The notes below the pieces were generated by a model. It did not search any database. It was given only the letters and a program-made list of their open reading frames with translations, and was not told the origin of the DNA. Positions 1-64,000 of a stretch of 64,000 bases of DNA are shown in pieces. Both the position numbers and the translations under genes were made by a program. The first letter of the stretch is position 1, and every line of letters starts with the position of its first letter. The DNA is taken from assembly GCA_013314775.1 (NCBI GenBank), contig JABUFB010000003.1, positions 1 to 64,000 of the forward strand, written 5' to 3'. The stretch comes from Armatimonadota bacterium. GTDB taxonomy: Bacteria > Armatimonadota > Zipacnadia > Zipacnadales > JABUFB01.

Positions 1-385
1 CAGCCGGAGCCGCGGGTGCTTCAGCCGGAGCGGCAGGTGCTTCAGCCGGAGCGGCGGGTGCTTCAGCCGGAGCCGCGGGTGCTTCAGCCGGGGCCGCGGG
101 TGCTTCTGCCGGAGCGGCGGGTGCTTCAGCCGGTGCCGCGGGTGCCTCTGCCGGAGCGGCCGGTGCTTCAGCCGGAGCGGCGGGTGCCTCTGCCGGAGCC
201 GCGGGTGCTTCAGCCGGTGCCGCAGCTGCTTCAGCCGGAGCGGCAGGTGCCTCTGCCGGAGCCGCGGGTGCTTCAGCCGGAGCGGCGGGTGCTTCAGCCG
301 GAGCGGCCGGTGCCTCTGCCGGAGCGGCCGGTGCTTCAGCCGGAGCGGCGGGTGCTTCAGCCGGAGCGGCGGGTGCTTCAGCCGG
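1..385. repeat. Tandem 21-bp coding repeat, at least 18 units
   Basis: A 21-bp unit repeats without indels from the window edge to about 385. Units differ at a few positions (for example GGAGCG, GGTGCC, GGGGCC), but read on the minus strand nearly all differences I checked are synonymous and keep AEAPAAP. One unit near 225-235 changes a Pro codon to Ala. Confidence 0.9.
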
Positions 386-892
386 AAGTTCACCGATCAC
401 GATGCGTTTGATAAAGGAGTCGGGAGTGAAGTCCTTCTGCGCGAGGGGGAAGGCGTGAACGCGCTTGGTCTGACGATTCTCCAGTTCCACGCTGGCGGTG
501 CTGCAGTGCAGGAGCCAGGTGGGTGTGCCTTCGATCTTGGATCCATCATTGCGCGTCACGGTGATGCGCTCAATGACCCATTTCGGCTGGTCCTCGGAGC
601 CCTGGTTCGCCCAGTCAGCATCCACGATTTTGATATCCCGGGCCGGGATGGTCACGTCACCCTCTGCTGTGGTCAGCCTGAGGGATCCGTACTCCTGGCG
701 CAGGGAGCCCACGCCCGAGCCCAGTACCACACCGAACTCGGCCAGCTTGATGACGCCCGTCAAAGTCTCGCCACTGCGCAGGACGACGGTGCCGCGGAAC
801 TCGCCCGCGACTTCCTGGGCGGCTGCGGGGAAGCATCCCCCGATCAGCAATGCCGCGGCCAGAAGAACCATTGTGCGTCTCGTCCGGTCCAT
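1..892 (-). CDS. Secreted protein with Ala-Pro-Glu heptad-repeat tail (3' end beyond window)
   Basis: An open frame runs from an ATG at 892 (preceded by AGAGGTG at good spacing) off the left edge. The first 30 residues are a signal peptide ending LLIGGCFPAAAQ, which could be cleaved after AAAQ or, less likely, lipidated at the Cys. Residues about 30-165 form a polar, beta-rich domain that I do not recognise. After IVIGEL the protein becomes a run of seven-residue units of the type AEAPAAP, 18 or more, with no break of frame up to the window edge. Such a tail is usually an extended linker or wall-spanning stalk, so a further domain may lie outside. No function can be assigned. Coding on this strand is supported by the way repeat variants differ almost only at synonymous positions. 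Confidence 0.8.
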   Translation of the reverse strand, partial: MDRTRRTMVLLAAALLIGGCFPAAAQEVAGEFRGTVVLRSGETLTGVIKLAEFGVVLGSGVGSLRQEYGSLRLTTAEGDVTIPARDIKIVDADWANQGSEDQPKWVIERITVTRNDGSKIEGTPTWLLHCSTASVELENRQTKRVHAFPLAQKDFTPDSFIKRIVIGELPAEAPAAPAEAPAAPAEAPAAPAEAPAAPAEAPAAPAEAPAAPAEAPAAPAEAAAAPAEAPAAPAEAPAAPAEAPAAPAEAPAAPAEAPAAPAEAPAAPAEAPAAPAEAPAAPAEAPAAPAEAPAAPA

Positions 893-975
893 GACCTTCA
901 CCTCTTCTGCCTCGTACCCCGGATTTTCGGCTCCGGGTCCGAAGCGGGCGCATCCCTGGGGAGCGCCGGGTGTGT

Positions 976-1980
976 TCACTCGCGACTTCGGCGCGCCCGG
1001 GCTTCCAGCGTCTCCGCGAAAGCTTCCAGGCGCAACCGGTTCTGCGCATTCACCGGTCCCGGTCGGTCGCCCTCAATCTCAAGCACCGGTGCCTTCAGAT
1101 ACTGCTTCAGGAGCAGACCCTGAATCTGCCGGAAGCAGAAGGTCTGCGTGTAATGCACGATGCCGTCGATGTTGCGGCGGTCGATCTCCCGGTTGATGTC
1201 TTCGATTCGTCCAAAGACATCGTAGGGGTAGGTGTATCTCAAGTACTGCTCGATCAGGTCGCAGTTCTCGCACTGGCACATGGAGAACTGGCGCTGCATT
1301 TCATTGTAGACCACCTGCACGCCCAGGCCTTCCAGCACCTGATAGAAGTCCCCAATGATCGTCGGGACACCGATGACCCCGATACGCAGGCGGGACTTTG
1401 CGGGTGTTCTCCGGCGTGCTTCGCTGAGCAGGTTCGCCACCTGCGTGGCGAAGCCCTTCACGTCTGAGCAAAAATCCGTGGCGCTCACAAGGTAATAATG
1501 ATTCTCGAAACCCGACACCACACCCTCCTGCCAGGTGAGACGATCCAGCTCCGCGAGTTGCCGCCGCAGGGGCTCCAGTTCACGGCGCACTGTTTCGGCC
1601 TGCTCGAGGGTGGTGCCGAAATGCTCAGCCATCCGCGCCAACTGTCCGGCCAGCAGTTCCCGGTTGCGTTCCGAGGGGTACGCAAAGGGGTATACCTTCA
1701 CGCCGCGCACCCGGAGGGTCTCCATCATCGCGTGGGTCTGGCTGCAGTCGCCCTGAGTCACCGCGATGATCTCCTCCATGCCCCGGGCGAGCGTGGTGGC
1801 ATAGATGCCCTTGATCCAGGCGCATGTGTTGCGCGGGTAGCCTTCGCGCTCGGCCGACGCCACCAGGCCAGGGCTGTCGGGGTCGGAGATGAAGATGTTA
1901 TTGAGGTCCACCGGCACGATATTCGCGGCCAGAAGTATCTCCACCGGAATTGTTGTCGTGAACCCGACCACGCGCGGCAT
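976..1980 (-). CDS. 2-hydroxyacyl-CoA dehydratase family (HgdB-like) iron-sulfur protein
   Basis: This 334-residue protein resembles the D component of 2-hydroxyacyl-CoA dehydratases and the related double-cubane cluster proteins, which carry iron-sulfur clusters and do ATP-driven low-potential reductions. Seven cysteines are visible (53, 79, 171, 235, 237, 240, 282), including the CxCxxC group at 235-240 and the HYTQTFCFRQ stretch typical of the family. The start is the ATG whose A is the last base of the queE stop codon (TGATG), so translation is probably coupled to queE. A longer frame upstream is unlikely because it would read into queE. No partner subunit and no HgdC-type activator ATPase gene lies beside it, which is unusual. 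It may act on something other than an acyl-CoA; its link to queE is only by position. Confidence 0.75.
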   Translation of the reverse strand: MPRVVGFTTTIPVEILLAANIVPVDLNNIFISDPDSPGLVASAEREGYPRNTCAWIKGIYATTLARGMEEIIAVTQGDCSQTHAMMETLRVRGVKVYPFAYPSERNRELLAGQLARMAEHFGTTLEQAETVRRELEPLRRQLAELDRLTWQEGVVSGFENHYYLVSATDFCSDVKGFATQVANLLSEARRRTPAKSRLRIGVIGVPTIIGDFYQVLEGLGVQVVYNEMQRQFSMCQCENCDLIEQYLRYTYPYDVFGRIEDINREIDRRNIDGIVHYTQTFCFRQIQGLLLKQYLKAPVLEIEGDRPGPVNAQNRLRLEAFAETLEARARRSRE

Positions 1981-2732
1981 CAGCGAACTCCCATGACACG
2001 GTGGCACTGTGGGATGATGCGCACGTCCCGCAGGTGCTGCCGTGCGATCTCATACAGCCGGTGCAGCTTCGTTTCCGTGGGCGCACCATATTCCGCTGCC
2101 AACTGGGTAACGGGCTGGAGCACCAGTGGCGCGCTGATTTTCTTCTCTTTGAGCAAGGCCGCGGCGCGTTGCAGTTCCCGGTCAGGAGTGGACTCCAGGA
2201 CAACGGCTTTCACCGCGACGCACTTGTCGCCGGCGATCTGCGCACTGCGCACGAAAAGGTCCTCCGGCACAGGATGCCGCAGCGTGGAGGGGAGCTTGTA
2301 GTCCAGTGAGATGAAGTCCAGCTGGTCCACGACTTCCTGGAGCGCGTCCGGCAGGTGCCCCGCGGATTCCAGCCACACCTGCAGGCCTGCGGCGTGCAGT
2401 TCGCGGGCAAGCTCCGAGACGAACCGGGGGTACAGGAGGGGTTCTCCGCCGGTAATCGCCACGGAATGGGTGTGTTCCGCGGGCTTGGCGAGACGGCGCA
2501 CGTGAGCGGCGACCTGGCCTGCAGTTGTCGGACTGTCGATCTCCATCCACCCATCCAGGCCCGGCTCCGACTGGACGCGGCAGGTGCCCGCCAGTTCCCG
2601 CGCCGCCGGGGTATCGCAGTAGACGCAGGTCAGGTCGCAGCCTCGCAGGCGCACGAACACCTGGCGTACCCCAACCAGCGGGCCCTCTCCCTGAAAGGAG
2701 CTGAAGATCTCTGCCAGCGGTGCGCGGGTCAC
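1980..2732 (-). CDS. queE: 7-carboxy-7-deazaguanine synthase (radical SAM)
   Basis: QueE converts 6-carboxytetrahydropterin to 7-carboxy-7-deazaguanine in the preQ0/queuosine pathway, using S-adenosylmethionine and a 4Fe-4S cluster. The 250-residue protein has the family N-terminus with IFSSFQGEG and the cluster motif CDLTCVYC, with Cys32, Cys36 and Cys39 in the CX3CX2C spacing found in QueE and like enzymes. A GGEPLLYP motif for SAM binding follows. Its start overlaps the end of the DUF366 gene by 4 bp and its stop overlaps the HgdB-like start by 1 bp, so the three genes form one operon. QueC and QueD are not in this window. Confidence 0.88.
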   Translation of the reverse strand: MTRAPLAEIFSSFQGEGPLVGVRQVFVRLRGCDLTCVYCDTPAARELAGTCRVQSEPGLDGWMEIDSPTTAGQVAAHVRRLAKPAEHTHSVAITGGEPLLYPRFVSELARELHAAGLQVWLESAGHLPDALQEVVDQLDFISLDYKLPSTLRHPVPEDLFVRSAQIAGDKCVAVKAVVLESTPDRELQRAAALLKEKKISAPLVLQPVTQLAAEYGAPTETKLHRLYEIARQHLRDVRIIPQCHRVMGVR

Positions 2733-3277
2733 GGCACCGGCCTCACTTTGCAGCGGGCAGCGTCGATGGTTTCGAGTTCCCTCGCGAAAGCCGTCATCAA
2801 GCGCCGGGCGAACTGTTCCGGGTCAACACCCAGCTCGGCAAGACCCACCGCCGGAACAGGGGCGCCAGCGGGGTCGATATTGAGCGCGAAGTGGATCAGG
2901 CTGGAGACCGGAGAAACGGTTGCGATTGAGACCGACAGCTTGCGCTCGCCCACATACAGGTCGTCGCCCTCCCTGTGCAGCTTTTCGACGTGAGCCAACT
3001 GTTCGGCGGCGATAGCCACGAGAAGGCGCTGACGCAGGATGGCTTTGGGCAGGTCGGGGTCGAAGAACTCACACAGGAAGTGGAGCATCTCTCGAGCCTC
3101 AATGCCCACGCCGCGGGCTACGTCGGCCTTATCCACCATCTCCGATAGTTCGACGCGGCATGGCCCGCAGAATCCGACGCAGGCATCACCGCGCAGATCG
3201 AAAGTGTCCAGTATCCAGTGGGAGCGCAGCTCTCGACCTGTGTAAGCGACAGGGACGGTGGCGAAGTGGGTCTGCAT
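2729..3277 (-). CDS. DUF366 family protein
   Basis: This 182-residue protein matches my recollection of the DUF366 family (COG2029), best known from archaea: a WILDTFDLRGDA stretch near the N-terminus, a GPCRVELSEMVD segment and a conserved core KLSVSIATVSPVSSLIHF at about residues 113-130. The biochemical function of the family is not known to me. The gene opens the minus-strand operon with queE, overlapping it by 4 bp (ATGA), which suggests a role connected with the deazaguanine pathway or with the HgdB-like protein. Some cysteines (Cys35, Cys38) could bind metal. Family assignment rests on pattern memory, not a search. Confidence 0.6.
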   Translation of the reverse strand: MQTHFATVPVAYTGRELRSHWILDTFDLRGDACVGFCGPCRVELSEMVDKADVARGVGIEAREMLHFLCEFFDPDLPKAILRQRLLVAIAAEQLAHVEKLHREGDDLYVGERKLSVSIATVSPVSSLIHFALNIDPAGAPVPAVGLAELGVDPEQFARRLMTAFARELETIDAARCKVRPVP

Positions 3278-3328
3278 GGCTTGGGAGCTCCAATTCCAGG
3301 TGAGGGAATGAGGCCACCGGAAACAGGA

Positions 3329-3356
3329 CCGACCGGCACACAGGCCGGCCGGTCGG
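3329..3356 (-). terminator. Hairpin between minus-strand genes, possible terminator
   Basis: CCGACCGGC and GCCGGTCGG form a perfect 9-bp stem around a 10-base loop, just downstream of the gene ending at 3382. There is no long U run after it on the minus strand, so it could be a weak terminator or a member of the dispersed hairpin family. Confidence 0.45.
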
Positions 3357-3381
3357 AGTACTCAGGCTGGAGTGCGCCGGG

Positions 3382-4023
3382 TTACTTGCCCTTCCGGGCC
3401 GCCTTATAACGCATGTACTCCAGCGCCACCTGGGTGGCCGGGAGATCGCAGACCGTGGCGATCCGGTCGAATGCGCGGTTGAGCCCCATGATGGTATCAT
3501 GCTCAGCATCCGGGTCCTGTTGGCGCACTTTGGTCTCGGTCTCGTAGACCATGGGTAATGCCTTCACGAAAAGTTGGGCCTGGGAGGTGGCGTAGCGCCG
3601 GGCCTCGGTGCTGGCGAAAAGCGCCTGCAGATCGGCATTGAGCTGGGCCCAGCCGCGCGTGCTGGCGCTGTGGGCTCTTTGCTGCGCGAGAGCCTCCTGG
3701 GTGGCCCGTTCACGCTGAGCTTCGCGCTCCTTGGTGCGCTCCCACGCGTCCACGGTTGCCCCTTCAATGCAGCGGATGTCCAGGCGTTTGCCGGTCTTCG
3801 CCTGGAGAACCTGCTGCACCTGGGACTTGTTCACGCGGGTCTCAACATAGCTCGCATGGCGCATGTCCTTTGGGTCGAAGCCCAGGATCAGCGTATCGCC
3901 CTCGATGACCAGAGGCACGGCGGCCTCCACGGCTTCCCAGAGGGTCCTTGTAGTACCGGGCAGACGGCGGACGCCCATGTCGACGTCTTTCCACAGCGCC
4001 TTGAGATCGATCTCATCTGGCAT
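3382..4023 (-). CDS. Uncharacterised protein, possible nucleic-acid-binding N-terminal domain
   Basis: The ATG at 4023 is chosen because a GGAGG lies nine bases upstream and a strong promoter is placed correctly; a longer frame would run through that promoter. The 213-residue protein begins with about 90 residues of alternating helix and strand (LWEAVEAAVPLVIEGDTLIL, then a segment ending in KTGKRLDIRCIEG) that look loosely like the small domain found in DnaA N-termini or DNA polymerase III gamma/tau. A charged helical stretch rich in Arg, Glu and Gln follows (about 95-125), then a helical C-terminus. I do not recognise the family with any certainty and assign no function. Confidence 0.7.
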   Translation of the reverse strand: MPDEIDLKALWKDVDMGVRRLPGTTRTLWEAVEAAVPLVIEGDTLILGFDPKDMRHASYVETRVNKSQVQQVLQAKTGKRLDIRCIEGATVDAWERTKEREAQRERATQEALAQQRAHSASTRGWAQLNADLQALFASTEARRYATSQAQLFVKALPMVYETETKVRQQDPDAEHDTIMGLNRAFDRIATVCDLPATQVALEYMRYKAARKGK

Positions 4024-4075
4024 TTGCGCGAACCTCCGCAGCGCCCGGTTCCGGCACTGGCCGGTATGGCGCGCG

Positions 4076-4104
4076 TTGACTTTCCCGACGGGCTTCTGTA
4101 GGCT
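4076..4104 (+). promoter_or_regulatory. Putative sigma-70 promoter for pyk
   Basis: TTGACT at 4076-4081 and TAGGCT at 4099-4104 are separated by 17 bases, about 65 bases upstream of the pyk start. It sits back to back with a minus-strand promoter. Confidence 0.5.
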
Positions 4105-4128
4105 AATAACATCCCTGATTGCGCTCGC

Positions 4129-4157
4129 ATTATAGCACAGGGATTCTTGGCATGCAA
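4129..4157 (-). promoter_or_regulatory. Strong sigma-70 promoter for the gene at 3382-4023
   Basis: On the minus strand TTGCAT (4157-4152) and a perfect TATAAT (4134-4129) are separated by 17 bases. Transcription would start near 4122, about 100 bases before the ATG at 4023. The -10 is the best match in an otherwise GC-rich region. Confidence 0.65.
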
Positions 4158-4168
4158 ACCACACTACG

Positions 4169-5641
4169 ATGCCTCGGAGGCCGTCCTTGGACCGCCAGCC
4201 AGCCCCAATCCTGAGTATCGAGAACCCCACCAAGATCATCGCCACTATCGGCCCGGCCAGCAGTGGCGAAACCGTCCTGCGCGGTCTGGTGCACGCCGGC
4301 GCCGACATGATGCGCCTCAATTTCTCCCACGGGACCCACGAGACCCACGAGGAGATCTTCCGCCGGATCCGCACCATCGAACAGGAGACCGGGCGTTTCC
4401 TGGGAGTCATCGCCGATCTGCAGGGGCCGAAGATTCGTACCGGGTTGCTCGAAGGCGGCGGCCCGGTGTTGCTGGAAGCCGGCCAGACACTCACCATCAC
4501 GACGGAAGAACTCGCCGGTAACGCTTCCCGCGTGAGCACCACCTACAAGTCTCTGCCCGACGACGTGCAGCCCGGTGACCGAATCCTCATGGATGACGGG
4601 CTTCTGGAACTGAGGGTCTGCGAGGTCCGGCAGACCGAGGTCCTCTGCGAAGTCGTGGTGGGCGGATTCCTGGGGGAGCACAAGGGCATCAATTTGCCCG
4701 GCGTGCAGGTGAGCAGCCCCGCCCTCACTTCCAAGGACCGCGCCGACCTGGAGTTCGCTGTGGCCCTGGGAGTCGACTACATCGCGGTGAGTTTCGTGCG
4801 GTCGGCGGTGGATGTGGGGGTAGCGCGGGATGCCATCGCGGCCCTGGGAAGCGACGTTCCGGTAATCGCCAAGCTGGAGAAGCCCGAGGCCATCGATGAG
4901 CTCGGGGCCATCATCGACGCCGCCGACGCAATCATGGTGGCTCGTGGTGACCTGGGTGTGGAACTATCCCCCGAGAAGGTGCCGATGATCCAGAAGCGCG
5001 TCATCCGCGAGTGCGCCCGACGTAGAAAGCCGGTTATCACCGCCACGCAGATGCTCGATTCCATGCGCGAGCACCCGCGCCCGACACGCGCGGAAGCATC
5101 TGACGTGGCCAATGCCATCCTGGACGGCACTGACGCCGTGATGCTGTCGGGGGAGACTGCGGTGGGTCAGTATCCGGTGGAGTCAGTGGCGATGATGCGC
5201 CGGATCGCTCAGTCCGCTGAAGAGGAGCTGTTCCTGGGCAGCCACCTGCGACTGGCCAGCGCATCCGACGAACCCTTGAGCTTCGCAGACGCCTTGAGTC
5301 GGGCGGCTGCGCAGGTTGCAGAGAATCTGGATACCAAGGCGATCGTGGCTTTCACCCAGTCCGGTTCCAGCGCGCGGCTCGCGTCCCAGTGCCGCCCGAG
5401 GGTGCCGGTGCTCGCGGCCACGCCGCTTCCGGGAACTGCGCGGCGGTGCGCTCTGTACTGGGGTGTGCGATCGACGCTCATAGAACCGGTGCAGGATACC
5501 GATGAAATGCTGGAAGGCATTGAGCGGCGAATCCGCGAAATGAATATAGCAAAGGCCGGGGACGTGATCGTGGTCACCGCCGGTACACCCATCGGCCGCC
5601 GCGGCACCACCAACATGATGAAGCTGCAGGTGATTCACTGA
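4169..5641 (+). CDS. pyk: Pyruvate kinase
   Basis: Pyruvate kinase transfers phosphate from phosphoenolpyruvate to ADP in the last step of glycolysis. The 490-residue product has the family N-terminal segment TKIIATIGPAS, the RLNFSHGTHE motif, the B-domain start DLQGPKIRTG and the signature VIAKLEKPEAIDEL, where Lys235 is the catalytic lysine. MVARGDLGVEL and ITATQMLDSM follow, and the C-terminal allosteric domain is complete, ending with the usual TAGTPIGRRGTTN. Length fits bacterial enzymes; the first 20 residues are a little longer than usual and the true start could be slightly downstream. eda follows 200 bp later, so the two may work together in the Entner-Doudoroff route. Confidence 0.95.
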   Translation: MPRRPSLDRQPAPILSIENPTKIIATIGPASSGETVLRGLVHAGADMMRLNFSHGTHETHEEIFRRIRTIEQETGRFLGVIADLQGPKIRTGLLEGGGPVLLEAGQTLTITTEELAGNASRVSTTYKSLPDDVQPGDRILMDDGLLELRVCEVRQTEVLCEVVVGGFLGEHKGINLPGVQVSSPALTSKDRADLEFAVALGVDYIAVSFVRSAVDVGVARDAIAALGSDVPVIAKLEKPEAIDELGAIIDAADAIMVARGDLGVELSPEKVPMIQKRVIRECARRRKPVITATQMLDSMREHPRPTRAEASDVANAILDGTDAVMLSGETAVGQYPVESVAMMRRIAQSAEEELFLGSHLRLASASDEPLSFADALSRAAAQVAENLDTKAIVAFTQSGSSARLASQCRPRVPVLAATPLPGTARRCALYWGVRSTLIEPVQDTDEMLEGIERRIREMNIAKAGDVIVVTAGTPIGRRGTTNMMKLQVIH

Positions 5642-5842
5642 CCCGATCTGATGCGGGGTGGGCTCGGGCAGGCGCCGGGTGCTTGCGCCGTCCGGCAGGC
5701 TGAGCCCCGGACATGGACACCGGCGCCGGGGCCCGCGTCCATGGAACAGGAGCGTACTCCGGTTCAGTTCCAGACAATGCAGGAACCCTCTGCGTCAAGC
5801 CGACAGTTGACGCCTAACCTGCCGCAAAGGGAATGGTGCAAG

Positions 5843-6487
5843 ATGCAGATGGAGGACACCCTCAAGCGCATTCACACGTGCGGAGTGGTGGCGGTAGTTC
5901 GCGGCATAGGCGCTGAGGCGCTTACCCGGACTTTGGATGCCCTCTTCGCCGCGGGCGTGGACTGCGTTGAGATCGCCATGTCGGTCCACGGCGCTCTCAA
6001 AGATATCAGCCGCTTGAAAGAGCATTGGGCGGACCAGATGATCATCGGGGCCGGAGAAGTCTTGAATGGTGAGATGGCGACCCTCGCCGACGCGGCCCAG
6101 GCAGACTTCTGCAGCGGGATCGGCGCCAGCCCCAACATGGTGCGGGCCTCGATCGAGCACGACTTGCTGCCAATTCCCGGAGCACTGACCCCCACCGAGA
6201 TTCAGGTGGCCTGGCATGCGGGGGCAAGCATCGTCAAACTTTTCCCCGCCGAAATGCTGAATGCAGAATATGTCAGCACCGTCCGGCGGGTGTTGCCGCG
6301 GGTCGAAGTCATGCCTTCAGGAGGCATTTCCGCCGACAATGCAGCAGCATTCGTGCGCGCGGGAGCTTTCGCGGTGGGCGCCGGACGCAATGTGGTAGAC
6401 CCGGCCCTTGTCGAAGCGGGACATTTCGACGAAGTGACCCGTCGTGCCAGGGAGATTCGGCAGGCGGTACTGGCTGCCCGGGAATGA
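5843..6487 (+). CDS. eda: 2-dehydro-3-deoxyphosphogluconate (KDPG) aldolase
   Basis: KDPG/KHG aldolase cleaves 2-keto-3-deoxy-6-phosphogluconate to pyruvate and glyceraldehyde 3-phosphate. The 214-residue product fits the family length. GVVAVVRG opens the barrel, CVEIAM carries the catalytic Glu, GAGEVLN replaces the usual GAGTVL, and Lys132 in SIVKLFPAEM is the Schiff-base lysine. VMPSGGIS and FAVGAGRNVV supply the phosphate-binding loop. The start at 5843 gives the usual N-terminus; a frame extending upstream to 5651 is low-complexity and lacks homologous features. 6-phosphogluconate dehydratase is not in the window. Confidence 0.88.
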   Translation: MQMEDTLKRIHTCGVVAVVRGIGAEALTRTLDALFAAGVDCVEIAMSVHGALKDISRLKEHWADQMIIGAGEVLNGEMATLADAAQADFCSGIGASPNMVRASIEHDLLPIPGALTPTEIQVAWHAGASIVKLFPAEMLNAEYVSTVRRVLPRVEVMPSGGISADNAAAFVRAGAFAVGAGRNVVDPALVEAGHFDEVTRRAREIRQAVLAARE

Positions 6488-6618
6488 ACCCGGGAAGCTT
6501 TCGACCGTCCCAAGAACAGTAGAGGAAAACGCCGGACTGATGCCGGGAAAAGAAAGGACAGGGAAGATTCGCACCGAAACAGGACCGGCGCTACTGCGAA
6601 ACCGAAATCGATGAAGCT

Positions 6619-8403
6619 ATGAACCGAAGCCTCCTGACAATCTGCCTGTCCCTGATTCCGGCCGTGGGCGCACTGGCCGACCCCACGGCGGTCTATGTGT
6701 CCATTGCCGGTCGCCCCGCAAACATCGACCCTCCCGCCGTCGTGGTCTCCGATCATCTCATGCTTCCCGCCGGGTTCCTGTCCGGACATCTGGGCATCGC
6801 GGTCACCACAGGTTCTGCCGCGGGCTCGTGGCGCCTGGAAGCCTTCGGTCATGTACTGCAGGTGTTCAAAGGCCGCCAGCAGTTTGTGCTGGACAACACA
6901 GCCATGAGCGCGGCCCATCCCGCAGTGGTCATCGACGGCCGGCTCTACGTGCCGGTGGAGATGATCAGCCGCAGTTTCGGGATCATCTGGGGTCGCCGAG
7001 AGGGGAACAAGGGGTTCGATCTTCTCCCGCCGGGCGCGGTGGTGCAGGATGTGCGCGGCGGCGCGCATCAGGACTACTATCGACTGGTGTTCGACATGTC
7101 CCGGCCGTCGCCATACTGGCAGGCGAAATCCAATGGAGAATTGATCATCGACATCCCGCCGCCTGAGGTCCTTCCCCCCGACTGGGGCGCCCTGCGATTG
7201 TTCACCTTCGAGGACCCGCTGAAGCCGAAAGTCACCGCGAAGCGCACGGACGACAACTGGACGCGGCTCACGGTGAGCTTCGATAATGGAGGCCAGCCGT
7301 CGCTGATCTCCCTGGGCAACCCCAGCCGAATCATCGCCGACATTCCGCGGCTCAAGCCTTTGAACGCCACGCCGGTGGAGCCTGTGGAGCCCCTGCCGAA
7401 GAAGTCCCCCGCGCTGCCGCCGAAGGTTGCCACGCCCTGGACGGTCCGCCATTTCAGCACAGCGCGCGGGCTGGTGCGGGTGTTCGTGCTAATCGCATCC
7501 CCGACTGCTGTCCGTCCGGCAATGGCCGGGCCCACCATCCGCACCCTGGCGACGGTGAGCAAGATGGCTGCCCGAGCAAGCGCTCCGGCGGCGATCAACG
7601 GCGGGCATTTCGACAAGAGCGGCGCGCCCCTTGGCATGCTGGTGATCGACGGCGAGATGATCAAGCACCCCATGCGGAATCGCACAGCTCTTGGGCTGAC
7701 GTACGACGGGAAGGCAATCATCGGCCACCAGCGGTTCGAGGGCAGCCTGCGCATTGAGGGTCTGCCGAAGCTGGACCTGGGCGGGATCAATGCCAGCCAC
7801 TGGGCCCTTGCGCGGCCCATGGTCTACACGCGCCGCTGGGGCAATGCCGTGGAGGGAGCCGGCAACAAGGTGCGGCTGGTGATCTCGGGCGACGGTGTCG
7901 TCACCCGGGTTGAGAAAACCGGCCTTCCCGTGGGCATTCCGGGGGACGGGTATGTGATCTCGGCCGGAGGCGAAGCGGGTGTCATATTGGCCAATGTGGT
8001 CCCGGGCACACGGGCTTCGGTGCACCTGGACGCGGTCCCGCACTGGCCCAATCTCAGGCACGCTGTCGGCGCGGGCCCCCAACTGGTGCGCGACGGGGAG
8101 CGCGAGATGACCCACGAGGAGGAATTGTTCCGGCTGGGACCCGGAAGGCCATGCCCGCGCTCGGCCGTAGGGATTGACGCCGACGGGAACCTCATGTTCG
8201 TGGCTGCCGAGGCGAACGTCGCCAAAGGCCTGACCTTGTGGGAACTGTCCAGCGTCATGTGGAAGCTGGGCTGCCGCGATGCCATGGCGCTGGATGGCGG
8301 AGGTTCAACCACCGTGTTCTTCAAGGGCCGGGTCTCAAACCATCCCACGGACGGGGCACAGCGTCCGGTCTCAAATGCGATCCTCATCTACGGGATTCCG
8401 TGA
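6619..8403 (+). CDS. Secreted phosphodiester glycosidase with copper-amine-oxidase-like stalk
   Basis: The 594-residue protein starts with a signal peptide (1-20), followed by a copper-amine-oxidase N-terminal-like domain (about 25-125, with LPAGFLSGHL and LYVPVEMISRSFGI), an AMIN-like beta domain (about 145-235, YYRLVFDMS), a Pro-rich linker, and a phosphodiester glycosidase (NAGPA) domain (about 275-594). The last carries INGGHFD, GAGPQLVRDG, CPRSAVGID and the hallmark ALDGGGSTT. Members remove sugars joined by phosphodiester links or bind wall polymers, and the stalk domains suggest attachment to the envelope. The start follows an in-frame stop and gives a good signal peptide. Confidence 0.85.
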   Translation: MNRSLLTICLSLIPAVGALADPTAVYVSIAGRPANIDPPAVVVSDHLMLPAGFLSGHLGIAVTTGSAAGSWRLEAFGHVLQVFKGRQQFVLDNTAMSAAHPAVVIDGRLYVPVEMISRSFGIIWGRREGNKGFDLLPPGAVVQDVRGGAHQDYYRLVFDMSRPSPYWQAKSNGELIIDIPPPEVLPPDWGALRLFTFEDPLKPKVTAKRTDDNWTRLTVSFDNGGQPSLISLGNPSRIIADIPRLKPLNATPVEPVEPLPKKSPALPPKVATPWTVRHFSTARGLVRVFVLIASPTAVRPAMAGPTIRTLATVSKMAARASAPAAINGGHFDKSGAPLGMLVIDGEMIKHPMRNRTALGLTYDGKAIIGHQRFEGSLRIEGLPKLDLGGINASHWALARPMVYTRRWGNAVEGAGNKVRLVISGDGVVTRVEKTGLPVGIPGDGYVISAGGEAGVILANVVPGTRASVHLDAVPHWPNLRHAVGAGPQLVRDGEREMTHEEELFRLGPGRPCPRSAVGIDADGNLMFVAAEANVAKGLTLWELSSVMWKLGCRDAMALDGGGSTTVFFKGRVSNHPTDGAQRPVSNAILIYGIP

Positions 8404-8561
8404 GGGCTGGTGAGGGTTTCTGCCGGGGGGCTCTGCCGTCTGGAGGGGCCGCATGGGAAAGCCCGTTGGTACGAGGCGTCGAGACCCATCCGGCCCGGCC
8501 TTTGCCTTTCCCCAAACACGCTGAAGGGTTTCCTCTGCCTGTCGCGAAACGTTCCCCGATC

Positions 8562-11534
8562 ATGCGCTGCCTTCTGCTCTGCACCTGCGTCTGTATCGCC
8601 GTCGCCTGCACCGCCGAGCCCTACTCGGGGATTGTAGACTACCTGTCTCCGGTGGACGGTTCACGGCAGGCCTACGGCATTTACGTCCCCGACCGCGAGG
8701 CTCCCGAAGGCGGCTACCCGGTTGTGCTCCATGCCCACGGTTACGGCTGGTCGGTGAGCGCCGGCTTCTCCCAGTGGCAGAAGGACTGGGCCGATGCCCA
8801 CGGCTGGATTCTCGTACAACTCAATGCCCGCGGGCCCAATTTCTACTGGGGCATCGGCGATATCGCCACGCGGGAAGTCATCGACGATCTGGCCACACGC
8901 TTCGGTGCAGACCGCAGCCGCATCTACATCACCGGCGGCTCCATGGGCGGGACGGGAGCCTTCCGACAGGGCGTGGTGCACCCGGACTACATCGCTTCCG
9001 CAGCAGGGGTGGACGGCTGGACGCATTACGGTGAATGGCACTGGCACTGGTATGCCCGCAAGGACCAGCGCGACGAGATCGAGGAGTTCCGCCGGCCCCT
9101 GTTGGAAGCGTCTTCGCCCTTCTTCCTGGCCGAACGCGCACTGTGGGGGGATGTGCATGTTATCGCCGATGGGCGCGACGATGTGGTCTATCCGTGGCAG
9201 GGGATCGATCTTGCGAACCGTCTGCTGGACCTGGGCATCGATAAGCCGGGGCTGTACTCCTCCGGCCTCACCCTCAACTATGACAAGGGCCACGGCGGCG
9301 GCTACAACCTCGAATGGATTTACAATTACTTCCTCGGGAAAACAACTGCGGAGAATCCCGCGCACTTTGTGGTCTCCACCACCGTGCTGGCCCACGGAGA
9401 GCTTTACTGGGCGCGCATGGAGCGGCAGGCAGTTCCCGGGGACAAGTCGCTCCTGGAATGCTGGACCGACAAGCAGCCCGAGTGCGAGGTAGTGGCGGCC
9501 CTGGGGGGCCTGCGCAGCCTGGACGCGTCAACCGCCTGGGCGCCGGACCTCGGCTCAACCGGCCGCCTGCCCAATGTTCCAAGCAGTCGTGAGTATACAG
9601 ACACGCCGGTGGGCGTGGTGAATGTCTCCACGGTGAACCTGGACGCCTTCAGCCTGAACCTCCACGGGTCCGACATCCGCGAACTGCGGCGCGTTGCGGT
9701 GTTCGCCGACGGAATCCCTTGCTATCTCGGCCCCGTGGACATCGTGCGCTTTGAGGCGGTGCGCGACGACCTGGGGCGACTCACCGGCTGGCTGGCGATA
9801 CCGGGCGATCCGTCGAGCCTCGCGGAGGTGGACGGTCTGCCGGTCAAGTCGCCCGAAATCTGCGGGCCGCTGGGGCATGCCTTCGTGACGCCGTATGTCG
9901 TCTGTTACGGCACCGCGGGACCGGACGAAGACGTGGCCGTTCACCGCGCCGAAGCCGAGGCCTTCTGTAGAGGCTGGAACGACTTCATGGTCCACGGGCC
10001 GGGCTTGACGGCGATACCCGAAGACGATCTGTCGCCCGAAGACCTGCAGGCGCGCAATGTCATCGTCTACGGCACGCTGGACACCAGCCGTCTCCTGCAG
10101 CGCGCGCACTCGGTCTGGCCGCTGCCAGTGCAGGTGCGGGCGGATTCGGTGCTTGTGACCGACCCGCTCACCGGCGACCGCGAGTATCGCGGCCGGAAGT
10201 ACGGGGTGTTCGCGGTCTACCCCAACCCCCTGAACCAGGGCAAGACCTACCTTGCGATCTGCAAGGGCCGCTTCGCGACCCAGCCCGGAGGCAAGGACCT
10301 GCGCGGGCTGGAGTTCGACCTGGAGAAACTGTACTGGGGTTACTCGGATTACGTGGTCTTCAACACCGACGAGGCGGACCTGCCTTTCGTGCGCAATGTC
10401 AACAACAAGCCGCCTGTGACCTGCTATGAGGCGGGGTACTTCGTGGAAGCGGGGTACTTCGACCAGGACTGGCAGCCGGACCGGTACGTGACGCTGGATC
10501 GTGTGCGCGCCGCGAAGCCCGCCGGTGCGCGGCTGGTTCACGTGGCCGATGTGACCGTGAGTCAGACCCGACGCTCCATCCCCGCCATGGTGACCAATGA
10601 GGGCGATGCGGCCGACCCTCCACGCAGCGACTTGCCCTCACCAGTCTGGACCGCCGCGGTGAGGATCGTGGACGCTTCGGGCAAGGCAGTGCGTCAGGCC
10701 AGGGTGACCGGCGAGTGGGTCGGAGTGGATGGGGACTGCATGTCGCGGGTCAGCCTGAGCGACGGAGTCGCCTGGTTCCCGTACCCGGGTTCACCTGCCG
10801 ACGGTGTCACACCGCGCTTTCGGGTGCTGAATGTGATGGCCACCGGCGCGGCGTATGACTTTGAGGCGGATTGCCTTGGGGGAAGCTCCTGGGTATCGGA
10901 GAACGGACTGCTCGCGCTGCGACCCGATCCCCCGCGCCGGTCGGTGGATCCGGAGGCCGTGTTCACGGTACGCGCGCAGGCGGCTAATCTCGGCAAGGAA
11001 CCCGCCCGGGTTCGGCTTCAGTTCGTCCCACCCCACGGCGAAATCGTTGGCCCGCCGGCGGAAGCGACCCTCGGACCCGGCGAGCAGCGGGTCCTGTCGC
11101 TGCGCTGGCGGCCGGACCCGAGGGCGCCGTCCGGAATGCAGAGCGGAGTTCTTCAGTTGCTGTCGGACAGGTCGTCCGTCGCGAGGCCGGTTCGGCTGCG
11201 ATTCCCGGGCCGTCCGAGCATCCACGCGCGCATCGGTGAGATCAAGGCCACGGATATCATCGCGGGCCAGACGGTGGAGATCAAGGCGCCTGTGGTGAAC
11301 ATCGACCCGGACAGCCCTGTGCGGGTGACGGTGGCGTGCAGCATCGTCCAGGCAGGTGTGCGCTTCCCCGCTGCGGAACTGGAGATCGAGCCGGGCAAGA
11401 GTGCCGAGGCCGTCTGGCGCGGGCCTGAGGGCGAGAGACTTGAGCCCGGGCGCTACATCGCGCGCATCAGTATTCTTGGCGCGCCCTTGCTGTCCGAGAC
11501 GATCGAGTTTGGAGTGCGGCCGGCCGCTCCTTAG
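8562..11534 (+). CDS. Large secreted esterase/peptidase-like alpha/beta hydrolase
   Basis: This 990-residue protein has a short signal peptide (1-20) and an alpha/beta hydrolase domain (about 25-265) of the polyhydroxybutyrate-depolymerase/prolyl-oligopeptidase type. The triad is readable: Ser127 in GGSMGG, Asp207 in GRDDVVYPWQ and His244 in KGHGGGYN. Residues about 270-700 contain a long segment with no clear family, and the last 300 residues look like Ig-like beta domains. The ATG at 8562 is chosen because it starts the hydrophobic leader; the frame is open further upstream, overlapping the previous gene. The substrate cannot be read from the sequence. It lies in a run of secreted proteins with 6619-8403 and 11631-12776. 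Confidence 0.8.
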   Translation: MRCLLLCTCVCIAVACTAEPYSGIVDYLSPVDGSRQAYGIYVPDREAPEGGYPVVLHAHGYGWSVSAGFSQWQKDWADAHGWILVQLNARGPNFYWGIGDIATREVIDDLATRFGADRSRIYITGGSMGGTGAFRQGVVHPDYIASAAGVDGWTHYGEWHWHWYARKDQRDEIEEFRRPLLEASSPFFLAERALWGDVHVIADGRDDVVYPWQGIDLANRLLDLGIDKPGLYSSGLTLNYDKGHGGGYNLEWIYNYFLGKTTAENPAHFVVSTTVLAHGELYWARMERQAVPGDKSLLECWTDKQPECEVVAALGGLRSLDASTAWAPDLGSTGRLPNVPSSREYTDTPVGVVNVSTVNLDAFSLNLHGSDIRELRRVAVFADGIPCYLGPVDIVRFEAVRDDLGRLTGWLAIPGDPSSLAEVDGLPVKSPEICGPLGHAFVTPYVVCYGTAGPDEDVAVHRAEAEAFCRGWNDFMVHGPGLTAIPEDDLSPEDLQARNVIVYGTLDTSRLLQRAHSVWPLPVQVRADSVLVTDPLTGDREYRGRKYGVFAVYPNPLNQGKTYLAICKGRFATQPGGKDLRGLEFDLEKLYWGYSDYVVFNTDEADLPFVRNVNNKPPVTCYEAGYFVEAGYFDQDWQPDRYVTLDRVRAAKPAGARLVHVADVTVSQTRRSIPAMVTNEGDAADPPRSDLPSPVWTAAVRIVDASGKAVRQARVTGEWVGVDGDCMSRVSLSDGVAWFPYPGSPADGVTPRFRVLNVMATGAAYDFEADCLGGSSWVSENGLLALRPDPPRRSVDPEAVFTVRAQAANLGKEPARVRLQFVPPHGEIVGPPAEATLGPGEQRVLSLRWRPDPRAPSGMQSGVLQLLSDRSSVARPVRLRFPGRPSIHARIGEIKATDIIAGQTVEIKAPVVNIDPDSPVRVTVACSIVQAGVRFPAAELEIEPGKSAEAVWRGPEGERLEPGRYIARISILGAPLLSETIEFGVRPAAP

Positions 11535-11549
11535 CAACGGCGGACGGCG

Positions 11550-11575
11550 GCGGGCGAGACGCCTGCTCCACGCGG
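11550..11575 (+). repeat. Dispersed hairpin with AGA loop and CCACGCGG flank
   Basis: GCGGGCG-AGA-CGCCTGC (11550-11566) forms a 7-bp stem with one G-U pair, followed by TCCACGCGG. The same arrangement with different stem sequence occurs at 14931, 26865, 31891 and 54764. Confidence 0.6.
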
Positions 11576-11630
11576 CTGAGTGAAAACGGCCGGCGCGATG
11601 CGCGGGCCGCTGTGAAACGAGGTACTCGTC

Positions 11631-12776
11631 ATGAAGCGCTGCACCCTGTGTCTGATCGCGCTGGTCCTGATCGGAACAGCCTTCGCCCAGCAGGTCCCGC
11701 TCCTGCGCCAGGCGCCCATTGAGGACCTGTCCGTCACCCTTTACGCGGACTCGGACCGCGCAATGGTCCAGGAGACCTGCCAGGTCCTCCTGCCCGCCGG
11801 GGAGAGCGAAGTGCGGTTCCAGTGGACCGACGCGGATGTGGATGTGGGCGCCATCAGTCTGCGGTCCGCCCAGCCCGTGGTCGTGGGCGGCGTGCGCCAG
11901 CCCGCAGGCACCTCGAAGACCTTCGCCTGGCCGGTGCGCGTGGATCAGGCAGGCGAGTACCGCTTCGTGGCCTCGTATTTCGTCCGGAGCATCAAGTGGA
12001 GCGCCACTTACCGCCTGAGCTTCGATGCCGAAGCGGGCACGGCGGCGCTGGTCGGACAATTGCATCTCACCAATGCCGGCAAGCTCCCCCTGCGCGGAGT
12101 GGATGTCTCCTTGTGTGTAGCGCCCTCGGGTGTGCTGGGGAGGATGGAGTCCGCCGAAGCCGGTGGCGTGCTGCCGACCCTGGCGCGGCTTGAAGACTTC
12201 ACGCTGGAGCCCGGCTGGCAGCGCCGGGTCAGTTTCATCCGGGCCCGGGACCTGCCGGCGCGGGTGGTCTACCGTGCAGAGCCTGAATCCCAGGGCCAGA
12301 AGGTGCGCCGCTTCCTGATCGTTGATATGAAAGACCTCGGCCTGCCCACCGCTCTGCCCAAGGGCCACCTGGAGGTCTCCGAGCGCGTCGGCCTGGACCT
12401 GGTGCCAGTGGCCGCGGGTGATCTCGTGCAGGCCCAGGACAAGGATACCGAGATACTGCTGGGCGACGAGCCCAACGTGATCTTCGAGCGCAAGATACTC
12501 AAGCGCGGCAAGAATATGCTGGAGTTCGATCGCCTGGGCCGGGTGTCCGGCTACGACACGACGGAGGAAGTCAGCGACCTTCTCCGCAACCGGCGCGCTT
12601 CCGCGATCAGGGTGGAATTGATCGAGGGCATTGGCGGCAAGTGGGATTTCACGAGCCCTGATGCGCCGACGCTAAAGGAAGCCAACCTGCTGAAGTGGGA
12701 GTTCGAACTGCCGGCGGGCAAGGCGCGGGAGATCCGGTTCACCATCACCCGGCACACCGGCACCCGGGCCGACTGA
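11631..12776 (+). CDS. Secreted DUF4139-like protein
   Basis: The 381-residue product has a signal peptide (1-19, ending GTAFAQ) and a beta-rich body that resembles DUF4139 proteins: a central SIKWSATYRLSFD segment, a GQLHLTNAGKLPLRGVDVSL stretch typical of the family, and a C-terminal ELPAGKAREIRFTITR. Members are exported proteins of unknown function. GAGGT lies eight bases before the ATG. The gene follows the large esterase by 96 bp and may be co-transcribed with it; the gap contains one dispersed hairpin. Confidence 0.7.
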   Translation: MKRCTLCLIALVLIGTAFAQQVPLLRQAPIEDLSVTLYADSDRAMVQETCQVLLPAGESEVRFQWTDADVDVGAISLRSAQPVVVGGVRQPAGTSKTFAWPVRVDQAGEYRFVASYFVRSIKWSATYRLSFDAEAGTAALVGQLHLTNAGKLPLRGVDVSLCVAPSGVLGRMESAEAGGVLPTLARLEDFTLEPGWQRRVSFIRARDLPARVVYRAEPESQGQKVRRFLIVDMKDLGLPTALPKGHLEVSERVGLDLVPVAAGDLVQAQDKDTEILLGDEPNVIFERKILKRGKNMLEFDRLGRVSGYDTTEEVSDLLRNRRASAIRVELIEGIGGKWDFTSPDAPTLKEANLLKWEFELPAGKAREIRFTITRHTGTRAD

Positions 12777-13100
12777 TCGCGGCACCGTCCGGAGTGCTCG
12801 GGTTCCGGACGCGAGAGCCCGGGACCGCATGCGTTGGGCATAGCACCGAACCCGGGTACGGCTCGCCTTCGGATGCCAGTCCCCCGATGCTCGCCGCGCA
12901 GCAGGCCGGGCCCCGGCGCATGCCTTGCGCAGGTCGTCGGGACCCGCCCGGACAGGTCCGAGCAGGCGACGACCATCCGGATGGGTGTGGAGCCGGCGAC
13001 CCGCCCTCTTTTCCCTGCATCCTCGCCTTGACACGCGGAGGCCCGAGGGTTTCTACTTGGGGGCGCCGCGCCATCTCCATTGCCGGGCACCCGATTGCCG
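12777..13100. promoter_or_regulatory. Intergenic region with a putative promoter and a long inverted repeat
   Basis: TTGACA (13029-13034), 17 bases, then TTCTAC (13052-13057) is a plausible plus-strand promoter for the HD gene. Upstream, GGTCGTCG (12932-12939) and CGACGACC (12967-12974) enclose a smaller GGAC/GTCC pair, giving a long hairpin. I see no gene here. Confidence 0.45.
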
Positions 13101-13667
13101 ATGGCTTTCCTGCGAAATGTCCGAAAGGGGTTCATGTACCTGCGGAGGGACTGGTCACCGTCGCCCGAAGACCTCGCGCTGCTTGAGCGATATCTCACCC
13201 CCGAGGAGCGCGAACTGTTCGAACGCATGGACCCGCCGGACCAGCAACATTCCTTCAAGGTAGCGAACCTCTGCGCCCGGTCGCTGGACAACTTCCCCGA
13301 TGCCAACCGCGACGCGATCATGAAGGCCGCGCTGCTGCATGATGTGGGCAAGATCGGGGCGAATCTGGACCTGGGTTTCCGCACCTGCTGGGTGCTGTCG
13401 CATAAGCTGGCCCCGTGGCTCATGGACTGGCTGTCACTGCATAGCGAGCACGCCCGGCCGGGCACCTTCCGGCACAAGATGTGGCTTCAGCGCACCCACG
13501 CCCATTCCGGCGCTCAGGTCCTGCGGGAGATGGGTGTTGCCGAAACGGTCTGCAGACTGGTGGAGGCGACCGCAACGCGCCGCGAGCCCGGAGACCCGCT
13601 TGACTGGCGGATCATCAAGGCCGCCGACGGCGACGTGGTACTGGCGCCGGGGGATGAAACGAGGTAG
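13101..13667 (+). CDS. HD-domain phosphohydrolase
   Basis: A 188-residue HD-superfamily protein. His50 in QQHSFKVA, His80-Asp81 in LLHDVGKI, THAHSGAQVL and ADGD near the end supply the metal-binding residues of the HD fold. The family hydrolyses phosphoesters, often nucleotides, and small single-domain members like this are not assignable to a substrate. The start is uncertain: ATG at 13101 gives the longest sensible N-terminus, but ATG at 13134 has a better ribosome binding site (GAAAGGGG). alr follows after 48 bp. Confidence 0.78.
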   Translation: MAFLRNVRKGFMYLRRDWSPSPEDLALLERYLTPEERELFERMDPPDQQHSFKVANLCARSLDNFPDANRDAIMKAALLHDVGKIGANLDLGFRTCWVLSHKLAPWLMDWLSLHSEHARPGTFRHKMWLQRTHAHSGAQVLREMGVAETVCRLVEATATRREPGDPLDWRIIKAADGDVVLAPGDETR

Positions 13668-13715
13668 ACTCCGCGCGGGCGGTCCGAGACTTGCCCGAGC
13701 CACTGTTGAGAGTTG

Positions 13716-14837
13716 ATGGTTTTGCGACCTGCGTGGATGGAAGTTGAGCTGGACGCCATCGCGTCCAATTGCGAACTCGTCAGGCGACATGTTGGCGCAG
13801 ACAAGAGCATCATCGCAGTGGTGAAAGCCAATGGCTACGGCCACGGCGCCGTGCCCGTTGCCCGGCGCCTGGTGGAGTGCGGCGCCCAACTGCTGGCGGT
13901 GGCCTTGCTGCAGGAAGCCGTCGAGCTGCGGGATGCAGGCATTGACTCTCCGATCCTGGTTCTCGGCGCGCCGGATTGCTCCGAGGCTGAGGGTTTCGTG
14001 GAGTACGGCGTGCAGCCGCCCATCACCAATGCGGAATTCGCGCGGGCATTGTCGGAAGCGGGCGCGAAGCTGGGTTGTGATGCCGTCCCGTGCCAGGTGA
14101 AGATCGATTCGGGCATGGGCCGCCAGGGCGTGCGGGCCGATGAGGCGGCGGAAATCGGGCTGCTGATCCGAGAGCTTGGCAATCTCGATGTGCGCGGGGT
14201 CTTCAGCCATTTCGCCAGCGCTGGGAGCGACCCGGAGTTCACCCGCCGCCAGACGGACACCTCTATCGAAGCGATGCAGACATTCACAAACGCTCTGGGT
14301 AAGCCGGTTGCATTGCGGCATCTTGCAAACAGCGGCGGCGTATCGCGTTGCCCGGAGTCATGGCTGGATGGCGTGCGGCCCGGGGCGATTCTATATGGGA
14401 TCACGCCACCCGACAGCAGCGAGGGCCTGCCCGGAACGCGCCAGGCGATGACGCTGAAGGCCCGAATCGTCTGCCTGAAGCGGCTCCAGCGGGGGGAGAC
14501 GGTTGGCTACGGGCGCACCTACACCGCGCAGGATAACGCCCGAGTGGCGATCCTGCCCATTGGCTATGCAGACGGCTATCCGCGGAGTCTGTCCAACAAC
14601 GCGGATGTGCTGGTGGGCGGGAGGCGCTGCCCGATTCTGGGGCGCGTGTCCATGGATGCGATTGTGGTGGATGTCACGGCTGTGCCGCAGGCGCGGATGG
14701 GCGACGAGGCTGTCTTGATTGGAGCGCAAGGTGAGGAGTTCATCAGTGTGGATGAACTGGCGCGGCGGGCGGATACCATCGTGCAGGAGATTGCGGCGCG
14801 GATGAGTGCGCGGCTGCCGAGGGTGTATAGCGAGTAA
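13716..14837 (+). CDS. alr: Alanine racemase
   Basis: This enzyme interconverts L- and D-alanine for peptidoglycan. The 373-residue product has the pyridoxal-phosphate lysine Lys37 in VVKANGYGHG, then QVKIDSGMGRQGV, GVFSHFASA, LRHLANSGG, RPGAILYGI, GETVGYGRTY with the second-domain catalytic Tyr, and the conserved LPIGYADGYPR and GRVSMDAIVVDV. Length is normal. A TTG one codon earlier is an alternative start. The gene is followed by a 536-bp repeat-filled gap. Confidence 0.95.
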   Translation: MVLRPAWMEVELDAIASNCELVRRHVGADKSIIAVVKANGYGHGAVPVARRLVECGAQLLAVALLQEAVELRDAGIDSPILVLGAPDCSEAEGFVEYGVQPPITNAEFARALSEAGAKLGCDAVPCQVKIDSGMGRQGVRADEAAEIGLLIRELGNLDVRGVFSHFASAGSDPEFTRRQTDTSIEAMQTFTNALGKPVALRHLANSGGVSRCPESWLDGVRPGAILYGITPPDSSEGLPGTRQAMTLKARIVCLKRLQRGETVGYGRTYTAQDNARVAILPIGYADGYPRSLSNNADVLVGGRRCPILGRVSMDAIVVDVTAVPQARMGDEAVLIGAQGEEFISVDELARRADTIVQEIAARMSARLPRVYSE

Positions 14838-14881
14838 GGTGAGACGGCTGCCTCACCCCCTCGGTCCGCCTTTCCTTCTCG

Positions 14882-14991
14882 GCGACCGCAGGCGGTCGCA
14901 TCGCTCAGGATGACGGGGAGGGGAACGGCTGTCGGGCGAGACGCCCGACCCACGCGGACAGACCACGCGCAGGCCGACCGTCCCGGTCGGC
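14882..14991. repeat. Cluster of three dispersed hairpins
   Basis: Three perfect stems occur in this gap: GCGACCG-CAGG-CGGTCGC (14882-14899), GTCGGGCG-AGA-CGCCCGAC (14931-14949) followed by CCACGCGG, and GCCGACCG-TCC-CGGTCGGC (14973-14991). The stems differ in sequence but each is fully paired. They lead into the 90-bp tandem array. Confidence 0.7.
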
Positions 14992-15019
14992 ATCACGACG
15001 GTGCGCAACCCGATGGGCC

Positions 15020-15350
15020 TTTCCGTCCGGAGGACGGTCGGCCGCAGGCCCGTAGACCCGTGCTTCAGCGCGGGGCCGACTGGCGGCGCGGTGTGCCACC
15101 CTCCTCCTCTTTCCGTCCGGAGGACGGTCGGCCGCAGGCCTGTAGACCCGTGCTTCAGCGCGGGGCCGACTGGCGGCCGGTGTGCCACCCTCCTCCTCTT
15201 TCCGTCCGGAGGACGGTCGGCCGCAGGCCTGTAGACCCGTGCTTCAGCGCGGGGCCGACTGGCGGCGTGGTGTGCCACCCTCCTCCTCTTTCCGTCCGGA
15301 GGACGGTCGGCTGCAGGCCCGTAGACCCGTGCTTCAGCGCGGGGCCGGGG
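15020..15350 (+). repeat. Four tandem 90-bp units, each with three hairpins
   Basis: Near-identical units begin at 15020, 15110, 15199 and 15289, the last one shortened. Each holds H1 CGTCC-GGA-GGACG, H2 GGCC-GCA-GGCC (GGCTGCAGGCC in the last unit), a short GTAGA spacer and H3 CCCGTGC-TTCA-GCGCGGG, then a spacer ending in CCTCCTCCT. Frames open through the array are by-products of its composition. There are no unique spacers, so it is not a CRISPR array. Confidence 0.85.
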
Positions 15351-15372
15351 AGAACAGTGGAGGCCGACGACA

Positions 15373-15747
15373 ATGCCCCTTGCGGATGAGATGCTCTCTC
15401 AGGAAGCCCTTGCGGTGGCGGGAGTCTCGCGCCACGGGCGCGGTTTCGGATTCCAGGTCTGGAAGCACTTGCAGGCGAAGGGTATCCGGGCGTACGCCAT
15501 CAACCCGAAAGCCGCCGACATACTGGGCGAACCCGCATACGCCTCTGTTGCCGACCTGCCCGAGCCGGTGGGAGGAGTTATCACCGTGACGCCGCCCGCC
15601 TCGACAGTGCAGATTGTGCGTGATTGCATCGAGGCAGGCATCACCCGGGTCTGGATGCAGCCGGGCTCCGAATGTGACGAGGCGGTGGAACTCGCCGAAG
15701 CCAACGGGATCCAGGTCTCCACCGGCGCCTGCATGCTGCTCCTGTGA
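15373..15747 (+). CDS. CoA-binding domain protein (YccU-like)
   Basis: The 124-residue product is a single Rossmann-like CoA-binding domain of the YccU type: VAGVSRHGRGFGFQVWKHL at the N-terminus, then YAINPKAADILGEPAY and a C-terminal VWMQPGSECDEAVELAE. Members are thought to bind CoA or NAD-like ligands as small regulators; no reaction is established. The start has GGAGG nine bases upstream. It precedes thrB by 46 bp and may share its transcript. Confidence 0.82.
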   Translation: MPLADEMLSQEALAVAGVSRHGRGFGFQVWKHLQAKGIRAYAINPKAADILGEPAYASVADLPEPVGGVITVTPPASTVQIVRDCIEAGITRVWMQPGSECDEAVELAEANGIQVSTGACMLLL

Positions 15748-15793
15748 AGATCGCGGTCCGGCACGGTCCGGGCCAACTGGAGGACATCGCCGC

Positions 15794-16717
15794 ATGGACT
15801 TCGAGCGTACCGTGACCGTTCAGGCGCCCGCGACCACGGCCAATCTCGGCCCGGGGTTCGACTGCCTGGGCATGGCGCTGGACTTCTGCAACACCGTGGA
15901 ACTGGGCCTGGCGGAAAAGACGCGGGTTGAGATCACGGGCTTCGGCGCCGATACTCTCCCGACAGACGGCCGGAACCTGGTCCTGCGCAGCGCCGAGAAA
16001 CTGGCGGCTTTCGTAGGCCGCCGTGTTCCGGGCTGGCGGCTGAAGCAGCATAACGAAATCCACCTCGCGAGAGGCATGGGCAGCAGCAGTTCGGCCATTG
16101 TCGCGGGGCTCGTGGCGGCCAATGCGCTGCTGGAGGCCGGGCTGGGCGACCGGGAGATTCTCGACCTCGCGGTGGAGATCGAGGGGCATCCGGACAATGT
16201 GGCCCCGGCGCTGCTGGGCGGGTTGACGGTCTGCTGCACGGACGACGAGGGCCTGGGCGTGGCGCGCTTCGAACCACCGCCCGGGCTGCTCGGATGCCTG
16301 GCGATCCCGGACTACGAGGTGAGCACCGAGGCGGCGCGGAAGGTGATGCCCCAGACCATCTCCCACGCCGACGGGGTGTTCAACACCTGCCACGCGGCGG
16401 CGGTGCTGGCGGCGCTTGTGTCGGGGGACATGGAGCTATTGGGACAGGCGATGAAAGACCGCCTGCACGAGCCGTACCGGGCGCCGCTGGTGAAAGGCAT
16501 GCAGCAATGCACCCGTGCCGCCCGGGAAGCGGGGGCATATGCCACCGCCCTGAGCGGCTCGGGGCCGACGGTAATCGCCTTCGCGGGGGACAATGCGGAG
16601 CAGGTCCTCGCCGCAATGCTGGACGCACTGAGGGCAGAAGGCGTGAGGTGTGAAGGGCGAGTGGCGGGGCTGTCGGCGGAAGGTGCGCGGGTTCAGGATG
16701 AGAGGAGCAAAGCGTGA
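15794..16717 (+). CDS. thrB: Homoserine kinase
   Basis: ThrB phosphorylates homoserine on the way to threonine. This 307-residue GHMP kinase has the N-terminal VQAPATTANLGPGFDCLGMA, the ATP loop ARGMGSSSSAIVAG, EGHPDNVAPALLGG and the C-terminal ALSGSGPTVIAF, all characteristic of homoserine kinases rather than other GHMP enzymes. The ATG at 15794 gives the family N-terminus; the frame is open upstream into the preceding gene but without homologous residues. No thrA, thrC or other threonine gene is in the window. Confidence 0.93.
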   Translation: MDFERTVTVQAPATTANLGPGFDCLGMALDFCNTVELGLAEKTRVEITGFGADTLPTDGRNLVLRSAEKLAAFVGRRVPGWRLKQHNEIHLARGMGSSSSAIVAGLVAANALLEAGLGDREILDLAVEIEGHPDNVAPALLGGLTVCCTDDEGLGVARFEPPPGLLGCLAIPDYEVSTEAARKVMPQTISHADGVFNTCHAAAVLAALVSGDMELLGQAMKDRLHEPYRAPLVKGMQQCTRAAREAGAYATALSGSGPTVIAFAGDNAEQVLAAMLDALRAEGVRCEGRVAGLSAEGARVQDERSKA

Positions 16718-16837
16718 GGCAGAGGCGGTTGCCTTGGGGCCAGATGCGAGGCGTCATCGCCGTCCTGATGACGGGGTTCCGCACGCCACAGAGAGCAACG
16801 GCAGGCGCAAGCAATCATCCATACACGCTGGAGAAGA

Positions 16838-18085
16838 ATGATGTCTGACAAGATCAATGTCGAACAACTCCATGCCGCCATCGAGGCCGATACCGATCTG
16901 GCCCGTGAGTGGCTCATGCAGATGATCCGCTACCCCAGCACTCAGGGCCATGAGCAGGAGATGGTGGCCTACACCAAGGGCCTGCTGGATGAACTCGGGA
17001 TCCCCGCCGAACTCAGGGAAATCCCCGATTCTATCATGGATGACCCCCTGTACAATCATAACGAGAACGAGTGCTCCTATGAGGGGCGCTACAATATCGT
17101 GAGCGTGCAGGGCGGAAATCGTGACGGCCGCAGTCTCATCGTTAACACCCACATGGACGTGGTGCCCGGCGATGACTGGGGCGGCTATGAACCGAAGTGG
17201 GACGGCGAGTTCGTCACCGGCCGGGGCGCCATGGACTGCAAGGGCGACGTGGTCATGATCCTGCTGGCCCTCAAGGCGCTCAAGGCCCAGGGTTACGAGC
17301 CCGCCGGGAAACTGGAAGTCCATCTCGTTCTGGAGGAGGAGCCCGGCGGCAATGGGGCGCTGTCCCTGATCCGCCAGGGCGTCGAGGCTGATGCGTGCAT
17401 CGTCTGCGAGGCCTCGGACATGAATGTCTTCCCCGCGAACCGCGGCGCGGTCTGGTTCCGGGCGAAGACCACCGGTATCTCCACCCACATGGGCCGGCGG
17501 CATGAGGGCGTCAATGCCATCGAGAAGATGATGGAAGCGATCCGCTGGATGCTGGTGTACGAAGAGGAGCTCATTGCCCAGAGCAAGGGCAACCCGTTGT
17601 TCGACCGCTACGAGAACCCGGTACAGGTCTGCATTGGCATGATCCACGCCGGGCAGTGGCCATCCAAGGTCCCCGATGAATGCGTCGTCGAAGGCGGTGT
17701 GGGTTTTCTGCCGAACAAGACACTGGATCAGGTGCGTGCGGAGTTCGAAGCGGCCATCATGCGCACCGATGACGAATGGCTCAAGGAGCATTTTGAGATC
17801 TCTTATCCGAAGCTGAAGAAGGACGCGTACGAGATCGACCCGAAACACCCGGTGGTCACGACCATGCACGAGGCGGCGCTGGGCGTGGGGCTGAAGAGCG
17901 AGGTCTTCGGCTGGAACGTAAGCTGTGACGCCGCGCTCTATGCCAAGGTCGCGGGTATCCCGACCATTGTCTTCGGGCCGTCGGACATTCGCGAGGCTCA
18001 CGGGCAGGGCGAGAAGGTGCGGCTGGCGGATATCATCAGCGCCTCCAAAGCACTGGCGGTGGCGATTGCGAACTGGTGTGGTTAG
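16838..18085 (+). CDS. M20 family metallopeptidase/deacylase (ArgE/DapE-like)
   Basis: A 415-residue dizinc hydrolase of the M20 family. NTHMDVVPGDDW gives the first His-x-Asp, GRGAMDCKGD the bridging Asp, EEEPGGNG the catalytic Glu pair, and the dimerisation domain lies at about 190-310. Family members cleave amide bonds in acyl amino acids, succinyl-diaminopimelate or small peptides; the exact substrate is not visible. Two consecutive ATGs (16838, 16841) follow GGAGAAGA. It is followed 26 bp later by the membrane protein at 18112. Confidence 0.88.
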   Translation: MMSDKINVEQLHAAIEADTDLAREWLMQMIRYPSTQGHEQEMVAYTKGLLDELGIPAELREIPDSIMDDPLYNHNENECSYEGRYNIVSVQGGNRDGRSLIVNTHMDVVPGDDWGGYEPKWDGEFVTGRGAMDCKGDVVMILLALKALKAQGYEPAGKLEVHLVLEEEPGGNGALSLIRQGVEADACIVCEASDMNVFPANRGAVWFRAKTTGISTHMGRRHEGVNAIEKMMEAIRWMLVYEEELIAQSKGNPLFDRYENPVQVCIGMIHAGQWPSKVPDECVVEGGVGFLPNKTLDQVRAEFEAAIMRTDDEWLKEHFEISYPKLKKDAYEIDPKHPVVTTMHEAALGVGLKSEVFGWNVSCDAALYAKVAGIPTIVFGPSDIREAHGQGEKVRLADIISASKALAVAIANWCG

Positions 18086-18111
18086 CCGCACCAAGGAAAG
18101 GGAGTGGCGAT

Positions 18112-18732
18112 GTGGATCTCTGGAGGGGGATGCTTGTTCTGGCGATGCTTGCGCTCATCCCTGCGGCATGGGTGATGGCGCAGGAGGCAGGTGAGGCTCC
18201 GGCAGTTAGCGAAACCCACGCGGAAGATGCGCACGAGCACGCAGAGGAAGCCGCCGGGTCCCACGAAGGAGCAGGGGAGTACGAGGAAGAGGAGGAGCAT
18301 GAGGAACACGGCGGGCACTGGATCGACGGAGTGCATATCGCCGGGATCATTGGCGGCGGCGTAGCGTTCCTTGCGCTGTGCGGCGGCGCGTATATTTACC
18401 TGATCGCCCGAAAGGGATCGATCCGCCGCCGCCTCTCGATTCGCCGGGTACACATGGCGGCTGGAGCGATCGCGGTCGCCCTGGCCGTGGGCCACTCGAT
18501 CGGCAGGGCCGTCCAGGAGGGCGAGTTCGAGTTCGGGACTTCCCCACCGCGTCTTGCCGGGGCGTTCCTCGTGCTCATACTGCTGACCGGGGCCTGGCGA
18601 CAGTGGACCCCTGGATTCCTGAAAGGCGCTCCGGCGCTGCTCGCGTGGCTGCACCGCATCGCCGTGGTCGCGGCCCTGTACTACCTGCTCGCGCATGCGT
18701 TGCACGAGTACAACTCATTCGTCGGCGCGTAA
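18112..18732 (+). CDS. Predicted diheme transmembrane protein with His/Glu-rich periplasmic segment
   Basis: A 206-residue protein starting at GTG 18112 (AAAGGGAG upstream; an earlier frame overlaps the previous gene). A signal peptide (1-23) is followed by a His/Glu-rich stretch (about 34-69, ten His), then membrane segments at about 74-98, 113-133, 147-162 and 178-198. His114 and His128 lie in one helix and His181 and His195 in another, each 14 residues apart, with His198 nearby. Paired bis-His helices of this spacing are the heme b pattern of ferric-reductase-like and cytochrome b561-like proteins. I infer a transmembrane electron carrier, possibly linked to metal handling through the acidic/His stretch. 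No named family is recognised. Confidence 0.7.
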   Translation: MDLWRGMLVLAMLALIPAAWVMAQEAGEAPAVSETHAEDAHEHAEEAAGSHEGAGEYEEEEEHEEHGGHWIDGVHIAGIIGGGVAFLALCGGAYIYLIARKGSIRRRLSIRRVHMAAGAIAVALAVGHSIGRAVQEGEFEFGTSPPRLAGAFLVLILLTGAWRQWTPGFLKGAPALLAWLHRIAVVAALYYLLAHALHEYNSFVGA

Positions 18733-18756
18733 CTGCTGTGCGCACCGTCCCAGGAC

Positions 18757-19635
18757 GTGAGAAAGTTGGCCGAGCTGTACTCAACCGGAGTGACGTTCAT
18801 CGATGAAATGCTGGGCGGGGGAGTCCAGCCGGGTACGCTGGTTGTGGTCCGCGGAGCGACGGGAGTAGGCAAGACCCAGCTGGGGCTGTCGTTTCTCAAT
18901 CAGGGGCTGAAGCAGGAGGGCAGCCGGGGCATCGCCCTGGACATGGCCTCGCGAGGGGACTCCCAGCAGCACGCCGAGTACGCCCGGCGGCTCTTTGGCT
19001 GGGAGATGGTGTCGGGCGAGGTGGACCCGGACACAATCTGGAACGGGTCATTCCGTCGCGTGGACTACTTCGCGAACTTCAACTACACCGGTAAGCGCGT
19101 GGTCCGCGACAACATGACCGAAGAGGAGTGGCGTGCCTGGAAGCGGGTGCTCAATGAAAGGCTGTCGTCGGTGGTGGCCTTCTATTACGGACACTTCGTG
19201 CATGGTGTGAGGCGCTGTGTGGTGGATGGAATCGAGCCCTTCGACAAGGCCGGCGACTCCATCCAGATCGAGCTCTTCGAGTATCTCCTTCATAGGGTCC
19301 TGCGCAAGCGGCATGATCTTGTGGCGCGCGAGCTGTTTCGCGGAAAATGGATGGAGGTCAAGGATCAGGTCGCGGCGAACCCCTATGAGTACGAAGCTCT
19401 CGCGGCCATGTTCCTGCAGACCACCCGCGAGGTGGACCTGTCGGAACTCATCGCCGCGGAGACCCAGGAGGATGACCTGACCACCAATGCGACGACCATT
19501 ATCGTGATGGGGCGCGTGATCGATGGTGCGAAGGTCAGGCGAGGGGCATTCATTCTCAAGAACCGGGGCGGGCAGTGCCCGGACGAGATCCGGTTTTTCG
19601 AGGTGACGGCCCAGGGACTGCAGGCGGTGGACTGA
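18757..19635 (+). CDS. KaiC/RecA-like P-loop ATPase, single domain
   Basis: A 292-residue protein whose first 60 residues match the KaiC/RadA-type RecA fold: STGVTFIDEMLGGGVQPGT, then the Walker A GATGVGKT at 33-40 and FLNQGLKQEGSRGIALDM. The rest diverges: a long helical insertion (about 85-180), VRRCVVDGIEPFD, which could be the Walker B strand, and a final IIVMGRVIDG and GAFILKNRGGQCPDEIRFFE, similar to the end of KaiC domains. It may be a regulator or membrane-linked ATPase. The start is uncertain (GTG 18757 or TTG 18766). It lies 24 bp after the diheme protein and is probably co-transcribed. Confidence 0.72.
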   Translation: MRKLAELYSTGVTFIDEMLGGGVQPGTLVVVRGATGVGKTQLGLSFLNQGLKQEGSRGIALDMASRGDSQQHAEYARRLFGWEMVSGEVDPDTIWNGSFRRVDYFANFNYTGKRVVRDNMTEEEWRAWKRVLNERLSSVVAFYYGHFVHGVRRCVVDGIEPFDKAGDSIQIELFEYLLHRVLRKRHDLVARELFRGKWMEVKDQVAANPYEYEALAAMFLQTTREVDLSELIAAETQEDDLTTNATTIIVMGRVIDGAKVRRGAFILKNRGGQCPDEIRFFEVTAQGLQAVD

Positions 19636-19786
19636 GGGGCAGTCGCGGTCCCTGAGCAACTGCTTGTTTGTTTGGTGGTCAAAGAAACGGCAGTGTGGCG
19701 TCAGACGGCGAGAACCAGACACGAAGAGACACCCTGTAAGCGGCAGCGGAGTGCTGTCGGTCACCCACGTGGAGACGTGGCAATAT

Positions 19787-19816
19787 GGGTGCGTGCATTA
19801 CCGCGCGCACCCTTTT
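19787..19816 (+). terminator. Terminator-like hairpin in the porin leader
   Basis: GGGTGCG (19787-19793) and CGCACCC (19806-19812) form a 7-bp stem followed by TTTT. It sits about 60 bases before the porin start, so it could end the upstream transcript or act as an attenuator. A smaller hairpin CCACG-CGTGG precedes it near 19765. Confidence 0.5.
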
Positions 19817-19875
19817 GCATATGTCGTCGGGGCATCGCAGGCGTGCCCTAATTCACCCAATGGGAGGGTACTTGC

Positions 19876-21087
19876 ATGAGAGTTGTTGTCGCTGTGCTGG
19901 CCCTTGCCGTAGTGATTTGCGTTCCGGTCTACGCCCAGGACAAGAACGCAGCAATCGAAGAGCTGAAGGCGAAGTACGAGGCGAAGATGCAGGAACTGCA
20001 GAAGCAGTTCGAGGCCGACCTGGCGGCCTTGGCGGCCGGAGAACCGATTGCCAAGCCCGCCCCCGCGAAACCCAAGTGGTATGACAACATCACCATCAAC
20101 GGGTACTTCCAGACACGCTACCATGCGCGGCAGTACGACGCAGTCCCGGCCCCGGTCACGCCGGCATTTGTGGCCAACCCGAACCTGGGGTCGGAACAGG
20201 ACGACTTCGAGCTGCGCCGGCTGTACATCAACGCCATCGCGCCGTTCAACAGCAAGACCCAGGCCGTCGTGACATGGGCTGGCGTGGGCCCGAATTTCCG
20301 CAATGGCACTGCGCTGTCATCGGAGACCGACTGGGCCAATATCTTCGTGGACTACATGCCCAACAAGGAATGGACCTTCCGCATCGGTCAGGGCCCGACC
20401 TGGTTCGGCATCGACACCTGCGAGAGTTCTTCCTGCCGGTTCACGCCGGAGCGCTGGGTTGCCGGCGAGGGCGTGCCGGAGGTTGGGCTGCGCGGTCTGT
20501 GGTTTGGCGGCCCCTGGGATCGCGGCGTCTATGTCATCAACGATCAGCGCTATAAGAGCGACGACAAGAGCGGGTTCCGCACCACCTTGAGCATCACCAA
20601 TGGCAACTTCCGCGCACAGGACAATGACAGCCACAAGGACCTGGCGGTGGACACCACCTACTTCGCCAAATGGGGTCAGGTCGGCGCGGGCTGGCTCGAC
20701 GGACAGTTCGCCGGAAATGACCGCGAGGCATTCGGCCTGAACTTCCGCATCCTGCCGGGGACCCTCTGCTGCGATGACCACCTGGGCTTCCAGGGCGAGT
20801 GGCTGGACGGTCGCTGGGATGCCACGGGCGCTGGAACGGCCCACGACCTGGATGGCTGGTACCTGCAGAGCAGTTGGCACTTCGACGACCACCCCGGCAC
20901 CGCGTACCTGCGGTACGAGGAGTTCGACCCCAACAAGGACCAGAACGGCGACGAGTTCGACGCCCTGCACATCGGCTACATCTACGACCTGACCAAGATG
21001 GACAAGATCACTGTAGAGTATTCGCTGGGCGAGCTTGGCAACTACGATCACAACGACTTCATCGTGCAGTACCAGCGCATGCTGTAA
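19876..21087 (+). CDS. Outer-membrane porin
   Basis: The 403-residue product has a signal peptide (1-20), a short coiled-coil (about 25-48, EELKAKYEAKMQELQKQFEA) and then a beta-barrel beginning ITINGYFQTRYHAR, with alternating aromatic strands to the last residues FIVQYQRML, a typical barrel end. This is the phosphate-selective-porin-like architecture in which a coiled coil at the N-terminus may reach toward the cell wall. It passes small solutes across the outer membrane; selectivity cannot be read. GGAGGG lies eight bases before the ATG and a strong terminator follows at 21123, so it is probably transcribed alone. Confidence 0.85.
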   Translation: MRVVVAVLALAVVICVPVYAQDKNAAIEELKAKYEAKMQELQKQFEADLAALAAGEPIAKPAPAKPKWYDNITINGYFQTRYHARQYDAVPAPVTPAFVANPNLGSEQDDFELRRLYINAIAPFNSKTQAVVTWAGVGPNFRNGTALSSETDWANIFVDYMPNKEWTFRIGQGPTWFGIDTCESSSCRFTPERWVAGEGVPEVGLRGLWFGGPWDRGVYVINDQRYKSDDKSGFRTTLSITNGNFRAQDNDSHKDLAVDTTYFAKWGQVGAGWLDGQFAGNDREAFGLNFRILPGTLCCDDHLGFQGEWLDGRWDATGAGTAHDLDGWYLQSSWHFDDHPGTAYLRYEEFDPNKDQNGDEFDALHIGYIYDLTKMDKITVEYSLGELGNYDHNDFIVQYQRML

Positions 21088-21122
21088 GCCGCCGGGGCAT
21101 GGCTCACGGCGTATGACCCATT

Positions 21123-21159
21123 CGGGGGAGCGGGCGCGATGCTCGTTCCCCCGTTTTTG
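21123..21159 (+). terminator. Rho-independent terminator after the porin gene
   Basis: CGGGGGA and TCCCCCG pair around an imperfect inner stem, followed by TTTTTGT, 36 bases after the porin stop. Confidence 0.85.
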
Positions 21160-21218
21160 TCTGGCAGAAGGTGCCCAGGCACCGAACCCGGAAGCTCCCC
21201 CAGGTGTTTACCCCTGCA

Positions 21219-23891
21219 ATGATGCTGAAACGCGGACTGGACGGCCTGTGTTGCCTGCGATTTCAGGCGGGGCCGGCGCTGCTTGCTGTGGCGCTGCTTG
21301 CCGTGTTGCCTGTCTGCGCCGCCCACGCGCAGACGGGCGACTTCCGGTCGGCGCTGATGCAGGCCCGGGAACTGGTGGCGAGCGGGCCTCCCGAGCAGGT
21401 CGCCGCTGCCTTCCGGCAAGCCGCCGAAGCCACCGACGACCCGGATGAGCGCGCCCAGGCGCTCTTCGAGTTGGCCCGATACCTCGAGGCAAAGCGGTTG
21501 TACCGCGAAGCGGCGGGCGCCTTCGAACAGATCGCAGCCCTGGATCCCCCGTCGGTTCTTCTGCCCACCGCACTGGACCATCTCGGCCGCGTGTGCCTTC
21601 GGTTTGACCTCCCCCGCGCAGCGAGTGTCTACGAGCGGTTGGCGCAATTGCCCGGCATTGACCGCGGCTTCGTTGAGGGCGCACTGTGGGGGCAGGCCCG
21701 GGCCTACCAGCAGATGGGGGAGATGCCGAAGGCCGTTGCGGCGGCAGAGAAGCTCCTGGCGCAGTTTCCGGACGGGCGTTTCGCGGGGATGGCCAATGGG
21801 CTCCGGGTCGAAGCGGCCATCGAGCGGAACGACCTGCCTCGGGCGAGGCAAATTGCCGAGAGCGAAGCCGCGCGCGAGGGCGGCAATGCCGGGCTGCTCC
21901 TGCGGGTGGCGTCCGAAATGCGAGCAGCGGGGCAGGCTGCCGCGGCCCTGGAGGTCCTGGAGGCCTGCGCGTCGCGCACGCCGGACAATCTCACTGTCGA
22001 GGAAATGATCCTGGAGATACACCAGGCGCAGGGGACTTTGGGTGAGTACGAGAGGAAACTCCGGCAGACGGCGGGGACCGCAGCCACGCGGGAGACCGCC
22101 CTGCGCAGACTGGCGGACCTGTACGACCGCATGGAACGGCCGGGCGAAGCCCTCAAGGCCCTGCGTGAACTGCTGACAGTGAGACCGCGCGACCCAGAGA
22201 TTCTCTCGCGCGCGGCGCGGGCGGCAATGCAGGCCGGAGAGCCGCAGACCGCAATCGCATACTACATGCAGGCGCTCGAGACCAATCCAGATAACGCCCG
22301 GGTCCGGTCGGAACTGGGCGACCTGTACCTGGCGCAGGGTGAGCGAGAAAAAGCATTGGAGCAGTGGAAGCGGGCGGCAAGATATAACCCGGAGAACGCT
22401 TTCACCGTCCAGATGCTGGGCCGGACGCTGCATGAGCGCGGGATGTATGCCGATGCGGTAGCGGTCTATCAGGAGGCGCGCGGAGCACAGAAAGACCCGG
22501 CGGCGATGGCCCTTGAACTGGGTGAGGAGTACGAGGCGCTCCTGCTCATCGACAAGGCGGTGGATGAGTACCTGCTTGCGATGGCGCCGGGACAGCCCTC
22601 GGCGGGCATCGCGCGGATCAGACTGGAGGCGCTGGCGGCCGACAAGGTGGTGGGTCCCGAGGTGGTGCGAGAGCTTCAGGCCAGAAGAAACGCTCCGGAC
22701 TTCCCGGCGGCGGCGCTGGTGGCCCTGGGTGTCGCGCACCTGTCGTCGGGCGACCCCGTGAAAGCCCGCGAGGCGCTCTCGGATCTTGGCCGCACCACAG
22801 GGGACGGAGCGCTTGTGACCAGCACCGCGGCGATGTTCGAGGACCAGGCCCGGACCGACGCGGCCCTTGCCCTGTATGAGGCGGCCGCCGAAATGCCGGT
22901 GGAGGCCGCGGTATACGGACAGATCGCCGACCGCCGGGCATCGCTCCTGCTGTCCCGCGGACAGTGGCGGGATGCTCTGGATGTGCTGGAGGCGGCGGTA
23001 GCCACCGAACTGCCGGTGGCGCTGGCCGACTCCCTGCGCCTGAAGCTCGCCGACGTGCTCGTACTGCAGGCGGGGGACTGGGAGGCCGCGGCGGATTGGT
23101 ATGCCACGGTCGCGGCGGAATCGGACGACGGGCAACACAGGATGCACGCGGCGTGGGGTCTCGCGGATTGTGCTTTCGTGGCCGGACGATACGAGGAAGC
23201 GCGGTCTGCGTACACCGCTCTGGCGCCGGAGGCACCGGGTGCGGAAGACGCCCCGCCACCCGTCCCCTTTGAGACCGTCTTCGGGCCAATGATCGCGGAT
23301 TTCGGAGGGCTCAGGCAGAACAGTCTCGACCGGCCGTCCGGGCCGGATTACGCAGCGTACCAGCTTGCCGAGATCGACTTCCGCACCGGCGACATGAAGC
23401 GCGCGGAGGAGGGCTTCCGGCAGGTTGCAAGCAGATACCCCGACAGCCCCTTCGCCAATGATGCGCTGGCGCGAGAGCTTCTGATCAAGAGCGAGTTCAC
23501 CGGCGAGTCGCCGATGGAGGGAAAGTACATCGAGGCACTGTGTCTTGCGGACCGGGGCGAGAGTGAGAAGGCCCAGCGCCTGCTGAAACTCATCGCTGAC
23601 CTGGGCCCGGACGAGCCCCTCGCCGACGACGCGAGATTCCTTCAGGCACGCACCGAGGAACGTTACGGGCAGGCGGCGAATGCTTCAAGGCTTTATGTTT
23701 CATTGCGCGAGAAGTTCCCGGACAGCCCGCTGTGGCCCGAGGCGCTGCTGCGAGCGGCGGAGTTGCTCGCCAGGGATGAGCGCGAGCGCGATGCGGCGCG
23801 GGAGCTGTTCCGCACCGTGATGGCGGAACTGCCGGACAGTCCGGAAGCGGCACGGGCTGAGCTTGGGATTGACCGGCTGCAGAGGCAGTGA
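21219..23891 (+). CDS. Secreted TPR-repeat protein
   Basis: An 890-residue exported protein. After a signal peptide (about 1-36, ending CAAHA), almost the whole length is built of TPR-like helical pairs, seen in repeated patterns such as YYMQALETNPDNARVRSELG and ADWYATVAAES. The last 200 residues resemble tetratricopeptide units of YbgF/BamD type (FRQVASRYPDSPFANDALA). Such proteins scaffold envelope complexes. The ATG at 21219 gives a compact leader; a GTG at 21171 is possible. It starts after the porin terminator. Confidence 0.82.
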   Translation: MMLKRGLDGLCCLRFQAGPALLAVALLAVLPVCAAHAQTGDFRSALMQARELVASGPPEQVAAAFRQAAEATDDPDERAQALFELARYLEAKRLYREAAGAFEQIAALDPPSVLLPTALDHLGRVCLRFDLPRAASVYERLAQLPGIDRGFVEGALWGQARAYQQMGEMPKAVAAAEKLLAQFPDGRFAGMANGLRVEAAIERNDLPRARQIAESEAAREGGNAGLLLRVASEMRAAGQAAAALEVLEACASRTPDNLTVEEMILEIHQAQGTLGEYERKLRQTAGTAATRETALRRLADLYDRMERPGEALKALRELLTVRPRDPEILSRAARAAMQAGEPQTAIAYYMQALETNPDNARVRSELGDLYLAQGEREKALEQWKRAARYNPENAFTVQMLGRTLHERGMYADAVAVYQEARGAQKDPAAMALELGEEYEALLLIDKAVDEYLLAMAPGQPSAGIARIRLEALAADKVVGPEVVRELQARRNAPDFPAAALVALGVAHLSSGDPVKAREALSDLGRTTGDGALVTSTAAMFEDQARTDAALALYEAAAEMPVEAAVYGQIADRRASLLLSRGQWRDALDVLEAAVATELPVALADSLRLKLADVLVLQAGDWEAAADWYATVAAESDDGQHRMHAAWGLADCAFVAGRYEEARSAYTALAPEAPGAEDAPPPVPFETVFGPMIADFGGLRQNSLDRPSGPDYAAYQLAEIDFRTGDMKRAEEGFRQVASRYPDSPFANDALARELLIKSEFTGESPMEGKYIEALCLADRGESEKAQRLLKLIADLGPDEPLADDARFLQARTEERYGQAANASRLYVSLREKFPDSPLWPEALLRAAELLARDERERDAARELFRTVMAELPDSPEAARAELGIDRLQRQ

Positions 23892-23990
23892 AGATCGACG
23901 CAGGGGAGCATTCTCGCCCCTTGGCACACCTGGTCGGCAGTTGAGAGATTCGTCCACGATAGCTTCCTATATTCGAAGGGTGGAGCCCAG

Positions 23991-26228
23991 ATGGCCTTCA
24001 CCGCGAAACCGTCGGAGGGTCTTGCTCCCAAGCTCGAGGGCCTCCTGGCTGAGGGAGAGCGCATTGTTTTCTGCCTCGATAGCGACATCGGCCCCGATGG
24101 CGACTATGGGGAGCAGTCGCTCGTCCTCACCGACAGGCGCCTGGGGGTGCTGACCCCAAATGGCCAAGCCGATCCGCGCTTCTTCGACATCGAGTCTGTG
24201 GAGGAAGTCAAGGCCGAGATGCTGGTGGGCAGCGGCCTGCTCACGGCAACTATCTCCGGCCGGCGCGTGGAACTGCTCCAATATACCAACAGCTTGATCC
24301 ATGATTTCACCCGCGCCGCCAAGGCAGTCTCGGACCTGGTCAAGGAGAAGAAGCCGGTCTCGCTGGACGTGCTCAATGCTGACTCCGATGAGAAGCGCTG
24401 CTCCAAGTGCGGGCGGGTACTTCCGGGCTGGTCGGATACGTGCATTGTGTGCGTGGACAAGAGCCGGGTGCTGAAACGCATCGCCGGCTATGGCAGACCG
24501 TACTGGCCGCTGCTCAGCGTGGCGCTGCTCCTGTCACTGATGACCACCGCCACCACGCTGGTGCCCCCGTATCTGTCGGGGACGCTGGTGGATGATGTGC
24601 TCACCCCGCCGTCGAAACACCCCGAATGGCTGCTGCCAGTGATCCTGGCCATGCTGGGTGCGCGGGTGGTCGCGATGCTCATCGGCATGGGCCGCGGGTG
24701 GATCATGGTGTGGCTTGCTGGGAAAGTCACCTTCGACATCCGCGCCGAGTTGTACCGAAAGATGCAGGAGCTAACCCTTCGGTTCTTCGACCGCAAGCAG
24801 GTAGGCGGCCTCATCTCCCGCATGACCCGAGACACCGATTTCCTGTATTACTTCGCGGTGGACGGGATCATGGAACTGATCGTGAACGGGCTCATGATCC
24901 TGGGTATCGGTGCGGTCCTGTTCGCGATCCAGCCGCTGCTCGCAGCTCTGGTGCTGATCCCCGCGCCGGTCATGGCCTTCATGACTCACTTCATGTTCCG
25001 GCGTATCCGGCGGGTCTATCACCGTCTGTGGCATCGTTGGTCGAAGATGAGTGCGACTATCGGCGAGGCGCTGTCAGGGATCCGCGTGGTGAAAGCTTTC
25101 GCGCAAGAGCCCCGGGAATCTGCCCGGTTCGTCCGGGACGCCGAGTCGCTCTTCACCCAGGGCGTGCAGGCCGAGCGCATCTGGGTCACCTTCTTCCCGA
25201 TCCTGGACCTCGCGACGGTCATCGGGTCACTCCTGGTGTGGTTCATCGGCGGCCTCATGGTGCTGCGTTCCACGGGACCGGACGGCACCTCGCTGGGCGA
25301 CCTGGTGCGCTTCCAGGCGTATATCGGCATGTTTTACGGGCCGCTTCAGAGCCTGGGGCGGATCTTCAGTTGGGCCCAGCGGGCGCTCACCGCGGGCGAG
25401 CGGGTCTTTGAGGTCATCGACAGCGAACCCGAAAGCTACGACTCGCCGGACGCGGTGCCCCTTCCCGACCTCAAGGGCGAGGTGGAGTTCCGCAAGGTGG
25501 ACTTCGGGTACAAGAAGCACCTGCCGGTCCTCAAGAAGGTCGACCTGCATGTGAAGCCCGGAGAGATGATCGGTCTGGTCGGTCACAGCGGTGCGGGCAA
25601 GAGCACCATGATCAACCTGATCTGCCGTTTCTACGATGCCGACGAAGGCGAGATACTCATCGACGGGGTGGACATCCGGAACGTGAAGCTGCACGACCTG
25701 CGGCACCAGATCGGAATCGTGCCCCAGGAGTCCTTCCTGTTCAGCGGGACGATCGCCGAGAACATCGCCTACGCAAAGCCCGATGCGACTCGGGATGAGA
25801 TTGTGCGCGCGGCCAGGGCAGCGAACGCCCACGACTTCATCCGCAAGCGCCCGGACGGATACGACTCCGAAGTCGGCGAACGCGGCAGCCGGCTGTCGGG
25901 TGGCGAGAAGCAGCGCATCGCCATCGCGCGGGCAATCTTGCACGACCCGAAGATCCTGATCCTTGACGAGGCGACGGCATCCGTAGACACGGAAACGGAG
26001 CAGCAGATCCAGCAGGCAATCGAGCGGCTCATCCGGTCGCGCACCACCTTCGCCATCGCTCACCGGCTCTCGACCCTGCGCAATGCTGACCGGCTGTGCG
26101 TCATCAAGGAGGGGTCAATCGTCGAGGTGGGCACCCATGACGAATTGCTGGCCAAAGAGAACGGCGAATATGCGAAACTGGTGAAAATGCAGGCGGAGAT
26201 ATCGAAACTGAAGGCGGTCGACGGGTAG
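23991..26228 (+). CDS. ABC exporter with N-terminal PH-like and zinc-ribbon domains
   Basis: A 745-residue half-transporter fused to extra domains. Residues 1-120 look like a bacterial PH-like fold (ERIVFCLDSD, SLVLTDRRLGVLT). Residues 137-154 are a zinc ribbon, Cys137, Cys140, Cys151, Cys154. A six-helix exporter domain spans about 165-470, and the ATPase has Walker A GHSGAGKST (531-539), signature LSGGEKQRIAIARA and Walker B ILILDEAT. It is paired with the DUF1854 gene 35 bp downstream; this pair is known in some bacteria next to cyanophycin genes, which are absent here. Transported substrate unknown. GGAG lies six bases before the ATG. Confidence 0.88.
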   Translation: MAFTAKPSEGLAPKLEGLLAEGERIVFCLDSDIGPDGDYGEQSLVLTDRRLGVLTPNGQADPRFFDIESVEEVKAEMLVGSGLLTATISGRRVELLQYTNSLIHDFTRAAKAVSDLVKEKKPVSLDVLNADSDEKRCSKCGRVLPGWSDTCIVCVDKSRVLKRIAGYGRPYWPLLSVALLLSLMTTATTLVPPYLSGTLVDDVLTPPSKHPEWLLPVILAMLGARVVAMLIGMGRGWIMVWLAGKVTFDIRAELYRKMQELTLRFFDRKQVGGLISRMTRDTDFLYYFAVDGIMELIVNGLMILGIGAVLFAIQPLLAALVLIPAPVMAFMTHFMFRRIRRVYHRLWHRWSKMSATIGEALSGIRVVKAFAQEPRESARFVRDAESLFTQGVQAERIWVTFFPILDLATVIGSLLVWFIGGLMVLRSTGPDGTSLGDLVRFQAYIGMFYGPLQSLGRIFSWAQRALTAGERVFEVIDSEPESYDSPDAVPLPDLKGEVEFRKVDFGYKKHLPVLKKVDLHVKPGEMIGLVGHSGAGKSTMINLICRFYDADEGEILIDGVDIRNVKLHDLRHQIGIVPQESFLFSGTIAENIAYAKPDATRDEIVRAARAANAHDFIRKRPDGYDSEVGERGSRLSGGEKQRIAIARAILHDPKILILDEATASVDTETEQQIQQAIERLIRSRTTFAIAHRLSTLRNADRLCVIKEGSIVEVGTHDELLAKENGEYAKLVKMQAEISKLKAVDG

Positions 26229-26263
26229 CCGAGATCGCCTGACTTCAGGGAGACGGACTGAGG

Positions 26264-26794
26264 ATGGCTGAGGCAGCGCCTGAGAAGAAGCCTCCCGAAC
26301 CCGCGGCGGATGAATACATGCTGGACCCGGCGAAGCTCAAAGTGTTCCGTGCCGAGGACGGCACCCCGCGGCTCGAGATTGCCGGCGACCGCACGGTTCT
26401 GCGCCTGCGGGTTGCGCGGCTGTTCCCGATTACGCGGCGGCGCGAGTTCATCAGTTTCGCTGACGGTGACGACAAGGAAGTGGGGGTGCTGCGAGAACTG
26501 CGCTCACTCCCCAAGCCCATGCGGCGGATCATCCTGGAGGAACTGCGCAGGCAGTATTTCGTCCCCGAGATCACCCGGGTGCACTCCCTCAAGGACGAGT
26601 TCGGGGTGCTCTATTGGGACGTAGACACCAGCCGCGGGCGCAGGAAGTTCGTGGTGCGCGAGGCGCGCGACAACATCCGCGAGTTCGAGAGCGGCCGGAT
26701 GCAGATCACCGACGTGGACGGCAACCTGTTCGAGATTCCGGACATCGACCGTCTTCCGGGGAAGGATGTGGGGGAGTTGCACCGGTTATTGTGA
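26264..26794 (+). CDS. DUF1854 family protein, partner of ABC exporter
   Basis: The 176-residue product fits DUF1854: RLFPITRRREFISFADGD, LRSLPKPMRRIILEELRRQY and FVVREARDNIREFES are the conserved core. No membrane segment or signal peptide is present, so it is cytoplasmic. DUF1854 genes are repeatedly found directly after ABC exporters of the type encoded here, and the two likely form a complex or share a regulator. Its own activity is unknown. Confidence 0.82.
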   Translation: MAEAAPEKKPPEPAADEYMLDPAKLKVFRAEDGTPRLEIAGDRTVLRLRVARLFPITRRREFISFADGDDKEVGVLRELRSLPKPMRRIILEELRRQYFVPEITRVHSLKDEFGVLYWDVDTSRGRRKFVVREARDNIREFESGRMQITDVDGNLFEIPDIDRLPGKDVGELHRLL

Positions 26795-26864
26795 ACGTTG
26801 GCCTCGATTCTTCGGGGCCTGACGGCGAAGGTCGATTTCCGCCGACCGGGCCTGTGCGAGACCA

Positions 26865-26920
26865 GGCCGACCGGGACGGTCGGCCTACGCGAGGTCGAGC
26901 CGGTCTGCTGGAAGACCGGC
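26865..26920. repeat. Two dispersed hairpins between convergent genes
   Basis: GGCCGACC-GGGAC-GGTCGGCC (26865-26885) is followed by TACGCGAGG. GCCGGTCT-GCTGGA-AGACCGGC (26899-26920) begins two bases after the ftsY stop on the minus strand. They may also serve to end transcription from both sides, though there is no U run. Confidence 0.65.
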
Positions 26921-26921
26921 G

Positions 26922-27815
26922 CTACTCCTCTTCCTCTTCGTCCTCATAGAACATGGCATCGACGTATTCATCGGCGCTGAACAGCCGCAGGGCGTCCACA
27001 CTTTCGCCCGTGCCCATGAGCTTGATGGGGATGCCGAACTCTCGCACCAGACTGAGGATGATACCGCCTTTGGCGGTGCCGTCGAGTTTCGTCACCACAA
27101 GCCCGGTGACGCCGACCGCGTCGTGGAACTGCTTCACCTGGCTGATGGCATTCTGCCCGGTGGAGCCGTCGATCACCAGCAGCTTCTCGTCGGGCGGGCG
27201 CCCCAGTTCGCGCTCCACGGTTCGGCAGATCTTCGCCAGCTCTTCCATGAGGTTGCACTTCGTGTGCAGGCGGCCCGCGGTGTCGATGATGACCAGGTTC
27301 GCGCCCCGGCTGATGGCCGCGCGCATGGCGTCGTAGACCACCGCGCTTGGGTCTGCGCCGTGCTGCTGCCGGACGATATCGCAGTTCGTGCGGCGCGCCC
27401 AGATTTCAAGCTGCTCGATGGCGGCGGCGCGGAAGGTATCGGCGGCAACCAGCATCACGTCATTGCCCGCCGACCGGTACCAGTGAGCGATCTTCGCGAT
27501 AGTAGTGGTCTTCCCGACACCGTTGACGCCCAGCACCAGGAAAGTGGTGGGCGCTGACGGCCCGGTGTTCATAGGCGCCTCCGCGGGCTTGAGCAGGTTC
27601 TTGACTTCGCCGCGCAGGAGGTCGTACAGGCCGGACGGGTCAGTGATATGCTGCTTCTCCGCGCGCTGGCGCAGGCGCTCCACGATTTCCAGAGCGAGAT
27701 TCACATTGACGTCCGCCTGGATCAGCGCCTCCTCCAGGTCTTCCATGAGTTCATCGTCGATAACACTGCGTCCGCGCAGTGTCGCCCCGACGCGTTTGAA
27801 CAATCCTTTGAGCAC
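26922..27815 (-). CDS. ftsY: Signal recognition particle receptor FtsY
   Basis: FtsY docks the signal recognition particle at the membrane and hydrolyses GTP with Ffh. The 297-residue product has the N helical domain (1-85), the G1 loop GVNGVGKTTTIAKIAHW, VAADTFRAAAIEQL, DTAGRLHTKCNLMEEL, VTKLDGTAKGG and the closing GTGESVDALRLF. It lacks the long acidic A domain, as in many non-enteric bacteria, and ends with an acidic tail of eight Glu/Asp. The start is GTG at 27815, behind GGAAGAA; the frame is open further upstream but the sequence there is not FtsY-like. It lies 65 bp after smc, the common smc-ftsY order. Confidence 0.95.
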   Translation of the reverse strand: MLKGLFKRVGATLRGRSVIDDELMEDLEEALIQADVNVNLALEIVERLRQRAEKQHITDPSGLYDLLRGEVKNLLKPAEAPMNTGPSAPTTFLVLGVNGVGKTTTIAKIAHWYRSAGNDVMLVAADTFRAAAIEQLEIWARRTNCDIVRQQHGADPSAVVYDAMRAAISRGANLVIIDTAGRLHTKCNLMEELAKICRTVERELGRPPDEKLLVIDGSTGQNAISQVKQFHDAVGVTGLVVTKLDGTAKGGIILSLVREFGIPIKLMGTGESVDALRLFSADEYVDAMFYEDEEEEE

Positions 27816-27880
27816 GTAGCTTCTTCCTTTCGCGGTACAGTACGAGACAGAACCAGGACGCCTGGTCGCAGGTCCGCCGG

Positions 27881-30800
27881 TTACGTCTGTGTAGGCAGGA
27901 CGCGGGTGCCGGCCCTGGGTGCGCGCGTTGCGGCCACGCGCTGCTCGGCATCGGCCAGGAAGTCCTCCCACTCCCGCAGTTCCAGTTTGATGATCCGCGA
28001 CACGCCGGCGTCTTCCATGGTCACGCCGAATAGGACATCCGCGGCCTGGATCGTGTGCGGGTTGTGGGTGACGATGATGAACTGGGATTCCTTGGCGAAA
28101 TCTTTCAGCAGGTCCACAAAGCGGCCGACATTGGCCTCGTCAAGGGCTGCGTCGATCTCATCCATCAGACAGAAGGGGCTGGGCTTCACCCGCAGCATCG
28201 CGAAGATCAGGGCCATCGCGGTGAGTGAACGCTCACCACCAGACAGCAGGAGCAGATTCTGCTGGCGCTTGCCGGGGATCTGGACGATGACGTCCAACCC
28301 GGACTCCAGCGGCTTTTCGTCGTCGGTGAGGCGAAGCTCGGTCTGCCCGCCGCCGAAGAGCCGGGTGAACATTGCCCGGAACTCCTCCTGCATGCGCTCG
28401 AAGCAGCGCATGAACTCCTCGGTAGCGACCTGGTCGATCTCCTGGATGACCTGCAGCAGATCGGCCCGCGCGGCTTCGAGGTCTGCCACCTGGTTCTCCA
28501 GGAACTCCTCGCGGGCCCGCAAGCGCTCGCACTCGTCGATAGCGCTGAGGTTCACGGGCCCGAGCTTGTGGATCGCCTCGCGCAACCGCAAGGCCTCGCT
28601 GCGAATCTCGCGCTCATTGACTTCTTCGCTGCGTTCCGCGAAAGCCTCCTCGGGGGTCATGCCGTAGGCGTCATCCAGGCGCTGGACAATGACCTCGATC
28701 TGGGCTTCCTCGCGGGTGATGGCGATCTCGGTGCGATGGGTGCGGTCAGCCTGCTCTTCGGCCACCGCCGCCAGCTTCTTTCGGGCGGATTCAAGCGACG
28801 CCGACTTTTCGCGCAGCTCGGACAATGCCCGGGCGCCTTCGTTCACCTGTCCGCGGGCCGTCCCGGCCACCTGTTCCAGGCGGTTGATCTCATCACCGGG
28901 CGCCTCGAACTCCGCTCGCAGCCGGTCCTCCACTTCGCGGGCCTGGGCAAGCTCCTCGCGGGTCGACTCAGAGTCACTGGCGGCCCGCTGGAGTTCGTTG
29001 GAATAGCGCTCCTTGAGATGTTGGAGGGAGCGCAACTTCTCGGCAAGCTCCGCGGCGGTCACCTGGGCGTTGACATGGCGAGCGCGGCAGGCGTCGACTT
29101 CGGCCTGGGAGACGCCTTCCGCCCGGGCGCGCTCGATCTGGTGGCCGAGGTCCTCGCCCTCCAGCCGCAGTTGTTCGCCCTGGGCCTCCGCCTCTTCGCG
29201 GCGGGTAACGGCACTCTGCAGGCGCTGGGTGAGGGTCTTGGCTTCCTCGGACAGCTCAAGCCCCGCGCTCCGGGCGGCTTTCTGCTGATCGGCGAGATGG
29301 GTAATATCCGTCTCTGCCGCGGCCTTGCGCGACTGGAGTGAGGACAGTTCCGCTTCGACACTGTGGATTTCCTCACTCAGTCGGCTGCTCCACTGGTCGA
29401 GGTTTTCCTCCCGCCGCCACATTTCAGCGAGATACTCGCGCATGACCTCGAGTTCCGCCGAGAGCGCCTCGAGCTCCCGGCGGCGCATGAAGGCCTGAGC
29501 ACCCGCTCCCTCCTCGCCGCCCACGGTGATTGAGCCGTCCGGGTGGATGACTTCGCCGGTGAGGGTGACGATGCGCAGGCGGGTGCGCGCCCGCTGTGCA
29601 GCGGACAGGGCAGTGTCCAGGTCCCGGACGATCACGACGCTGCCCAGGAGCTTCTCGAACAGCTTCTGATACTCGCGCCGTATGCGCACATTCCGCAGAG
29701 CCGGGCCCACGATGCCGGGCCCGGAGATCTGGTCGGCCCCGGTGGGTGTGGTTGCGGCCGCGAGACTGGACAGGGGCAGAACGGTGACGCGACCGATTCC
29801 ATTATCGCACACGAACCGCGCGGCGTTTGCGGCCTGTTCGTCGGTCTCCACAACCACCCACTGCAGCGCTTCGCCCAGGGCCATCTCGATGGCGCGCTCA
29901 AGTCGCACGGGGACGTCCAACAGGTCGGCGACGATGCCGTGAACGCCCTGGAGCTTTCCTTCCTCGGCGGCCTTGAGGACGCTCTTCACGCCGTCGCTGA
30001 ATCCCTCGCGGGAACGCTCAAGCTGGGTGAGCAGTTCCTGCTGGGCTTCGGCGGTGGTGACGGCGCCCGAGAAGACGTTGCACTTCTGGCGGTGTTCCTG
30101 CAGCGTGCGGTTGGACCGGGCAAGATTCTCGCGCAGCTCTTGAAGCTGCTCGGTGCGCTGCTGTAAGGAAAGCTCGAGTTCTTCGCGGCGGGCCCGGGTT
30201 GCGTTGAGGGCCTCGGTGAGTTCCAGCTCGCGCTGGGCGAAGCTCTCCGCCTGCCGCGACAGTCGCTGCACGCGCTGGGTGAGATCACCCTCGACCCCCC
30301 GCAGTGTGAGCGCTTCGTTCTCCAGCGCGGCGGCGCGCTTGAGCACCTCTGCCTGTTTCTGCTCCAGTTCTCGGATCGCCCCGGTCTTGGCCCGGAACTC
30401 CTCGGACTTGGCCTTCAGCTCTTCCTCCCACTGCGCGCGCTCCTGTTCGGCACGGGAGCGCAGGGTCGCGGTCTCTTCCAGCTCCGCGGAGACGGTTTCG
30501 AGTTGCCCCGACAGTTCTTTCGAGCGCCGCTCATGGCCCTCGAGGATCACCTGCAAGTCTGTCTGCCTCGCTGCAGCGGCGCGCAGGCGCTCCTCGAGCA
30601 CCATCCTCGCCTGCCGGGCCTGGTCGAGTTCGCGCTCGGCGCGGTTGGCTTGGTCCCGCAGACGGTCCACCTCATCGCCAAGCCGGGCCAGCTCAAACTG
30701 CACCCGCTCGTGTTCACTGTCCAGTTGGGACATGCGGTTGCGCGTGGCCTGGTGGTCGGCACGGGTGACTTCGAGATCATTGGTGAGCTTGCCGATGCGC

Positions 30801-31516
30801 TGGCGACGGCGCTGGTAGTCGCCTGCGAGGAGGTGCAGATCAAGATCGCGCAGGCGGTCGGCCATTTCTTTATACTGCCGGGCGCGTTCGGCTTCGGTCT
30901 CCAGCGGCCGGCGCTGGGACTTGAGTTCCGCGAGGATATCGGCGACCCGGGTCATGTTCGCCTGAGTTGCTTCGAGCTTCCGCGTGGCTTCGTCCCGGCG
31001 CACCCGATACTTGCGGATCCCCGCGACCTCTTCCAGCAGTTCGCGGCGGTCTTCGGAGCGGATGCTGAGGATCGCGTCAATCTCGCCCTGCCCGATCACG
31101 GAATATGCATCTGGGCCCACACCGGTATCCAGCAGCAGTTCCCGGACGTCCTTGAGGCGAGCGGCGGAACGGTTCAGGAGATACTCGCTCTCGCCTGAGC
31201 GGAACAGGCGGCGGGAGACGATGATTTCGGAGTAGTCGACAGGCAGCCGGCCATCACTGTTATCGATGGTGACCGACACCTCAGACATGCCGATAGGCCT
31301 GCGGCGTTCGGAACCGGCGAAGATGACGTCCTGCGACGCCTGGGTGCGCAGGGCCCGATTGCTCTGCTCTCCCAGGGCCCAGAGAATCCCGTCGGAGATA
31401 TTGCTCTTGCCCACGCCGTTCGGCCCGACAATGGCCGTGATTCCGGGCCCGAACTCAAGCTCGGTCCGGTCGGCGAAGGTCTTGAAGCCACGCATTTCAA
31501 CTTTCCGCAGGTACAA
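27881..31516 (-). CDS. smc: Chromosome segregation protein SMC
   Basis: SMC is the ATPase of condensin, which shapes and segregates the chromosome. The 1211-residue product has the N-terminal head with Walker A GPNGVGKSN, long coiled coils with a hinge near the middle (about 510-660, Gly-rich), and the C-terminal head with LLLLSGGERSLTAMALIFAM and the Walker B CLMDEIDAALDEAN. I choose the TTG at 31516 because it places YLRKVEMRGFKTF at the N-terminus as in the family and has GGAG eight bases upstream; an ATG six codons earlier has no such site. A sigma-70 promoter lies about 150 bases upstream. Confidence 0.95.
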   Translation of the reverse strand: MYLRKVEMRGFKTFADRTELEFGPGITAIVGPNGVGKSNISDGILWALGEQSNRALRTQASQDVIFAGSERRRPIGMSEVSVTIDNSDGRLPVDYSEIIVSRRLFRSGESEYLLNRSAARLKDVRELLLDTGVGPDAYSVIGQGEIDAILSIRSEDRRELLEEVAGIRKYRVRRDEATRKLEATQANMTRVADILAELKSQRRPLETEAERARQYKEMADRLRDLDLHLLAGDYQRRRQRIGKLTNDLEVTRADHQATRNRMSQLDSEHERVQFELARLGDEVDRLRDQANRAERELDQARQARMVLEERLRAAAARQTDLQVILEGHERRSKELSGQLETVSAELEETATLRSRAEQERAQWEEELKAKSEEFRAKTGAIRELEQKQAEVLKRAAALENEALTLRGVEGDLTQRVQRLSRQAESFAQRELELTEALNATRARREELELSLQQRTEQLQELRENLARSNRTLQEHRQKCNVFSGAVTTAEAQQELLTQLERSREGFSDGVKSVLKAAEEGKLQGVHGIVADLLDVPVRLERAIEMALGEALQWVVVETDEQAANAARFVCDNGIGRVTVLPLSSLAAATTPTGADQISGPGIVGPALRNVRIRREYQKLFEKLLGSVVIVRDLDTALSAAQRARTRLRIVTLTGEVIHPDGSITVGGEEGAGAQAFMRRRELEALSAELEVMREYLAEMWRREENLDQWSSRLSEEIHSVEAELSSLQSRKAAAETDITHLADQQKAARSAGLELSEEAKTLTQRLQSAVTRREEAEAQGEQLRLEGEDLGHQIERARAEGVSQAEVDACRARHVNAQVTAAELAEKLRSLQHLKERYSNELQRAASDSESTREELAQAREVEDRLRAEFEAPGDEINRLEQVAGTARGQVNEGARALSELREKSASLESARKKLAAVAEEQADRTHRTEIAITREEAQIEVIVQRLDDAYGMTPEEAFAERSEEVNEREIRSEALRLREAIHKLGPVNLSAIDECERLRAREEFLENQVADLEAARADLLQVIQEIDQVATEEFMRCFERMQEEFRAMFTRLFGGGQTELRLTDDEKPLESGLDVIVQIPGKRQQNLLLLSGGERSLTAMALIFAMLRVKPSPFCLMDEIDAALDEANVGRFVDLLKDFAKESQFIIVTHNPHTIQAADVLFGVTMEDAGVSRIIKLELREWEDFLADAEQRVAATRAPRAGTRVLPTQT

Positions 31517-31667
31517 GGCGCAACTCCATGTCATCCAGCGCGTGCCGGCCAGTTCTGCTCGGTCGCGCCCATTGGGGATCGTCGGTCAACGCCTGGCTGG
31601 CGCAGAGTCCGGGAACGGGTCTGAACTCGGCGATACGTGGGGTCGAAGGCCGTTTTCCGGCGCGCGA

Positions 31668-31697
31668 ATTATACCTTTGCGGCGAGAAGCAAGTCAA
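31668..31697 (-). promoter_or_regulatory. Putative sigma-70 promoter for smc-ftsY
   Basis: On the minus strand TTGACT (31697-31692) and a perfect TATAAT (31673-31668) are separated by 18 bases, placing the start of transcription near 31661 and leaving a leader of about 145 bases before smc. Confidence 0.65.
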
Positions 31698-31849
31698 ACA
31701 CGGGCGGGCATGGGGCAGGCGCCTGCGTCGCCCCGGCGATGGGTCCCACACTATGCACTGCAAGGAGTGCGTCGTGGACAGAGCACTGCTTCGGCTTCGC
31801 CGAAATCAGTGGCACGTCGTGCGTGGCGAGATGATGGACGATCTGGCGT

Positions 31850-31916
31850 CGGCCGACCGTCCCGGTGGGCGGCTGGGCAATTTCATCCGCGTGGGCCGGC
31901 GTCTCGCCCGCCGGCT
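31850..31916 (-). repeat. Two imperfect dispersed hairpins in a 476-bp gap
   Basis: The gap 31517-31992 holds the smc promoter and, further from smc, GCCGACCG-TCC-CGGTGGGC (one mismatch, near 31850-31870) and, in minus orientation, GCCGGCGGGCGAGACGCCGG with a CCCACGCGG flank (31891-31916). I see no gene in the remaining sequence. Confidence 0.5.
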
Positions 31917-31992
31917 CTCATGCGGACCCTTCTGACGGCGTCACAGCAGCACACCAGGCGGGGCCCGGTGGGCACCCAATCCAGCCGCCCTG

Positions 31993-33123
31993 CTACTCTC
32001 CGTCCAGCCCCAGGGCTTTGACCTGGTCGGAGATGTGGAAAACCGCCGGCGGGCAGCCCTGGACGTAGATTCCCCGGTCCATCAGCCACGCATTGCAGTT
32101 GCCGATAATGAGGGTCATCTGGCTCTCATCGAAGCCCGCGTCCGACACCGGCCCCGCGACCACGTTGATCGGCCCGTACTTGTCCATGAACTTGCGGCCT
32201 GCCGGGCTGCGCAGGTACGAGACGGCGTCGCGGATGCAGTAGGGGCAGCGCTGGTCAACATGCCAGAGCACCTGGTCGCCGAACTCGTCGGGGATGAACT
32301 CCACCCCGGTGAGCCTGCAGCCGACCTCCTCGATCTTCTCGCCCACGGTGATAATCTCGGCCTCATCCATAACGCCCAGTCCCCGCGCGGCGGCATTGCG
32401 GATCAGCCAGACCTCCCGTGGGTCGTGGCCGATAAGCCGGGCCACGGTGGCATCCGCCGCTACGATGTCCCCACCGGCAACGATCAGGTCCATGCGCACC
32501 GGGGTGCCCACACCGCCGGGGAAGTGGCCCTCCTGGGCGATGGTCATGTCCACCACGCCCAGCACCGGCCACTTGAGGGTGTTCACATCAATGGGCACAT
32601 TACAGATGCCGTAGGAATGGGACTTGCGGGTCTCGTCACCCATCATCAGGCCCATGGCGTTCTTCAAGCAGGCGGTCACACCCGCGCCGCAATGGGTCTT
32701 GCCCACGGGCACGGTGATGTGCTTGTCGCAGTCCAGGAGTATCTTCGGCACGGTGACAGGGGCCTGCAGTGCTTTCGCGCCAGGGATGCGTACGGTTACG
32801 TGCTCCGCGGCGCCGAAGGGAAGAAGTTCAGCCACCTGCTCGATGCCGGAATCCGCGAAGTTTGCGAGAACCGCATCGTCATTCCGCTCGCCGACGATCA
32901 CCCGGCTTGCACCGGCATCGCGCACGAGCTTCGCAAGGGCCACCACGAGTTCGGGTTTTGCGATATTCCCGTTTGCGGGGACCTGTTTCACGAAGCTGTT
33001 GGGCTTGATGAGCACCACATCGCCAGGGCTGACGAAGTGCCCGATCCCGCCCAGGTTCTCGAGGGACTGTGTGAGCATTGCGGCCAGGTCGTGGCCTTTG
33101 ACGATACTGACGGTAGTCGGCAT
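31993..33123 (-). CDS. DUF362 family protein
   Basis: A 376-residue cytoplasmic protein with the DUF362 core: GDVVLIKPNSFVKQ, a GDETRKSHSYGICNVPIDVN region, VVDMTIAQEGHFPGG and DLIVAGGDIVAADATVARLI. Several cysteines occur, with CPYCIRD near residue 295, but there is no ferredoxin-type cluster motif. DUF362 proteins are often near iron-sulfur or methyl-transfer genes; their reaction is unknown. ATG 33123 is chosen since it starts the family N-terminus (MPTTVSIVKGHD). The frame stays open for hundreds of bases upstream, opposite the transporter gene, without meaning. Confidence 0.8.
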   Translation of the reverse strand: MPTTVSIVKGHDLAAMLTQSLENLGGIGHFVSPGDVVLIKPNSFVKQVPANGNIAKPELVVALAKLVRDAGASRVIVGERNDDAVLANFADSGIEQVAELLPFGAAEHVTVRIPGAKALQAPVTVPKILLDCDKHITVPVGKTHCGAGVTACLKNAMGLMMGDETRKSHSYGICNVPIDVNTLKWPVLGVVDMTIAQEGHFPGGVGTPVRMDLIVAGGDIVAADATVARLIGHDPREVWLIRNAAARGLGVMDEAEIITVGEKIEEVGCRLTGVEFIPDEFGDQVLWHVDQRCPYCIRDAVSYLRSPAGRKFMDKYGPINVVAGPVSDAGFDESQMTLIIGNCNAWLMDRGIYVQGCPPAVFHISDQVKALGLDGE

Positions 33124-33318
33124 AGAGTGACCGTCCATCGGCGAGATAGAGAACGCGGGAATGGTACTGCCGTGAGCGGGGGAGGTCAAGGATGCGGAAC
33201 GGGTGTCTGTATCTGCTGCGGGCTGTGGAGATGCCACTGGCTCCGGTGCTTTGCAGGGCCGCCGGTCTTCCGTGGGGAACAGGCAGGCGTCGACGTGATC
33301 TTGCGCCCGGGAGGGATC

Positions 33319-34647
33319 ATGGTGGACGGCGAGGCCCATGTGGAAGGCGCAGCGGATCCTGAAAGCAACGGCGTCCCGATTCGCGACAGCCTCCTGTACG
33401 GGTTTGGGTACTTGCCGCTGGCGTTGCTCGCCGGCCTGACAGGAACGTGGCTGTTCAAGTATTATCGCCCAGACCCCAATGATCCGGAAATGACGGTGCT
33501 CGTCTCCGCAGGGGCGTTCTTCGCGGCGATGACTGTCAAAAGCATCATGGACGCGGTAACCGACCCGCTGGTGGGCTACCTGAGCGACCGCACCCGCACG
33601 CGCTGGGGCCGGCGCAAGCCTTACCTGTTGGTGGGCGGGCCACTGTTGGCGGTCATGACCGTGCTGCTGTGGTACCCTCCGACTGCGGGAGAGTCGGTAG
33701 CCAATGGCGTCTACCTGGGCGTCATGGCCGCATTGACGTTCGTGTGTTTCACCATCGTCGCTTGTCCGTACCTGGCGATGCTGCCCGAGATCACGACAAG
33801 TCTGGTGGGGCGGGTGAAGCTGACCACTTGGCAGGGCGCCTTCAATGTGCTGGGATCGCTCATCGCCCTGGCCGGCGCGGGGGTACTCATCGACCAGTTC
33901 GGTTACCGGGGTATGGTCCTGTGCATGGCCCCACTGATTCTCCTGGCGTCGTGGGCGCCTTTGCTGGTGAGGGAGCGCGCCGTCATCCACCAGCCCGTCT
34001 CCATGCCTTTCCTGCAGGCGATGGTCGCCACTATCCGCAACCGGCATTTCACCCCGTACGTCATCTCCCAGTTGCTCTTCTGGGAGGCTTTGTGGATCGT
34101 GCTCGCGGCCGTGCCGAAGCTGGTGGAGATCCGCGCCGGAGTATCGGAAACCGCACAGGGGATCATCATCGCATCGTCTATGCTCGCGGCGGTGGGGGTT
34201 TTCCCCCTGGTGCCGAGACTCACCGCGCGGTTCGGCAAGAAAAGAACCCTCCGGCTGGGCATGGTCTGGTTCGGGCTGCTCATGGTGCCGCTCATGCTCA
34301 TCGGCGCCGGCCCGTCATTCCTGTCGCCGGTGGTCCAGGCGCTGTTGGTGATGCTCCTGGCCGGCCCGCCGGTGGCCACGCTTTTCTCGCTGCCCAACGC
34401 GATCCTGGCGGATATCATCGACCGCGATGCGGAGCAGACCGGGCAGCGCCGGGAGGCCATGTATTTCGGAGTCCAGGGCCTCATCGTGAAAGCCGGCGCT
34501 GGCATCGGCCCGGGCATCGCGGGATTGCTTCTGGGCACATTCGGCGAGACCGCTGCGGAGCAGGGAGGATTCACGGCGGCGCTGGCCGCGGCTCTGCTTT
34601 TCAGCCTGGCGGCCGCAGCCGTGTTATCTCGATATCCGGGAGACTGA
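33319..34647 (+). CDS. GPH-family sugar:cation symporter (MFS)
   Basis: A 442-residue membrane protein with about 12 helices. The first loop carries DAVTDPLVGYLSDRTRTRWG followed by RRKPYLL, the signature of the glycoside-pentoside-hexuronide:cation symporter family. Helix-rich sequence continues to RYPGD at the end. It probably imports a sugar or sugar acid with a cation. GGAGGG lies just before the ATG. The gene for a secreted glycoside-hydrolase-like protein starts 4 bases after its stop, so the two are probably translated together and serve the same polysaccharide-derived substrate. Confidence 0.85.
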   Translation: MVDGEAHVEGAADPESNGVPIRDSLLYGFGYLPLALLAGLTGTWLFKYYRPDPNDPEMTVLVSAGAFFAAMTVKSIMDAVTDPLVGYLSDRTRTRWGRRKPYLLVGGPLLAVMTVLLWYPPTAGESVANGVYLGVMAALTFVCFTIVACPYLAMLPEITTSLVGRVKLTTWQGAFNVLGSLIALAGAGVLIDQFGYRGMVLCMAPLILLASWAPLLVRERAVIHQPVSMPFLQAMVATIRNRHFTPYVISQLLFWEALWIVLAAVPKLVEIRAGVSETAQGIIIASSMLAAVGVFPLVPRLTARFGKKRTLRLGMVWFGLLMVPLMLIGAGPSFLSPVVQALLVMLLAGPPVATLFSLPNAILADIIDRDAEQTGQRREAMYFGVQGLIVKAGAGIGPGIAGLLLGTFGETAAEQGGFTAALAAALLFSLAAAAVLSRYPGD

Positions 34648-34651
34648 CACG

Positions 34652-36373
34652 ATGAAGGCGAGACTTAGTCTGCAGTGTGTCCTGCTGATCGCGACATTAC
34701 CCCCGGCGGTCTGGGCGCAGACCGGTGTCCTTCCCGGTGGCGCAGGGGGGCCGGACCTGCAAGTCACCCTCGAGAATGGCGCACGGATCGTGGAAGACAG
34801 CGTCCTCAAGGCGCCAGTGCTGGAACTGGATGGAGAGGTCGGAAGCTATGCCCACTGCAAGACGCCCGAAGACTGGGGGCGGCTGCGGAACGTGCGGATC
34901 GACGTGAAAGTGCGGCTGGACCAACTCCGCGCAAGCTCGATTCCCATTGCCCTGCCCGGAAGCTTCATGATCTACATCAGCGGCCAAAGCAAGCCGTGGT
35001 TCCTGTTCTTCACCGACAAAGGTAGGGTCATTCTGTCTTGCGAAGAGACGCTGCTGCCCGGCGTCTGGAACGACCTCGCGGTGGAGTACCGTGCGGATGA
35101 CATCTGCCTGCTGTACTTGAATGGCAGGAGCGTGGCGGGGATGACCGGCCGGGGGCTGCTGAGCCAGGGCCAGGGCGAACTGTGGTTCGGGCGCTATGAC
35201 TGGACTGACCCCGAGGATGGGAAGCGCTACGAGCAGTGGATGAAGGGTGCCATTGCCCGGCCGAAGGTGACCATCCTGCCCGACGACGACCGGTTCGAGC
35301 TGGACACCGAGGGCATGGATAACTGCATGATCGTGAGCTGGGGCGACCAGATCGTGGTTGGTCAGGGCTGGCGGAAGCTGAACCGGATCGAGCATGTAGC
35401 GCCGCTCATCGAGGAATGCAAGCGGAAGGGCGTCAAGAAGGTGCTCTTCCGCTGCTCGTCCCTCCTCATTATGGACCTGTACGAGAAGCGCATGGACGAG
35501 GACCACTGGTACATCAAGGCGATCCGGGCGGTGGAAGGCGACATTCACTCGGAGGTCATCCGCCAGTGCCACGAAGCAGGGATCAAGGTCTATGCCTGGA
35601 GCACTATCTTCGACGAAGGCAGCCCGACATCTGTGCTCTACGGTGGCAGTACCCCATACTTCTGGCAGTCGCGTTTCACCATCGACCACCCCGAGTACCT
35701 GACGGAAAACCGGGATGGGAGTAAACGGCAATGGGGTGTGCTGTGTTACGCCTACCCCGAAGCGCGCCGGTATATCGTGGGCATTTTCCAGAAGCTGCTT
35801 GCGGACCGGCCCTTCGACGGCGCATACATCTGCACCCGGACCCACTCATACCCGGCGGAATTCGCGGACCAGTTCGGCTACAACCAACCCATCGCGGATG
35901 AGTTCAAACGCCGGCACGGGGTGGACATCCGCACCGAGGACTTCAGCAAGTCGCAGTGGTGGGACCTGCAGGGCGAGTACCTGACCGAACTCATGCGAGA
36001 CTTCCGTCGTGGCCTGCCGGGCAAGGAGATTATCGTGGGCATCCCGCGGTCGGACTATATCGGCCCGCCGTACGGGAACATGCGACTGGACTGGCGGACG
36101 TGGGTGCAAGAAAGACTGGTGGACGGGATCATACTGGGAACCATCAGCGGCGGATGGCATTACCCCAATACCATGAACATGCCCGGGTATGTGCAGAGCC
36201 AGCAGGACAACGTGGGCATGCGGGAACTCGAGTACGATCTGGGTCAGTGGTTCGGGCCTGCCTGCCGGGAGGCCGGGGTGGGTCTGTACCTGATGCAGTC
36301 GGCGATCTACTCGGACAAGGATCGCGAGCTGCTGAAACACCCCGGCATGGCCGGGTTCGCGATAGCGTTCTGA
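34652..36373 (+). CDS. Secreted protein with LamG-like domain and TIM-barrel glycosidase-like domain
   Basis: The 573-residue product has a signal peptide (1-22), a concanavalin/LamG-like beta domain (about 28-205, LRNVRIDVKVRLDQL, GELWFGRYDW) and a C-terminal barrel (about 225-573) resembling the GHL10-like glycosyl hydrolases: CHEAGIKVYAWSTIFDEG, DHPEYLTENRDG, YPEARRYIVGIFQKLLADR and FDGAYICTRT. Catalytic residues cannot be named with confidence. It follows the GPH transporter by 4 bp, consistent with a secreted hydrolase feeding an importer. Confidence 0.75.
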   Translation: MKARLSLQCVLLIATLPPAVWAQTGVLPGGAGGPDLQVTLENGARIVEDSVLKAPVLELDGEVGSYAHCKTPEDWGRLRNVRIDVKVRLDQLRASSIPIALPGSFMIYISGQSKPWFLFFTDKGRVILSCEETLLPGVWNDLAVEYRADDICLLYLNGRSVAGMTGRGLLSQGQGELWFGRYDWTDPEDGKRYEQWMKGAIARPKVTILPDDDRFELDTEGMDNCMIVSWGDQIVVGQGWRKLNRIEHVAPLIEECKRKGVKKVLFRCSSLLIMDLYEKRMDEDHWYIKAIRAVEGDIHSEVIRQCHEAGIKVYAWSTIFDEGSPTSVLYGGSTPYFWQSRFTIDHPEYLTENRDGSKRQWGVLCYAYPEARRYIVGIFQKLLADRPFDGAYICTRTHSYPAEFADQFGYNQPIADEFKRRHGVDIRTEDFSKSQWWDLQGEYLTELMRDFRRGLPGKEIIVGIPRSDYIGPPYGNMRLDWRTWVQERLVDGIILGTISGGWHYPNTMNMPGYVQSQQDNVGMRELEYDLGQWFGPACREAGVGLYLMQSAIYSDKDRELLKHPGMAGFAIAF

Positions 36374-36521
36374 AGGCCAAAGTCGACCCCGACGGGTGGC
36401 GATCTAGTAGCATCGGCTTTGCAGGATGCGTGCCTGCCCCGTGGGTGGCCGGCATCCGGTGCAGGAGGAAGGGCCTGTCGTTCCCCTTCGAGGGCTCAAG
36501 GCCCATCGCGGGGCGGCAAAC

Positions 36522-36568
36522 CGGGGGCTTTCCGCCCCCGCCTACAGGCTGCCGCCCGCTCCGCGGGC
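36522..36568. repeat. Two dispersed hairpins in the 411-bp gap 36374-36784
   Basis: CGGGGGC-TTTCC-GCCCCCG (36522-36540) is followed by CCTACAGG and then GCCCGC-TCC-GCGGGC (36554-36568). In reverse orientation the order (GGA-loop hairpin, CTGTAG, long G/C hairpin) matches the composite element at 15020 and 54691 with wholly different stems. No gene is visible elsewhere in the gap. Confidence 0.6.
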
Positions 36569-36784
36569 TGTGAGGCAATGGCTCAGGGCGCGCGACACGT
36601 CAAACGCGGCTTCACCCCCGGCCGGCATGCACCCCACAAGAGCGATAGTCCCGGGTGGCGACTGGGCAAGGATGACATCTCGGTGGTATACTCCTGCACG
36701 GGGCAGATTGCGGAACCACCCATGTCCATTGCCTGGTTGGACGTGATACTGGATTACACTCCCTGACCCGGGGGCCTGTGACCG

Positions 36785-37876
36785 ATGCCACTGGAACACC
36801 AGCCCGACTTCCGGCCCAGTTTCCATTGCGACCACCCCCCCTTCTGGGCGGGCAGTCCCGAGAGCGTCTACCGGCAGGTGGACGCGGTGCGCCGTGGTGA
36901 GGTGACCGAGATCGCTACTTCGCCGGGCGGGCGGCCGATCCACCTGGTCGCCTACGGTGAACCGGAGCCCTTTGCCAGCCGGGCCAACTTCAACTCGGCG
37001 GTAGGCGCCCGGGATATGACGGCCTACGCTGACAAGAGCTCACGCACGCGGCCCGTGGTCTTCCTGCTGGGCCCGGTGCACGGCGAGGAAACCAACGGCA
37101 GCACGGGATGCGTCAACATGATGAGCATCCTGGAGACCGGCGCGGACCTGCGGGGCAAAGCATGGCCCGAACTGCGGGAACTTGCGGATACCTGCCGGGT
37201 GCTCATTGTCCCACTGGCGAACCCGGACGGGACGGCGCGGTTCACACCAGGTTGTTTCGTGGGCTGCAGCCCGTATGAGGTGCGCTACTGGGCGCAGGGA
37301 ACGTGGGCGGACACGCGGCTGTGCGAGTGGCCCGACTGCAAGGCCCAGCATCCCATGCGGGGCCCGAACACAGGATTCCTCGGCGCGTATTTCAACGACG
37401 ACGGCATCAACCCGATGCACGACGAGTTCTTCGCACCCATGGGTCCGGAAGCCCCCGCGATCCTGGATATTGCGAGGCGGGAAGCGCCGGAGTTGATCTG
37501 CGGCCTGCACGGTCACCCCTCCGCCGTGGCTGTGCTGGAGCCCGCATACGTGCCGATGTACATCAAGAGGGAGTGTGCGGAGTTCGCGCGGCGTCTGAAG
37601 GAAACGTACTCGGCCGCTGGAATACCCTTCACCGAGCCGTTCACACCCGGTTGCGACGGCGATCAGCCGCCCGGCCCGCCCTTCAACCTGACAAGCGCGT
37701 TGTTCCACGTGAGCGGGGCGATGTCCTTCACCCTGGAGTGCCCCGTCGGTCTCGCAGGCGAGAATGCGTTGCTGTGCACCCACGAAGAGATCCTGGAGAT
37801 GCAACTGGTGCTTTACAGTGAGTGTTTCCGCTTCGCTCATGAGCGACTGCGAGCCTGGCCGCAAGCTGTATGTTAG
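36785..37876 (+). CDS. M14-like zinc carboxypeptidase/deacylase
   Basis: A 363-residue cytoplasmic protein related to M14 zinc carboxypeptidases. GPVHGEETNG contains the HxxE zinc ligands His99 and Glu102; VPLANPDGTARFTPG, a later LHGHPSA with the third His ligand, and SFTLECPVG with the probable catalytic Glu follow. Family members trim C-terminal residues from peptides or remove acyl groups from small amino acids; the substrate is not readable. No signal peptide is seen, so it acts on imported or internal substrates. Confidence 0.75.
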   Translation: MPLEHQPDFRPSFHCDHPPFWAGSPESVYRQVDAVRRGEVTEIATSPGGRPIHLVAYGEPEPFASRANFNSAVGARDMTAYADKSSRTRPVVFLLGPVHGEETNGSTGCVNMMSILETGADLRGKAWPELRELADTCRVLIVPLANPDGTARFTPGCFVGCSPYEVRYWAQGTWADTRLCEWPDCKAQHPMRGPNTGFLGAYFNDDGINPMHDEFFAPMGPEAPAILDIARREAPELICGLHGHPSAVAVLEPAYVPMYIKRECAEFARRLKETYSAAGIPFTEPFTPGCDGDQPPGPPFNLTSALFHVSGAMSFTLECPVGLAGENALLCTHEEILEMQLVLYSECFRFAHERLRAWPQAVC

Positions 37877-37965
37877 GGCAGGACTGATGAATCGGGGGCG
37901 CGGCGAAGTCCCGTGGGACGGCGGGATCCGTCGCGGTTCGATGCAATCGACGCGGAGGCAGGGGC

Positions 37966-39267
37966 ATGCTCCCAGATGGAATAGAACCGGATGGTGGCAG
38001 GTCATTCCGGGCCGGTGACGGCAGGGCAAAACAGGTGCAGGAGCGGTGGTTCACGCGATACCGCCGCTGGGAGAACCGGCTGCGTGCCAAGTTAGGCCTG
38101 CGCCGTGTGCCCGAAGGCGTCACGGTGGATTACAGGCCCCAGCCTGCCTGGGTCGGCGATGCGGACGATGACCCCGAGGCCGTCCGCCACGTTACCCCAT
38201 ACCTTCTCGCCACGCTGATATTCGCAATTGTTATTGTGGGCATCTTCTGGGTGTTCGCGACAGTGACCCCGGAACCCACGACCTCGGAGACCGTTGAGGC
38301 CCAGGCGATCCTGCGTAAGGCCGTGTCTCAACTGGAAAACGGCGACGTGGAGGGCGCCAAGGCGACACGGGACAATGTGAGCAAGCGCCTGTCCCGTGAA
38401 CCGTCAATGCAGATGCTGACGGGGTACATCCTGGCGGCCGAGAAAGCGGACCGGGCCCAGGTCGAGAAGCGGTACTCGTCCGGCTGGAAGCGCCAGACGC
38501 GCTTGCGGAACCTGCTGGTCCTGGCCGGGTACAGGGAGTGGATGAAGGATCGCAAGGGCGCTCTCGACGCGCTGAAGAAGGCCTCGGCGCTCGCGCCCGG
38601 CAACGTCGGGGTATGGATGTTGACATCCAACCTCCTCCTGGCCATGGGCGAATTCGACGACGCGGCCCTGGCGGCCGACCAATTCGAGGAGGCTTTCGGG
38701 GGAGCCAGTCCACTGTCGCTGCAAGTGCGCGGGCGCTCTCTCCTGCTTACAGGCAAGCCCGATGAAGCTCGGAACGAGTTCGAGGGCGCGCTGATGATGT
38801 CGCCTGGCGCGCTGGCTCCGCGCCTGGGCCTGGTGGATGTGTACACGCAACTGAAGGACTACGATGAGGCGCTTTTCCAGGTGAATGAAGCGCTCAAGCT
38901 CCACGACGACCAGCCGGATGTGCATGGCCGCAAGGCATACATCCTGGAGAAGCTCGGGCGTTTCGAGGAAGCCGAGGCCGCTTACCGTAAGGCCATTGAA
39001 CTGCAGCCGCGCCACGTCAATTCCCTGAACAACCTCGCTTATCTTCTGGCTGTGAAGCGCAAGGACACCGCCGAGGCGCTCAAGTTGGCGCGCAGGGCCT
39101 ACTCCCTGGCACCCGAAAACCCAGCGATTATGGACACCCTGGGATACGTTCTGCATCTCAACGGTGAAGATGAGGAAGCCGTGCGCCTTCTGGAACGGGC
39201 GGCCAGGCTGATGCCCAACCAGCCCGACATCAAGAAGCATCTGGACGCAGCGCGCAAGGGGCTCTAG
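37966..39267 (+). CDS. Membrane-anchored TPR protein
   Basis: A 433-residue protein with a basic N-terminal cytoplasmic segment (1-75), one membrane helix (about 79-101, LLATLIFAIVIVGIFWVFAT) and about nine TPR repeats to the end (for example FEEAEAAYRKAIELQPRHVN, DTAEALKLARRAYSLAPENP). The orientation suggests the repeats lie outside the cytoplasm. It probably acts as a scaffold in the envelope. The gene is 89 bp downstream of the M14 gene; the start could be at a later codon, but AGGGGC precedes this one. Confidence 0.8.
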   Translation: MLPDGIEPDGGRSFRAGDGRAKQVQERWFTRYRRWENRLRAKLGLRRVPEGVTVDYRPQPAWVGDADDDPEAVRHVTPYLLATLIFAIVIVGIFWVFATVTPEPTTSETVEAQAILRKAVSQLENGDVEGAKATRDNVSKRLSREPSMQMLTGYILAAEKADRAQVEKRYSSGWKRQTRLRNLLVLAGYREWMKDRKGALDALKKASALAPGNVGVWMLTSNLLLAMGEFDDAALAADQFEEAFGGASPLSLQVRGRSLLLTGKPDEARNEFEGALMMSPGALAPRLGLVDVYTQLKDYDEALFQVNEALKLHDDQPDVHGRKAYILEKLGRFEEAEAAYRKAIELQPRHVNSLNNLAYLLAVKRKDTAEALKLARRAYSLAPENPAIMDTLGYVLHLNGEDEEAVRLLERAARLMPNQPDIKKHLDAARKGL

Positions 39268-39435
39268 CCGACGCCCCGGGTTGAAACCCGGGTTGTGCCC
39301 CCGGATCGGTGCCCCGGGTTGACGCCCCGGGTTGAAACCCGGGTTGTGCCCCCGGATCGGTGCCCCGGGTTGACGCCCCGGGTTGAAACCCGGGTTGTGC
39401 CCCCGGATCGGTGCCCCGGGTTGACGCCCCGGGTT
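39268..39435. repeat. Tandem 51-bp repeats with a CCCGGGTT/AACCCGGG palindrome
   Basis: Units repeating every 51 bases (phase points 39271, 39322, 39373, 39424) each contain CCCGGGTTGAAACCCGGG, GTGCCCCCGGATCGGT and another CCCCGGGTT. The copies are almost identical, with no variable spacer. Confidence 0.85.
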
Positions 39436-39638
39436 GAAACCCGGGTCTACAGGCCTTCGGCCGGGCGTCCTGCGGACGGGGGCCCAAAGCGCATCGGTCG
39501 AGCGTCCCGCTCGACATCTGCCGTCTCGCTCGACATCGTCCGCCGACGCCCCGGGTTGAAACCCGGGGCTAGAGGCCTTCGGCCATCCGTCCTGCGGACG
39601 AGCGGCCCAAAGCGCATCGGTCGAGCGTCCCGCTCGAC
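39427..39638 (-). repeat. Two copies of the composite four-hairpin element
   Basis: On the minus strand both copies (39427-39515 and 39546-39638, about 120 bases apart) contain GTCGAGCG-GGA-CGCTCGAC, a constant CGATGCGCTTTGGGCC spacer, CGTCCGCAGGACG, GGCCGAAGGCC, a CTGTAG or CTCTAG spacer and CCCGGGTTTCAACCCGGG. The same order, apart from the fourth hairpin's place, occurs at 54691-54782. The gap up to 39771 holds nothing else apart from the PHP gene start signals. Confidence 0.8.
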
Positions 39639-39771
39639 ATCGTCCGGTCCGCCGTACATTCTCACCCTTCTCCCTCCGATTCCGTCGCCCCGCTTCAGGC
39701 CCCGCAGGTGCATCGTGGTTCGCTCGCGAAACACAGGTTCTCTCACTCACGTACGAAAGGCACTGAGGATC

Positions 39772-40656
39772 ATGGAACTCGAGAATCCCTTCGCTTGCGA
39801 AGGCAACTGGTACAAGGCCAACCTGCACGCCCACACCACGGAGTCTGACGGGAAACTCAGCCCGGAGCAGGTTGCGATCCATTACCGCCGGCAGGGCTAC
39901 CATGTGCTGGCAATTACCGACCACGGCAAGGTGACTCCCTGCGGCGACTACTGCGCCCATGACTTCGTGTGCATCGAAGGCATTGAGTACGGTAGCGGGC
40001 AGTGCGAAGTGGGCCACACCTATCACGTCGTAGGCGTGGGCGTTCCCGGCGAAGCGGCATCTGCGCCGACAGACCACCCGCAGAACACCCTGGACCGCAT
40101 CGCCGAACTGGGCGGCATCGGGTTCATCGCACACCCGTATTGGTCCTGCCTGGTTGCCCACGACATGCTGGGCCTGCGCAACTGCCTGGGGATCGAGGTC
40201 ATCAACTACGGCTGCGAGATCGAGATCGGCAAAGGAATCTCGTCGGTGCACTGGGACGATATGCTGGTGCGTGGAGAGATAACCCTGGCTGTGGGTGTGG
40301 ATGACGGCCACCGCTGCGGGTGGGATTTCTACGGTGGGTTCACCATGATCCGCGCCGCGGAACTCACTCGTGAGGCGATCATGGACGCTCTGCGCCGGGG
40401 ACAGTTCTACGCCTCCATGGGTCCGCTGATCCATGACATTCGCCTCACGGATGACGGGATTGAGGTGGACTGCAGCGCGGCACAGGCCATCAATTTCGTG
40501 GCCAATAATCAGCAAGGTTGGTGCATCCAGGCGGAAGATCGCCCGCCGCTCACGGGTGCCAGGTACTTGCGCAACGGCCGCGAGAAGTATGTTAGAATTG
40601 AGATCGTGGGCGAGACGGGTCTGCGCGCCTGGAGCCAGCCTTTCTTCTTCTCCTGA
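39772..40656 (+). CDS. PHP-domain phosphoesterase
   Basis: A 294-residue PHP protein. His19 and His21 in NLHAHTTESDG, Asp26, Asp50-His51 in AITDHGKVT, the Glu residues in CIEGIEYG and the late GVDDGHRCG supply the usual trinuclear metal ligands. The N-terminal domain (1-230) is the PHP fold, and the last 60 residues form a small beta domain seen in CehA/McbA-type members. Phosphoesterase activity is inferred from the fold. GAGGATC precedes the ATG; upstream is the repeat array. Confidence 0.82.
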   Translation: MELENPFACEGNWYKANLHAHTTESDGKLSPEQVAIHYRRQGYHVLAITDHGKVTPCGDYCAHDFVCIEGIEYGSGQCEVGHTYHVVGVGVPGEAASAPTDHPQNTLDRIAELGGIGFIAHPYWSCLVAHDMLGLRNCLGIEVINYGCEIEIGKGISSVHWDDMLVRGEITLAVGVDDGHRCGWDFYGGFTMIRAAELTREAIMDALRRGQFYASMGPLIHDIRLTDDGIEVDCSAAQAINFVANNQQGWCIQAEDRPPLTGARYLRNGREKYVRIEIVGETGLRAWSQPFFFS

Positions 40657-40748
40657 CGCGCATCCAGCGTGCCGCGGGAACAAGAGCGGTGCACGCGGCG
40701 TCCAACCCGCATTACTACCCGATCCAGACAAATGGGGCCGCAGATTCT

Positions 40749-43700
40749 GTGAGACGCAGGCGCAACTCCCCAGGTTGTGATCTCCGACGAAGTGGCGCAT
40801 GGGCGGCCCTGTGGCTGGCCCTTGCGCTCCTGTGTATCTGGTGCTCGGCCGGTGCCGACGTGGCACAGCAAGAGCCCACAAAGGACGAGGGCTTGGCCGC
40901 AACGCCAGAAGAGACCCAGCCCGCGTCCACGGAGCAAGTCGAAGCGCCACCGGCTGCGCCCTTGCCCGGGCAGGAAACGGCGCCGGCACAGGGCACCCCG
41001 CTCCCTGGCCTGGAGACCGTCCCACCGACTGCGGGCCAGGCGCCGCCGATCCCGCTGGGTGGAGACCCTTTCTCCGGCCAGACGCCTGCGGCTGTCCAGC
41101 TTCCCTTCACCGGGCCTGATGGTGCGCCGCCCGGAGCCCCGCCCGCAGCGCCAAAGAAGAGGAAGCCGAAGTCGGGCATTGCTCGGTTCCTGGAGCAGAA
41201 CGATCTCTTCCAGGGAGTTACCATCACCGGGCAGAACACTCTTACCTTGCAGCAGAATGATGTCGAGGGTTCGGAAACCACCTACAAGAGCCAACGCTGG
41301 GACACCGACGACGTTGTGCGCCGCAGCAGCCTGCATCTGGAAGGGCCTATCTGGAAGGAACTGGTTTTCGAGGCCGATATCTCCGACAGCGGCTGGGGGC
41401 AGCGCTACTCCCGATGGGTTGCGGGGTATGTCGGGCATGATTCGGCCCTGCTGTACGGCGACCTCGACCTGCAGCTTGGGGGGAACGAGTTCGTTGCCTT
41501 CCGCAAGTCCACAAAGGGCTGGCAGTTCGACCAGAAGCTCCCGGGCAACGGTTTCGCGCGGGGCTTCTACACCCGCGAGAAAGGCCTCGTGCGCAATCAG
41601 ACCTTCGTGGGAAACGACACCGCCGGCCCGTACTTCCTCACATACACCCCGGTCATTGAGGGCAGCGAGGTCATCAAGGTCAATGAGGAGTTCCTGGAGT
41701 TCGGGACAGACTACCGTCTGGACTACGACACCGGGCAACTCTACTTCGAGCCCGTGGATGGCCAGCCGAGGATCATCACCGCCGCCGATACCGTGTCCGT
41801 GAGCTACCAGTCCCTTGGCTACAATAACCAGGGGCCGGGACAGCTGTACGGCTTCCGGGCCGAAGTGCCGCTCCTGAAGGACCGGATGCTGGTGGGTGTT
41901 ACTACTCTCCAGCAGGACCGCCAGGGCGATTCATCGGTGCATGACACCGTGGGCTACCAGGAGGACGTCTACAACGGCTCGGGCAGCACCGGACCCTTCG
42001 ACACCAACTACCGGCCGATCATCGTGGACGGCACGAGTGTGGTCTACAAGGGCGAGCGGCAGATCATCGACAAGGCCCTGACGGTTCTCGTGGACAGCGT
42101 CGAACAACTTGAGGGTGTTGATTATGACGCCTTCCGCACCATTGGGCGCGTGATCTTCCGGCGCGCAGTGCCGCCGACTTCGCTGGTAATCATCAAGTAC
42201 TTCTACGACATCGACACAGGCGCCAAAGCCACAGGTGACCAGCAGCTCTGGGGCGTTGACCTGGCGTACACGATCAACGACAACCTGAACTGGTCGCTGG
42301 ACTGGGCGAAGAGCTCGGGTGTCTCCGAAGATCAGAACGGCAATGCGCTGTCGACCATGCTGTCGTATAACACCAGGGGCGGCGACGTCCGTCTCGTGGG
42401 TGAGTACCGGTCGGTGGATCCCACCTTCGCGTATATTGATACGGTGGGTTTCCGGCGGCGCGAAAAAGGAATCAATTTCGGGGCCGAGTGGGATGTGAAT
42501 GAGCACATCTCTATCGCCAATCGCTACTCCAAGCTGGACAGCGACAGTGGCCTGTCTTTCGGCTACAGCGGCTACTCGGGCGGCTATAACTTCAATACCT
42601 ACCCCACCGCGAACACCAGCCAGACTACCAGCACTTCACTCTCGGTGGCCACGGAGCGCAATGATCTCAACGTGCGTCTGGATTATGAGGGCTGGCCCAC
42701 CTTCAGCTACCAGCGCAGTTCCATGTCCAACAGTGGCGCGACGACCGGCGACAGCGACTACACCACGGACAGCATCAACCTGTCCTACAGCCCGCAGGGA
42801 AAGAAGTACTCCATCCAGTCGCGTCTGAGCACCACGAAGCAGCGGAGTTTCCGCCCGGCATCCGGCGCGACCGCTGAGTCGACCCTCACCGGAAGCGACT
42901 CCGACCAGTTCCAGACCTCGGTGAGCTACAACCCTTCCGACAAGCTCTCCTTCTCGGCCAGCTACTCGGAGAACTCGTCTTCCGCGGTGGAGACAGTCAA
43001 CAACTCCACCTCGGACAACGTCCAACTCACGGCGCGCTGGAACCCCACCAGCAAGCTGAGCGTGGACCTCACACATTCCGAATCCACAAGCTCCGGGCGG
43101 GTCACCAGCGGCTACTACGGCTCTACTTTCAGCGCCGCGACCACCACTCAGATTGACAACCCCGGCGGCGGCGGGGGCGGCGGCGACGACGATGATGACG
43201 ACGACGAGGAGACGGAGCGCCCCGGGATCACAGATCGCAACGACCGTCTGAACATTTCCTGGCGCCCCACGGAGCGTCTCTCACTGGACCTGGCTTTCGG
43301 CATGCGCGACTACAGCAGCACCGGTTCCCAGGGCTACCTCGCCGACAGCACCCAGGATTTCTGGAATTTCGGGGCGATGTGGCAGGTCTCGGAGGCGCTA
43401 TCCCTGAACCTGGCCCTGAGTAAGGACGACCTGCAGTTCTTGGAGGAGGACCGCGGCGCGGTGCTCAACAAGAGCTACGTCCTTTCTGCCAGCTATCGTC
43501 CGCCGGGCACCAATTGGAGTGCGGGTCTTACCCTGAACATCCAGGACGGCAGCAGCCCGACGTACGTGGGCTATGGCCGTCTGCAGCGGTATCGGATGGT
43601 CTCGACGAAGCTCACGGACATCAGCGGACAGCTGTCCTACCAGCTTAGCGACGACCTGTCGCTGGTGGCATCGGGCAGCATTTCGGACTACGCTGGCGGG

Positions 43701-44429
43701 TATTCGGACTTCAAGAAGCATACAGGCGAGGTAGGCCTACGCTACCGCTTGAGCAACACCACCGGCGTGGACTTCGGCTACCGGTTCATCAAACACATCT
43801 CCCGCACAACTGAAGACGACCTGATCTACGGCACGAGCGGCAGCGGGCAGAACTACATCGCGAACACTTTCTTGCTCAACCTGAACACCAGTTTCCGCGG
43901 CGGCGTGGGAAGCAGCGGTCCGGGCAGGTCCGTGGGTGGCCGCGCAGGCGTTGGTTACTCCGGAGGGCCGGGAACCTTTGGCGGCTACAGCCCGAGCCTG
44001 TACACGGGCAGTTCAACAGGCTACACGGGATACAGCCCTGTGGGAGCGGGATATGGTTCCATGGGCGCCGGTGCATTCAGCGGGTTCGGTACCGGCACCA
44101 CGAACCGCTACGGCACGGGCTATGGACCGAGCACCTTCGACACCCTGGGCCAGACCCGCACCCGCCAAACGATGACCGACCTCTTCGGCACCACGCCCTT
44201 CGGAACGGGTGGGTACACCGCACCACCCACTTCGGGGAAGTCCATCAAGAAGGGCATCGGTGAGTTCCGCGATACCGGCACAGGCGTCGATGCATTCGAT
44301 CAGGCCTTCAGTCCCGAGATTGGCAGACCCGAAGCCGGACCGGGCCGCCCGTTGCCCGGTGGCGTGCTGCCCGGCGCGACCCTGGACGAGGACTGGTGGC
44401 TGCTTGAGGACAACATGGCCTACTGGTAG
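40749..44429 (+). CDS. Very large beta-barrel-like outer-membrane protein
   Basis: About 1226 residues, starting at GTG 40749 (basic n-region, leader to about residue 36) or GTG 40689. A Pro/Ala/Gln-rich segment (about 36-130) precedes beta domains carrying motifs of the form EGSEVIKVNEEFLEFGTDYR and YDTGQLYF, seen in usher- and SprA-like outer-membrane proteins. Residues about 490-1040 alternate Ser/Thr/Tyr-rich strands as in barrels. An internal G6-D7-E2 tract (about residue 810) could bind calcium, and residues about 1040-1140 are a Gly/Tyr/Ser-rich low-complexity stretch. No family can be named. It heads a three-gene surface cluster. Confidence 0.75.
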   Translation: MRRRRNSPGCDLRRSGAWAALWLALALLCIWCSAGADVAQQEPTKDEGLAATPEETQPASTEQVEAPPAAPLPGQETAPAQGTPLPGLETVPPTAGQAPPIPLGGDPFSGQTPAAVQLPFTGPDGAPPGAPPAAPKKRKPKSGIARFLEQNDLFQGVTITGQNTLTLQQNDVEGSETTYKSQRWDTDDVVRRSSLHLEGPIWKELVFEADISDSGWGQRYSRWVAGYVGHDSALLYGDLDLQLGGNEFVAFRKSTKGWQFDQKLPGNGFARGFYTREKGLVRNQTFVGNDTAGPYFLTYTPVIEGSEVIKVNEEFLEFGTDYRLDYDTGQLYFEPVDGQPRIITAADTVSVSYQSLGYNNQGPGQLYGFRAEVPLLKDRMLVGVTTLQQDRQGDSSVHDTVGYQEDVYNGSGSTGPFDTNYRPIIVDGTSVVYKGERQIIDKALTVLVDSVEQLEGVDYDAFRTIGRVIFRRAVPPTSLVIIKYFYDIDTGAKATGDQQLWGVDLAYTINDNLNWSLDWAKSSGVSEDQNGNALSTMLSYNTRGGDVRLVGEYRSVDPTFAYIDTVGFRRREKGINFGAEWDVNEHISIANRYSKLDSDSGLSFGYSGYSGGYNFNTYPTANTSQTTSTSLSVATERNDLNVRLDYEGWPTFSYQRSSMSNSGATTGDSDYTTDSINLSYSPQGKKYSIQSRLSTTKQRSFRPASGATAESTLTGSDSDQFQTSVSYNPSDKLSFSASYSENSSSAVETVNNSTSDNVQLTARWNPTSKLSVDLTHSESTSSGRVTSGYYGSTFSAATTTQIDNPGGGGGGGDDDDDDDEETERPGITDRNDRLNISWRPTERLSLDLAFGMRDYSSTGSQGYLADSTQDFWNFGAMWQVSEALSLNLALSKDDLQFLEEDRGAVLNKSYVLSASYRPPGTNWSAGLTLNIQDGSSPTYVGYGRLQRYRMVSTKLTDISGQLSYQLSDDLSLVASGSISDYAGGYSDFKKHTGEVGLRYRLSNTTGVDFGYRFIKHISRTTEDDLIYGTSGSGQNYIANTFLLNLNTSFRGGVGSSGPGRSVGGRAGVGYSGGPGTFGGYSPSLYTGSSTGYTGYSPVGAGYGSMGAGAFSGFGTGTTNRYGTGYGPSTFDTLGQTRTRQTMTDLFGTTPFGTGGYTAPPTSGKSIKKGIGEFRDTGTGVDAFDQAFSPEIGRPEAGPGRPLPGGVLPGATLDEDWWLLEDNMAYW

Positions 44430-44456
44430 TCTCTTCGCCTCCGGAAGGAGGCTCAC

Positions 44457-47435
44457 ATGAAAGCTCAGGACCCTATGACTGCACGCCTCATCAGTGGAAT
44501 AAGCCTTTGCTTCTTGGCGGCTTGCGTGGCCGTCCCGTGTCTTGCCGGGCCGTTCCGTAACATCGTGAACGAGCCCTTCGCGACCCGCTGCAACGGGCCT
44601 CAGGGCGCGATCGTGATTCCCGACGACCGCGTGGGCACGGCTTCGGTCTCGGCTGCGAGTCTGGCGGAGCAGGCAAAGCTCCGGCATGCTGCGGCCACGA
44701 TTCGCCGTCTGCAGCAAATTGGCAAGGTGAATCCCCGCGCGCGAGTGGCCTTCCCGCGCCTCGCAGTTCACACCCGCAATGACCAACTGGTGCTGCCCGA
44801 CCTCGTGCGTACCGCCGCCGTGGGGGATCTCGGTGATCCCGGGAACCAGCTGACTTTCGAGTTCGAGGGCTGGACGGACAGCGACCGGGCCGTGTTGCAG
44901 GCGTACATTGCCAATGCCTACCCCAAGGCCCGGCTGATCTACGGGCCGCCGGCGTTCAACATCACCGTCAAGGTCATCCGCGACGACACCATTACCGAAC
45001 TGCAGGGCGGCATCTACGACGCCACCACCAATGAGATCCGGATGCCTGCTCTCACCGGGAACGTGCCCGAGGACACCTTCATCTTCATGCTTCTGGTGCT
45101 CCGGGCGTTCCACGATGACGTGGCCATCTTCTACGATGCCTGGGAGGAAGGCTTCGTGGGCGCGGCGGCCACGGCAGTGCAGGTGCAGCCAGGCGTGGCG
45201 CCAGACTTCGACCCCAAAGACCCCGGCCCATTCTATGCGCTGTCGGTCTATGAGGCCGAAAACCACCCTGAGCTCGGCAACTCCACCTTCTACCCGCAAG
45301 GGGATTTCGGCGGGATGTTCGTCTGGCGGGTGGCCATGGCAAGGGCCGCCTGGCTGAAGTGCTGGATCGAGGACAACAACTTCTTTGCGAACTTCAACGC
45401 CCAGTACTATGCGCGTTACAGCCAGCAGCTTCAGGGCGACGTGCTCGGACTGCGATCGGTGGCGGCTTCAGTGCTGCCGTCCGTGGAAGGCCTGCCTTTC
45501 CAGGAGTGGTACCAACGCCAGTATGTGCTGGACACCAGCGTGCGTGCCGGGTTGAAGGAGTACACCTGGAACATCCCGCTGGAGAGTGCAGTGGTGCTCA
45601 TTGTCGAGCATTACCTGACCGACGAGTCGGGCAATGAGTTCGTCCGTTCCGGCCAGGCCCGGACCATCTACTGGAGCTACGACTTCAGCGTCAGCCTTTA
45701 CGCCGAAGAGGGCAACCTCATCGACATTCCCGCCGGTGGCGAAACCCCTGGCGAGGGCTTCCTCATCCCCACGTTCTTCAACATCGGCGGCGCTCAGCGC
45801 ATCACTGTACAACTGGACCTCAACGGCCTGCGTAGCTTCTATCCTTTCCCGTATCTCGTGCGTGGCTTCGAGGTGGGGGAGAACAACCTTTACGGCGGCA
45901 TTCTCAATGCCACCACGGGCCAGATAGACGTGGAAGGCGGCAACGGTATCGCGGGTCTCTCGGTGAAACGGGGCATCTGGGGGGCGACGATCACCACAGC
46001 AGGCCTGTCGCCGCTGAAACTCAAGGTCACCTTCACCAACAGCAGCGGCCAGCCCATCACGCGCAGCGTGAACGTGGGCTGGGACAGCTACATGGTTCTG
46101 CTGGACGGCGGCAAGCAGACCACACTGCAGTTCACCTTCCCCAGGGGGCTGACGGGGCTTCATCTGATGAGCTTGCCGGTGACGCCGGTGAACGGCAGCG
46201 CACCTCAGGTTCTCGGCATATCGGCCGCAGACCTTCTTCTCGCGCGCTGGGATCCCGCCGCGCCGCCCTTAGGCGAGTACCGGGTCTGGCCCAACGTGGA
46301 ACCCTTGGGCCATGGGCGGGGATACTGGCTCAAGGTCCTGCAGGACACGGCGGTCTCAATAACGGGCGTGGTGCCCGACGAAACGCAGCGCATCACCGTG
46401 CCCATCGAACTTGGTTGGAACATGTTCGGGACGCCGCGATTGAACACGATGCCGATTGACCAACTCAAAGTCCAGGTGGGCACGGACGCCCCGGTGCTCC
46501 TTGCGGAGGCGGTCACCAAACGCTACGTCCAGACGGGCATCATCAAGTACTCTCAGTCTGCCGGGTACGAGACAACCGACGAGCTCGTGCCTTTCAACGG
46601 CTACTGGATCCGTTGCCTTGTGCCCGCCGGGGCGCAACTGGCCTTCGAACCCGTGCAAACCGCGGCTGCTTCAGCCTCCACCACGAAGGTGCTCCCGAGC
46701 CCTGACTGGCGCCTGCCGATCCAGATTCAAGCCGGCTCTTTCTGCTCCTCTGCGGCGTACCTGGGCGGGGCGGCAGGAGCATCGGCGTCTTTCGAGCCCG
46801 AGTATGACATAGCCGCGCCGCCTGCGGTCGGCCCCACGGTGAGCGCGCGGTTCGTGTCGGGCGCATCTGACTCCGCGGTGTACCTGGCGGATGTTCGCGG
46901 CCTGGAGCCGGCCGGCGAAACCTGGCAGTTGCGAGTTGAGAGCAACATTCCCGACGAACCTGTCCGTGTCTCGTGGCCGGACCTGAGCGCCCTGCCGGCA
47001 AGCGCGAAGCCGGTACTGGTGGATCCGCAGACCGGAACCCGCCTGTACATGCGCACCACTCCGGGGTATACGCTGACTGCAGATGCCACCGGGGTCAGCC
47101 GCACGCTGCAGGTGGAAATGCCCGCCGACAACACTGGTGCGCTGGTGATCTCCGCCATGAGCGCCCAGTCTGCGGGGTCTGCCGTGAACCTGGCATACAC
47201 CCTTTCCCAGCCGGCTTCGGTTGAGGCCCGGGTGCTGAACATCGCGGGCCGCCCAGTACGCAATTTGTTCCAGGACCGCGTGCAGCCTGCGGGAGTCAAC
47301 ACCGTGGCGTGGAATCTCACCAACGGGGACGGGCTCAAGGTTCCTTCCGGGCTCTACCTGTTCGAGGTTCGGGCGCGGACCGACACCGGCCAGTCCGTGC
47401 GCGCTGTGCGCAGCCTGCGCGTTGACCGCCGTTGA
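44457..47435 (+). CDS. Large secreted protein with FlgD-Ig-like C-terminus
   Basis: The 992-residue product has a strong GGAGG site before the ATG, a signal peptide (1-31) and a mixed N-terminal half. The segment around residues 215-235 (LRAFHDDVAIFYDAWEEGF) is placed like the HExxH and downstream Glu of gluzincin peptidases, but HDDVA replaces HExxH, so catalysis is doubtful. The last 90 residues (VNLAYTLSQPASVEARVLNI, GRPVRNLF, VPSGLYLFEV) are a FlgD-type Ig domain, common on secreted proteins of diderm phyla that lack classical anchors. It starts 27 bp after the barrel gene and is surely in the same operon. Confidence 0.75.
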   Translation: MKAQDPMTARLISGISLCFLAACVAVPCLAGPFRNIVNEPFATRCNGPQGAIVIPDDRVGTASVSAASLAEQAKLRHAAATIRRLQQIGKVNPRARVAFPRLAVHTRNDQLVLPDLVRTAAVGDLGDPGNQLTFEFEGWTDSDRAVLQAYIANAYPKARLIYGPPAFNITVKVIRDDTITELQGGIYDATTNEIRMPALTGNVPEDTFIFMLLVLRAFHDDVAIFYDAWEEGFVGAAATAVQVQPGVAPDFDPKDPGPFYALSVYEAENHPELGNSTFYPQGDFGGMFVWRVAMARAAWLKCWIEDNNFFANFNAQYYARYSQQLQGDVLGLRSVAASVLPSVEGLPFQEWYQRQYVLDTSVRAGLKEYTWNIPLESAVVLIVEHYLTDESGNEFVRSGQARTIYWSYDFSVSLYAEEGNLIDIPAGGETPGEGFLIPTFFNIGGAQRITVQLDLNGLRSFYPFPYLVRGFEVGENNLYGGILNATTGQIDVEGGNGIAGLSVKRGIWGATITTAGLSPLKLKVTFTNSSGQPITRSVNVGWDSYMVLLDGGKQTTLQFTFPRGLTGLHLMSLPVTPVNGSAPQVLGISAADLLLARWDPAAPPLGEYRVWPNVEPLGHGRGYWLKVLQDTAVSITGVVPDETQRITVPIELGWNMFGTPRLNTMPIDQLKVQVGTDAPVLLAEAVTKRYVQTGIIKYSQSAGYETTDELVPFNGYWIRCLVPAGAQLAFEPVQTAAASASTTKVLPSPDWRLPIQIQAGSFCSSAAYLGGAAGASASFEPEYDIAAPPAVGPTVSARFVSGASDSAVYLADVRGLEPAGETWQLRVESNIPDEPVRVSWPDLSALPASAKPVLVDPQTGTRLYMRTTPGYTLTADATGVSRTLQVEMPADNTGALVISAMSAQSAGSAVNLAYTLSQPASVEARVLNIAGRPVRNLFQDRVQPAGVNTVAWNLTNGDGLKVPSGLYLFEVRARTDTGQSVRAVRSLRVDRR

Positions 47436-47493
47436 GCCGGATGGGAACCCGCCGGCAAACGCAGCCGAGAAAGAAGTTCACATCACCTTGAAC

Positions 47494-48669
47494 ATGCGAC
47501 CGAACACATATCTCCTGCTCGCTCTCTGCGCGGCTCCCGTCCTTCTGGCGGGTTGCGGCGGGCTTCCTGCGAGCACCGAACCCACCGGCGCCATCGTGGT
47601 CTTCGCGGCCTTCGAGGGCCCGGAGGATGATGCGCCCACGATCCGGTCTATCGCGCAGGTCGTCATCGGCGGCGTCCGCGGGCAGTTCGACGGCCCCTCT
47701 GAGCGCGAACTGATCCTGCGCAATATCCCCTTCGGTGACGAAGACCCGCCGAAGCAGCCGATGACTGTCACCGCACCGGGATACAAGACCGTGTCCCAGC
47801 AGCTCGAATTGCGCAAGGACATCGCCACTTTTGTCGATCTCACCATGGAAGCGGTGGATACCACCCTCACGGGGACCGTGCAGGCCACGGTGAAAGGCTC
47901 AGACGGGGCGCCGCTCGTGAACGCCCTCGTGACCTTCATCCCGGCGGGCGGCGGAGATGATGACACCGTCTCGGGCTTTACGGACTCCGCGGGTGTGGTG
48001 GCAGTGGGCGGCATACCCATCGGTCCGGTCACGGTGGAAGCCGTGGCTGCCGGGTATTTGCCCGAAACCATCGACATTACCGTTCAGCCCGATGCAGGTG
48101 GCACAAACTCGCCGCTGACTTTCACGCTCCTGAGTGGCGATACGAAGGTGACGGTGCGCGGCCTTGTCTCGGACCTGCGCCTGCAGACGCCAATCGCGGG
48201 GGTCACCGTGGCAATCGCTGACCTGCCCCCCGTGCAGACCGGCGCCGACGGCCGCTTCACCGTGCCGGACGTGCCTGTCGGGAAAAAGCCTATCAAGGCC
48301 ACGTTGTCGGGATACGACGATTACGAGGATGAGATCAATGTCCTGCCGGGGATGGGTACCGTGCAGGTGCTTATGTCCCGAGCTTCGGGCGAGCCACCGG
48401 GCGTGCCGCACACCATCGCCGGGACCGTGACGCTTCTGGGTGCGCCGGACAATGCGGGCGCGGTTGTGGTGGCCTTCAACATCAACCGCGGCTCCGAGAT
48501 GGCCCGCTATACCACGGGCGCCGACGGCCGCTACTACCTGTTCGTTCCGGCGGGTAGGTACGAACTGCGGGTGACCTTCGGATCGCGCACCATCACCCGC
48601 ACGGTGGACTACGAGGGCGAGGGCCGGGTGCTGGACGGCATCGACTTCACCCTCAGCGCGTCACCGTAA
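47494..48669 (+). CDS. Lipoprotein with carboxypeptidase-regulatory-like repeats
   Basis: ATG 47494 gives a 391-residue protein with a lipoprotein leader ending LLAGCGG, with Cys21 as lipidation site. The mature part has four or so beta-sandwich repeats of the carboxypeptidase-regulatory type, each ending in a YETT-like turn, for example VTVEAVAAGYLPETIDITVQ and LPPVQTGADGRFTVPDVPVG. Such domains bind other proteins or polysaccharide. It closes the surface cluster, 58 bp after the previous gene; a longer frame overlapping that gene is open but has no leader. A shared terminator follows. Confidence 0.82.
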   Translation: MRPNTYLLLALCAAPVLLAGCGGLPASTEPTGAIVVFAAFEGPEDDAPTIRSIAQVVIGGVRGQFDGPSERELILRNIPFGDEDPPKQPMTVTAPGYKTVSQQLELRKDIATFVDLTMEAVDTTLTGTVQATVKGSDGAPLVNALVTFIPAGGGDDDTVSGFTDSAGVVAVGGIPIGPVTVEAVAAGYLPETIDITVQPDAGGTNSPLTFTLLSGDTKVTVRGLVSDLRLQTPIAGVTVAIADLPPVQTGADGRFTVPDVPVGKKPIKATLSGYDDYEDEINVLPGMGTVQVLMSRASGEPPGVPHTIAGTVTLLGAPDNAGAVVVAFNINRGSEMARYTTGADGRYYLFVPAGRYELRVTFGSRTITRTVDYEGEGRVLDGIDFTLSASP

Positions 48670-48693
48670 AGCGCGCGCCAGTGGATAGAGAGA

Positions 48694-48718
48694 GGGCAGG
48701 CCCCGCGTGGGCCTGCCC
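48694..48718. terminator. Bidirectional terminator hairpin
   Basis: GGGCAGGCCC-CGCGT-GGGCCTGCCC is a perfect 10-bp stem between the convergent lipoprotein and CBS genes. A short T-rich stretch follows on the plus side after several bases, so termination may need Rho. Confidence 0.6.
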
Positions 48719-48749
48719 GCTTCGAGTGTTTCACTTCCCCGCGCGGTCG

Positions 48750-49208
48750 CTACTCCAGCGACAGGCCTTTGGCCATGGCGCGGATAATATCCTTGCGCGA
48801 GATAATCCCCACAATCTTCCCGCCATCCACAATGGGCACGCGGTTGATGCCCTTGTCATGCATGGCCTTGGCGATGTCGATCACTTTGTCCTCGGGCCCG
48901 AAAGTGACCACTTTCCGGGTCATCACGTCCTTAACCTCAAGCCCGCGCCATTCCGCGTCCTGCTCGATGAGATGCTGGGGCGTGATCCACAGGCCGTAGA
49001 GCGCGGTCTTCATCATGGGCGGTTGCTGCCGTTCGAGGAGCAGCAGGTCGCGTTCCGTGACGATTCCCACAAGCTCTTCCCTGCCGTTGACAACCGGCAG
49101 TCCGCTGATGTCGTTGTCGGCCATTATCTCCACGGCGTGCTGTGCGCGGTCGGTCTCCTCGATTGCCAGCACCGGCGTGGTCATGATTTCCTTTGCTTTC
49201 ATAGTCAT
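48750..49208 (-). CDS. CBS-domain pair protein
   Basis: The 152-residue product consists of two CBS motifs (about 5-60 and 90-150): KEIMTTPVLAI and VKDVMTRKVVTF open each, and DNDISGLPVVN and DKGINRVPIVDGGKIVGIIS close them. CBS pairs bind adenosine nucleotides and regulate partner proteins; no partner is fused. ATG 49208 follows GGGGAG at good spacing. It is transcribed in the direction of, and 60 bp downstream of, the S55 peptidase gene, so they may share a transcript. Confidence 0.88.
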   Translation of the reverse strand: MTMKAKEIMTTPVLAIEETDRAQHAVEIMADNDISGLPVVNGREELVGIVTERDLLLLERQQPPMMKTALYGLWITPQHLIEQDAEWRGLEVKDVMTRKVVTFGPEDKVIDIAKAMHDKGINRVPIVDGGKIVGIISRKDIIRAMAKGLSLE

Positions 49209-49268
49209 CAGTCTCCCCGTTGAGTATCGCGCGTCCGCCGGCATACTGCCCTGGTGATCCAAGTCGGG

Positions 49269-52200
49269 CTACCCCTTCGCTTCGTCTGCGTCCTCACCCT
49301 TCTTGCCCTTCGGCTTCTCATCCGTCTTCTCCTCAGGCTTGTCGCCCTTGCTGCCGCGCTGAGGAAGCTTCACGGTCTTGTCGAGCACATTGCCGGCCCC
49401 ATCACGGGCGCGGACGATGATCTCCGTGACACTGTCCGGCAGCTTTCCGGTGTCCACGAGGAAGCGTTCGTAGGTCCAGTCGTACAAGCCGTCATCCAGC
49501 CATGCCCCGCGCCAGTTGTCCTCGTCATCCTTGCCTGCGGGGCGCCAGGCGATATTGGTAATCGTGGACAGCGCGTCCAGGGCGAACCCGGTCAAAGCGA
49601 ACTCTCCGTCTTTCTGCTCCGCGGGACCGCTGATCAGCTCGATCTCCGGGACGGTGTTGTCGATGGTCACGTTCAAGATGTCCAGCGTGTGCTGAAGGTT
49701 CCCGGTGGGGTTAGCGCGGCGGTCGCTGACGGTGATGCGCAGGTCGTACATTCCATCTGCGAAGTCCTTGGTATTCCACTCATACTCGCTCTTGGTCACC
49801 CCATCCTTCACGGTCTTCCAGGCGTCTTCGCCGTGCTTGCGTGCCTCAATTCGCGCCTCAAGCTCGTCCTTGTCGGGGTCCTCCATCTTCCACTTGAGAG
49901 TGAACTTATCGCTGATCGCCGCGCCCTCTTTCGGCGTCGGGTCTTTGACTGTCGGCCGCTGATTCTCGGGCAGGTAACGGATGCGCAACCAGTCCAGCCA
50001 GGGCTCCTTCGTGTCCTCTCCTTTGGCCAGCGTCAATTTGTACTGTAGATAGCGGGCGTTCGGTGGGCCCGCAAGATCCTGGCCGGGCTTCTGCAGGGCG
50101 AAGCACCACGGGCTCCAGCCACCGTACTCGGGGTCGCTGGTGTTGCCTGAGCGCATTCGCAGTTCCATGCGCGTGCCCTCGGGGAGACAGGCGCGCCAGT
50201 CGGCGCGTCCCCAGCGCGCGATGCGCTTGGCGTCGAGAATGCCCGACTCCAGGCTGCCCTCGCAGGCCGCCTGCAGATCGGCGGTGTACAGCTGCACCGG
50301 GCTGGTGGTGGCCAGGAAGAGGCGACTGGCCCTCGCGGCCAGCGCCGTGCATGCATGGCCTTCATCTCGCCGCGTCAGGGAGTGGATATCGCGATCCACG
50401 ATGCGCACCACGCGCCCATCGTCGTCCAGAGCGGCGTAAACCGTGCCGTTGACCGCGGCCAGGCTGATAACCCCGCCACTGTCGGCCTTGTACAGTTCGG
50501 TGATGTCGCCGTTCGCGCCCACTGAGATGACTTTGCCCGTGGGTGCGGTTGAAAAGACCACGGAGCCGTCTGCGGTCAACTCAATCCCGGTCACTTCATC
50601 CGTGCCTGAGTCATACAGGGCGGTCAGTTCCCGCTTCGCATCCAGCCGGTACAGTCCCCCTCGGTCGGCGGTGCCCACGTACAAGTCATCGCCTTTGAGC
50701 AGCAGCCTTGTGGCGTGCTCCTGGGGCAGTGTGGCGATGCGGCTGGTGTCGCCCTGCGCCGAGATGTGATACACTGCCGCGCCCGGGCCAACGGCCGCGT
50801 AGTAACCGTCGAAGCCGTCGCCCACCAGCGCCCAGACGTAATGGTCCTCAAGAGTGCAAAGGGTCTCGGTCTTGCCCTCGCGGATTGCCAGCACCTTGCC
50901 GCCGGGGAAGGTCGCTGCGATCACCGCGCCATCATTGGCCACGCACAGCGCTGATACACCAAACTCGCCGGTGTCGGCCAGAAGGCTCGTGTCACCATTC
51001 TCAAGCGAGTACACCCGACCGGGTTTGATCGTCCCCGCATAGCCTTTGTCCGTACCCGCTGCCAGGCACCAGACCAGCATCTCCTCGGGCTCGCCGGTCT
51101 TCTCCCAGTTGGGCGCGATCTCCACGCGGCCGTCGCTGCGCACGGCGAGGCCGTGAAGTTCGCCGGCGCTGAAATCTGTGGCGCTGGTCTGCTCCCAGAC
51201 CGAGGGCTTGCGTCCCACGTCGCCTTTCTTCTTGTCCTTGGGCTGGTTGTCCTTTTTCTCGGGCTTCGCCGTGTCGCTGTCTTCATCCCCATCGTCGCCT
51301 TCATCCCCGTTGTCCTCGTCCGCCTCTTCCGCGCTTTCATCGTCCTCGTCGTCCAGCGCCTCATCGTCCTCTTCCTGGCCGCCATTGAGTTCCAGGTTCG
51401 GGGTTGCGGGGCTTGCTGCCCGACGGGCCGCACCTGCCCGTGGCTTCTCGAAGGCTGACGCGGCCCACCAAAGCGACGCGGGCACACCCTCCGGGGCCGG
51501 CGGGGGGGCAAGGGTTTCGTCCTCGTCCTCGGAATTGCCTACGCGGGGAGATGGCACCTTGCCCACTTTGCCCTCGCGGTCTTCGGTGGGGAGGGTCACT
51601 ATGGCGCCTCCATACACCACCCAGGGCAGATCCAGTGTCTTCGACACTTCCGCACCCCCGGCGCCCAGGTCAGTACGCGGCGAATTCATCAGCGCAGACT
51701 TGAGCACTTCGGGGAGCCGAAACAGACGAGTGCCTTCGACCGAGATGTCTCGCGTGGGCAGTCCGGCTGCCACGAAAAGCTGGTCACCCCGTTCCAGCGT
51801 CTCGATCTGTTCGATTACGCTCTCCAGGCTATAGAAGGTGGGTGGTAGAATGCCCACTCGCGACCGCACCGCCATGGAGGAATCACCGCCGGACACGCCT
51901 ATTCGGATGCGGCCTTTGGCCAGCGAGACCGGCATGTGCAGTTTGACGACCTTCTCGATGACGTTGCCATCGTCCGGACGCAGGCTCACGCGGACGGTGA
52001 TGTCCTCTCCCGCCTTCGCCACCGGTTCGTCCACGGTGACTGATTCGATCGCCACCGTGTCGTCGGCATCCCACAGTTCGGCGCTGTATTCCAGCCCCGT
52101 CACGTCCTGGGGCCGGAACCGGTTCTCTGTAAGCATGGAAGAGGCCGCCATCAGGTCGCCGATGGCCGGCATCGACAGCATGCCGTCATGGTAGAAAATG

Positions 52201-53408
52201 TCCTCCCGGGTGATCTCGTGGCCTCGGTCGCCTTTCACCCGGAACCTCACCTTCAGCATGCCCTCACCCTGCGAGTTGTAGCTGTTGAAAATCGCCGTGA
52301 GGACGCTCGTTGCCATGAGTTCGGGAGTCATCACGCGCTGGCGCATGATCTCAATGTGATACGTATCCGTGACCTGCCGATTCCTGTCGGTGATCGTGAT
52401 AGTTGCCGGGACTTTGGGCGCGATGGGCCCGAGCTTACCGCCGATAGCCCAGTTGCGATCCTGGGTGATAGTGCCCACGTCCTGCATGATGGACATCATC
52501 TTGTCTGTCCGCGAATAACGGGGCACGAAGTCGTGGACCCACGAGGTGGTCAGGGGGAACGCCACCTTGCCGAACTCCATGTACGGGTGGCCGAAGCCGA
52601 GGATCAGGTCTCCATCCACGTAGGTGACGGTGCCGCCGGTGCTGATGTCAATATCGCCGGACACAAGGGTTGAGCCCAGTGCCGCGCCGGGCTCGATCTT
52701 CACAGGGACCGCATACCGGCTCTTCCCCGGGCCGGGGATGGCCTCCATGCCATAGGGCTTCAGCACACCGTTCAGGTGCTCCAGCGCCTTCGGGGGCAAG
52801 CCCGCACAGTAGACCGGAGCCGTCACTGGCGCGAGGACCATGGTGTGGGCATCTGCGAAAGCCTCACCATCGTGGCCCGGCGGCGCGATCTGCACTCCCG
52901 TGATCTCCCGCCCTGCTGCCTGGAAGGGCTCCCGGACCCGGGCGTATTCCGGCTCACGCCCCGGCGCAAGCTGCCCCACCTTCACCTCCGCCGGCTTATC
53001 CAAGGCGGCCAGCATGGAGTTGATGGTGGTAATGCCGCAGATTGGCTCACGCACCCACTGCCAGCCGTAGGCGATGGCGCCCACCAGCTTGCCGTTGATG
53101 TACACCGGGCTCCCGCTCATGCCGCCGATGATCCCGGATTCGCGCTCCACCACCGGGCCGTCCAGCACCTTCGCGATCACGAGGTCCATCCCTGAGTTTG
53201 AGTTCTCCAGGACACTGAGAATCTCCAGATTGAATTCAGAGATGGTGGTTCCCGCGAAGACCGTCTTGCCGACGGCCCTCATACCCCGCTCCACCTCGCT
53301 GCTGAGCATCATAGTGTCGCGGTTGAAGTGGGGGCTCAGCTGTTCCGCCGCCAGTGCGGGCATAGTCACACAGACGGCCAGCAGGCCAATGAGGGTCCAC
53401 AAACGCAT
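49269..53408 (-). CDS. S55 (SpoIVB-type) peptidase fused to beta-propeller and Ig-like domains
   Basis: A 1379-residue exported protein. A signal peptide (1-21) leads to an S55 peptidase domain (about 25-420) with GIIGGMSGSPVYINGKLVG, where Ser100 is the likely nucleophile, and GFGHPYMEFGKV with a candidate catalytic His. Residues about 690-745 are a strongly acidic/Lys linker, about 745-1110 a propeller-like beta domain, then Ig-like domains and a Lys/Glu tail. SpoIVB cleaves SpoIVFA in sporulating Firmicutes; in diderms S55 proteins act on unknown periplasmic substrates. ATG 53408 is preferred to 53414 because of AAAGGA seven bases upstream. Confidence 0.82.
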   Translation of the reverse strand: MRLWTLIGLLAVCVTMPALAAEQLSPHFNRDTMMLSSEVERGMRAVGKTVFAGTTISEFNLEILSVLENSNSGMDLVIAKVLDGPVVERESGIIGGMSGSPVYINGKLVGAIAYGWQWVREPICGITTINSMLAALDKPAEVKVGQLAPGREPEYARVREPFQAAGREITGVQIAPPGHDGEAFADAHTMVLAPVTAPVYCAGLPPKALEHLNGVLKPYGMEAIPGPGKSRYAVPVKIEPGAALGSTLVSGDIDISTGGTVTYVDGDLILGFGHPYMEFGKVAFPLTTSWVHDFVPRYSRTDKMMSIMQDVGTITQDRNWAIGGKLGPIAPKVPATITITDRNRQVTDTYHIEIMRQRVMTPELMATSVLTAIFNSYNSQGEGMLKVRFRVKGDRGHEITREDIFYHDGMLSMPAIGDLMAASSMLTENRFRPQDVTGLEYSAELWDADDTVAIESVTVDEPVAKAGEDITVRVSLRPDDGNVIEKVVKLHMPVSLAKGRIRIGVSGGDSSMAVRSRVGILPPTFYSLESVIEQIETLERGDQLFVAAGLPTRDISVEGTRLFRLPEVLKSALMNSPRTDLGAGGAEVSKTLDLPWVVYGGAIVTLPTEDREGKVGKVPSPRVGNSEDEDETLAPPPAPEGVPASLWWAASAFEKPRAGAARRAASPATPNLELNGGQEEDDEALDDEDDESAEEADEDNGDEGDDGDEDSDTAKPEKKDNQPKDKKKGDVGRKPSVWEQTSATDFSAGELHGLAVRSDGRVEIAPNWEKTGEPEEMLVWCLAAGTDKGYAGTIKPGRVYSLENGDTSLLADTGEFGVSALCVANDGAVIAATFPGGKVLAIREGKTETLCTLEDHYVWALVGDGFDGYYAAVGPGAAVYHISAQGDTSRIATLPQEHATRLLLKGDDLYVGTADRGGLYRLDAKRELTALYDSGTDEVTGIELTADGSVVFSTAPTGKVISVGANGDITELYKADSGGVISLAAVNGTVYAALDDDGRVVRIVDRDIHSLTRRDEGHACTALAARASRLFLATTSPVQLYTADLQAACEGSLESGILDAKRIARWGRADWRACLPEGTRMELRMRSGNTSDPEYGGWSPWCFALQKPGQDLAGPPNARYLQYKLTLAKGEDTKEPWLDWLRIRYLPENQRPTVKDPTPKEGAAISDKFTLKWKMEDPDKDELEARIEARKHGEDAWKTVKDGVTKSEYEWNTKDFADGMYDLRITVSDRRANPTGNLQHTLDILNVTIDNTVPEIELISGPAEQKDGEFALTGFALDALSTITNIAWRPAGKDDEDNWRGAWLDDGLYDWTYERFLVDTGKLPDSVTEIIVRARDGAGNVLDKTVKLPQRGSKGDKPEEKTDEKPKGKKGEDADEAKG

Positions 53409-53562
53409 GGGCATGTCCTTTCATATCGCGTCTTCAGCGTGTCCGGCGATACGTCTTCCAATGCGTCTTCTGGGAAGGTTGTCGCGGAGCACTCTGAGAA
53501 TAGGGCCGATAGGGAGCCGATCCAGGCGGCCCCGCTGCCAATCCGACGAAAAACCAAGGTAC

Positions 53563-53591
53563 ATAATACCCACTTCGGGGAGGAACGGCAA
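53563..53591 (-). promoter_or_regulatory. Putative sigma-70 promoter for the S55 peptidase gene
   Basis: On the minus strand TTGCCG (53591-53586) and TATTAT (53568-53563) are 17 bases apart. It overlaps the ribosome binding site of the plus-strand gene at 53592, so the divergent genes share 184 bases of control region. Confidence 0.5.
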
Positions 53592-54569
53592 ATGGTGGAG
53601 ATCAAGGCCGCTTTCATCGGGGCCGGAGGCAATGCGCAGGGGCACATGCAGCGCTTTGCAGAGGTCGAGGGAACCCGCATCGTCGCGGTCTGCGACATCA
53701 ACGAGGCTCTGGCAAGCGAGGTGGGCGCCAGGTTCAACGCCCCCGCCTATAGCGATCATCACGCGATGCTCGATGAGATCGACGCCGACGCGGTCTACGT
53801 GAGCGTGCCGCCTTTCGCCCACACGGATGCAGAGATTCTCGCGGCGCAGAAGGGTTGCGCGGTGTTCGTAGAAAAGCCCGTCTGCCTGGACATGGACAAA
53901 GGTCTCGAGATACTCGAGGCCATCGAGTCCAATCATGTGCTGTCCTGCGTGGGATTTCAGTTGCGTCTGCTGGACCCGGTGAACCGGGCGAAGAAGTGGC
54001 TGTCGGACCGCACCATTGCGATGGTCTCCTCCCACCGCTGGGGTGGGCTGCCCGGGACCCCGTGGTGGCGGGTCATGTCTCGCTCCGGTGGCCAGCTTGT
54101 GGAGCAGACTGTGCACCAGGTAGACGCAATTCGCTACGTCACCGGGGACGAGGTGGCGGAGGTATACGCCCAGTATGCCCTGCGCACTATGGGTGACGTG
54201 GAGAATCTGGACATCCCGGATTCCCAGGCGGTCTTGTTCAAGTTCAAGTCGGGCATGCTGGGCACTCTGAGCACCAGCCCGATGATGACCAAAGGCGGGG
54301 GGAAGAGCGACGTGGTGTTCCTCCTGCGCGACCAGATCCTGACCCTCGGCTTCGGTGGGAATTCTCTGGCGCCCGAGACCGACGAGTGGCTCTGCGCGCC
54401 GCCGGAACCCGCGCCGAACATCGATGAGGTGTTCGCGCAGGCAATCCGTGCCGGGGATCAGTCGCTGCTTCCGTGCTCCTATCGCGAGGGCCTGATGAGC
54501 ACCGACGTGGTGCTTACGGCCAACCGCTCGGCGATTTCAGGCAAGCCTGAAAAGCCCGTGCTGGCCTAA
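53592..54569 (+). CDS. Gfo/Idh/MocA-family NAD(P)-dependent oxidoreductase
   Basis: A 325-residue oxidoreductase. KAAFIGAGGNAQGHMQRF is the Rossmann dinucleotide loop, followed by VAVCDINEA, YVSVPPFAHTD and VFVEKPVCLDM with the family EKP motif. The catalytic domain continues with GGQLVEQTVHQVDAIRYVTG, where the His is typical of the active site. The substrate is probably a sugar, sugar acid or cyclitol. GAGGAA lies just before the ATG. The frame is open upstream, opposite the S55 gene, but homologous sequence begins here. Confidence 0.88.
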   Translation: MVEIKAAFIGAGGNAQGHMQRFAEVEGTRIVAVCDINEALASEVGARFNAPAYSDHHAMLDEIDADAVYVSVPPFAHTDAEILAAQKGCAVFVEKPVCLDMDKGLEILEAIESNHVLSCVGFQLRLLDPVNRAKKWLSDRTIAMVSSHRWGGLPGTPWWRVMSRSGGQLVEQTVHQVDAIRYVTGDEVAEVYAQYALRTMGDVENLDIPDSQAVLFKFKSGMLGTLSTSPMMTKGGGKSDVVFLLRDQILTLGFGGNSLAPETDEWLCAPPEPAPNIDEVFAQAIRAGDQSLLPCSYREGLMSTDVVLTANRSAISGKPEKPVLA

Positions 54570-54639
54570 GGCGCGAGCTTTCGTTTCCCCGGAAATGCGG
54601 CCGGATGGGGGCGGGGACAGCGTCGCGTGGGTGCGCCTC

Positions 54640-54849
54640 CCATCGATCCGCGTCGGCCGCCCGTCCCGGTCGGCAATCTCCGCGGCCTTCGCGTCCCTCA
54701 GGACGCCCGGCCGAAGGCCTCTAGACCCGGGTTTGAACCCGGGGCACCGACGACCAACGGCCTGTCGAGCGAGACGCTCGACCTAAGCGGATGGGTGGGA
54801 TGCCCGCCCCACCAGGCGAAAGACGACGGCTGTCAGGCAGGGTTGCCTG
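54640..54849. repeat. Composite hairpin element and companions
   Basis: The gap 54570-54893 is filled with hairpins: GCGTCC-CTCA-GGACGC (54691-54706), GGCC-GAA-GGCC (54709-54719), CCCGGGTTTGAACCCGGG (54726-54743), GTCGAGCG-AGA-CGCTCGAC (54764-54782) followed by CTAAGCGG, GGTGGG/CCCACC (54794-54813) and CAGGCA/TGCCTG (54834-54849) followed by TCCCACGAG. An imperfect GTCGGCCGCCCGTCCCGGTC motif lies at 54652. No gene is visible. Confidence 0.75.
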
Positions 54850-54893
54850 TCCCACGAGCCATCTGCGGCGTTGCGCGGCGTCAACCCGCCCTC

Positions 54894-55640
54894 CTAGCCA
54901 TACATCTTCAGCACTTTTTCCCGCACCCGCTCGAACCGGTTTTCGCCTCCTGCCACAATCCGCTCAACCGCCTCCAGCCGGGCCTCGTATTCGGTCTCGG
55001 TTGCCCCAAGTCGCTCGAACATTACCGATCGGCCCAGTCGCGCGATGGTGTCCGACGCCTCATCCCACTTGAAGGCCATCCGGTGCCCGCTCCCGGTGCT
55101 CTCGTGGAGTGTCGCCACTCGCCTGCGCGCGCCTCGCACATGCACGAAGAGCACGAGGTCCAGCATGTTGAAGTGGTCCAGCGGGGCCTGCAGCGGGGGA
55201 GAGGTGAGGATCTCCCGGGTCTCGTCCAGCGTGTCGGCGTGCAGGCAGGATGCGGCCCGATTGCCTCGAGGGATCAGCGCCAGGAACTCGGCCACTTGTC
55301 GCCCCCAGATGTATCCGTACCAGTGTCCGGGGCCGATCTCGTGGGCGAGATAGCAGTTGGGGCCATCGTCATCGACGATGTGGGGGTCTGTGACCGTGAC
55401 GATCTCCTCGCCCGGGGGAAGCAGACACAGCAGATTCGCCAGGACCGTACTCTTCCCGGCTCCCCCGGGCCGGGCGGCGACGATGAAAGACGCCCCGTGG
55501 GCAATGGCGGTCCAGCAGTGTGCCACCAGCTCGGGGGTCATCGTCCCTGCGGCGATGAGGTCTACGAAGCTGAGGGTCCGGCCACCGCGCTGGTTGAGGC
55601 CCTCGATTTCGCGCAGGTTCTTTTCTTGAAGCGGGTTCAT
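54894..55640 (-). CDS. Solitary VirB11/TadA-like P-loop ATPase
   Basis: A 248-residue protein with Walker A at 56-65 (ARPGGAGKST), a VTVTDPHIVDDDG segment resembling the Asp box, and SCLHADTLDETREIL resembling the His box of secretion ATPases of the VirB11/TadA/PilT group. The N-terminal domain of those ATPases is short or missing here. GGGAGTGAG precedes the ATG. No pilus or secretion genes are nearby, so it may serve another ATP-driven role such as a nucleotide-sensing or docking function. Confidence 0.6.
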   Translation of the reverse strand: MNPLQEKNLREIEGLNQRGGRTLSFVDLIAAGTMTPELVAHCWTAIAHGASFIVAARPGGAGKSTVLANLLCLLPPGEEIVTVTDPHIVDDDGPNCYLAHEIGPGHWYGYIWGRQVAEFLALIPRGNRAASCLHADTLDETREILTSPPLQAPLDHFNMLDLVLFVHVRGARRRVATLHESTGSGHRMAFKWDEASDTIARLGRSVMFERLGATETEYEARLEAVERIVAGGENRFERVREKVLKMYG

Positions 55641-55712
55641 GTCTCACTCCCTGTGCTTACTGGTCTCGCCGGTCTTCCACGCCGGCTCTGGAAAGGGTAA
55701 ACTGGGGCCACG

Positions 55713-56360
55713 ATGCCCGAGACCATCAGAGCAATTCTCTTCGACCTGGACAACACCCTCTACGACGCCGAAGCCGGGCTGCAGGACGAGGGCGACCGCC
55801 GCATCACGCGCTGGATCATGGAGCAGCTTGGACTACCCCATGATGAAGCAGACGAACTGCGCCTGCGCACCTGGAAGCAGTACGGCACTACCGCCAGCGG
55901 GCTCCAGGCGGAATACGGGATAGACGCACGGGGCCTGTATGCGGCGACGATCAGCCAGATCGAACCCGCCGAGTACCTGGACCCGTGGCCCGAACTTGCA
56001 GCGATGCTTGCCGCCCTGCCGGTCTCGCGACATGTATTCACCAATGCAACCGAGGTCTATGCCTGGAAGGTTCTGGCGGCACTGAGCGTAAGTGATCTGT
56101 TCGAGAGAGTCTTCGGCATCGAGTACTGCGAGTACCTGTGTAAGCCGAACCGGGCATCCTACGAGCGCATTCTGGAGGACCTAGGGGTTCCCGCCTGTCA
56201 GGTCGCTTTCGTGGAAGATAACCCGGGCAACCTGACGCCCGCGCTTGACCTGGGAATGGTGACTGTGCTGGTGGGCCGGCGGCCGGGCGAGGCAGACCTG
56301 CGCATCGACTCGATCCTCCATCTCGGGCGGGCCCTCTCCGCCGCAGGCCTCACACCCTGA
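55713..56360 (+). CDS. HAD-family hydrolase, pyrimidine 5'-nucleotidase-like
   Basis: The 215-residue product has the HAD motif I FDLDNTLYD (Asp11 nucleophile, Asp13), motif II with HVFTNAT, motif III Lys in CKPNRASYERIL and motif IV VEDNPGNL. Cap-domain helices (about 20-85) match the SDT1/pyrimidine 5'-nucleotidase type. It dephosphorylates a small phosphate ester, probably a nucleotide. The ribosome binding site is weak. It is divergent from the ATPase gene, 72 bp away. Confidence 0.82.
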   Translation: MPETIRAILFDLDNTLYDAEAGLQDEGDRRITRWIMEQLGLPHDEADELRLRTWKQYGTTASGLQAEYGIDARGLYAATISQIEPAEYLDPWPELAAMLAALPVSRHVFTNATEVYAWKVLAALSVSDLFERVFGIEYCEYLCKPNRASYERILEDLGVPACQVAFVEDNPGNLTPALDLGMVTVLVGRRPGEADLRIDSILHLGRALSAAGLTP

Positions 56361-56436
56361 GCGCGCCCTCACGCGAACATCCCGCGGCCTGTCTGCGTCC
56401 AATAGGCTATCCCGCCGGTCCACCTGGAGGAAGCCC

Positions 56437-57396
56437 ATGTATCGCATCTCCTTCGTTTTCGTGCAGATCGCAGCGGCGGTGACGCTGGCTTTCGCCGTGC
56501 CCTGTTCATGCATCGCCCAGCCTGCCCAGGGCCGACCCCGGCCTCAACAGGCGCAGGCACGGCCTCAGCCTCCTTCGGATGTCGAGGTTGTCCGCGACGT
56601 GACGTATCTCACCGTGGACGGCCGCGCTTTGCGGTTGAACATCGCGCGCCCGAAAACCCCGCCCGCCGATCCGATGCCGGTGATTGTCTTCATCCACGGG
56701 GGCGCCTGGCGCTCGGGGAACGCCGACCCATCTCGCAACTACCCTTTAGCCCAGAGGGGATATTTCACCGCCAGCATCGAGTACCGGCTGTCCCAGGAAG
56801 CGCTGTTCCCGGCTCAGATCCACGACTGCAAAGCGGCGATCCGCTGGATCCGCAAGTACGCGAGGGAACTCAACGTCGACCCCAATCGCATCGGCGTGTG
56901 GGGCTCGTCAGCAGGCGGGCACCTGGTGGCCTTGCTGGGAACGTCGATTGGTGTGCAGGCGCTGGAGGGCCCGGGGAACGAGGGCTTCAGCAGCGCGGTT
57001 CAGTGTGTGGTGGACATGTTCGGCCCATCCGACCTCCCGGCCCTCCTGGGCAAGCCCAGCAATATCGACCGTACCCGCCCCGACTGCCCGGAAGCTCAGC
57101 TCATCGGCGGGCTCATCGCCGACAACCTGGAGAAGGCCCGCGCAGCCAGCCCAGTGACGTACGTGGACGGCAATGAGCCGCCGTTCCTGATTCTGCACGG
57201 CACCGAGGACCCCACGGTTCCCTTCAACCAGTCCGAGATACTGGACGAGGCTCTGCGGAAAGTGGGTGCGGATGTGACCTTCGTTCCCGTCAAAGGCGCG
57301 GGGCATGGGTTCTTCGGCCCGACCATCCAACCGGGCACCGCCGAGATCGACAAGATGATCGCGGAGTTCTTCGACCGCCACTTGTCCAGGCGGTAG
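56437..57396 (+). CDS. Secreted esterase (BD-FAE/lipase-like alpha/beta hydrolase)
   Basis: A 319-residue hydrolase with a signal peptide (about 1-27). The oxyanion loop is VFIHGGAW (about 85-91), the nucleophile Ser158 is in GSSAGG, the Asp is in GTEDPTVPF and the His in GAGHGFF. This is the arrangement of the BD-FAE/carboxylesterase family that removes acetyl or feruloyl groups from plant polysaccharide. A Pro/Gln-rich stretch (about 28-48) links leader and body. GGAGG precedes the ATG. Confidence 0.85.
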   Translation: MYRISFVFVQIAAAVTLAFAVPCSCIAQPAQGRPRPQQAQARPQPPSDVEVVRDVTYLTVDGRALRLNIARPKTPPADPMPVIVFIHGGAWRSGNADPSRNYPLAQRGYFTASIEYRLSQEALFPAQIHDCKAAIRWIRKYARELNVDPNRIGVWGSSAGGHLVALLGTSIGVQALEGPGNEGFSSAVQCVVDMFGPSDLPALLGKPSNIDRTRPDCPEAQLIGGLIADNLEKARAASPVTYVDGNEPPFLILHGTEDPTVPFNQSEILDEALRKVGADVTFVPVKGAGHGFFGPTIQPGTAEIDKMIAEFFDRHLSRR

Positions 57397-57408
57397 CGGC
57401 GGAAGCTC

Positions 57409-57526
57409 TGACGGGTCGGGCCAGGTCGCGACCGGCGAAACACACACCCTGGTGGGGTGTCAAAACCGGGGAGACAAAGCACTCGCGGTTCATGCCGCGA
57501 AACCATGGCACGGAGGTTGGAGCTTG
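57409..57526 (+). promoter_or_regulatory. Structured leader, weakly resembling a c-di-GMP-I (GEMM) riboswitch
   Basis: The leader has three potential hairpins: ACACCC/GGGTGT (near 57446-57460), CGCGG-TTCATG-CCGCG (57484-57499) and AACC/GGTT (57500-57519), the last containing the ribosome binding site. Between the first two lies GGGGAGACAAAGC, similar to the GGGACGCAAAGC core of GEMM RNAs, and ACCATGGCACGGAGG resembles their 3' part. The match is partial and this is speculative. Confidence 0.25.
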
Positions 57527-58492
57527 ATGCGCAGCATAGTCGTCGTAGCCCTGAGCCTGCTGTCGATCCTGGCGCTCCCGGAGATGGGATTGTGTGAAGA
57601 CTACGTGATCCTCGCGAATAAGGTCGCGGCAAAGATCACTTCCCCCGGGCCCTTCAACAGCATTTTCGAGCGAGTGTCGTATATCGACAAGCAGGTGTCG
57701 CAGGCCATTTCGGTGGAGGATGTTGGTCGCCCGAAGATGTACGTGGTAGGCGGCCCGGAACCGGCAATTTACATCGGAAAGACCCTGCTAACCAAGGTGT
57801 ACCCCTCGGACGTGGCCGGCCGGGGCATGAGCCAGATGGACCTGGCGAGGGCGTGGAAGGCCAACTTCGAGCGGCTCTTCCCCCTGGCCGAGCCCTGCAT
57901 CCGCATGGGCAAAGGCAAGCCCGTCGCCACCGGGCCGGTCACCAACTACACGCCACCGGCAAAGCCGAAGGTTGTTGAGATCCCGACTCGGGATTGGGCG
58001 ATGGTCGCCGTCGTGCTGGATCACCTGCTTCTCACGCGCGCCTGCAGTGACGAACTTTTCGACAAGGAACTGCCCAATCTCGTCGCCACGCTCTACGATG
58101 ACATTCTGCAGGGCGTTGTGAACCAGGCGCAGGGCAAAGTTGTTTCCGTGCCCCCCCACGCGCCCGGCAATTGCCCGGAAGGTGGACAGTGCCCCGGTTG
58201 CCGCAAGGCCAAGCAGGAGGCTATCGCCCGGCCTATCGTGGACCCGGCGGGCGTGGCCATCGTCCCTGTGACGAAGCTGGAAGACATCCCGTCAACTGCC
58301 AGGCGCCGCATTGAATCGGGTTTGAAGCTGATGCACAGTGTGGATGACGCCCGCTATAAAGCCGACCGCGTCATGGTTGCCCGGACCGTGTTCGATGTGA
58401 CGCGCAAGGCCATCGGCGAGTCTCCGGCGCAGCCTGTGGCCGCGTCAGCCTGCCCCGCGCCGGCCCCGACAGCGCCTCCCGCTGACAACTGA
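57527..58492 (+). CDS. Uncharacterised exported protein
   Basis: ATG 57527, behind GGAG, gives 321 residues with a signal peptide (about 1-23). The body is mixed alpha/beta. A small NCPEGGQCPGC cluster near residue 218 contains three cysteines (CX5-type spacing then CxxC) and may form a metal site or disulfides. The end is Pro/Ala-rich. I recognise no family. It carries a strong terminator 26 bases after its stop and a structured leader, suggesting transcription as a single unit. Confidence 0.65.
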   Translation: MRSIVVVALSLLSILALPEMGLCEDYVILANKVAAKITSPGPFNSIFERVSYIDKQVSQAISVEDVGRPKMYVVGGPEPAIYIGKTLLTKVYPSDVAGRGMSQMDLARAWKANFERLFPLAEPCIRMGKGKPVATGPVTNYTPPAKPKVVEIPTRDWAMVAVVLDHLLLTRACSDELFDKELPNLVATLYDDILQGVVNQAQGKVVSVPPHAPGNCPEGGQCPGCRKAKQEAIARPIVDPAGVAIVPVTKLEDIPSTARRRIESGLKLMHSVDDARYKADRVMVARTVFDVTRKAIGESPAQPVAASACPAPAPTAPPADN

Positions 58493-58518
58493 AGTCCGTC
58501 ACTGACCCTGCTCAAGAC

Positions 58519-58551
58519 AAAGACCGGGCGGAGATGTCCGCCCGGTCTTTT
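58519..58551. terminator. Strong bidirectional terminator
   Basis: AAAGACCGGGCGGA-GATG-TCCGCCCGGTCTTTT is a near-perfect 14-bp stem with A and T tracts on both sides. It serves the plus-strand gene ending at 58492 and the minus-strand flgM-like gene ending at 58576. Confidence 0.92.
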
Positions 58552-58575
58552 CACTGCAACATTATCCGTGGGAGC

Positions 58576-58875
58576 CTACGGGCCGCCTTCGATGATCCTG
58601 TCCGCGATAAGGTCGGCATTCACCTCGAAGGTTCCGTCCGCGATCTTCTGTCTCAACTCTGCGACCTTGTCCTCGCGCACATCAGGGGTGGCCGCAAGCG
58701 CTTTTTGAGCGACGCAGAAGTCCCGCGCGATTTGGCTCAGACTCGCCTCATCGGCCCCTGCGGCAACCGGCCCCACACTTGGCCCCGCTCCAGTCGGGCC
58801 TTCGGTAGGGCGAACCGATACCTTCCCCGCAGCAACACCGCCACCCGCAGCCACCATGCTCGTCTCAATCTTCAT
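58576..58875 (-). CDS. FlgM-like anti-sigma-28 factor
   Basis: The 99-residue product has a low-complexity Gly/Ala/Pro N-terminal half and the FlgM C-terminal motif: DVREDKVAELRQKIADGTFE followed by VNADLIADRII. FlgM binds the flagellar sigma factor FliA and holds it until the hook is complete. ATG 58875 is chosen because AAGGCG lies seven bases upstream. No flagellar gene is in the window. It lies 127 bp downstream of the RseB-like gene on the same strand and may follow the ECF operon. Confidence 0.8.
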   Translation of the reverse strand: MKIETSMVAAGGGVAAGKVSVRPTEGPTGAGPSVGPVAAGADEASLSQIARDFCVAQKALAATPDVREDKVAELRQKIADGTFEVNADLIADRIIEGGP

Positions 58876-59002
58876 CAGATCGCCTTGCACCTCCAGTCAG
58901 CCCCCGCGGGCCTCTCTAACTCCTCTATCGGCCCGCCCTCTGCGCGCCTTTAGCGATCCCGCCGCCTGTCTGCAGGCCGGATGCACCAGATGGTGTAACA
59001 AA

Positions 59003-60013
59003 TCAGGGGCGCACGGAATCGACTATCTTCTGCCGCTCCTGGGACGAGAGCCGCCCTACGAGCAGGAACGAGTAGTCGCCGGCTTCCCAGTAGGTTGTTT
59101 CCGGCATGGGACCAGGTCGCACCTTGAGGCGCTGTGACTGAAAGATTGAGAAGCTGTCCACACCGTTGAGATAGCGAAGCCACAGGGCGCTGCGCCCACC
59201 GCGCACGGTGATGCCCACGTCACTTCGGTGGAATGTGTATCCAGGCGGCACGTAACCGGGGAGCACCGCCTTGAAACCGATGCGCTTCTCGGCTTCTGCC
59301 AGAGACATGCGTTCTGCCGCGGGGATCTTCCACACCTTGACGCCCTTGGGGGGGATGAAGGAGAACGCCCCGGGCGGTGTTGATGGCGAATAGTCGATGC
59401 TGGTCACAGTCCAGCGGGTGGTGAGACGCCCGGCGGAGTCGTAGCGTTCCCAGCGCAACTCAACGTGGGTCTTCTCATCGATCCAGACCTGCTTGCGCGT
59501 GACCTTGTCGCCCTGGGGGCGGATGCTGACCACATCGCAAGGCCGGCCTGCGACTGTCGCGATGCCCAGGTAGGTCACGTGCAGGCTGTCGCTTACGAGG
59601 TCAAGTTGCTCAAGCTTCACCCTCTGGACTTCGGACGGCGGGCGCAGTTTGCGCTGGTGCACCAGCCGAGCCCGCGGGTGGAACTCCCACTCTGTCGTCC
59701 CATCACTGATGATCAGGCGGCCCACAAGGTAGGGGGGCGCGATGACCTCGGTACGGTGTCTGTTGGCGTCGTCCTTCAGGATTCGCTGGACGACCGTCTG
59801 GCCGGGTGCTCCGCCCTCCCTGGAGACGATCTCCACCCGCGCCTCGTAGCGCACCTTTCCATCTGCCTTGATCGCTTGCCGGAGAAGGTCAAGGGGGTTC
59901 TCCGCGCAGGCCGGCGCGGCGCAGAGCACGCCAAACGCAGTAAGCCCAGCAGCGAGAAGAACCGCGGAGAGTTGACTGATGAACCGGGACTGCACATTCA
60001 CTGGGGATTTCAT
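59003..60013 (-). CDS. RseB/MucB-like exported regulator (lipoprotein-sorting fold)
   Basis: A 336-residue exported protein: signal peptide (about 1-37) then an N-terminal LolA/LolB-like beta fold (about 45-215, YEARVEIVSREG, LIISDGTTEWEFHP) and a second domain of about 90 residues, as in RseB/MucB proteins that bind lipid or lipopolysaccharide and regulate release of an ECF sigma factor. It follows the anti-sigma gene by 52 bp on the same strand, which supports the role. It could also be a sporulation-type outer-membrane lipoprotein-sorting protein. Confidence 0.75.
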   Translation of the reverse strand: MKSPVNVQSRFISQLSAVLLAAGLTAFGVLCAAPACAENPLDLLRQAIKADGKVRYEARVEIVSREGGAPGQTVVQRILKDDANRHRTEVIAPPYLVGRLIISDGTTEWEFHPRARLVHQRKLRPPSEVQRVKLEQLDLVSDSLHVTYLGIATVAGRPCDVVSIRPQGDKVTRKQVWIDEKTHVELRWERYDSAGRLTTRWTVTSIDYSPSTPPGAFSFIPPKGVKVWKIPAAERMSLAEAEKRIGFKAVLPGYVPPGYTFHRSDVGITVRGGRSALWLRYLNGVDSFSIFQSQRLKVRPGPMPETTYWEAGDYSFLLVGRLSSQERQKIVDSVRP

Positions 60014-60065
60014 GACTAAAGGGGCCGGGTCTTGCCGGTCCCGGCCCAGAACGCCTCCTGGGGCA

Positions 60066-60632
60066 TCAATAGCTGACAAGACGCATGCCCTCGTCCTCGG
60101 GTACCGGCTGGACGCTGTCGCTGGTCTGATGGCGCCGCACGAGCTCCTGAACGAACTCAGCATCGCCCTGGATCGCGCTGCCGCCTTCAGCAACGGTCAC
60201 TGTTTCATGAGCCGGTGTTCCTGAATTGCTGCGCTCGTACATGACCAGCATCCCCGCAGACGCAAGCATGAGAACCAGGGCAGCCACGGAGACCGCCTGG
60301 CGCAGCGGGATCACGGGATCGGGCGCGCGCAGGGCGCCGAACAGTCTCTCAAACCACCCCGAGTGGGCGGGAACACTCTCGCGCTCCACGCGCTTCATTA
60401 CCATGGAAGCGAAATCATCCGGGGCGGCCTCCTGGCCCACCGACCCTAGAAGCCCCTGGACAGCCTCCATCTCGCGCACATACTCGGCGCAATCAGCGCA
60501 CTTGAGCGTGTGGGCAGCCAGTAGCTCCGCCTCTGCCGCGGTGCGCTCCTGCTTCCGAGTTGTGGCGGCCAGATACCTGCATTCTGCACACTTCATGTTT
60601 CTCATCCCCGAACGGCGGTCACGGCGAATCAC
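60066..60632 (-). CDS. Zinc-finger anti-sigma factor with membrane anchor
   Basis: The 188-residue product has a zf-HC2 type motif: CAEC near residue 14, then HTLKCADC (about 41-48). A membrane helix follows at about 110-131 (VSVAALVLMLASAGMLVMY) with a periplasmic tail of about 55 residues. Such proteins bind an ECF sigma factor in the cytoplasm. The start overlaps the sigma gene end by 4 bp (GTGA), which suggests coupled translation; ATG 60605 is an alternative. Confidence 0.85.
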   Translation of the reverse strand: MIRRDRRSGMRNMKCAECRYLAATTRKQERTAAEAELLAAHTLKCADCAEYVREMEAVQGLLGSVGQEAAPDDFASMVMKRVERESVPAHSGWFERLFGALRAPDPVIPLRQAVSVAALVLMLASAGMLVMYERSNSGTPAHETVTVAEGGSAIQGDAEFVQELVRRHQTSDSVQPVPEDEGMRLVSY

Positions 60633-61231
60633 AGGAGCTGACGCTCCTCGAGAAGCTCTTTCAGCTGGTTGCGTGCATTGAACAGACGGCTTTTCACGGT
60701 ACCAAGCGGACAGCCCAGGATATCTGCGATCTCCTGGTAGCTCATGCCCTGCAAATCATACATCACCAGTACGGGCCTGAGTTTGGGCGAGATCCGGGCC
60801 ACAGCTTCGAGTACTTCGCGGCGCACATCCGCGCTCTCGGCAAGTTCCGCGGGCCCGCGGCGCTCATCAGGCAGCTGTCTGCCGATTTCGCCGTCATCCG
60901 TGTCCACAGGCGCGTCTAGGGAGATATTGCCGTCATCCCGGCGCTGCCTGCGGCGAACTGAATCGATAACCAGATTGCTCGCGATACGGTAGAGCCATGT
61001 CTGGAAACTGGATGCCCCACGGAAATTACCCAGGGACTGATATGCCCGCACGAAGGTGTCTTGAGCGATGTCCGCGGCCTCATCCGGGTCGTGGCACATG
61101 CGTAAGACGTAAGTATAGATGCGGTCCTTGTAAAGGTCGACCAGGCTCGCGAACGCCTTCGAATCGCCCTGCCGTGCTCTCTCGACGAGTGCAGCGGTCT
61201 GGTAAGCCTGGTTTTCGGCCGTGTTCGTCAT
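60629..61231 (-). CDS. ECF RNA polymerase sigma factor
   Basis: The 200-residue product has region 2 with DPDEAADIAQDTFVRAYQSL and FQTWLYRIASNLVIDSVRRR, and region 4 with LRPVLVMYDLQGMSYQEIAD and LGCPLGTVKSRLFNAR. It directs RNA polymerase to extracytoplasmic-stress promoters and is held inactive by the anti-sigma factor overlapping its end. Together with the RseB-like gene this is a standard envelope-stress operon. The gene is named rpoE-like only by family. Confidence 0.93.
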   Translation of the reverse strand: MTNTAENQAYQTAALVERARQGDSKAFASLVDLYKDRIYTYVLRMCHDPDEAADIAQDTFVRAYQSLGNFRGASSFQTWLYRIASNLVIDSVRRRQRRDDGNISLDAPVDTDDGEIGRQLPDERRGPAELAESADVRREVLEAVARISPKLRPVLVMYDLQGMSYQEIADILGCPLGTVKSRLFNARNQLKELLEERQLL

Positions 61232-61364
61232 CGTAGACGCTGCCTGGAGTCGAAGGTTCAGTCAGCCGCAACTACTATGGGGGATAGCATTTTCATTCGT
61301 TTCAGATGGATCCGGGTACCCCTGCGCAGGCCCCCTTGTCGGCCGCGCATCTGCGTTCCAGCAG

Positions 61365-62405
61365 CTAGAACGCCAACTGCCCACCATTGCCGACGTCAGA
61401 GCCGCCGGACTCGTCAGACGGGTCCGGGCCGGGCTCAGCGGACACACGTTCCTTGCGCCCCAGGTAAATCTGGCGCTGGTATGAGCGGTGGTACTCGGAC
61501 CACTCCGCCTCTGACGACGCGCCGGCCTGAATAACCTGTTTGAAGCCCTGCACCCGGGCATCCATGTTATCCGCATAATGCAGGGCACAAGCCTCCATGG
61601 TGGCCGGGGTTATGGGTGCGCCCCATTCCCGCTCCCCGTGGTGGCTCAGGACCATATGCGCCAGCAGGTTCGCCAGGTGTGGGTCGAATCCTTCGATGCC
61701 CCGGATGCGCTCCTGGATCATCCGGTCGCTGAGCACCGTGTGCCCGATGAACTTGCCGACGTCAGTGTAGTCTGCAACGGTGACTCCCGCAAGCTCCTCC
61801 AGCTTCCCGATGTCATGCAACAGTCCGCCGGCGATGAGCAGGTCCCTGTCCATTTCCGGGTGAATCTCGGCCGCCGCGAGCAGTAAGTGAACCACCGACA
61901 GCGTGTGCTCAAGCAGCCCGCCTGCATAAGAGTGGTGCAGCGATCTTGCGCCGAAGGCCGTGGCCATCTGCTCCCGGAAGTTCGGCTCCCGAAAGAAAGC
62001 GTCCAGCAGCGCCCGCAGGTGCGGGTTTGCCACGCGGTCAATGGTATCATCCAGCCAGCGCTCAAGATCATCCCGCGACCGGCCCGCGGTGGGCACAAGG
62101 TCTGCCACGTCATATTCATCGATCCCGGCCGGCCTCACCTGAGAGGCGATGAGCTGCAGTTGCCCCTGGTATTCCTGCACCGCGCCCTTGACCACCACCA
62201 CATCTCCGGGTTCGAAGGTTTCGGCCATTTCCTCAGCGTTGTCCCAGACCCGCGCGGTGATCTCCCCCGTGCGGTCGCTGAGTACGAGGTTCAGGAACTT
62301 TCCCGGCTTGCTGCGGAATGCCACGAGGCTCTTTTCCCTCACCGCGAAAGCCGAATGGACCCGGGCGTTCTCCACCAGGTCCTCGACGAACTGCTTCTCA
62401 AGCAT
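61365..62405 (-). CDS. YhaM-like 3'-5' exoribonuclease (OB-fold plus HD)
   Basis: A 346-residue protein of YhaM architecture. An OB-fold (about 1-95, LVLSDRTGEITARVWDN, VVVKGAVQEYQGQLQL) is followed by an HD domain with HHSYAGGLLEHT, GGLLHDIGKLEEL and HMVLSHHGEREWG metal ligands. YhaM degrades single-stranded RNA and DNA from the 3' end. ATG 62405 follows AGGTGA and is 5 bp after the end of the Clp1-like gene, so the two are in one operon. A Ser/Gly/Asp-rich tail ends the protein. Confidence 0.85.
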   Translation of the reverse strand: MLEKQFVEDLVENARVHSAFAVREKSLVAFRSKPGKFLNLVLSDRTGEITARVWDNAEEMAETFEPGDVVVVKGAVQEYQGQLQLIASQVRPAGIDEYDVADLVPTAGRSRDDLERWLDDTIDRVANPHLRALLDAFFREPNFREQMATAFGARSLHHSYAGGLLEHTLSVVHLLLAAAEIHPEMDRDLLIAGGLLHDIGKLEELAGVTVADYTDVGKFIGHTVLSDRMIQERIRGIEGFDPHLANLLAHMVLSHHGEREWGAPITPATMEACALHYADNMDARVQGFKQVIQAGASSEAEWSEYHRSYQRQIYLGRKERVSAEPGPDPSDESGGSDVGNGGQLAF

Positions 62406-62410
62406 GGCGC

Positions 62411-63391
62411 TCACCTGTGCTTGTCGGAAAGATTACCCTGACCATCAGCGCGCCTGCCGGCCCTGGCGCCGATCTGGCTCCCGTCCGGCTCGAGCCTTAT
62501 GCATCCGAACTCGACCCGCGGGGCTTTGGCCCCGGCTTCGGAGCAGCGTATGAGGGCCTGGTTCTGGCGGAAATCAAAGGTGTGAAGCAGCCCCAGCGCG
62601 ATGCCTCTTCCATCGGCATCACTGAACCCCACCAATAGCCCCCGGAGTTCCTCGGCGCACTCGGGCGATCCTGCGAATAGCTCCGGCGCGGGTGCATTGA
62701 CAAAGTCCCGCTCCGCCGCGCGGATCCAGTGGAGTTCCGTACCAACCAGCCACGTCGCGAAAGCCTCCTGCCGCCATTGGCAGCGGGCGGCCACGGTCTT
62801 GCAGCGCACCGCAGCCGGGACAGGGAGCGGGTGGACGGTCACCTGTGGGTCCTCGCGGAACCCGTCGAGGATCGGGGCGAGTATGTCGGTCGGCCCCAGT
62901 GTAACAATGTGCAGGGGGCGCAGGTGGCGGATCTTCGAGGTCTTGATCGCCACGCCCACCTCTCCTGTGACATACCCGGTGGTGTCCACCACCGTCCAGG
63001 CGACTTTGCGCACCGTGGCATCGCGGCAGGCGGTGAGGGTAGCTCGGACCACGCTCGCAGGCCGCCTGTTCGGCGACACGGCTCCCACGAAGTAGAACGC
63101 GCAGCCCCGGTCCCCGAGCACATGCATCCCCACGGTTGCCGGGGGGCCGATGCGCGACTGCCCCACGTCGGAGTCCACGACGGCGACGCCACCAGCCTGC
63201 CCTGCACGCGGCGCGCGCCGGTGGAGTTCCCGCGCCAGCCACCACGCGAGAGTGCTCTTGCCGGTATCTCCGGGCCCGAGGACCATGATTCGCCCGGTGT
63301 CGGGCAACTCTTCCAGGAGCGCCGACCACTCACCCGGCACAACCTCCGGCGGGTCCGCGGGAACAGGCGGGATGGGCAAGATTTCGGTCAC
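62411..63391 (-). CDS. Clp1/Grc3-like polynucleotide kinase
   Basis: The 326-residue protein has Walker A at 39-47 (GPGDTGKST), VAVVDSDVGQSRIGPPATVG, the Clp1/Grc3/Nol9 lid motif, and VVDTTGYVTGEVGVAIKTSK, characteristic of the Clp1 P-loop family that phosphorylates 5'-OH ends of RNA or DNA. Bacterial members are uncommon. The start overlaps the preceding gene by 4 bp (ATGA) and YhaM follows, which points to nucleic-acid end processing. Substrate and direction are inferred from the family. Confidence 0.75.
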   Translation of the reverse strand: MTEILPIPPVPADPPEVVPGEWSALLEELPDTGRIMVLGPGDTGKSTLAWWLARELHRRAPRAGQAGGVAVVDSDVGQSRIGPPATVGMHVLGDRGCAFYFVGAVSPNRRPASVVRATLTACRDATVRKVAWTVVDTTGYVTGEVGVAIKTSKIRHLRPLHIVTLGPTDILAPILDGFREDPQVTVHPLPVPAAVRCKTVAARCQWRQEAFATWLVGTELHWIRAAERDFVNAPAPELFAGSPECAEELRGLLVGFSDADGRGIALGLLHTFDFRQNQALIRCSEAGAKAPRVEFGCIRLEPDGSQIGARAGRRADGQGNLSDKHR

Positions 63392-64000
63392 ACACTCCCT
63401 GTGAGGTCAGCGGGTGGGAACCAGCGGCTAAGGCAGTCCTTCAGCTTTGCGAAGGATCGGTCTCTGCACTCCTTGAGGCCGGTTTTCTCTGCAAGCTTAC
63501 CGTACAATGCTGCTGAGGCCGGGCGTTGAGCCCTCTTGAGGGTTTCTTGGAAAGCCTCTTTGGGTCGGCATGGCTTGCCATCCTGGCCCTGTTTGAAGCC
63601 GCCCAGCACACCCCGCAGGGCCTCCGCAGAGAGGCCAAGCTCCTGCTGAATATGCGAGACTCCCGCCCAGAGCCACGCCTCTAACTCCGGGTCAATCGCG
63701 ACAACGGCGACGCGATCACCCCAGATGGGACCTAACCGGGTCTCAAGTTCCTGCTCCAGTTCTTCAGCAGTGCGGCTCTCCTGCCCGCAGCCTTCCCGAT
63801 CGAAGACGATCAGTCCGTGCTGTGCCCTCTTCTGATATTCGCACAGGAAGTCGGGACCCTTTGTTCGGGCCTGCGGGTCGTTGCCGGGACAACGGATTAT
63901 CTCAAACGTGATCGCCCGCATCGGAACAGACTTGTGGCGTTGTGACAGAATAGTGCGGATCGCGCTCTCGGCGTGGCTGTCGGCCACAACGACCAGGAGG
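63388..64000 (-). CDS. Toprim-like/defence-associated protein, 5' end beyond window
   Basis: Only about 204 residues are inside the window; the frame runs off the right edge, and an apparent internal start is preceded by LVVV, the expected first strand, so the true start is outside. The fragment has VVADSHAESAIRTIL, LIVFDREGCGQES and VVAIDPELEAWLW, an arrangement like Toprim or DUF4276 proteins with metal-binding acidic residues. The C-terminal RPKEAFQETLKRAQRPASAA and KLKDCLSRWF recall, in my memory only, MAD4-type proteins of methylation-associated defence systems. It overlaps the Clp1-like gene by 4 bp. Confidence 0.55.
   Translation of the reverse strand, partial: LLVVVADSHAESAIRTILSQRHKSVPMRAITFEIIRCPGNDPQARTKGPDFLCEYQKRAQHGLIVFDREGCGQESRTAEELEQELETRLGPIWGDRVAVVAIDPELEAWLWAGVSHIQQELGLSAEALRGVLGGFKQGQDGKPCRPKEAFQETLKRAQRPASAALYGKLAEKTGLKECRDRSFAKLKDCLSRWFPPADLTGSV

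Follow-up and report, generated by a model that had tools for sequence, protein, structure and literature searches.

Genes of a compact operon in an uncultured member of the Armatimonadota (order Zipacnadales) very probably include the enzyme that reduces preQ0 to preQ1 in many bacteria lacking QueF, namely an HgdB-like protein of the HGD-D superfamily, as judged from its genomic context and phyletic pattern. The wider interpretation, in which the whole operon serves de novo queuosine synthesis, with the HgdB-like protein as an activator-driven Fe-S replacement of QueF and DUF366 working with an FPDN-type QueC, is considered likely. The original prediction of a novel deazapurine-using reductase linked to queE finds strong support in gene context and in the mutual exclusion with QueF.

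The window (the 64,000 nucleotides analysed) is the beginning of one contig of a 6.1 Mb source genome. The operon lies on its minus strand and comprises (i) the DUF366 gene (2729..3277; 182 aa; PF04017, 204 bits against a cutoff of 29.9), (ii) queE, encoding a QueE-type radical SAM protein (7-carboxy-7-deazaguanine synthase; 1980..2732; 250 aa, GTG start; PF04055 and NCBIfam QueE models), and (iii) the HgdB-like gene for the proposed preQ0 reductase (976..1980; 334 aa, ATG at 1980 and stop at 976; PF06050). DUF366 and queE overlap by 4 bp (2729-2732), and queE and the HgdB-like gene by 1 bp (position 1980); the operon with these overlaps, as first proposed, is borne out by the minus-strand coordinates and by the conserved gene order, and co-translation of the three predicted genes is plausible. 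The queE product displays the C-x3-C-x2-C and FQGEGPxxG motifs, its best NCBIfam match, Bsubt_queE, scoring 66 bits against a model cutoff of 206 bits; both the motifs and the neighbours fit a QueE identity, with queD, queC and folE adjoining queE in relatives.

Within the taxonomic order, DUF366 is present in 37 of 41 genomes and the HgdB-like gene in 38 of 41 (profile built from 24 copies), and the order DUF366-queE-HgdB is seen in every sufficiently long context inspected, a recurrence far beyond chance. In the loci measured, the spacing ranges from -28 to +131 bp between DUF366 and queE and from -4 to +179 bp between queE and the HgdB-like gene, with gene calling in the loci of high-GC relatives guided by codon-position GC. 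Downstream of the operon, the product of a minus-strand gene (window 16-870) has a long terminal tail of Ala/Pro/Glu repeats (approximately 340 bp of DNA repeats); many genomes of the order encode a related secreted protein at this position, with tyrS next. Upstream of the DUF366 gene, three genomes of family f4 carry divergent TPP riboswitches above the Rfam gathering score (L007:3140-3243, L012:2537-2638 and L018:2181-2286). The search of viral contigs gave no relatives, and that of plasmids a single one, from Ilyobacter.

Apart from QueF, every gene of de novo queuosine synthesis that was searched for is present in the source genome (QueD, QueC, QueE, TGT, QueA and QueH), with queD and queC on contig C1 (locus L220), queA next to tgt on C18, and queH on C17; no match to PF14489, the QueF family, was found in this genome. 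The only Pfam match of the HgdB-like protein is HGD-D, not PF14489. A modified deazaguanine side branch, as had been suggested for the trio, is not what this inventory describes, only QueF being missing from it. The same pattern holds across the order, with QueF in 0 of 41 genomes and QueA in 36 of 41. Among 291 Armatimonadota genomes, the HgdB subfamily occurs in 57 and QueF (counted at E ≤ 1e-5) in 150, and none carries both. At the family level, the subfamily is found in 12 families and QueF in 17, with an overlap of 0 (Fisher p = 0.0013); the genome-level value (p = 7e-22) overstates the case because the HgdB subfamily and QueF are both clade-structured, and this partial clade structure of the co-occurrence pattern counts against the proposal. 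Outside the phylum, 50 subfamily genomes yield no QueF match over the cutoff and 42 of them encode QueC, so that QueF is found in 0 of the 107 HgdB-subfamily genomes overall (57 in the phylum and 50 elsewhere). The few weak QueF matches outside the phylum are frames of 191-197 aa that, judged from their length, look like FolE; folE adjoins queC in the loci read. This is the distribution predicted for a preQ0 reductase: the HgdB subfamily occurs where preQ0 and queuosine are made without QueF, and is absent where QueF is present.

Two observations from the census count against the proposal. QueF and the HgdB-like gene are both missing from sixteen Armatimonadota families, most of which keep QueA; in family f32 (G194-G201, e.g. 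loci L052 and L055), queE, DUF366, QueA and QueH are all present but QueF and the HgdB-like gene are missing, and these genomes must rely on salvage or on a third route. Bacteria commonly salvage preQ1 (PMC6593275, PMC11130926), and it could be that the organisms with the HgdB-like gene take up preQ1, the preQ0 made by QueD, QueE and QueC being used otherwise, with the HgdB-like protein acting on another deazapurine or donating electrons to QueE or QueC. This alternative is unlikely: the preQ0 genes are kept together with QueA in 36 of 41 genomes of the order, QueA requires preQ1 in tRNA, and the QueF-bearing family f35 has QueE and QueC without the HgdB protein, from which it follows that these two enzymes are independent of it.

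Replacement of QueF by the HgdB-like protein draws further support from gene neighbourhoods in other lineages, whose analysis had been proposed alongside the original prediction and links the subfamily to queD, queE and queC in several separate lineages. The nearest named relatives of the protein come from Armatimonadetes, Zipacnadia and WS1 metagenome genomes, and the best 80 relatives in a profile scan of GTDB species include Desulfuromonas, Geobacter, Geomonas, Sporomusa, Pelotomaculum, Desulforamulus and Ammonifex. Families f43-45 and f9 show the arrangement queD-queE-HgdB with no DUF366, and UBP13 (L198) that of queD-queC-DUF366-queE-HgdB-activase; the que-linked copies fall into separate clades of the protein tree (which does not include Ilyobacter). 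The strongest single context is the megaplasmid sequence of Ilyobacter polytropus (Fusobacteriota), where a single gene run comprises the HgdB-like gene, an acyl-CoA dehydratase activase, queD, queE, folE and queC, and where the HgdB-like protein, 41% identical to that of the window, shares with it the three cysteines and the signature motifs. The Rfam scans disclosed no preQ1 riboswitch at gathering score before the HgdB-like gene. The leader of the Ilyobacter run (L269:6862-6975) is strongly structured (z -4.3) with an intrinsic terminator at its end; a sub-threshold match to the PreQ1 riboswitch RF00522 in the same leader (12 bits, E 3.8) is not claimed.

On the other hand, in Bacillota and Desulfuromonadota the HgdB-like gene lies between housekeeping genes, away from que genes, which counts against QueF replacement. 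A consistent lack of que genes near the HgdB-like gene had been named in advance as evidence against a link, and these lineages bear it out in part, in genomes that nonetheless belong to a set with QueC (42/50) and without QueF (0/50). The unlinked copies, together with homology and fold, would also suit a 2-hydroxyacyl-CoA dehydratase or double-cubane reductase of the ordinary kind, placed beside que genes by chance. We regard such an accident as improbable, given que linkage that recurs across several distinct clades as well as in Ilyobacter, the absence of any coexistence with QueF in the 107 genomes, the presence of just three invariant cysteines and the lack of an adjoining second catalytic subunit.

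A different place in the pathway was also weighed, with the HgdB-like protein replacing QueG or QueH and deoxygenating the epoxide of epoxyqueuosine through reductive elimination, a reaction nearer to dehydratase chemistry. The family is known for reductive dehydration, and QueH was detected in 0 of 12 genomes tested from f43-45. However, all 30 subfamily genomes tested from the order, the class and f31 encode QueH, as do 12 of the 13 tested from other phyla, with QueF missing everywhere, and the genes linked to the HgdB-like gene are the preQ0-making queD, queE, queC and folE rather than queA or tgt. Because QueH coexists with the HgdB subfamily, the protein is not a QueG/QueH substitute in those genomes, for which this role is rejected; taken as a whole, it is very improbable.

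The proposed QueF replacement resembles Fe-S proteins of the HGD-D superfamily in profile and predicted fold. The protein matches PF06050 (HGD-D) with 136 bits against a cutoff of 28.4, and its AlphaFold2 model (pLDDT 93) displays the three-domain fold of the superfamily, with DCCP (6eno), HadBC (3o3m) and BzdO (8s02) as Foldseek matches (E 1e-14 to 1e-15). Three cysteines, and only these, are invariant in 28 of 28 sequences across phyla, and are candidate cluster ligands: Cys53 (codon 1822..1824, minus strand), Cys79 in the GDCS motif (1744..1746, minus strand) and Cys282 in the HYTQxFCFRQI motif (1135..1137, minus strand), the last two aligned to cysteines of DCCP. In BzdO, Cys95, Cys128 and Cys380 hold the catalytic [4Fe-4S] cluster with a water ligand, and a double cubane takes six cysteine thiolates as ligands (PMC11971306). 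Since the three invariant cysteines match the BzdO pattern and a double cubane needs six, we infer that the HgdB-like protein carries one [4Fe-4S] cluster, with a site left open. The assignment as a double-cubane protein, suggested at first, did not survive the comparison of ligands and is rejected: three and not six cysteines are conserved, and the NCBIfam double_cubane model NF040772 (cutoff 350) gives 52 bits for the window protein and 56 bits for the Ilyobacter homologue. Neither in the order nor in the other phyla inspected does a second HGD-D gene adjoin the HgdB-like gene.

The activator, which the HgdB-like protein had been thought to lack here, is in general not missing. Directly after the HgdB-like gene, 38 loci from other phyla carry a gene for an ASKHA, BadF/HgdC-type activase, as does the Ilyobacter run, and the source genome encodes an unlinked, stand-alone activase (G000:C8:228919-229683) resembling HAD activators, with no adjoining HGD-D gene by the searches made. 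The HgdB-like protein may pair with this unlinked activase; counting against such a partnership, the latter is closer to activators of 2-hydroxyisocaproyl-CoA dehydratase than to the DCCP activator. Among QueF-bearing control genomes, no activase match was found in G080, G045, G092, G164 and G218, and one was found in G184, G206, G207 and G208, so that this pattern in the controls is suggestive only. Separately, a 1403-aa reading frame with two activase-type domains (G000:C1:301736-303448) is present in the source genome and in most relatives examined.

DUF366 probably assists the step from CDG to preQ0 together with the FPDN-type QueC, a placement proposed because of its fold and its co-occurrence with that enzyme. 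The DUF366 protein matches the crystal structure 2ddz over its full length (E 5e-36), and a Foldseek search with its AlphaFold2 model (pLDDT 94.8) returns 2ddz first, followed by biotin protein ligases (E 1e-6 to 1e-7, TM 0.5-0.64) and LplA. The model thus assigns DUF366 a biotin/lipoate-ligase fold, which does not imply ligase activity. Lys113 (codon 2941-2939), in the motif RKLSVSIAT, is invariant in both alignments made. QueC occurs in two types, the canonical YPDC form and a divergent FPDN form that also lacks the His of YxQxHxxE; the source genome carries the latter (L220:7475-8152, contig C1), as do L274-L288 and L031. DUF366 lies in the same stretch in 24 of 45 FPDN-QueC loci versus 0 of 27 canonical loci, the counts not being independent as the loci come partly from the same genomes, and 12 Bacillota loci show the order queD-queC(FPDN)-DUF366-queE, with folE next in 10 of them. 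A 2026 study of QueC found Tyr131 of the YPDC motif essential, with Y131A inactive and Y131F partly active; its survey makes no mention of DUF366 or QueF (PMC13329287). We found no literature on DUF366 itself or COG2029. DUF366 as a substitute for QueF is rejected: the two coexist in family f35, and no DUF366 lies near the HgdB-like gene in f43-45 and in Ilyobacter. A phage-deposited record (L268, MW495066.1, Microcystis phage MaAM05) carries DUF366 among secDF, glyS, fliM and ompA-like genes and looks bacterial.

In the proposed mechanism, QueE would make CDG, which DUF366 and the divergent FPDN-type QueC would convert to preQ0. An ASKHA-type activase would then use ATP to push low-potential electrons singly onto one [4Fe-4S] cluster bound through Cys53, Cys79 and Cys282, whose open Fe site would pass four electrons and protons to the nitrile of preQ0. 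The HgdB-like protein, non-orthologous to QueF, would in this way turn the nitrile into the aminomethyl group of preQ1, to be inserted into tRNA by TGT, with QueA and QueH completing queuosine. Against this scheme, we know of no four-electron nitrile reduction in the HAD/BCR/DCCP family. That the operon unites two unrecognised solutions in queuosine synthesis, an activase-driven single-[4Fe-4S] HGD-D nitrile reductase and a two-protein preQ0 synthase formed by FPDN-type QueC and DUF366, is put forward tentatively, as a conjunction slightly less probable than its opposite.

To our knowledge, QueF is biology's only dedicated nitrile-to-amine reductase. It is also the sole preQ0 reductase recognised in published pathway reconstructions (PMC6593275, PMC11130926). 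No literature joining HGD-D proteins with queuosine was found. If the proposal holds, a second, unrelated Fe-S enzyme would explain queuosine in many anaerobes (Armatimonadota/WS1, Desulfotomaculales, Sporomusa, Geobacteraceae and Fusobacteriota), genome-based calls of salvage would be corrected, and the HAD/BCR/DCCP family would gain a nitrogenase-like substrate; a role of DUF366 beside FPDN-type QueC would provide a first function for the old crystal structure 2ddz.

Compared to known systems, DUF366 shares with biotin protein ligase and LplA the ligase fold and a conserved Lys in a comparable motif, but it co-occurs with FPDN-type QueC and not with biotin or lipoate enzymes. The HgdB-like protein would share with QueF (PF14489) the reaction and the place in the pathway, and in some genomes occupies a comparable operon position with queC, queD or queE; nevertheless, QueF is described as an NADPH enzyme forming a covalent thioimide on a Cys (PMC5372742), whereas the HgdB-like protein is unrelated in fold and cofactor, being of the HGD-D Fe-S type with an ATP-dependent activase. 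With the 2-hydroxyacyl-CoA dehydratases and class I benzoyl-CoA reductases (HadBC, 3o3m; BzdO, 8s02), it has in common the HGD-D fold, the three-cysteine [4Fe-4S] pattern with a free site and the activase partner; these are, however, heterodimers of CoA-ester catabolism, and the HgdB-like protein has one short subunit (334 aa) and is linked to queuosine genes, with 12-21% identity in the structural match. DCCP (6eno, 7yyl) is the nearest relative of solved structure, both by sequence (E 5e-6) and by fold, likewise of the single-subunit type with ATP-driven electron delivery, but its double cubane is held by six cysteine thiolates, in contrast to the three conserved cysteines of the HgdB-like protein.
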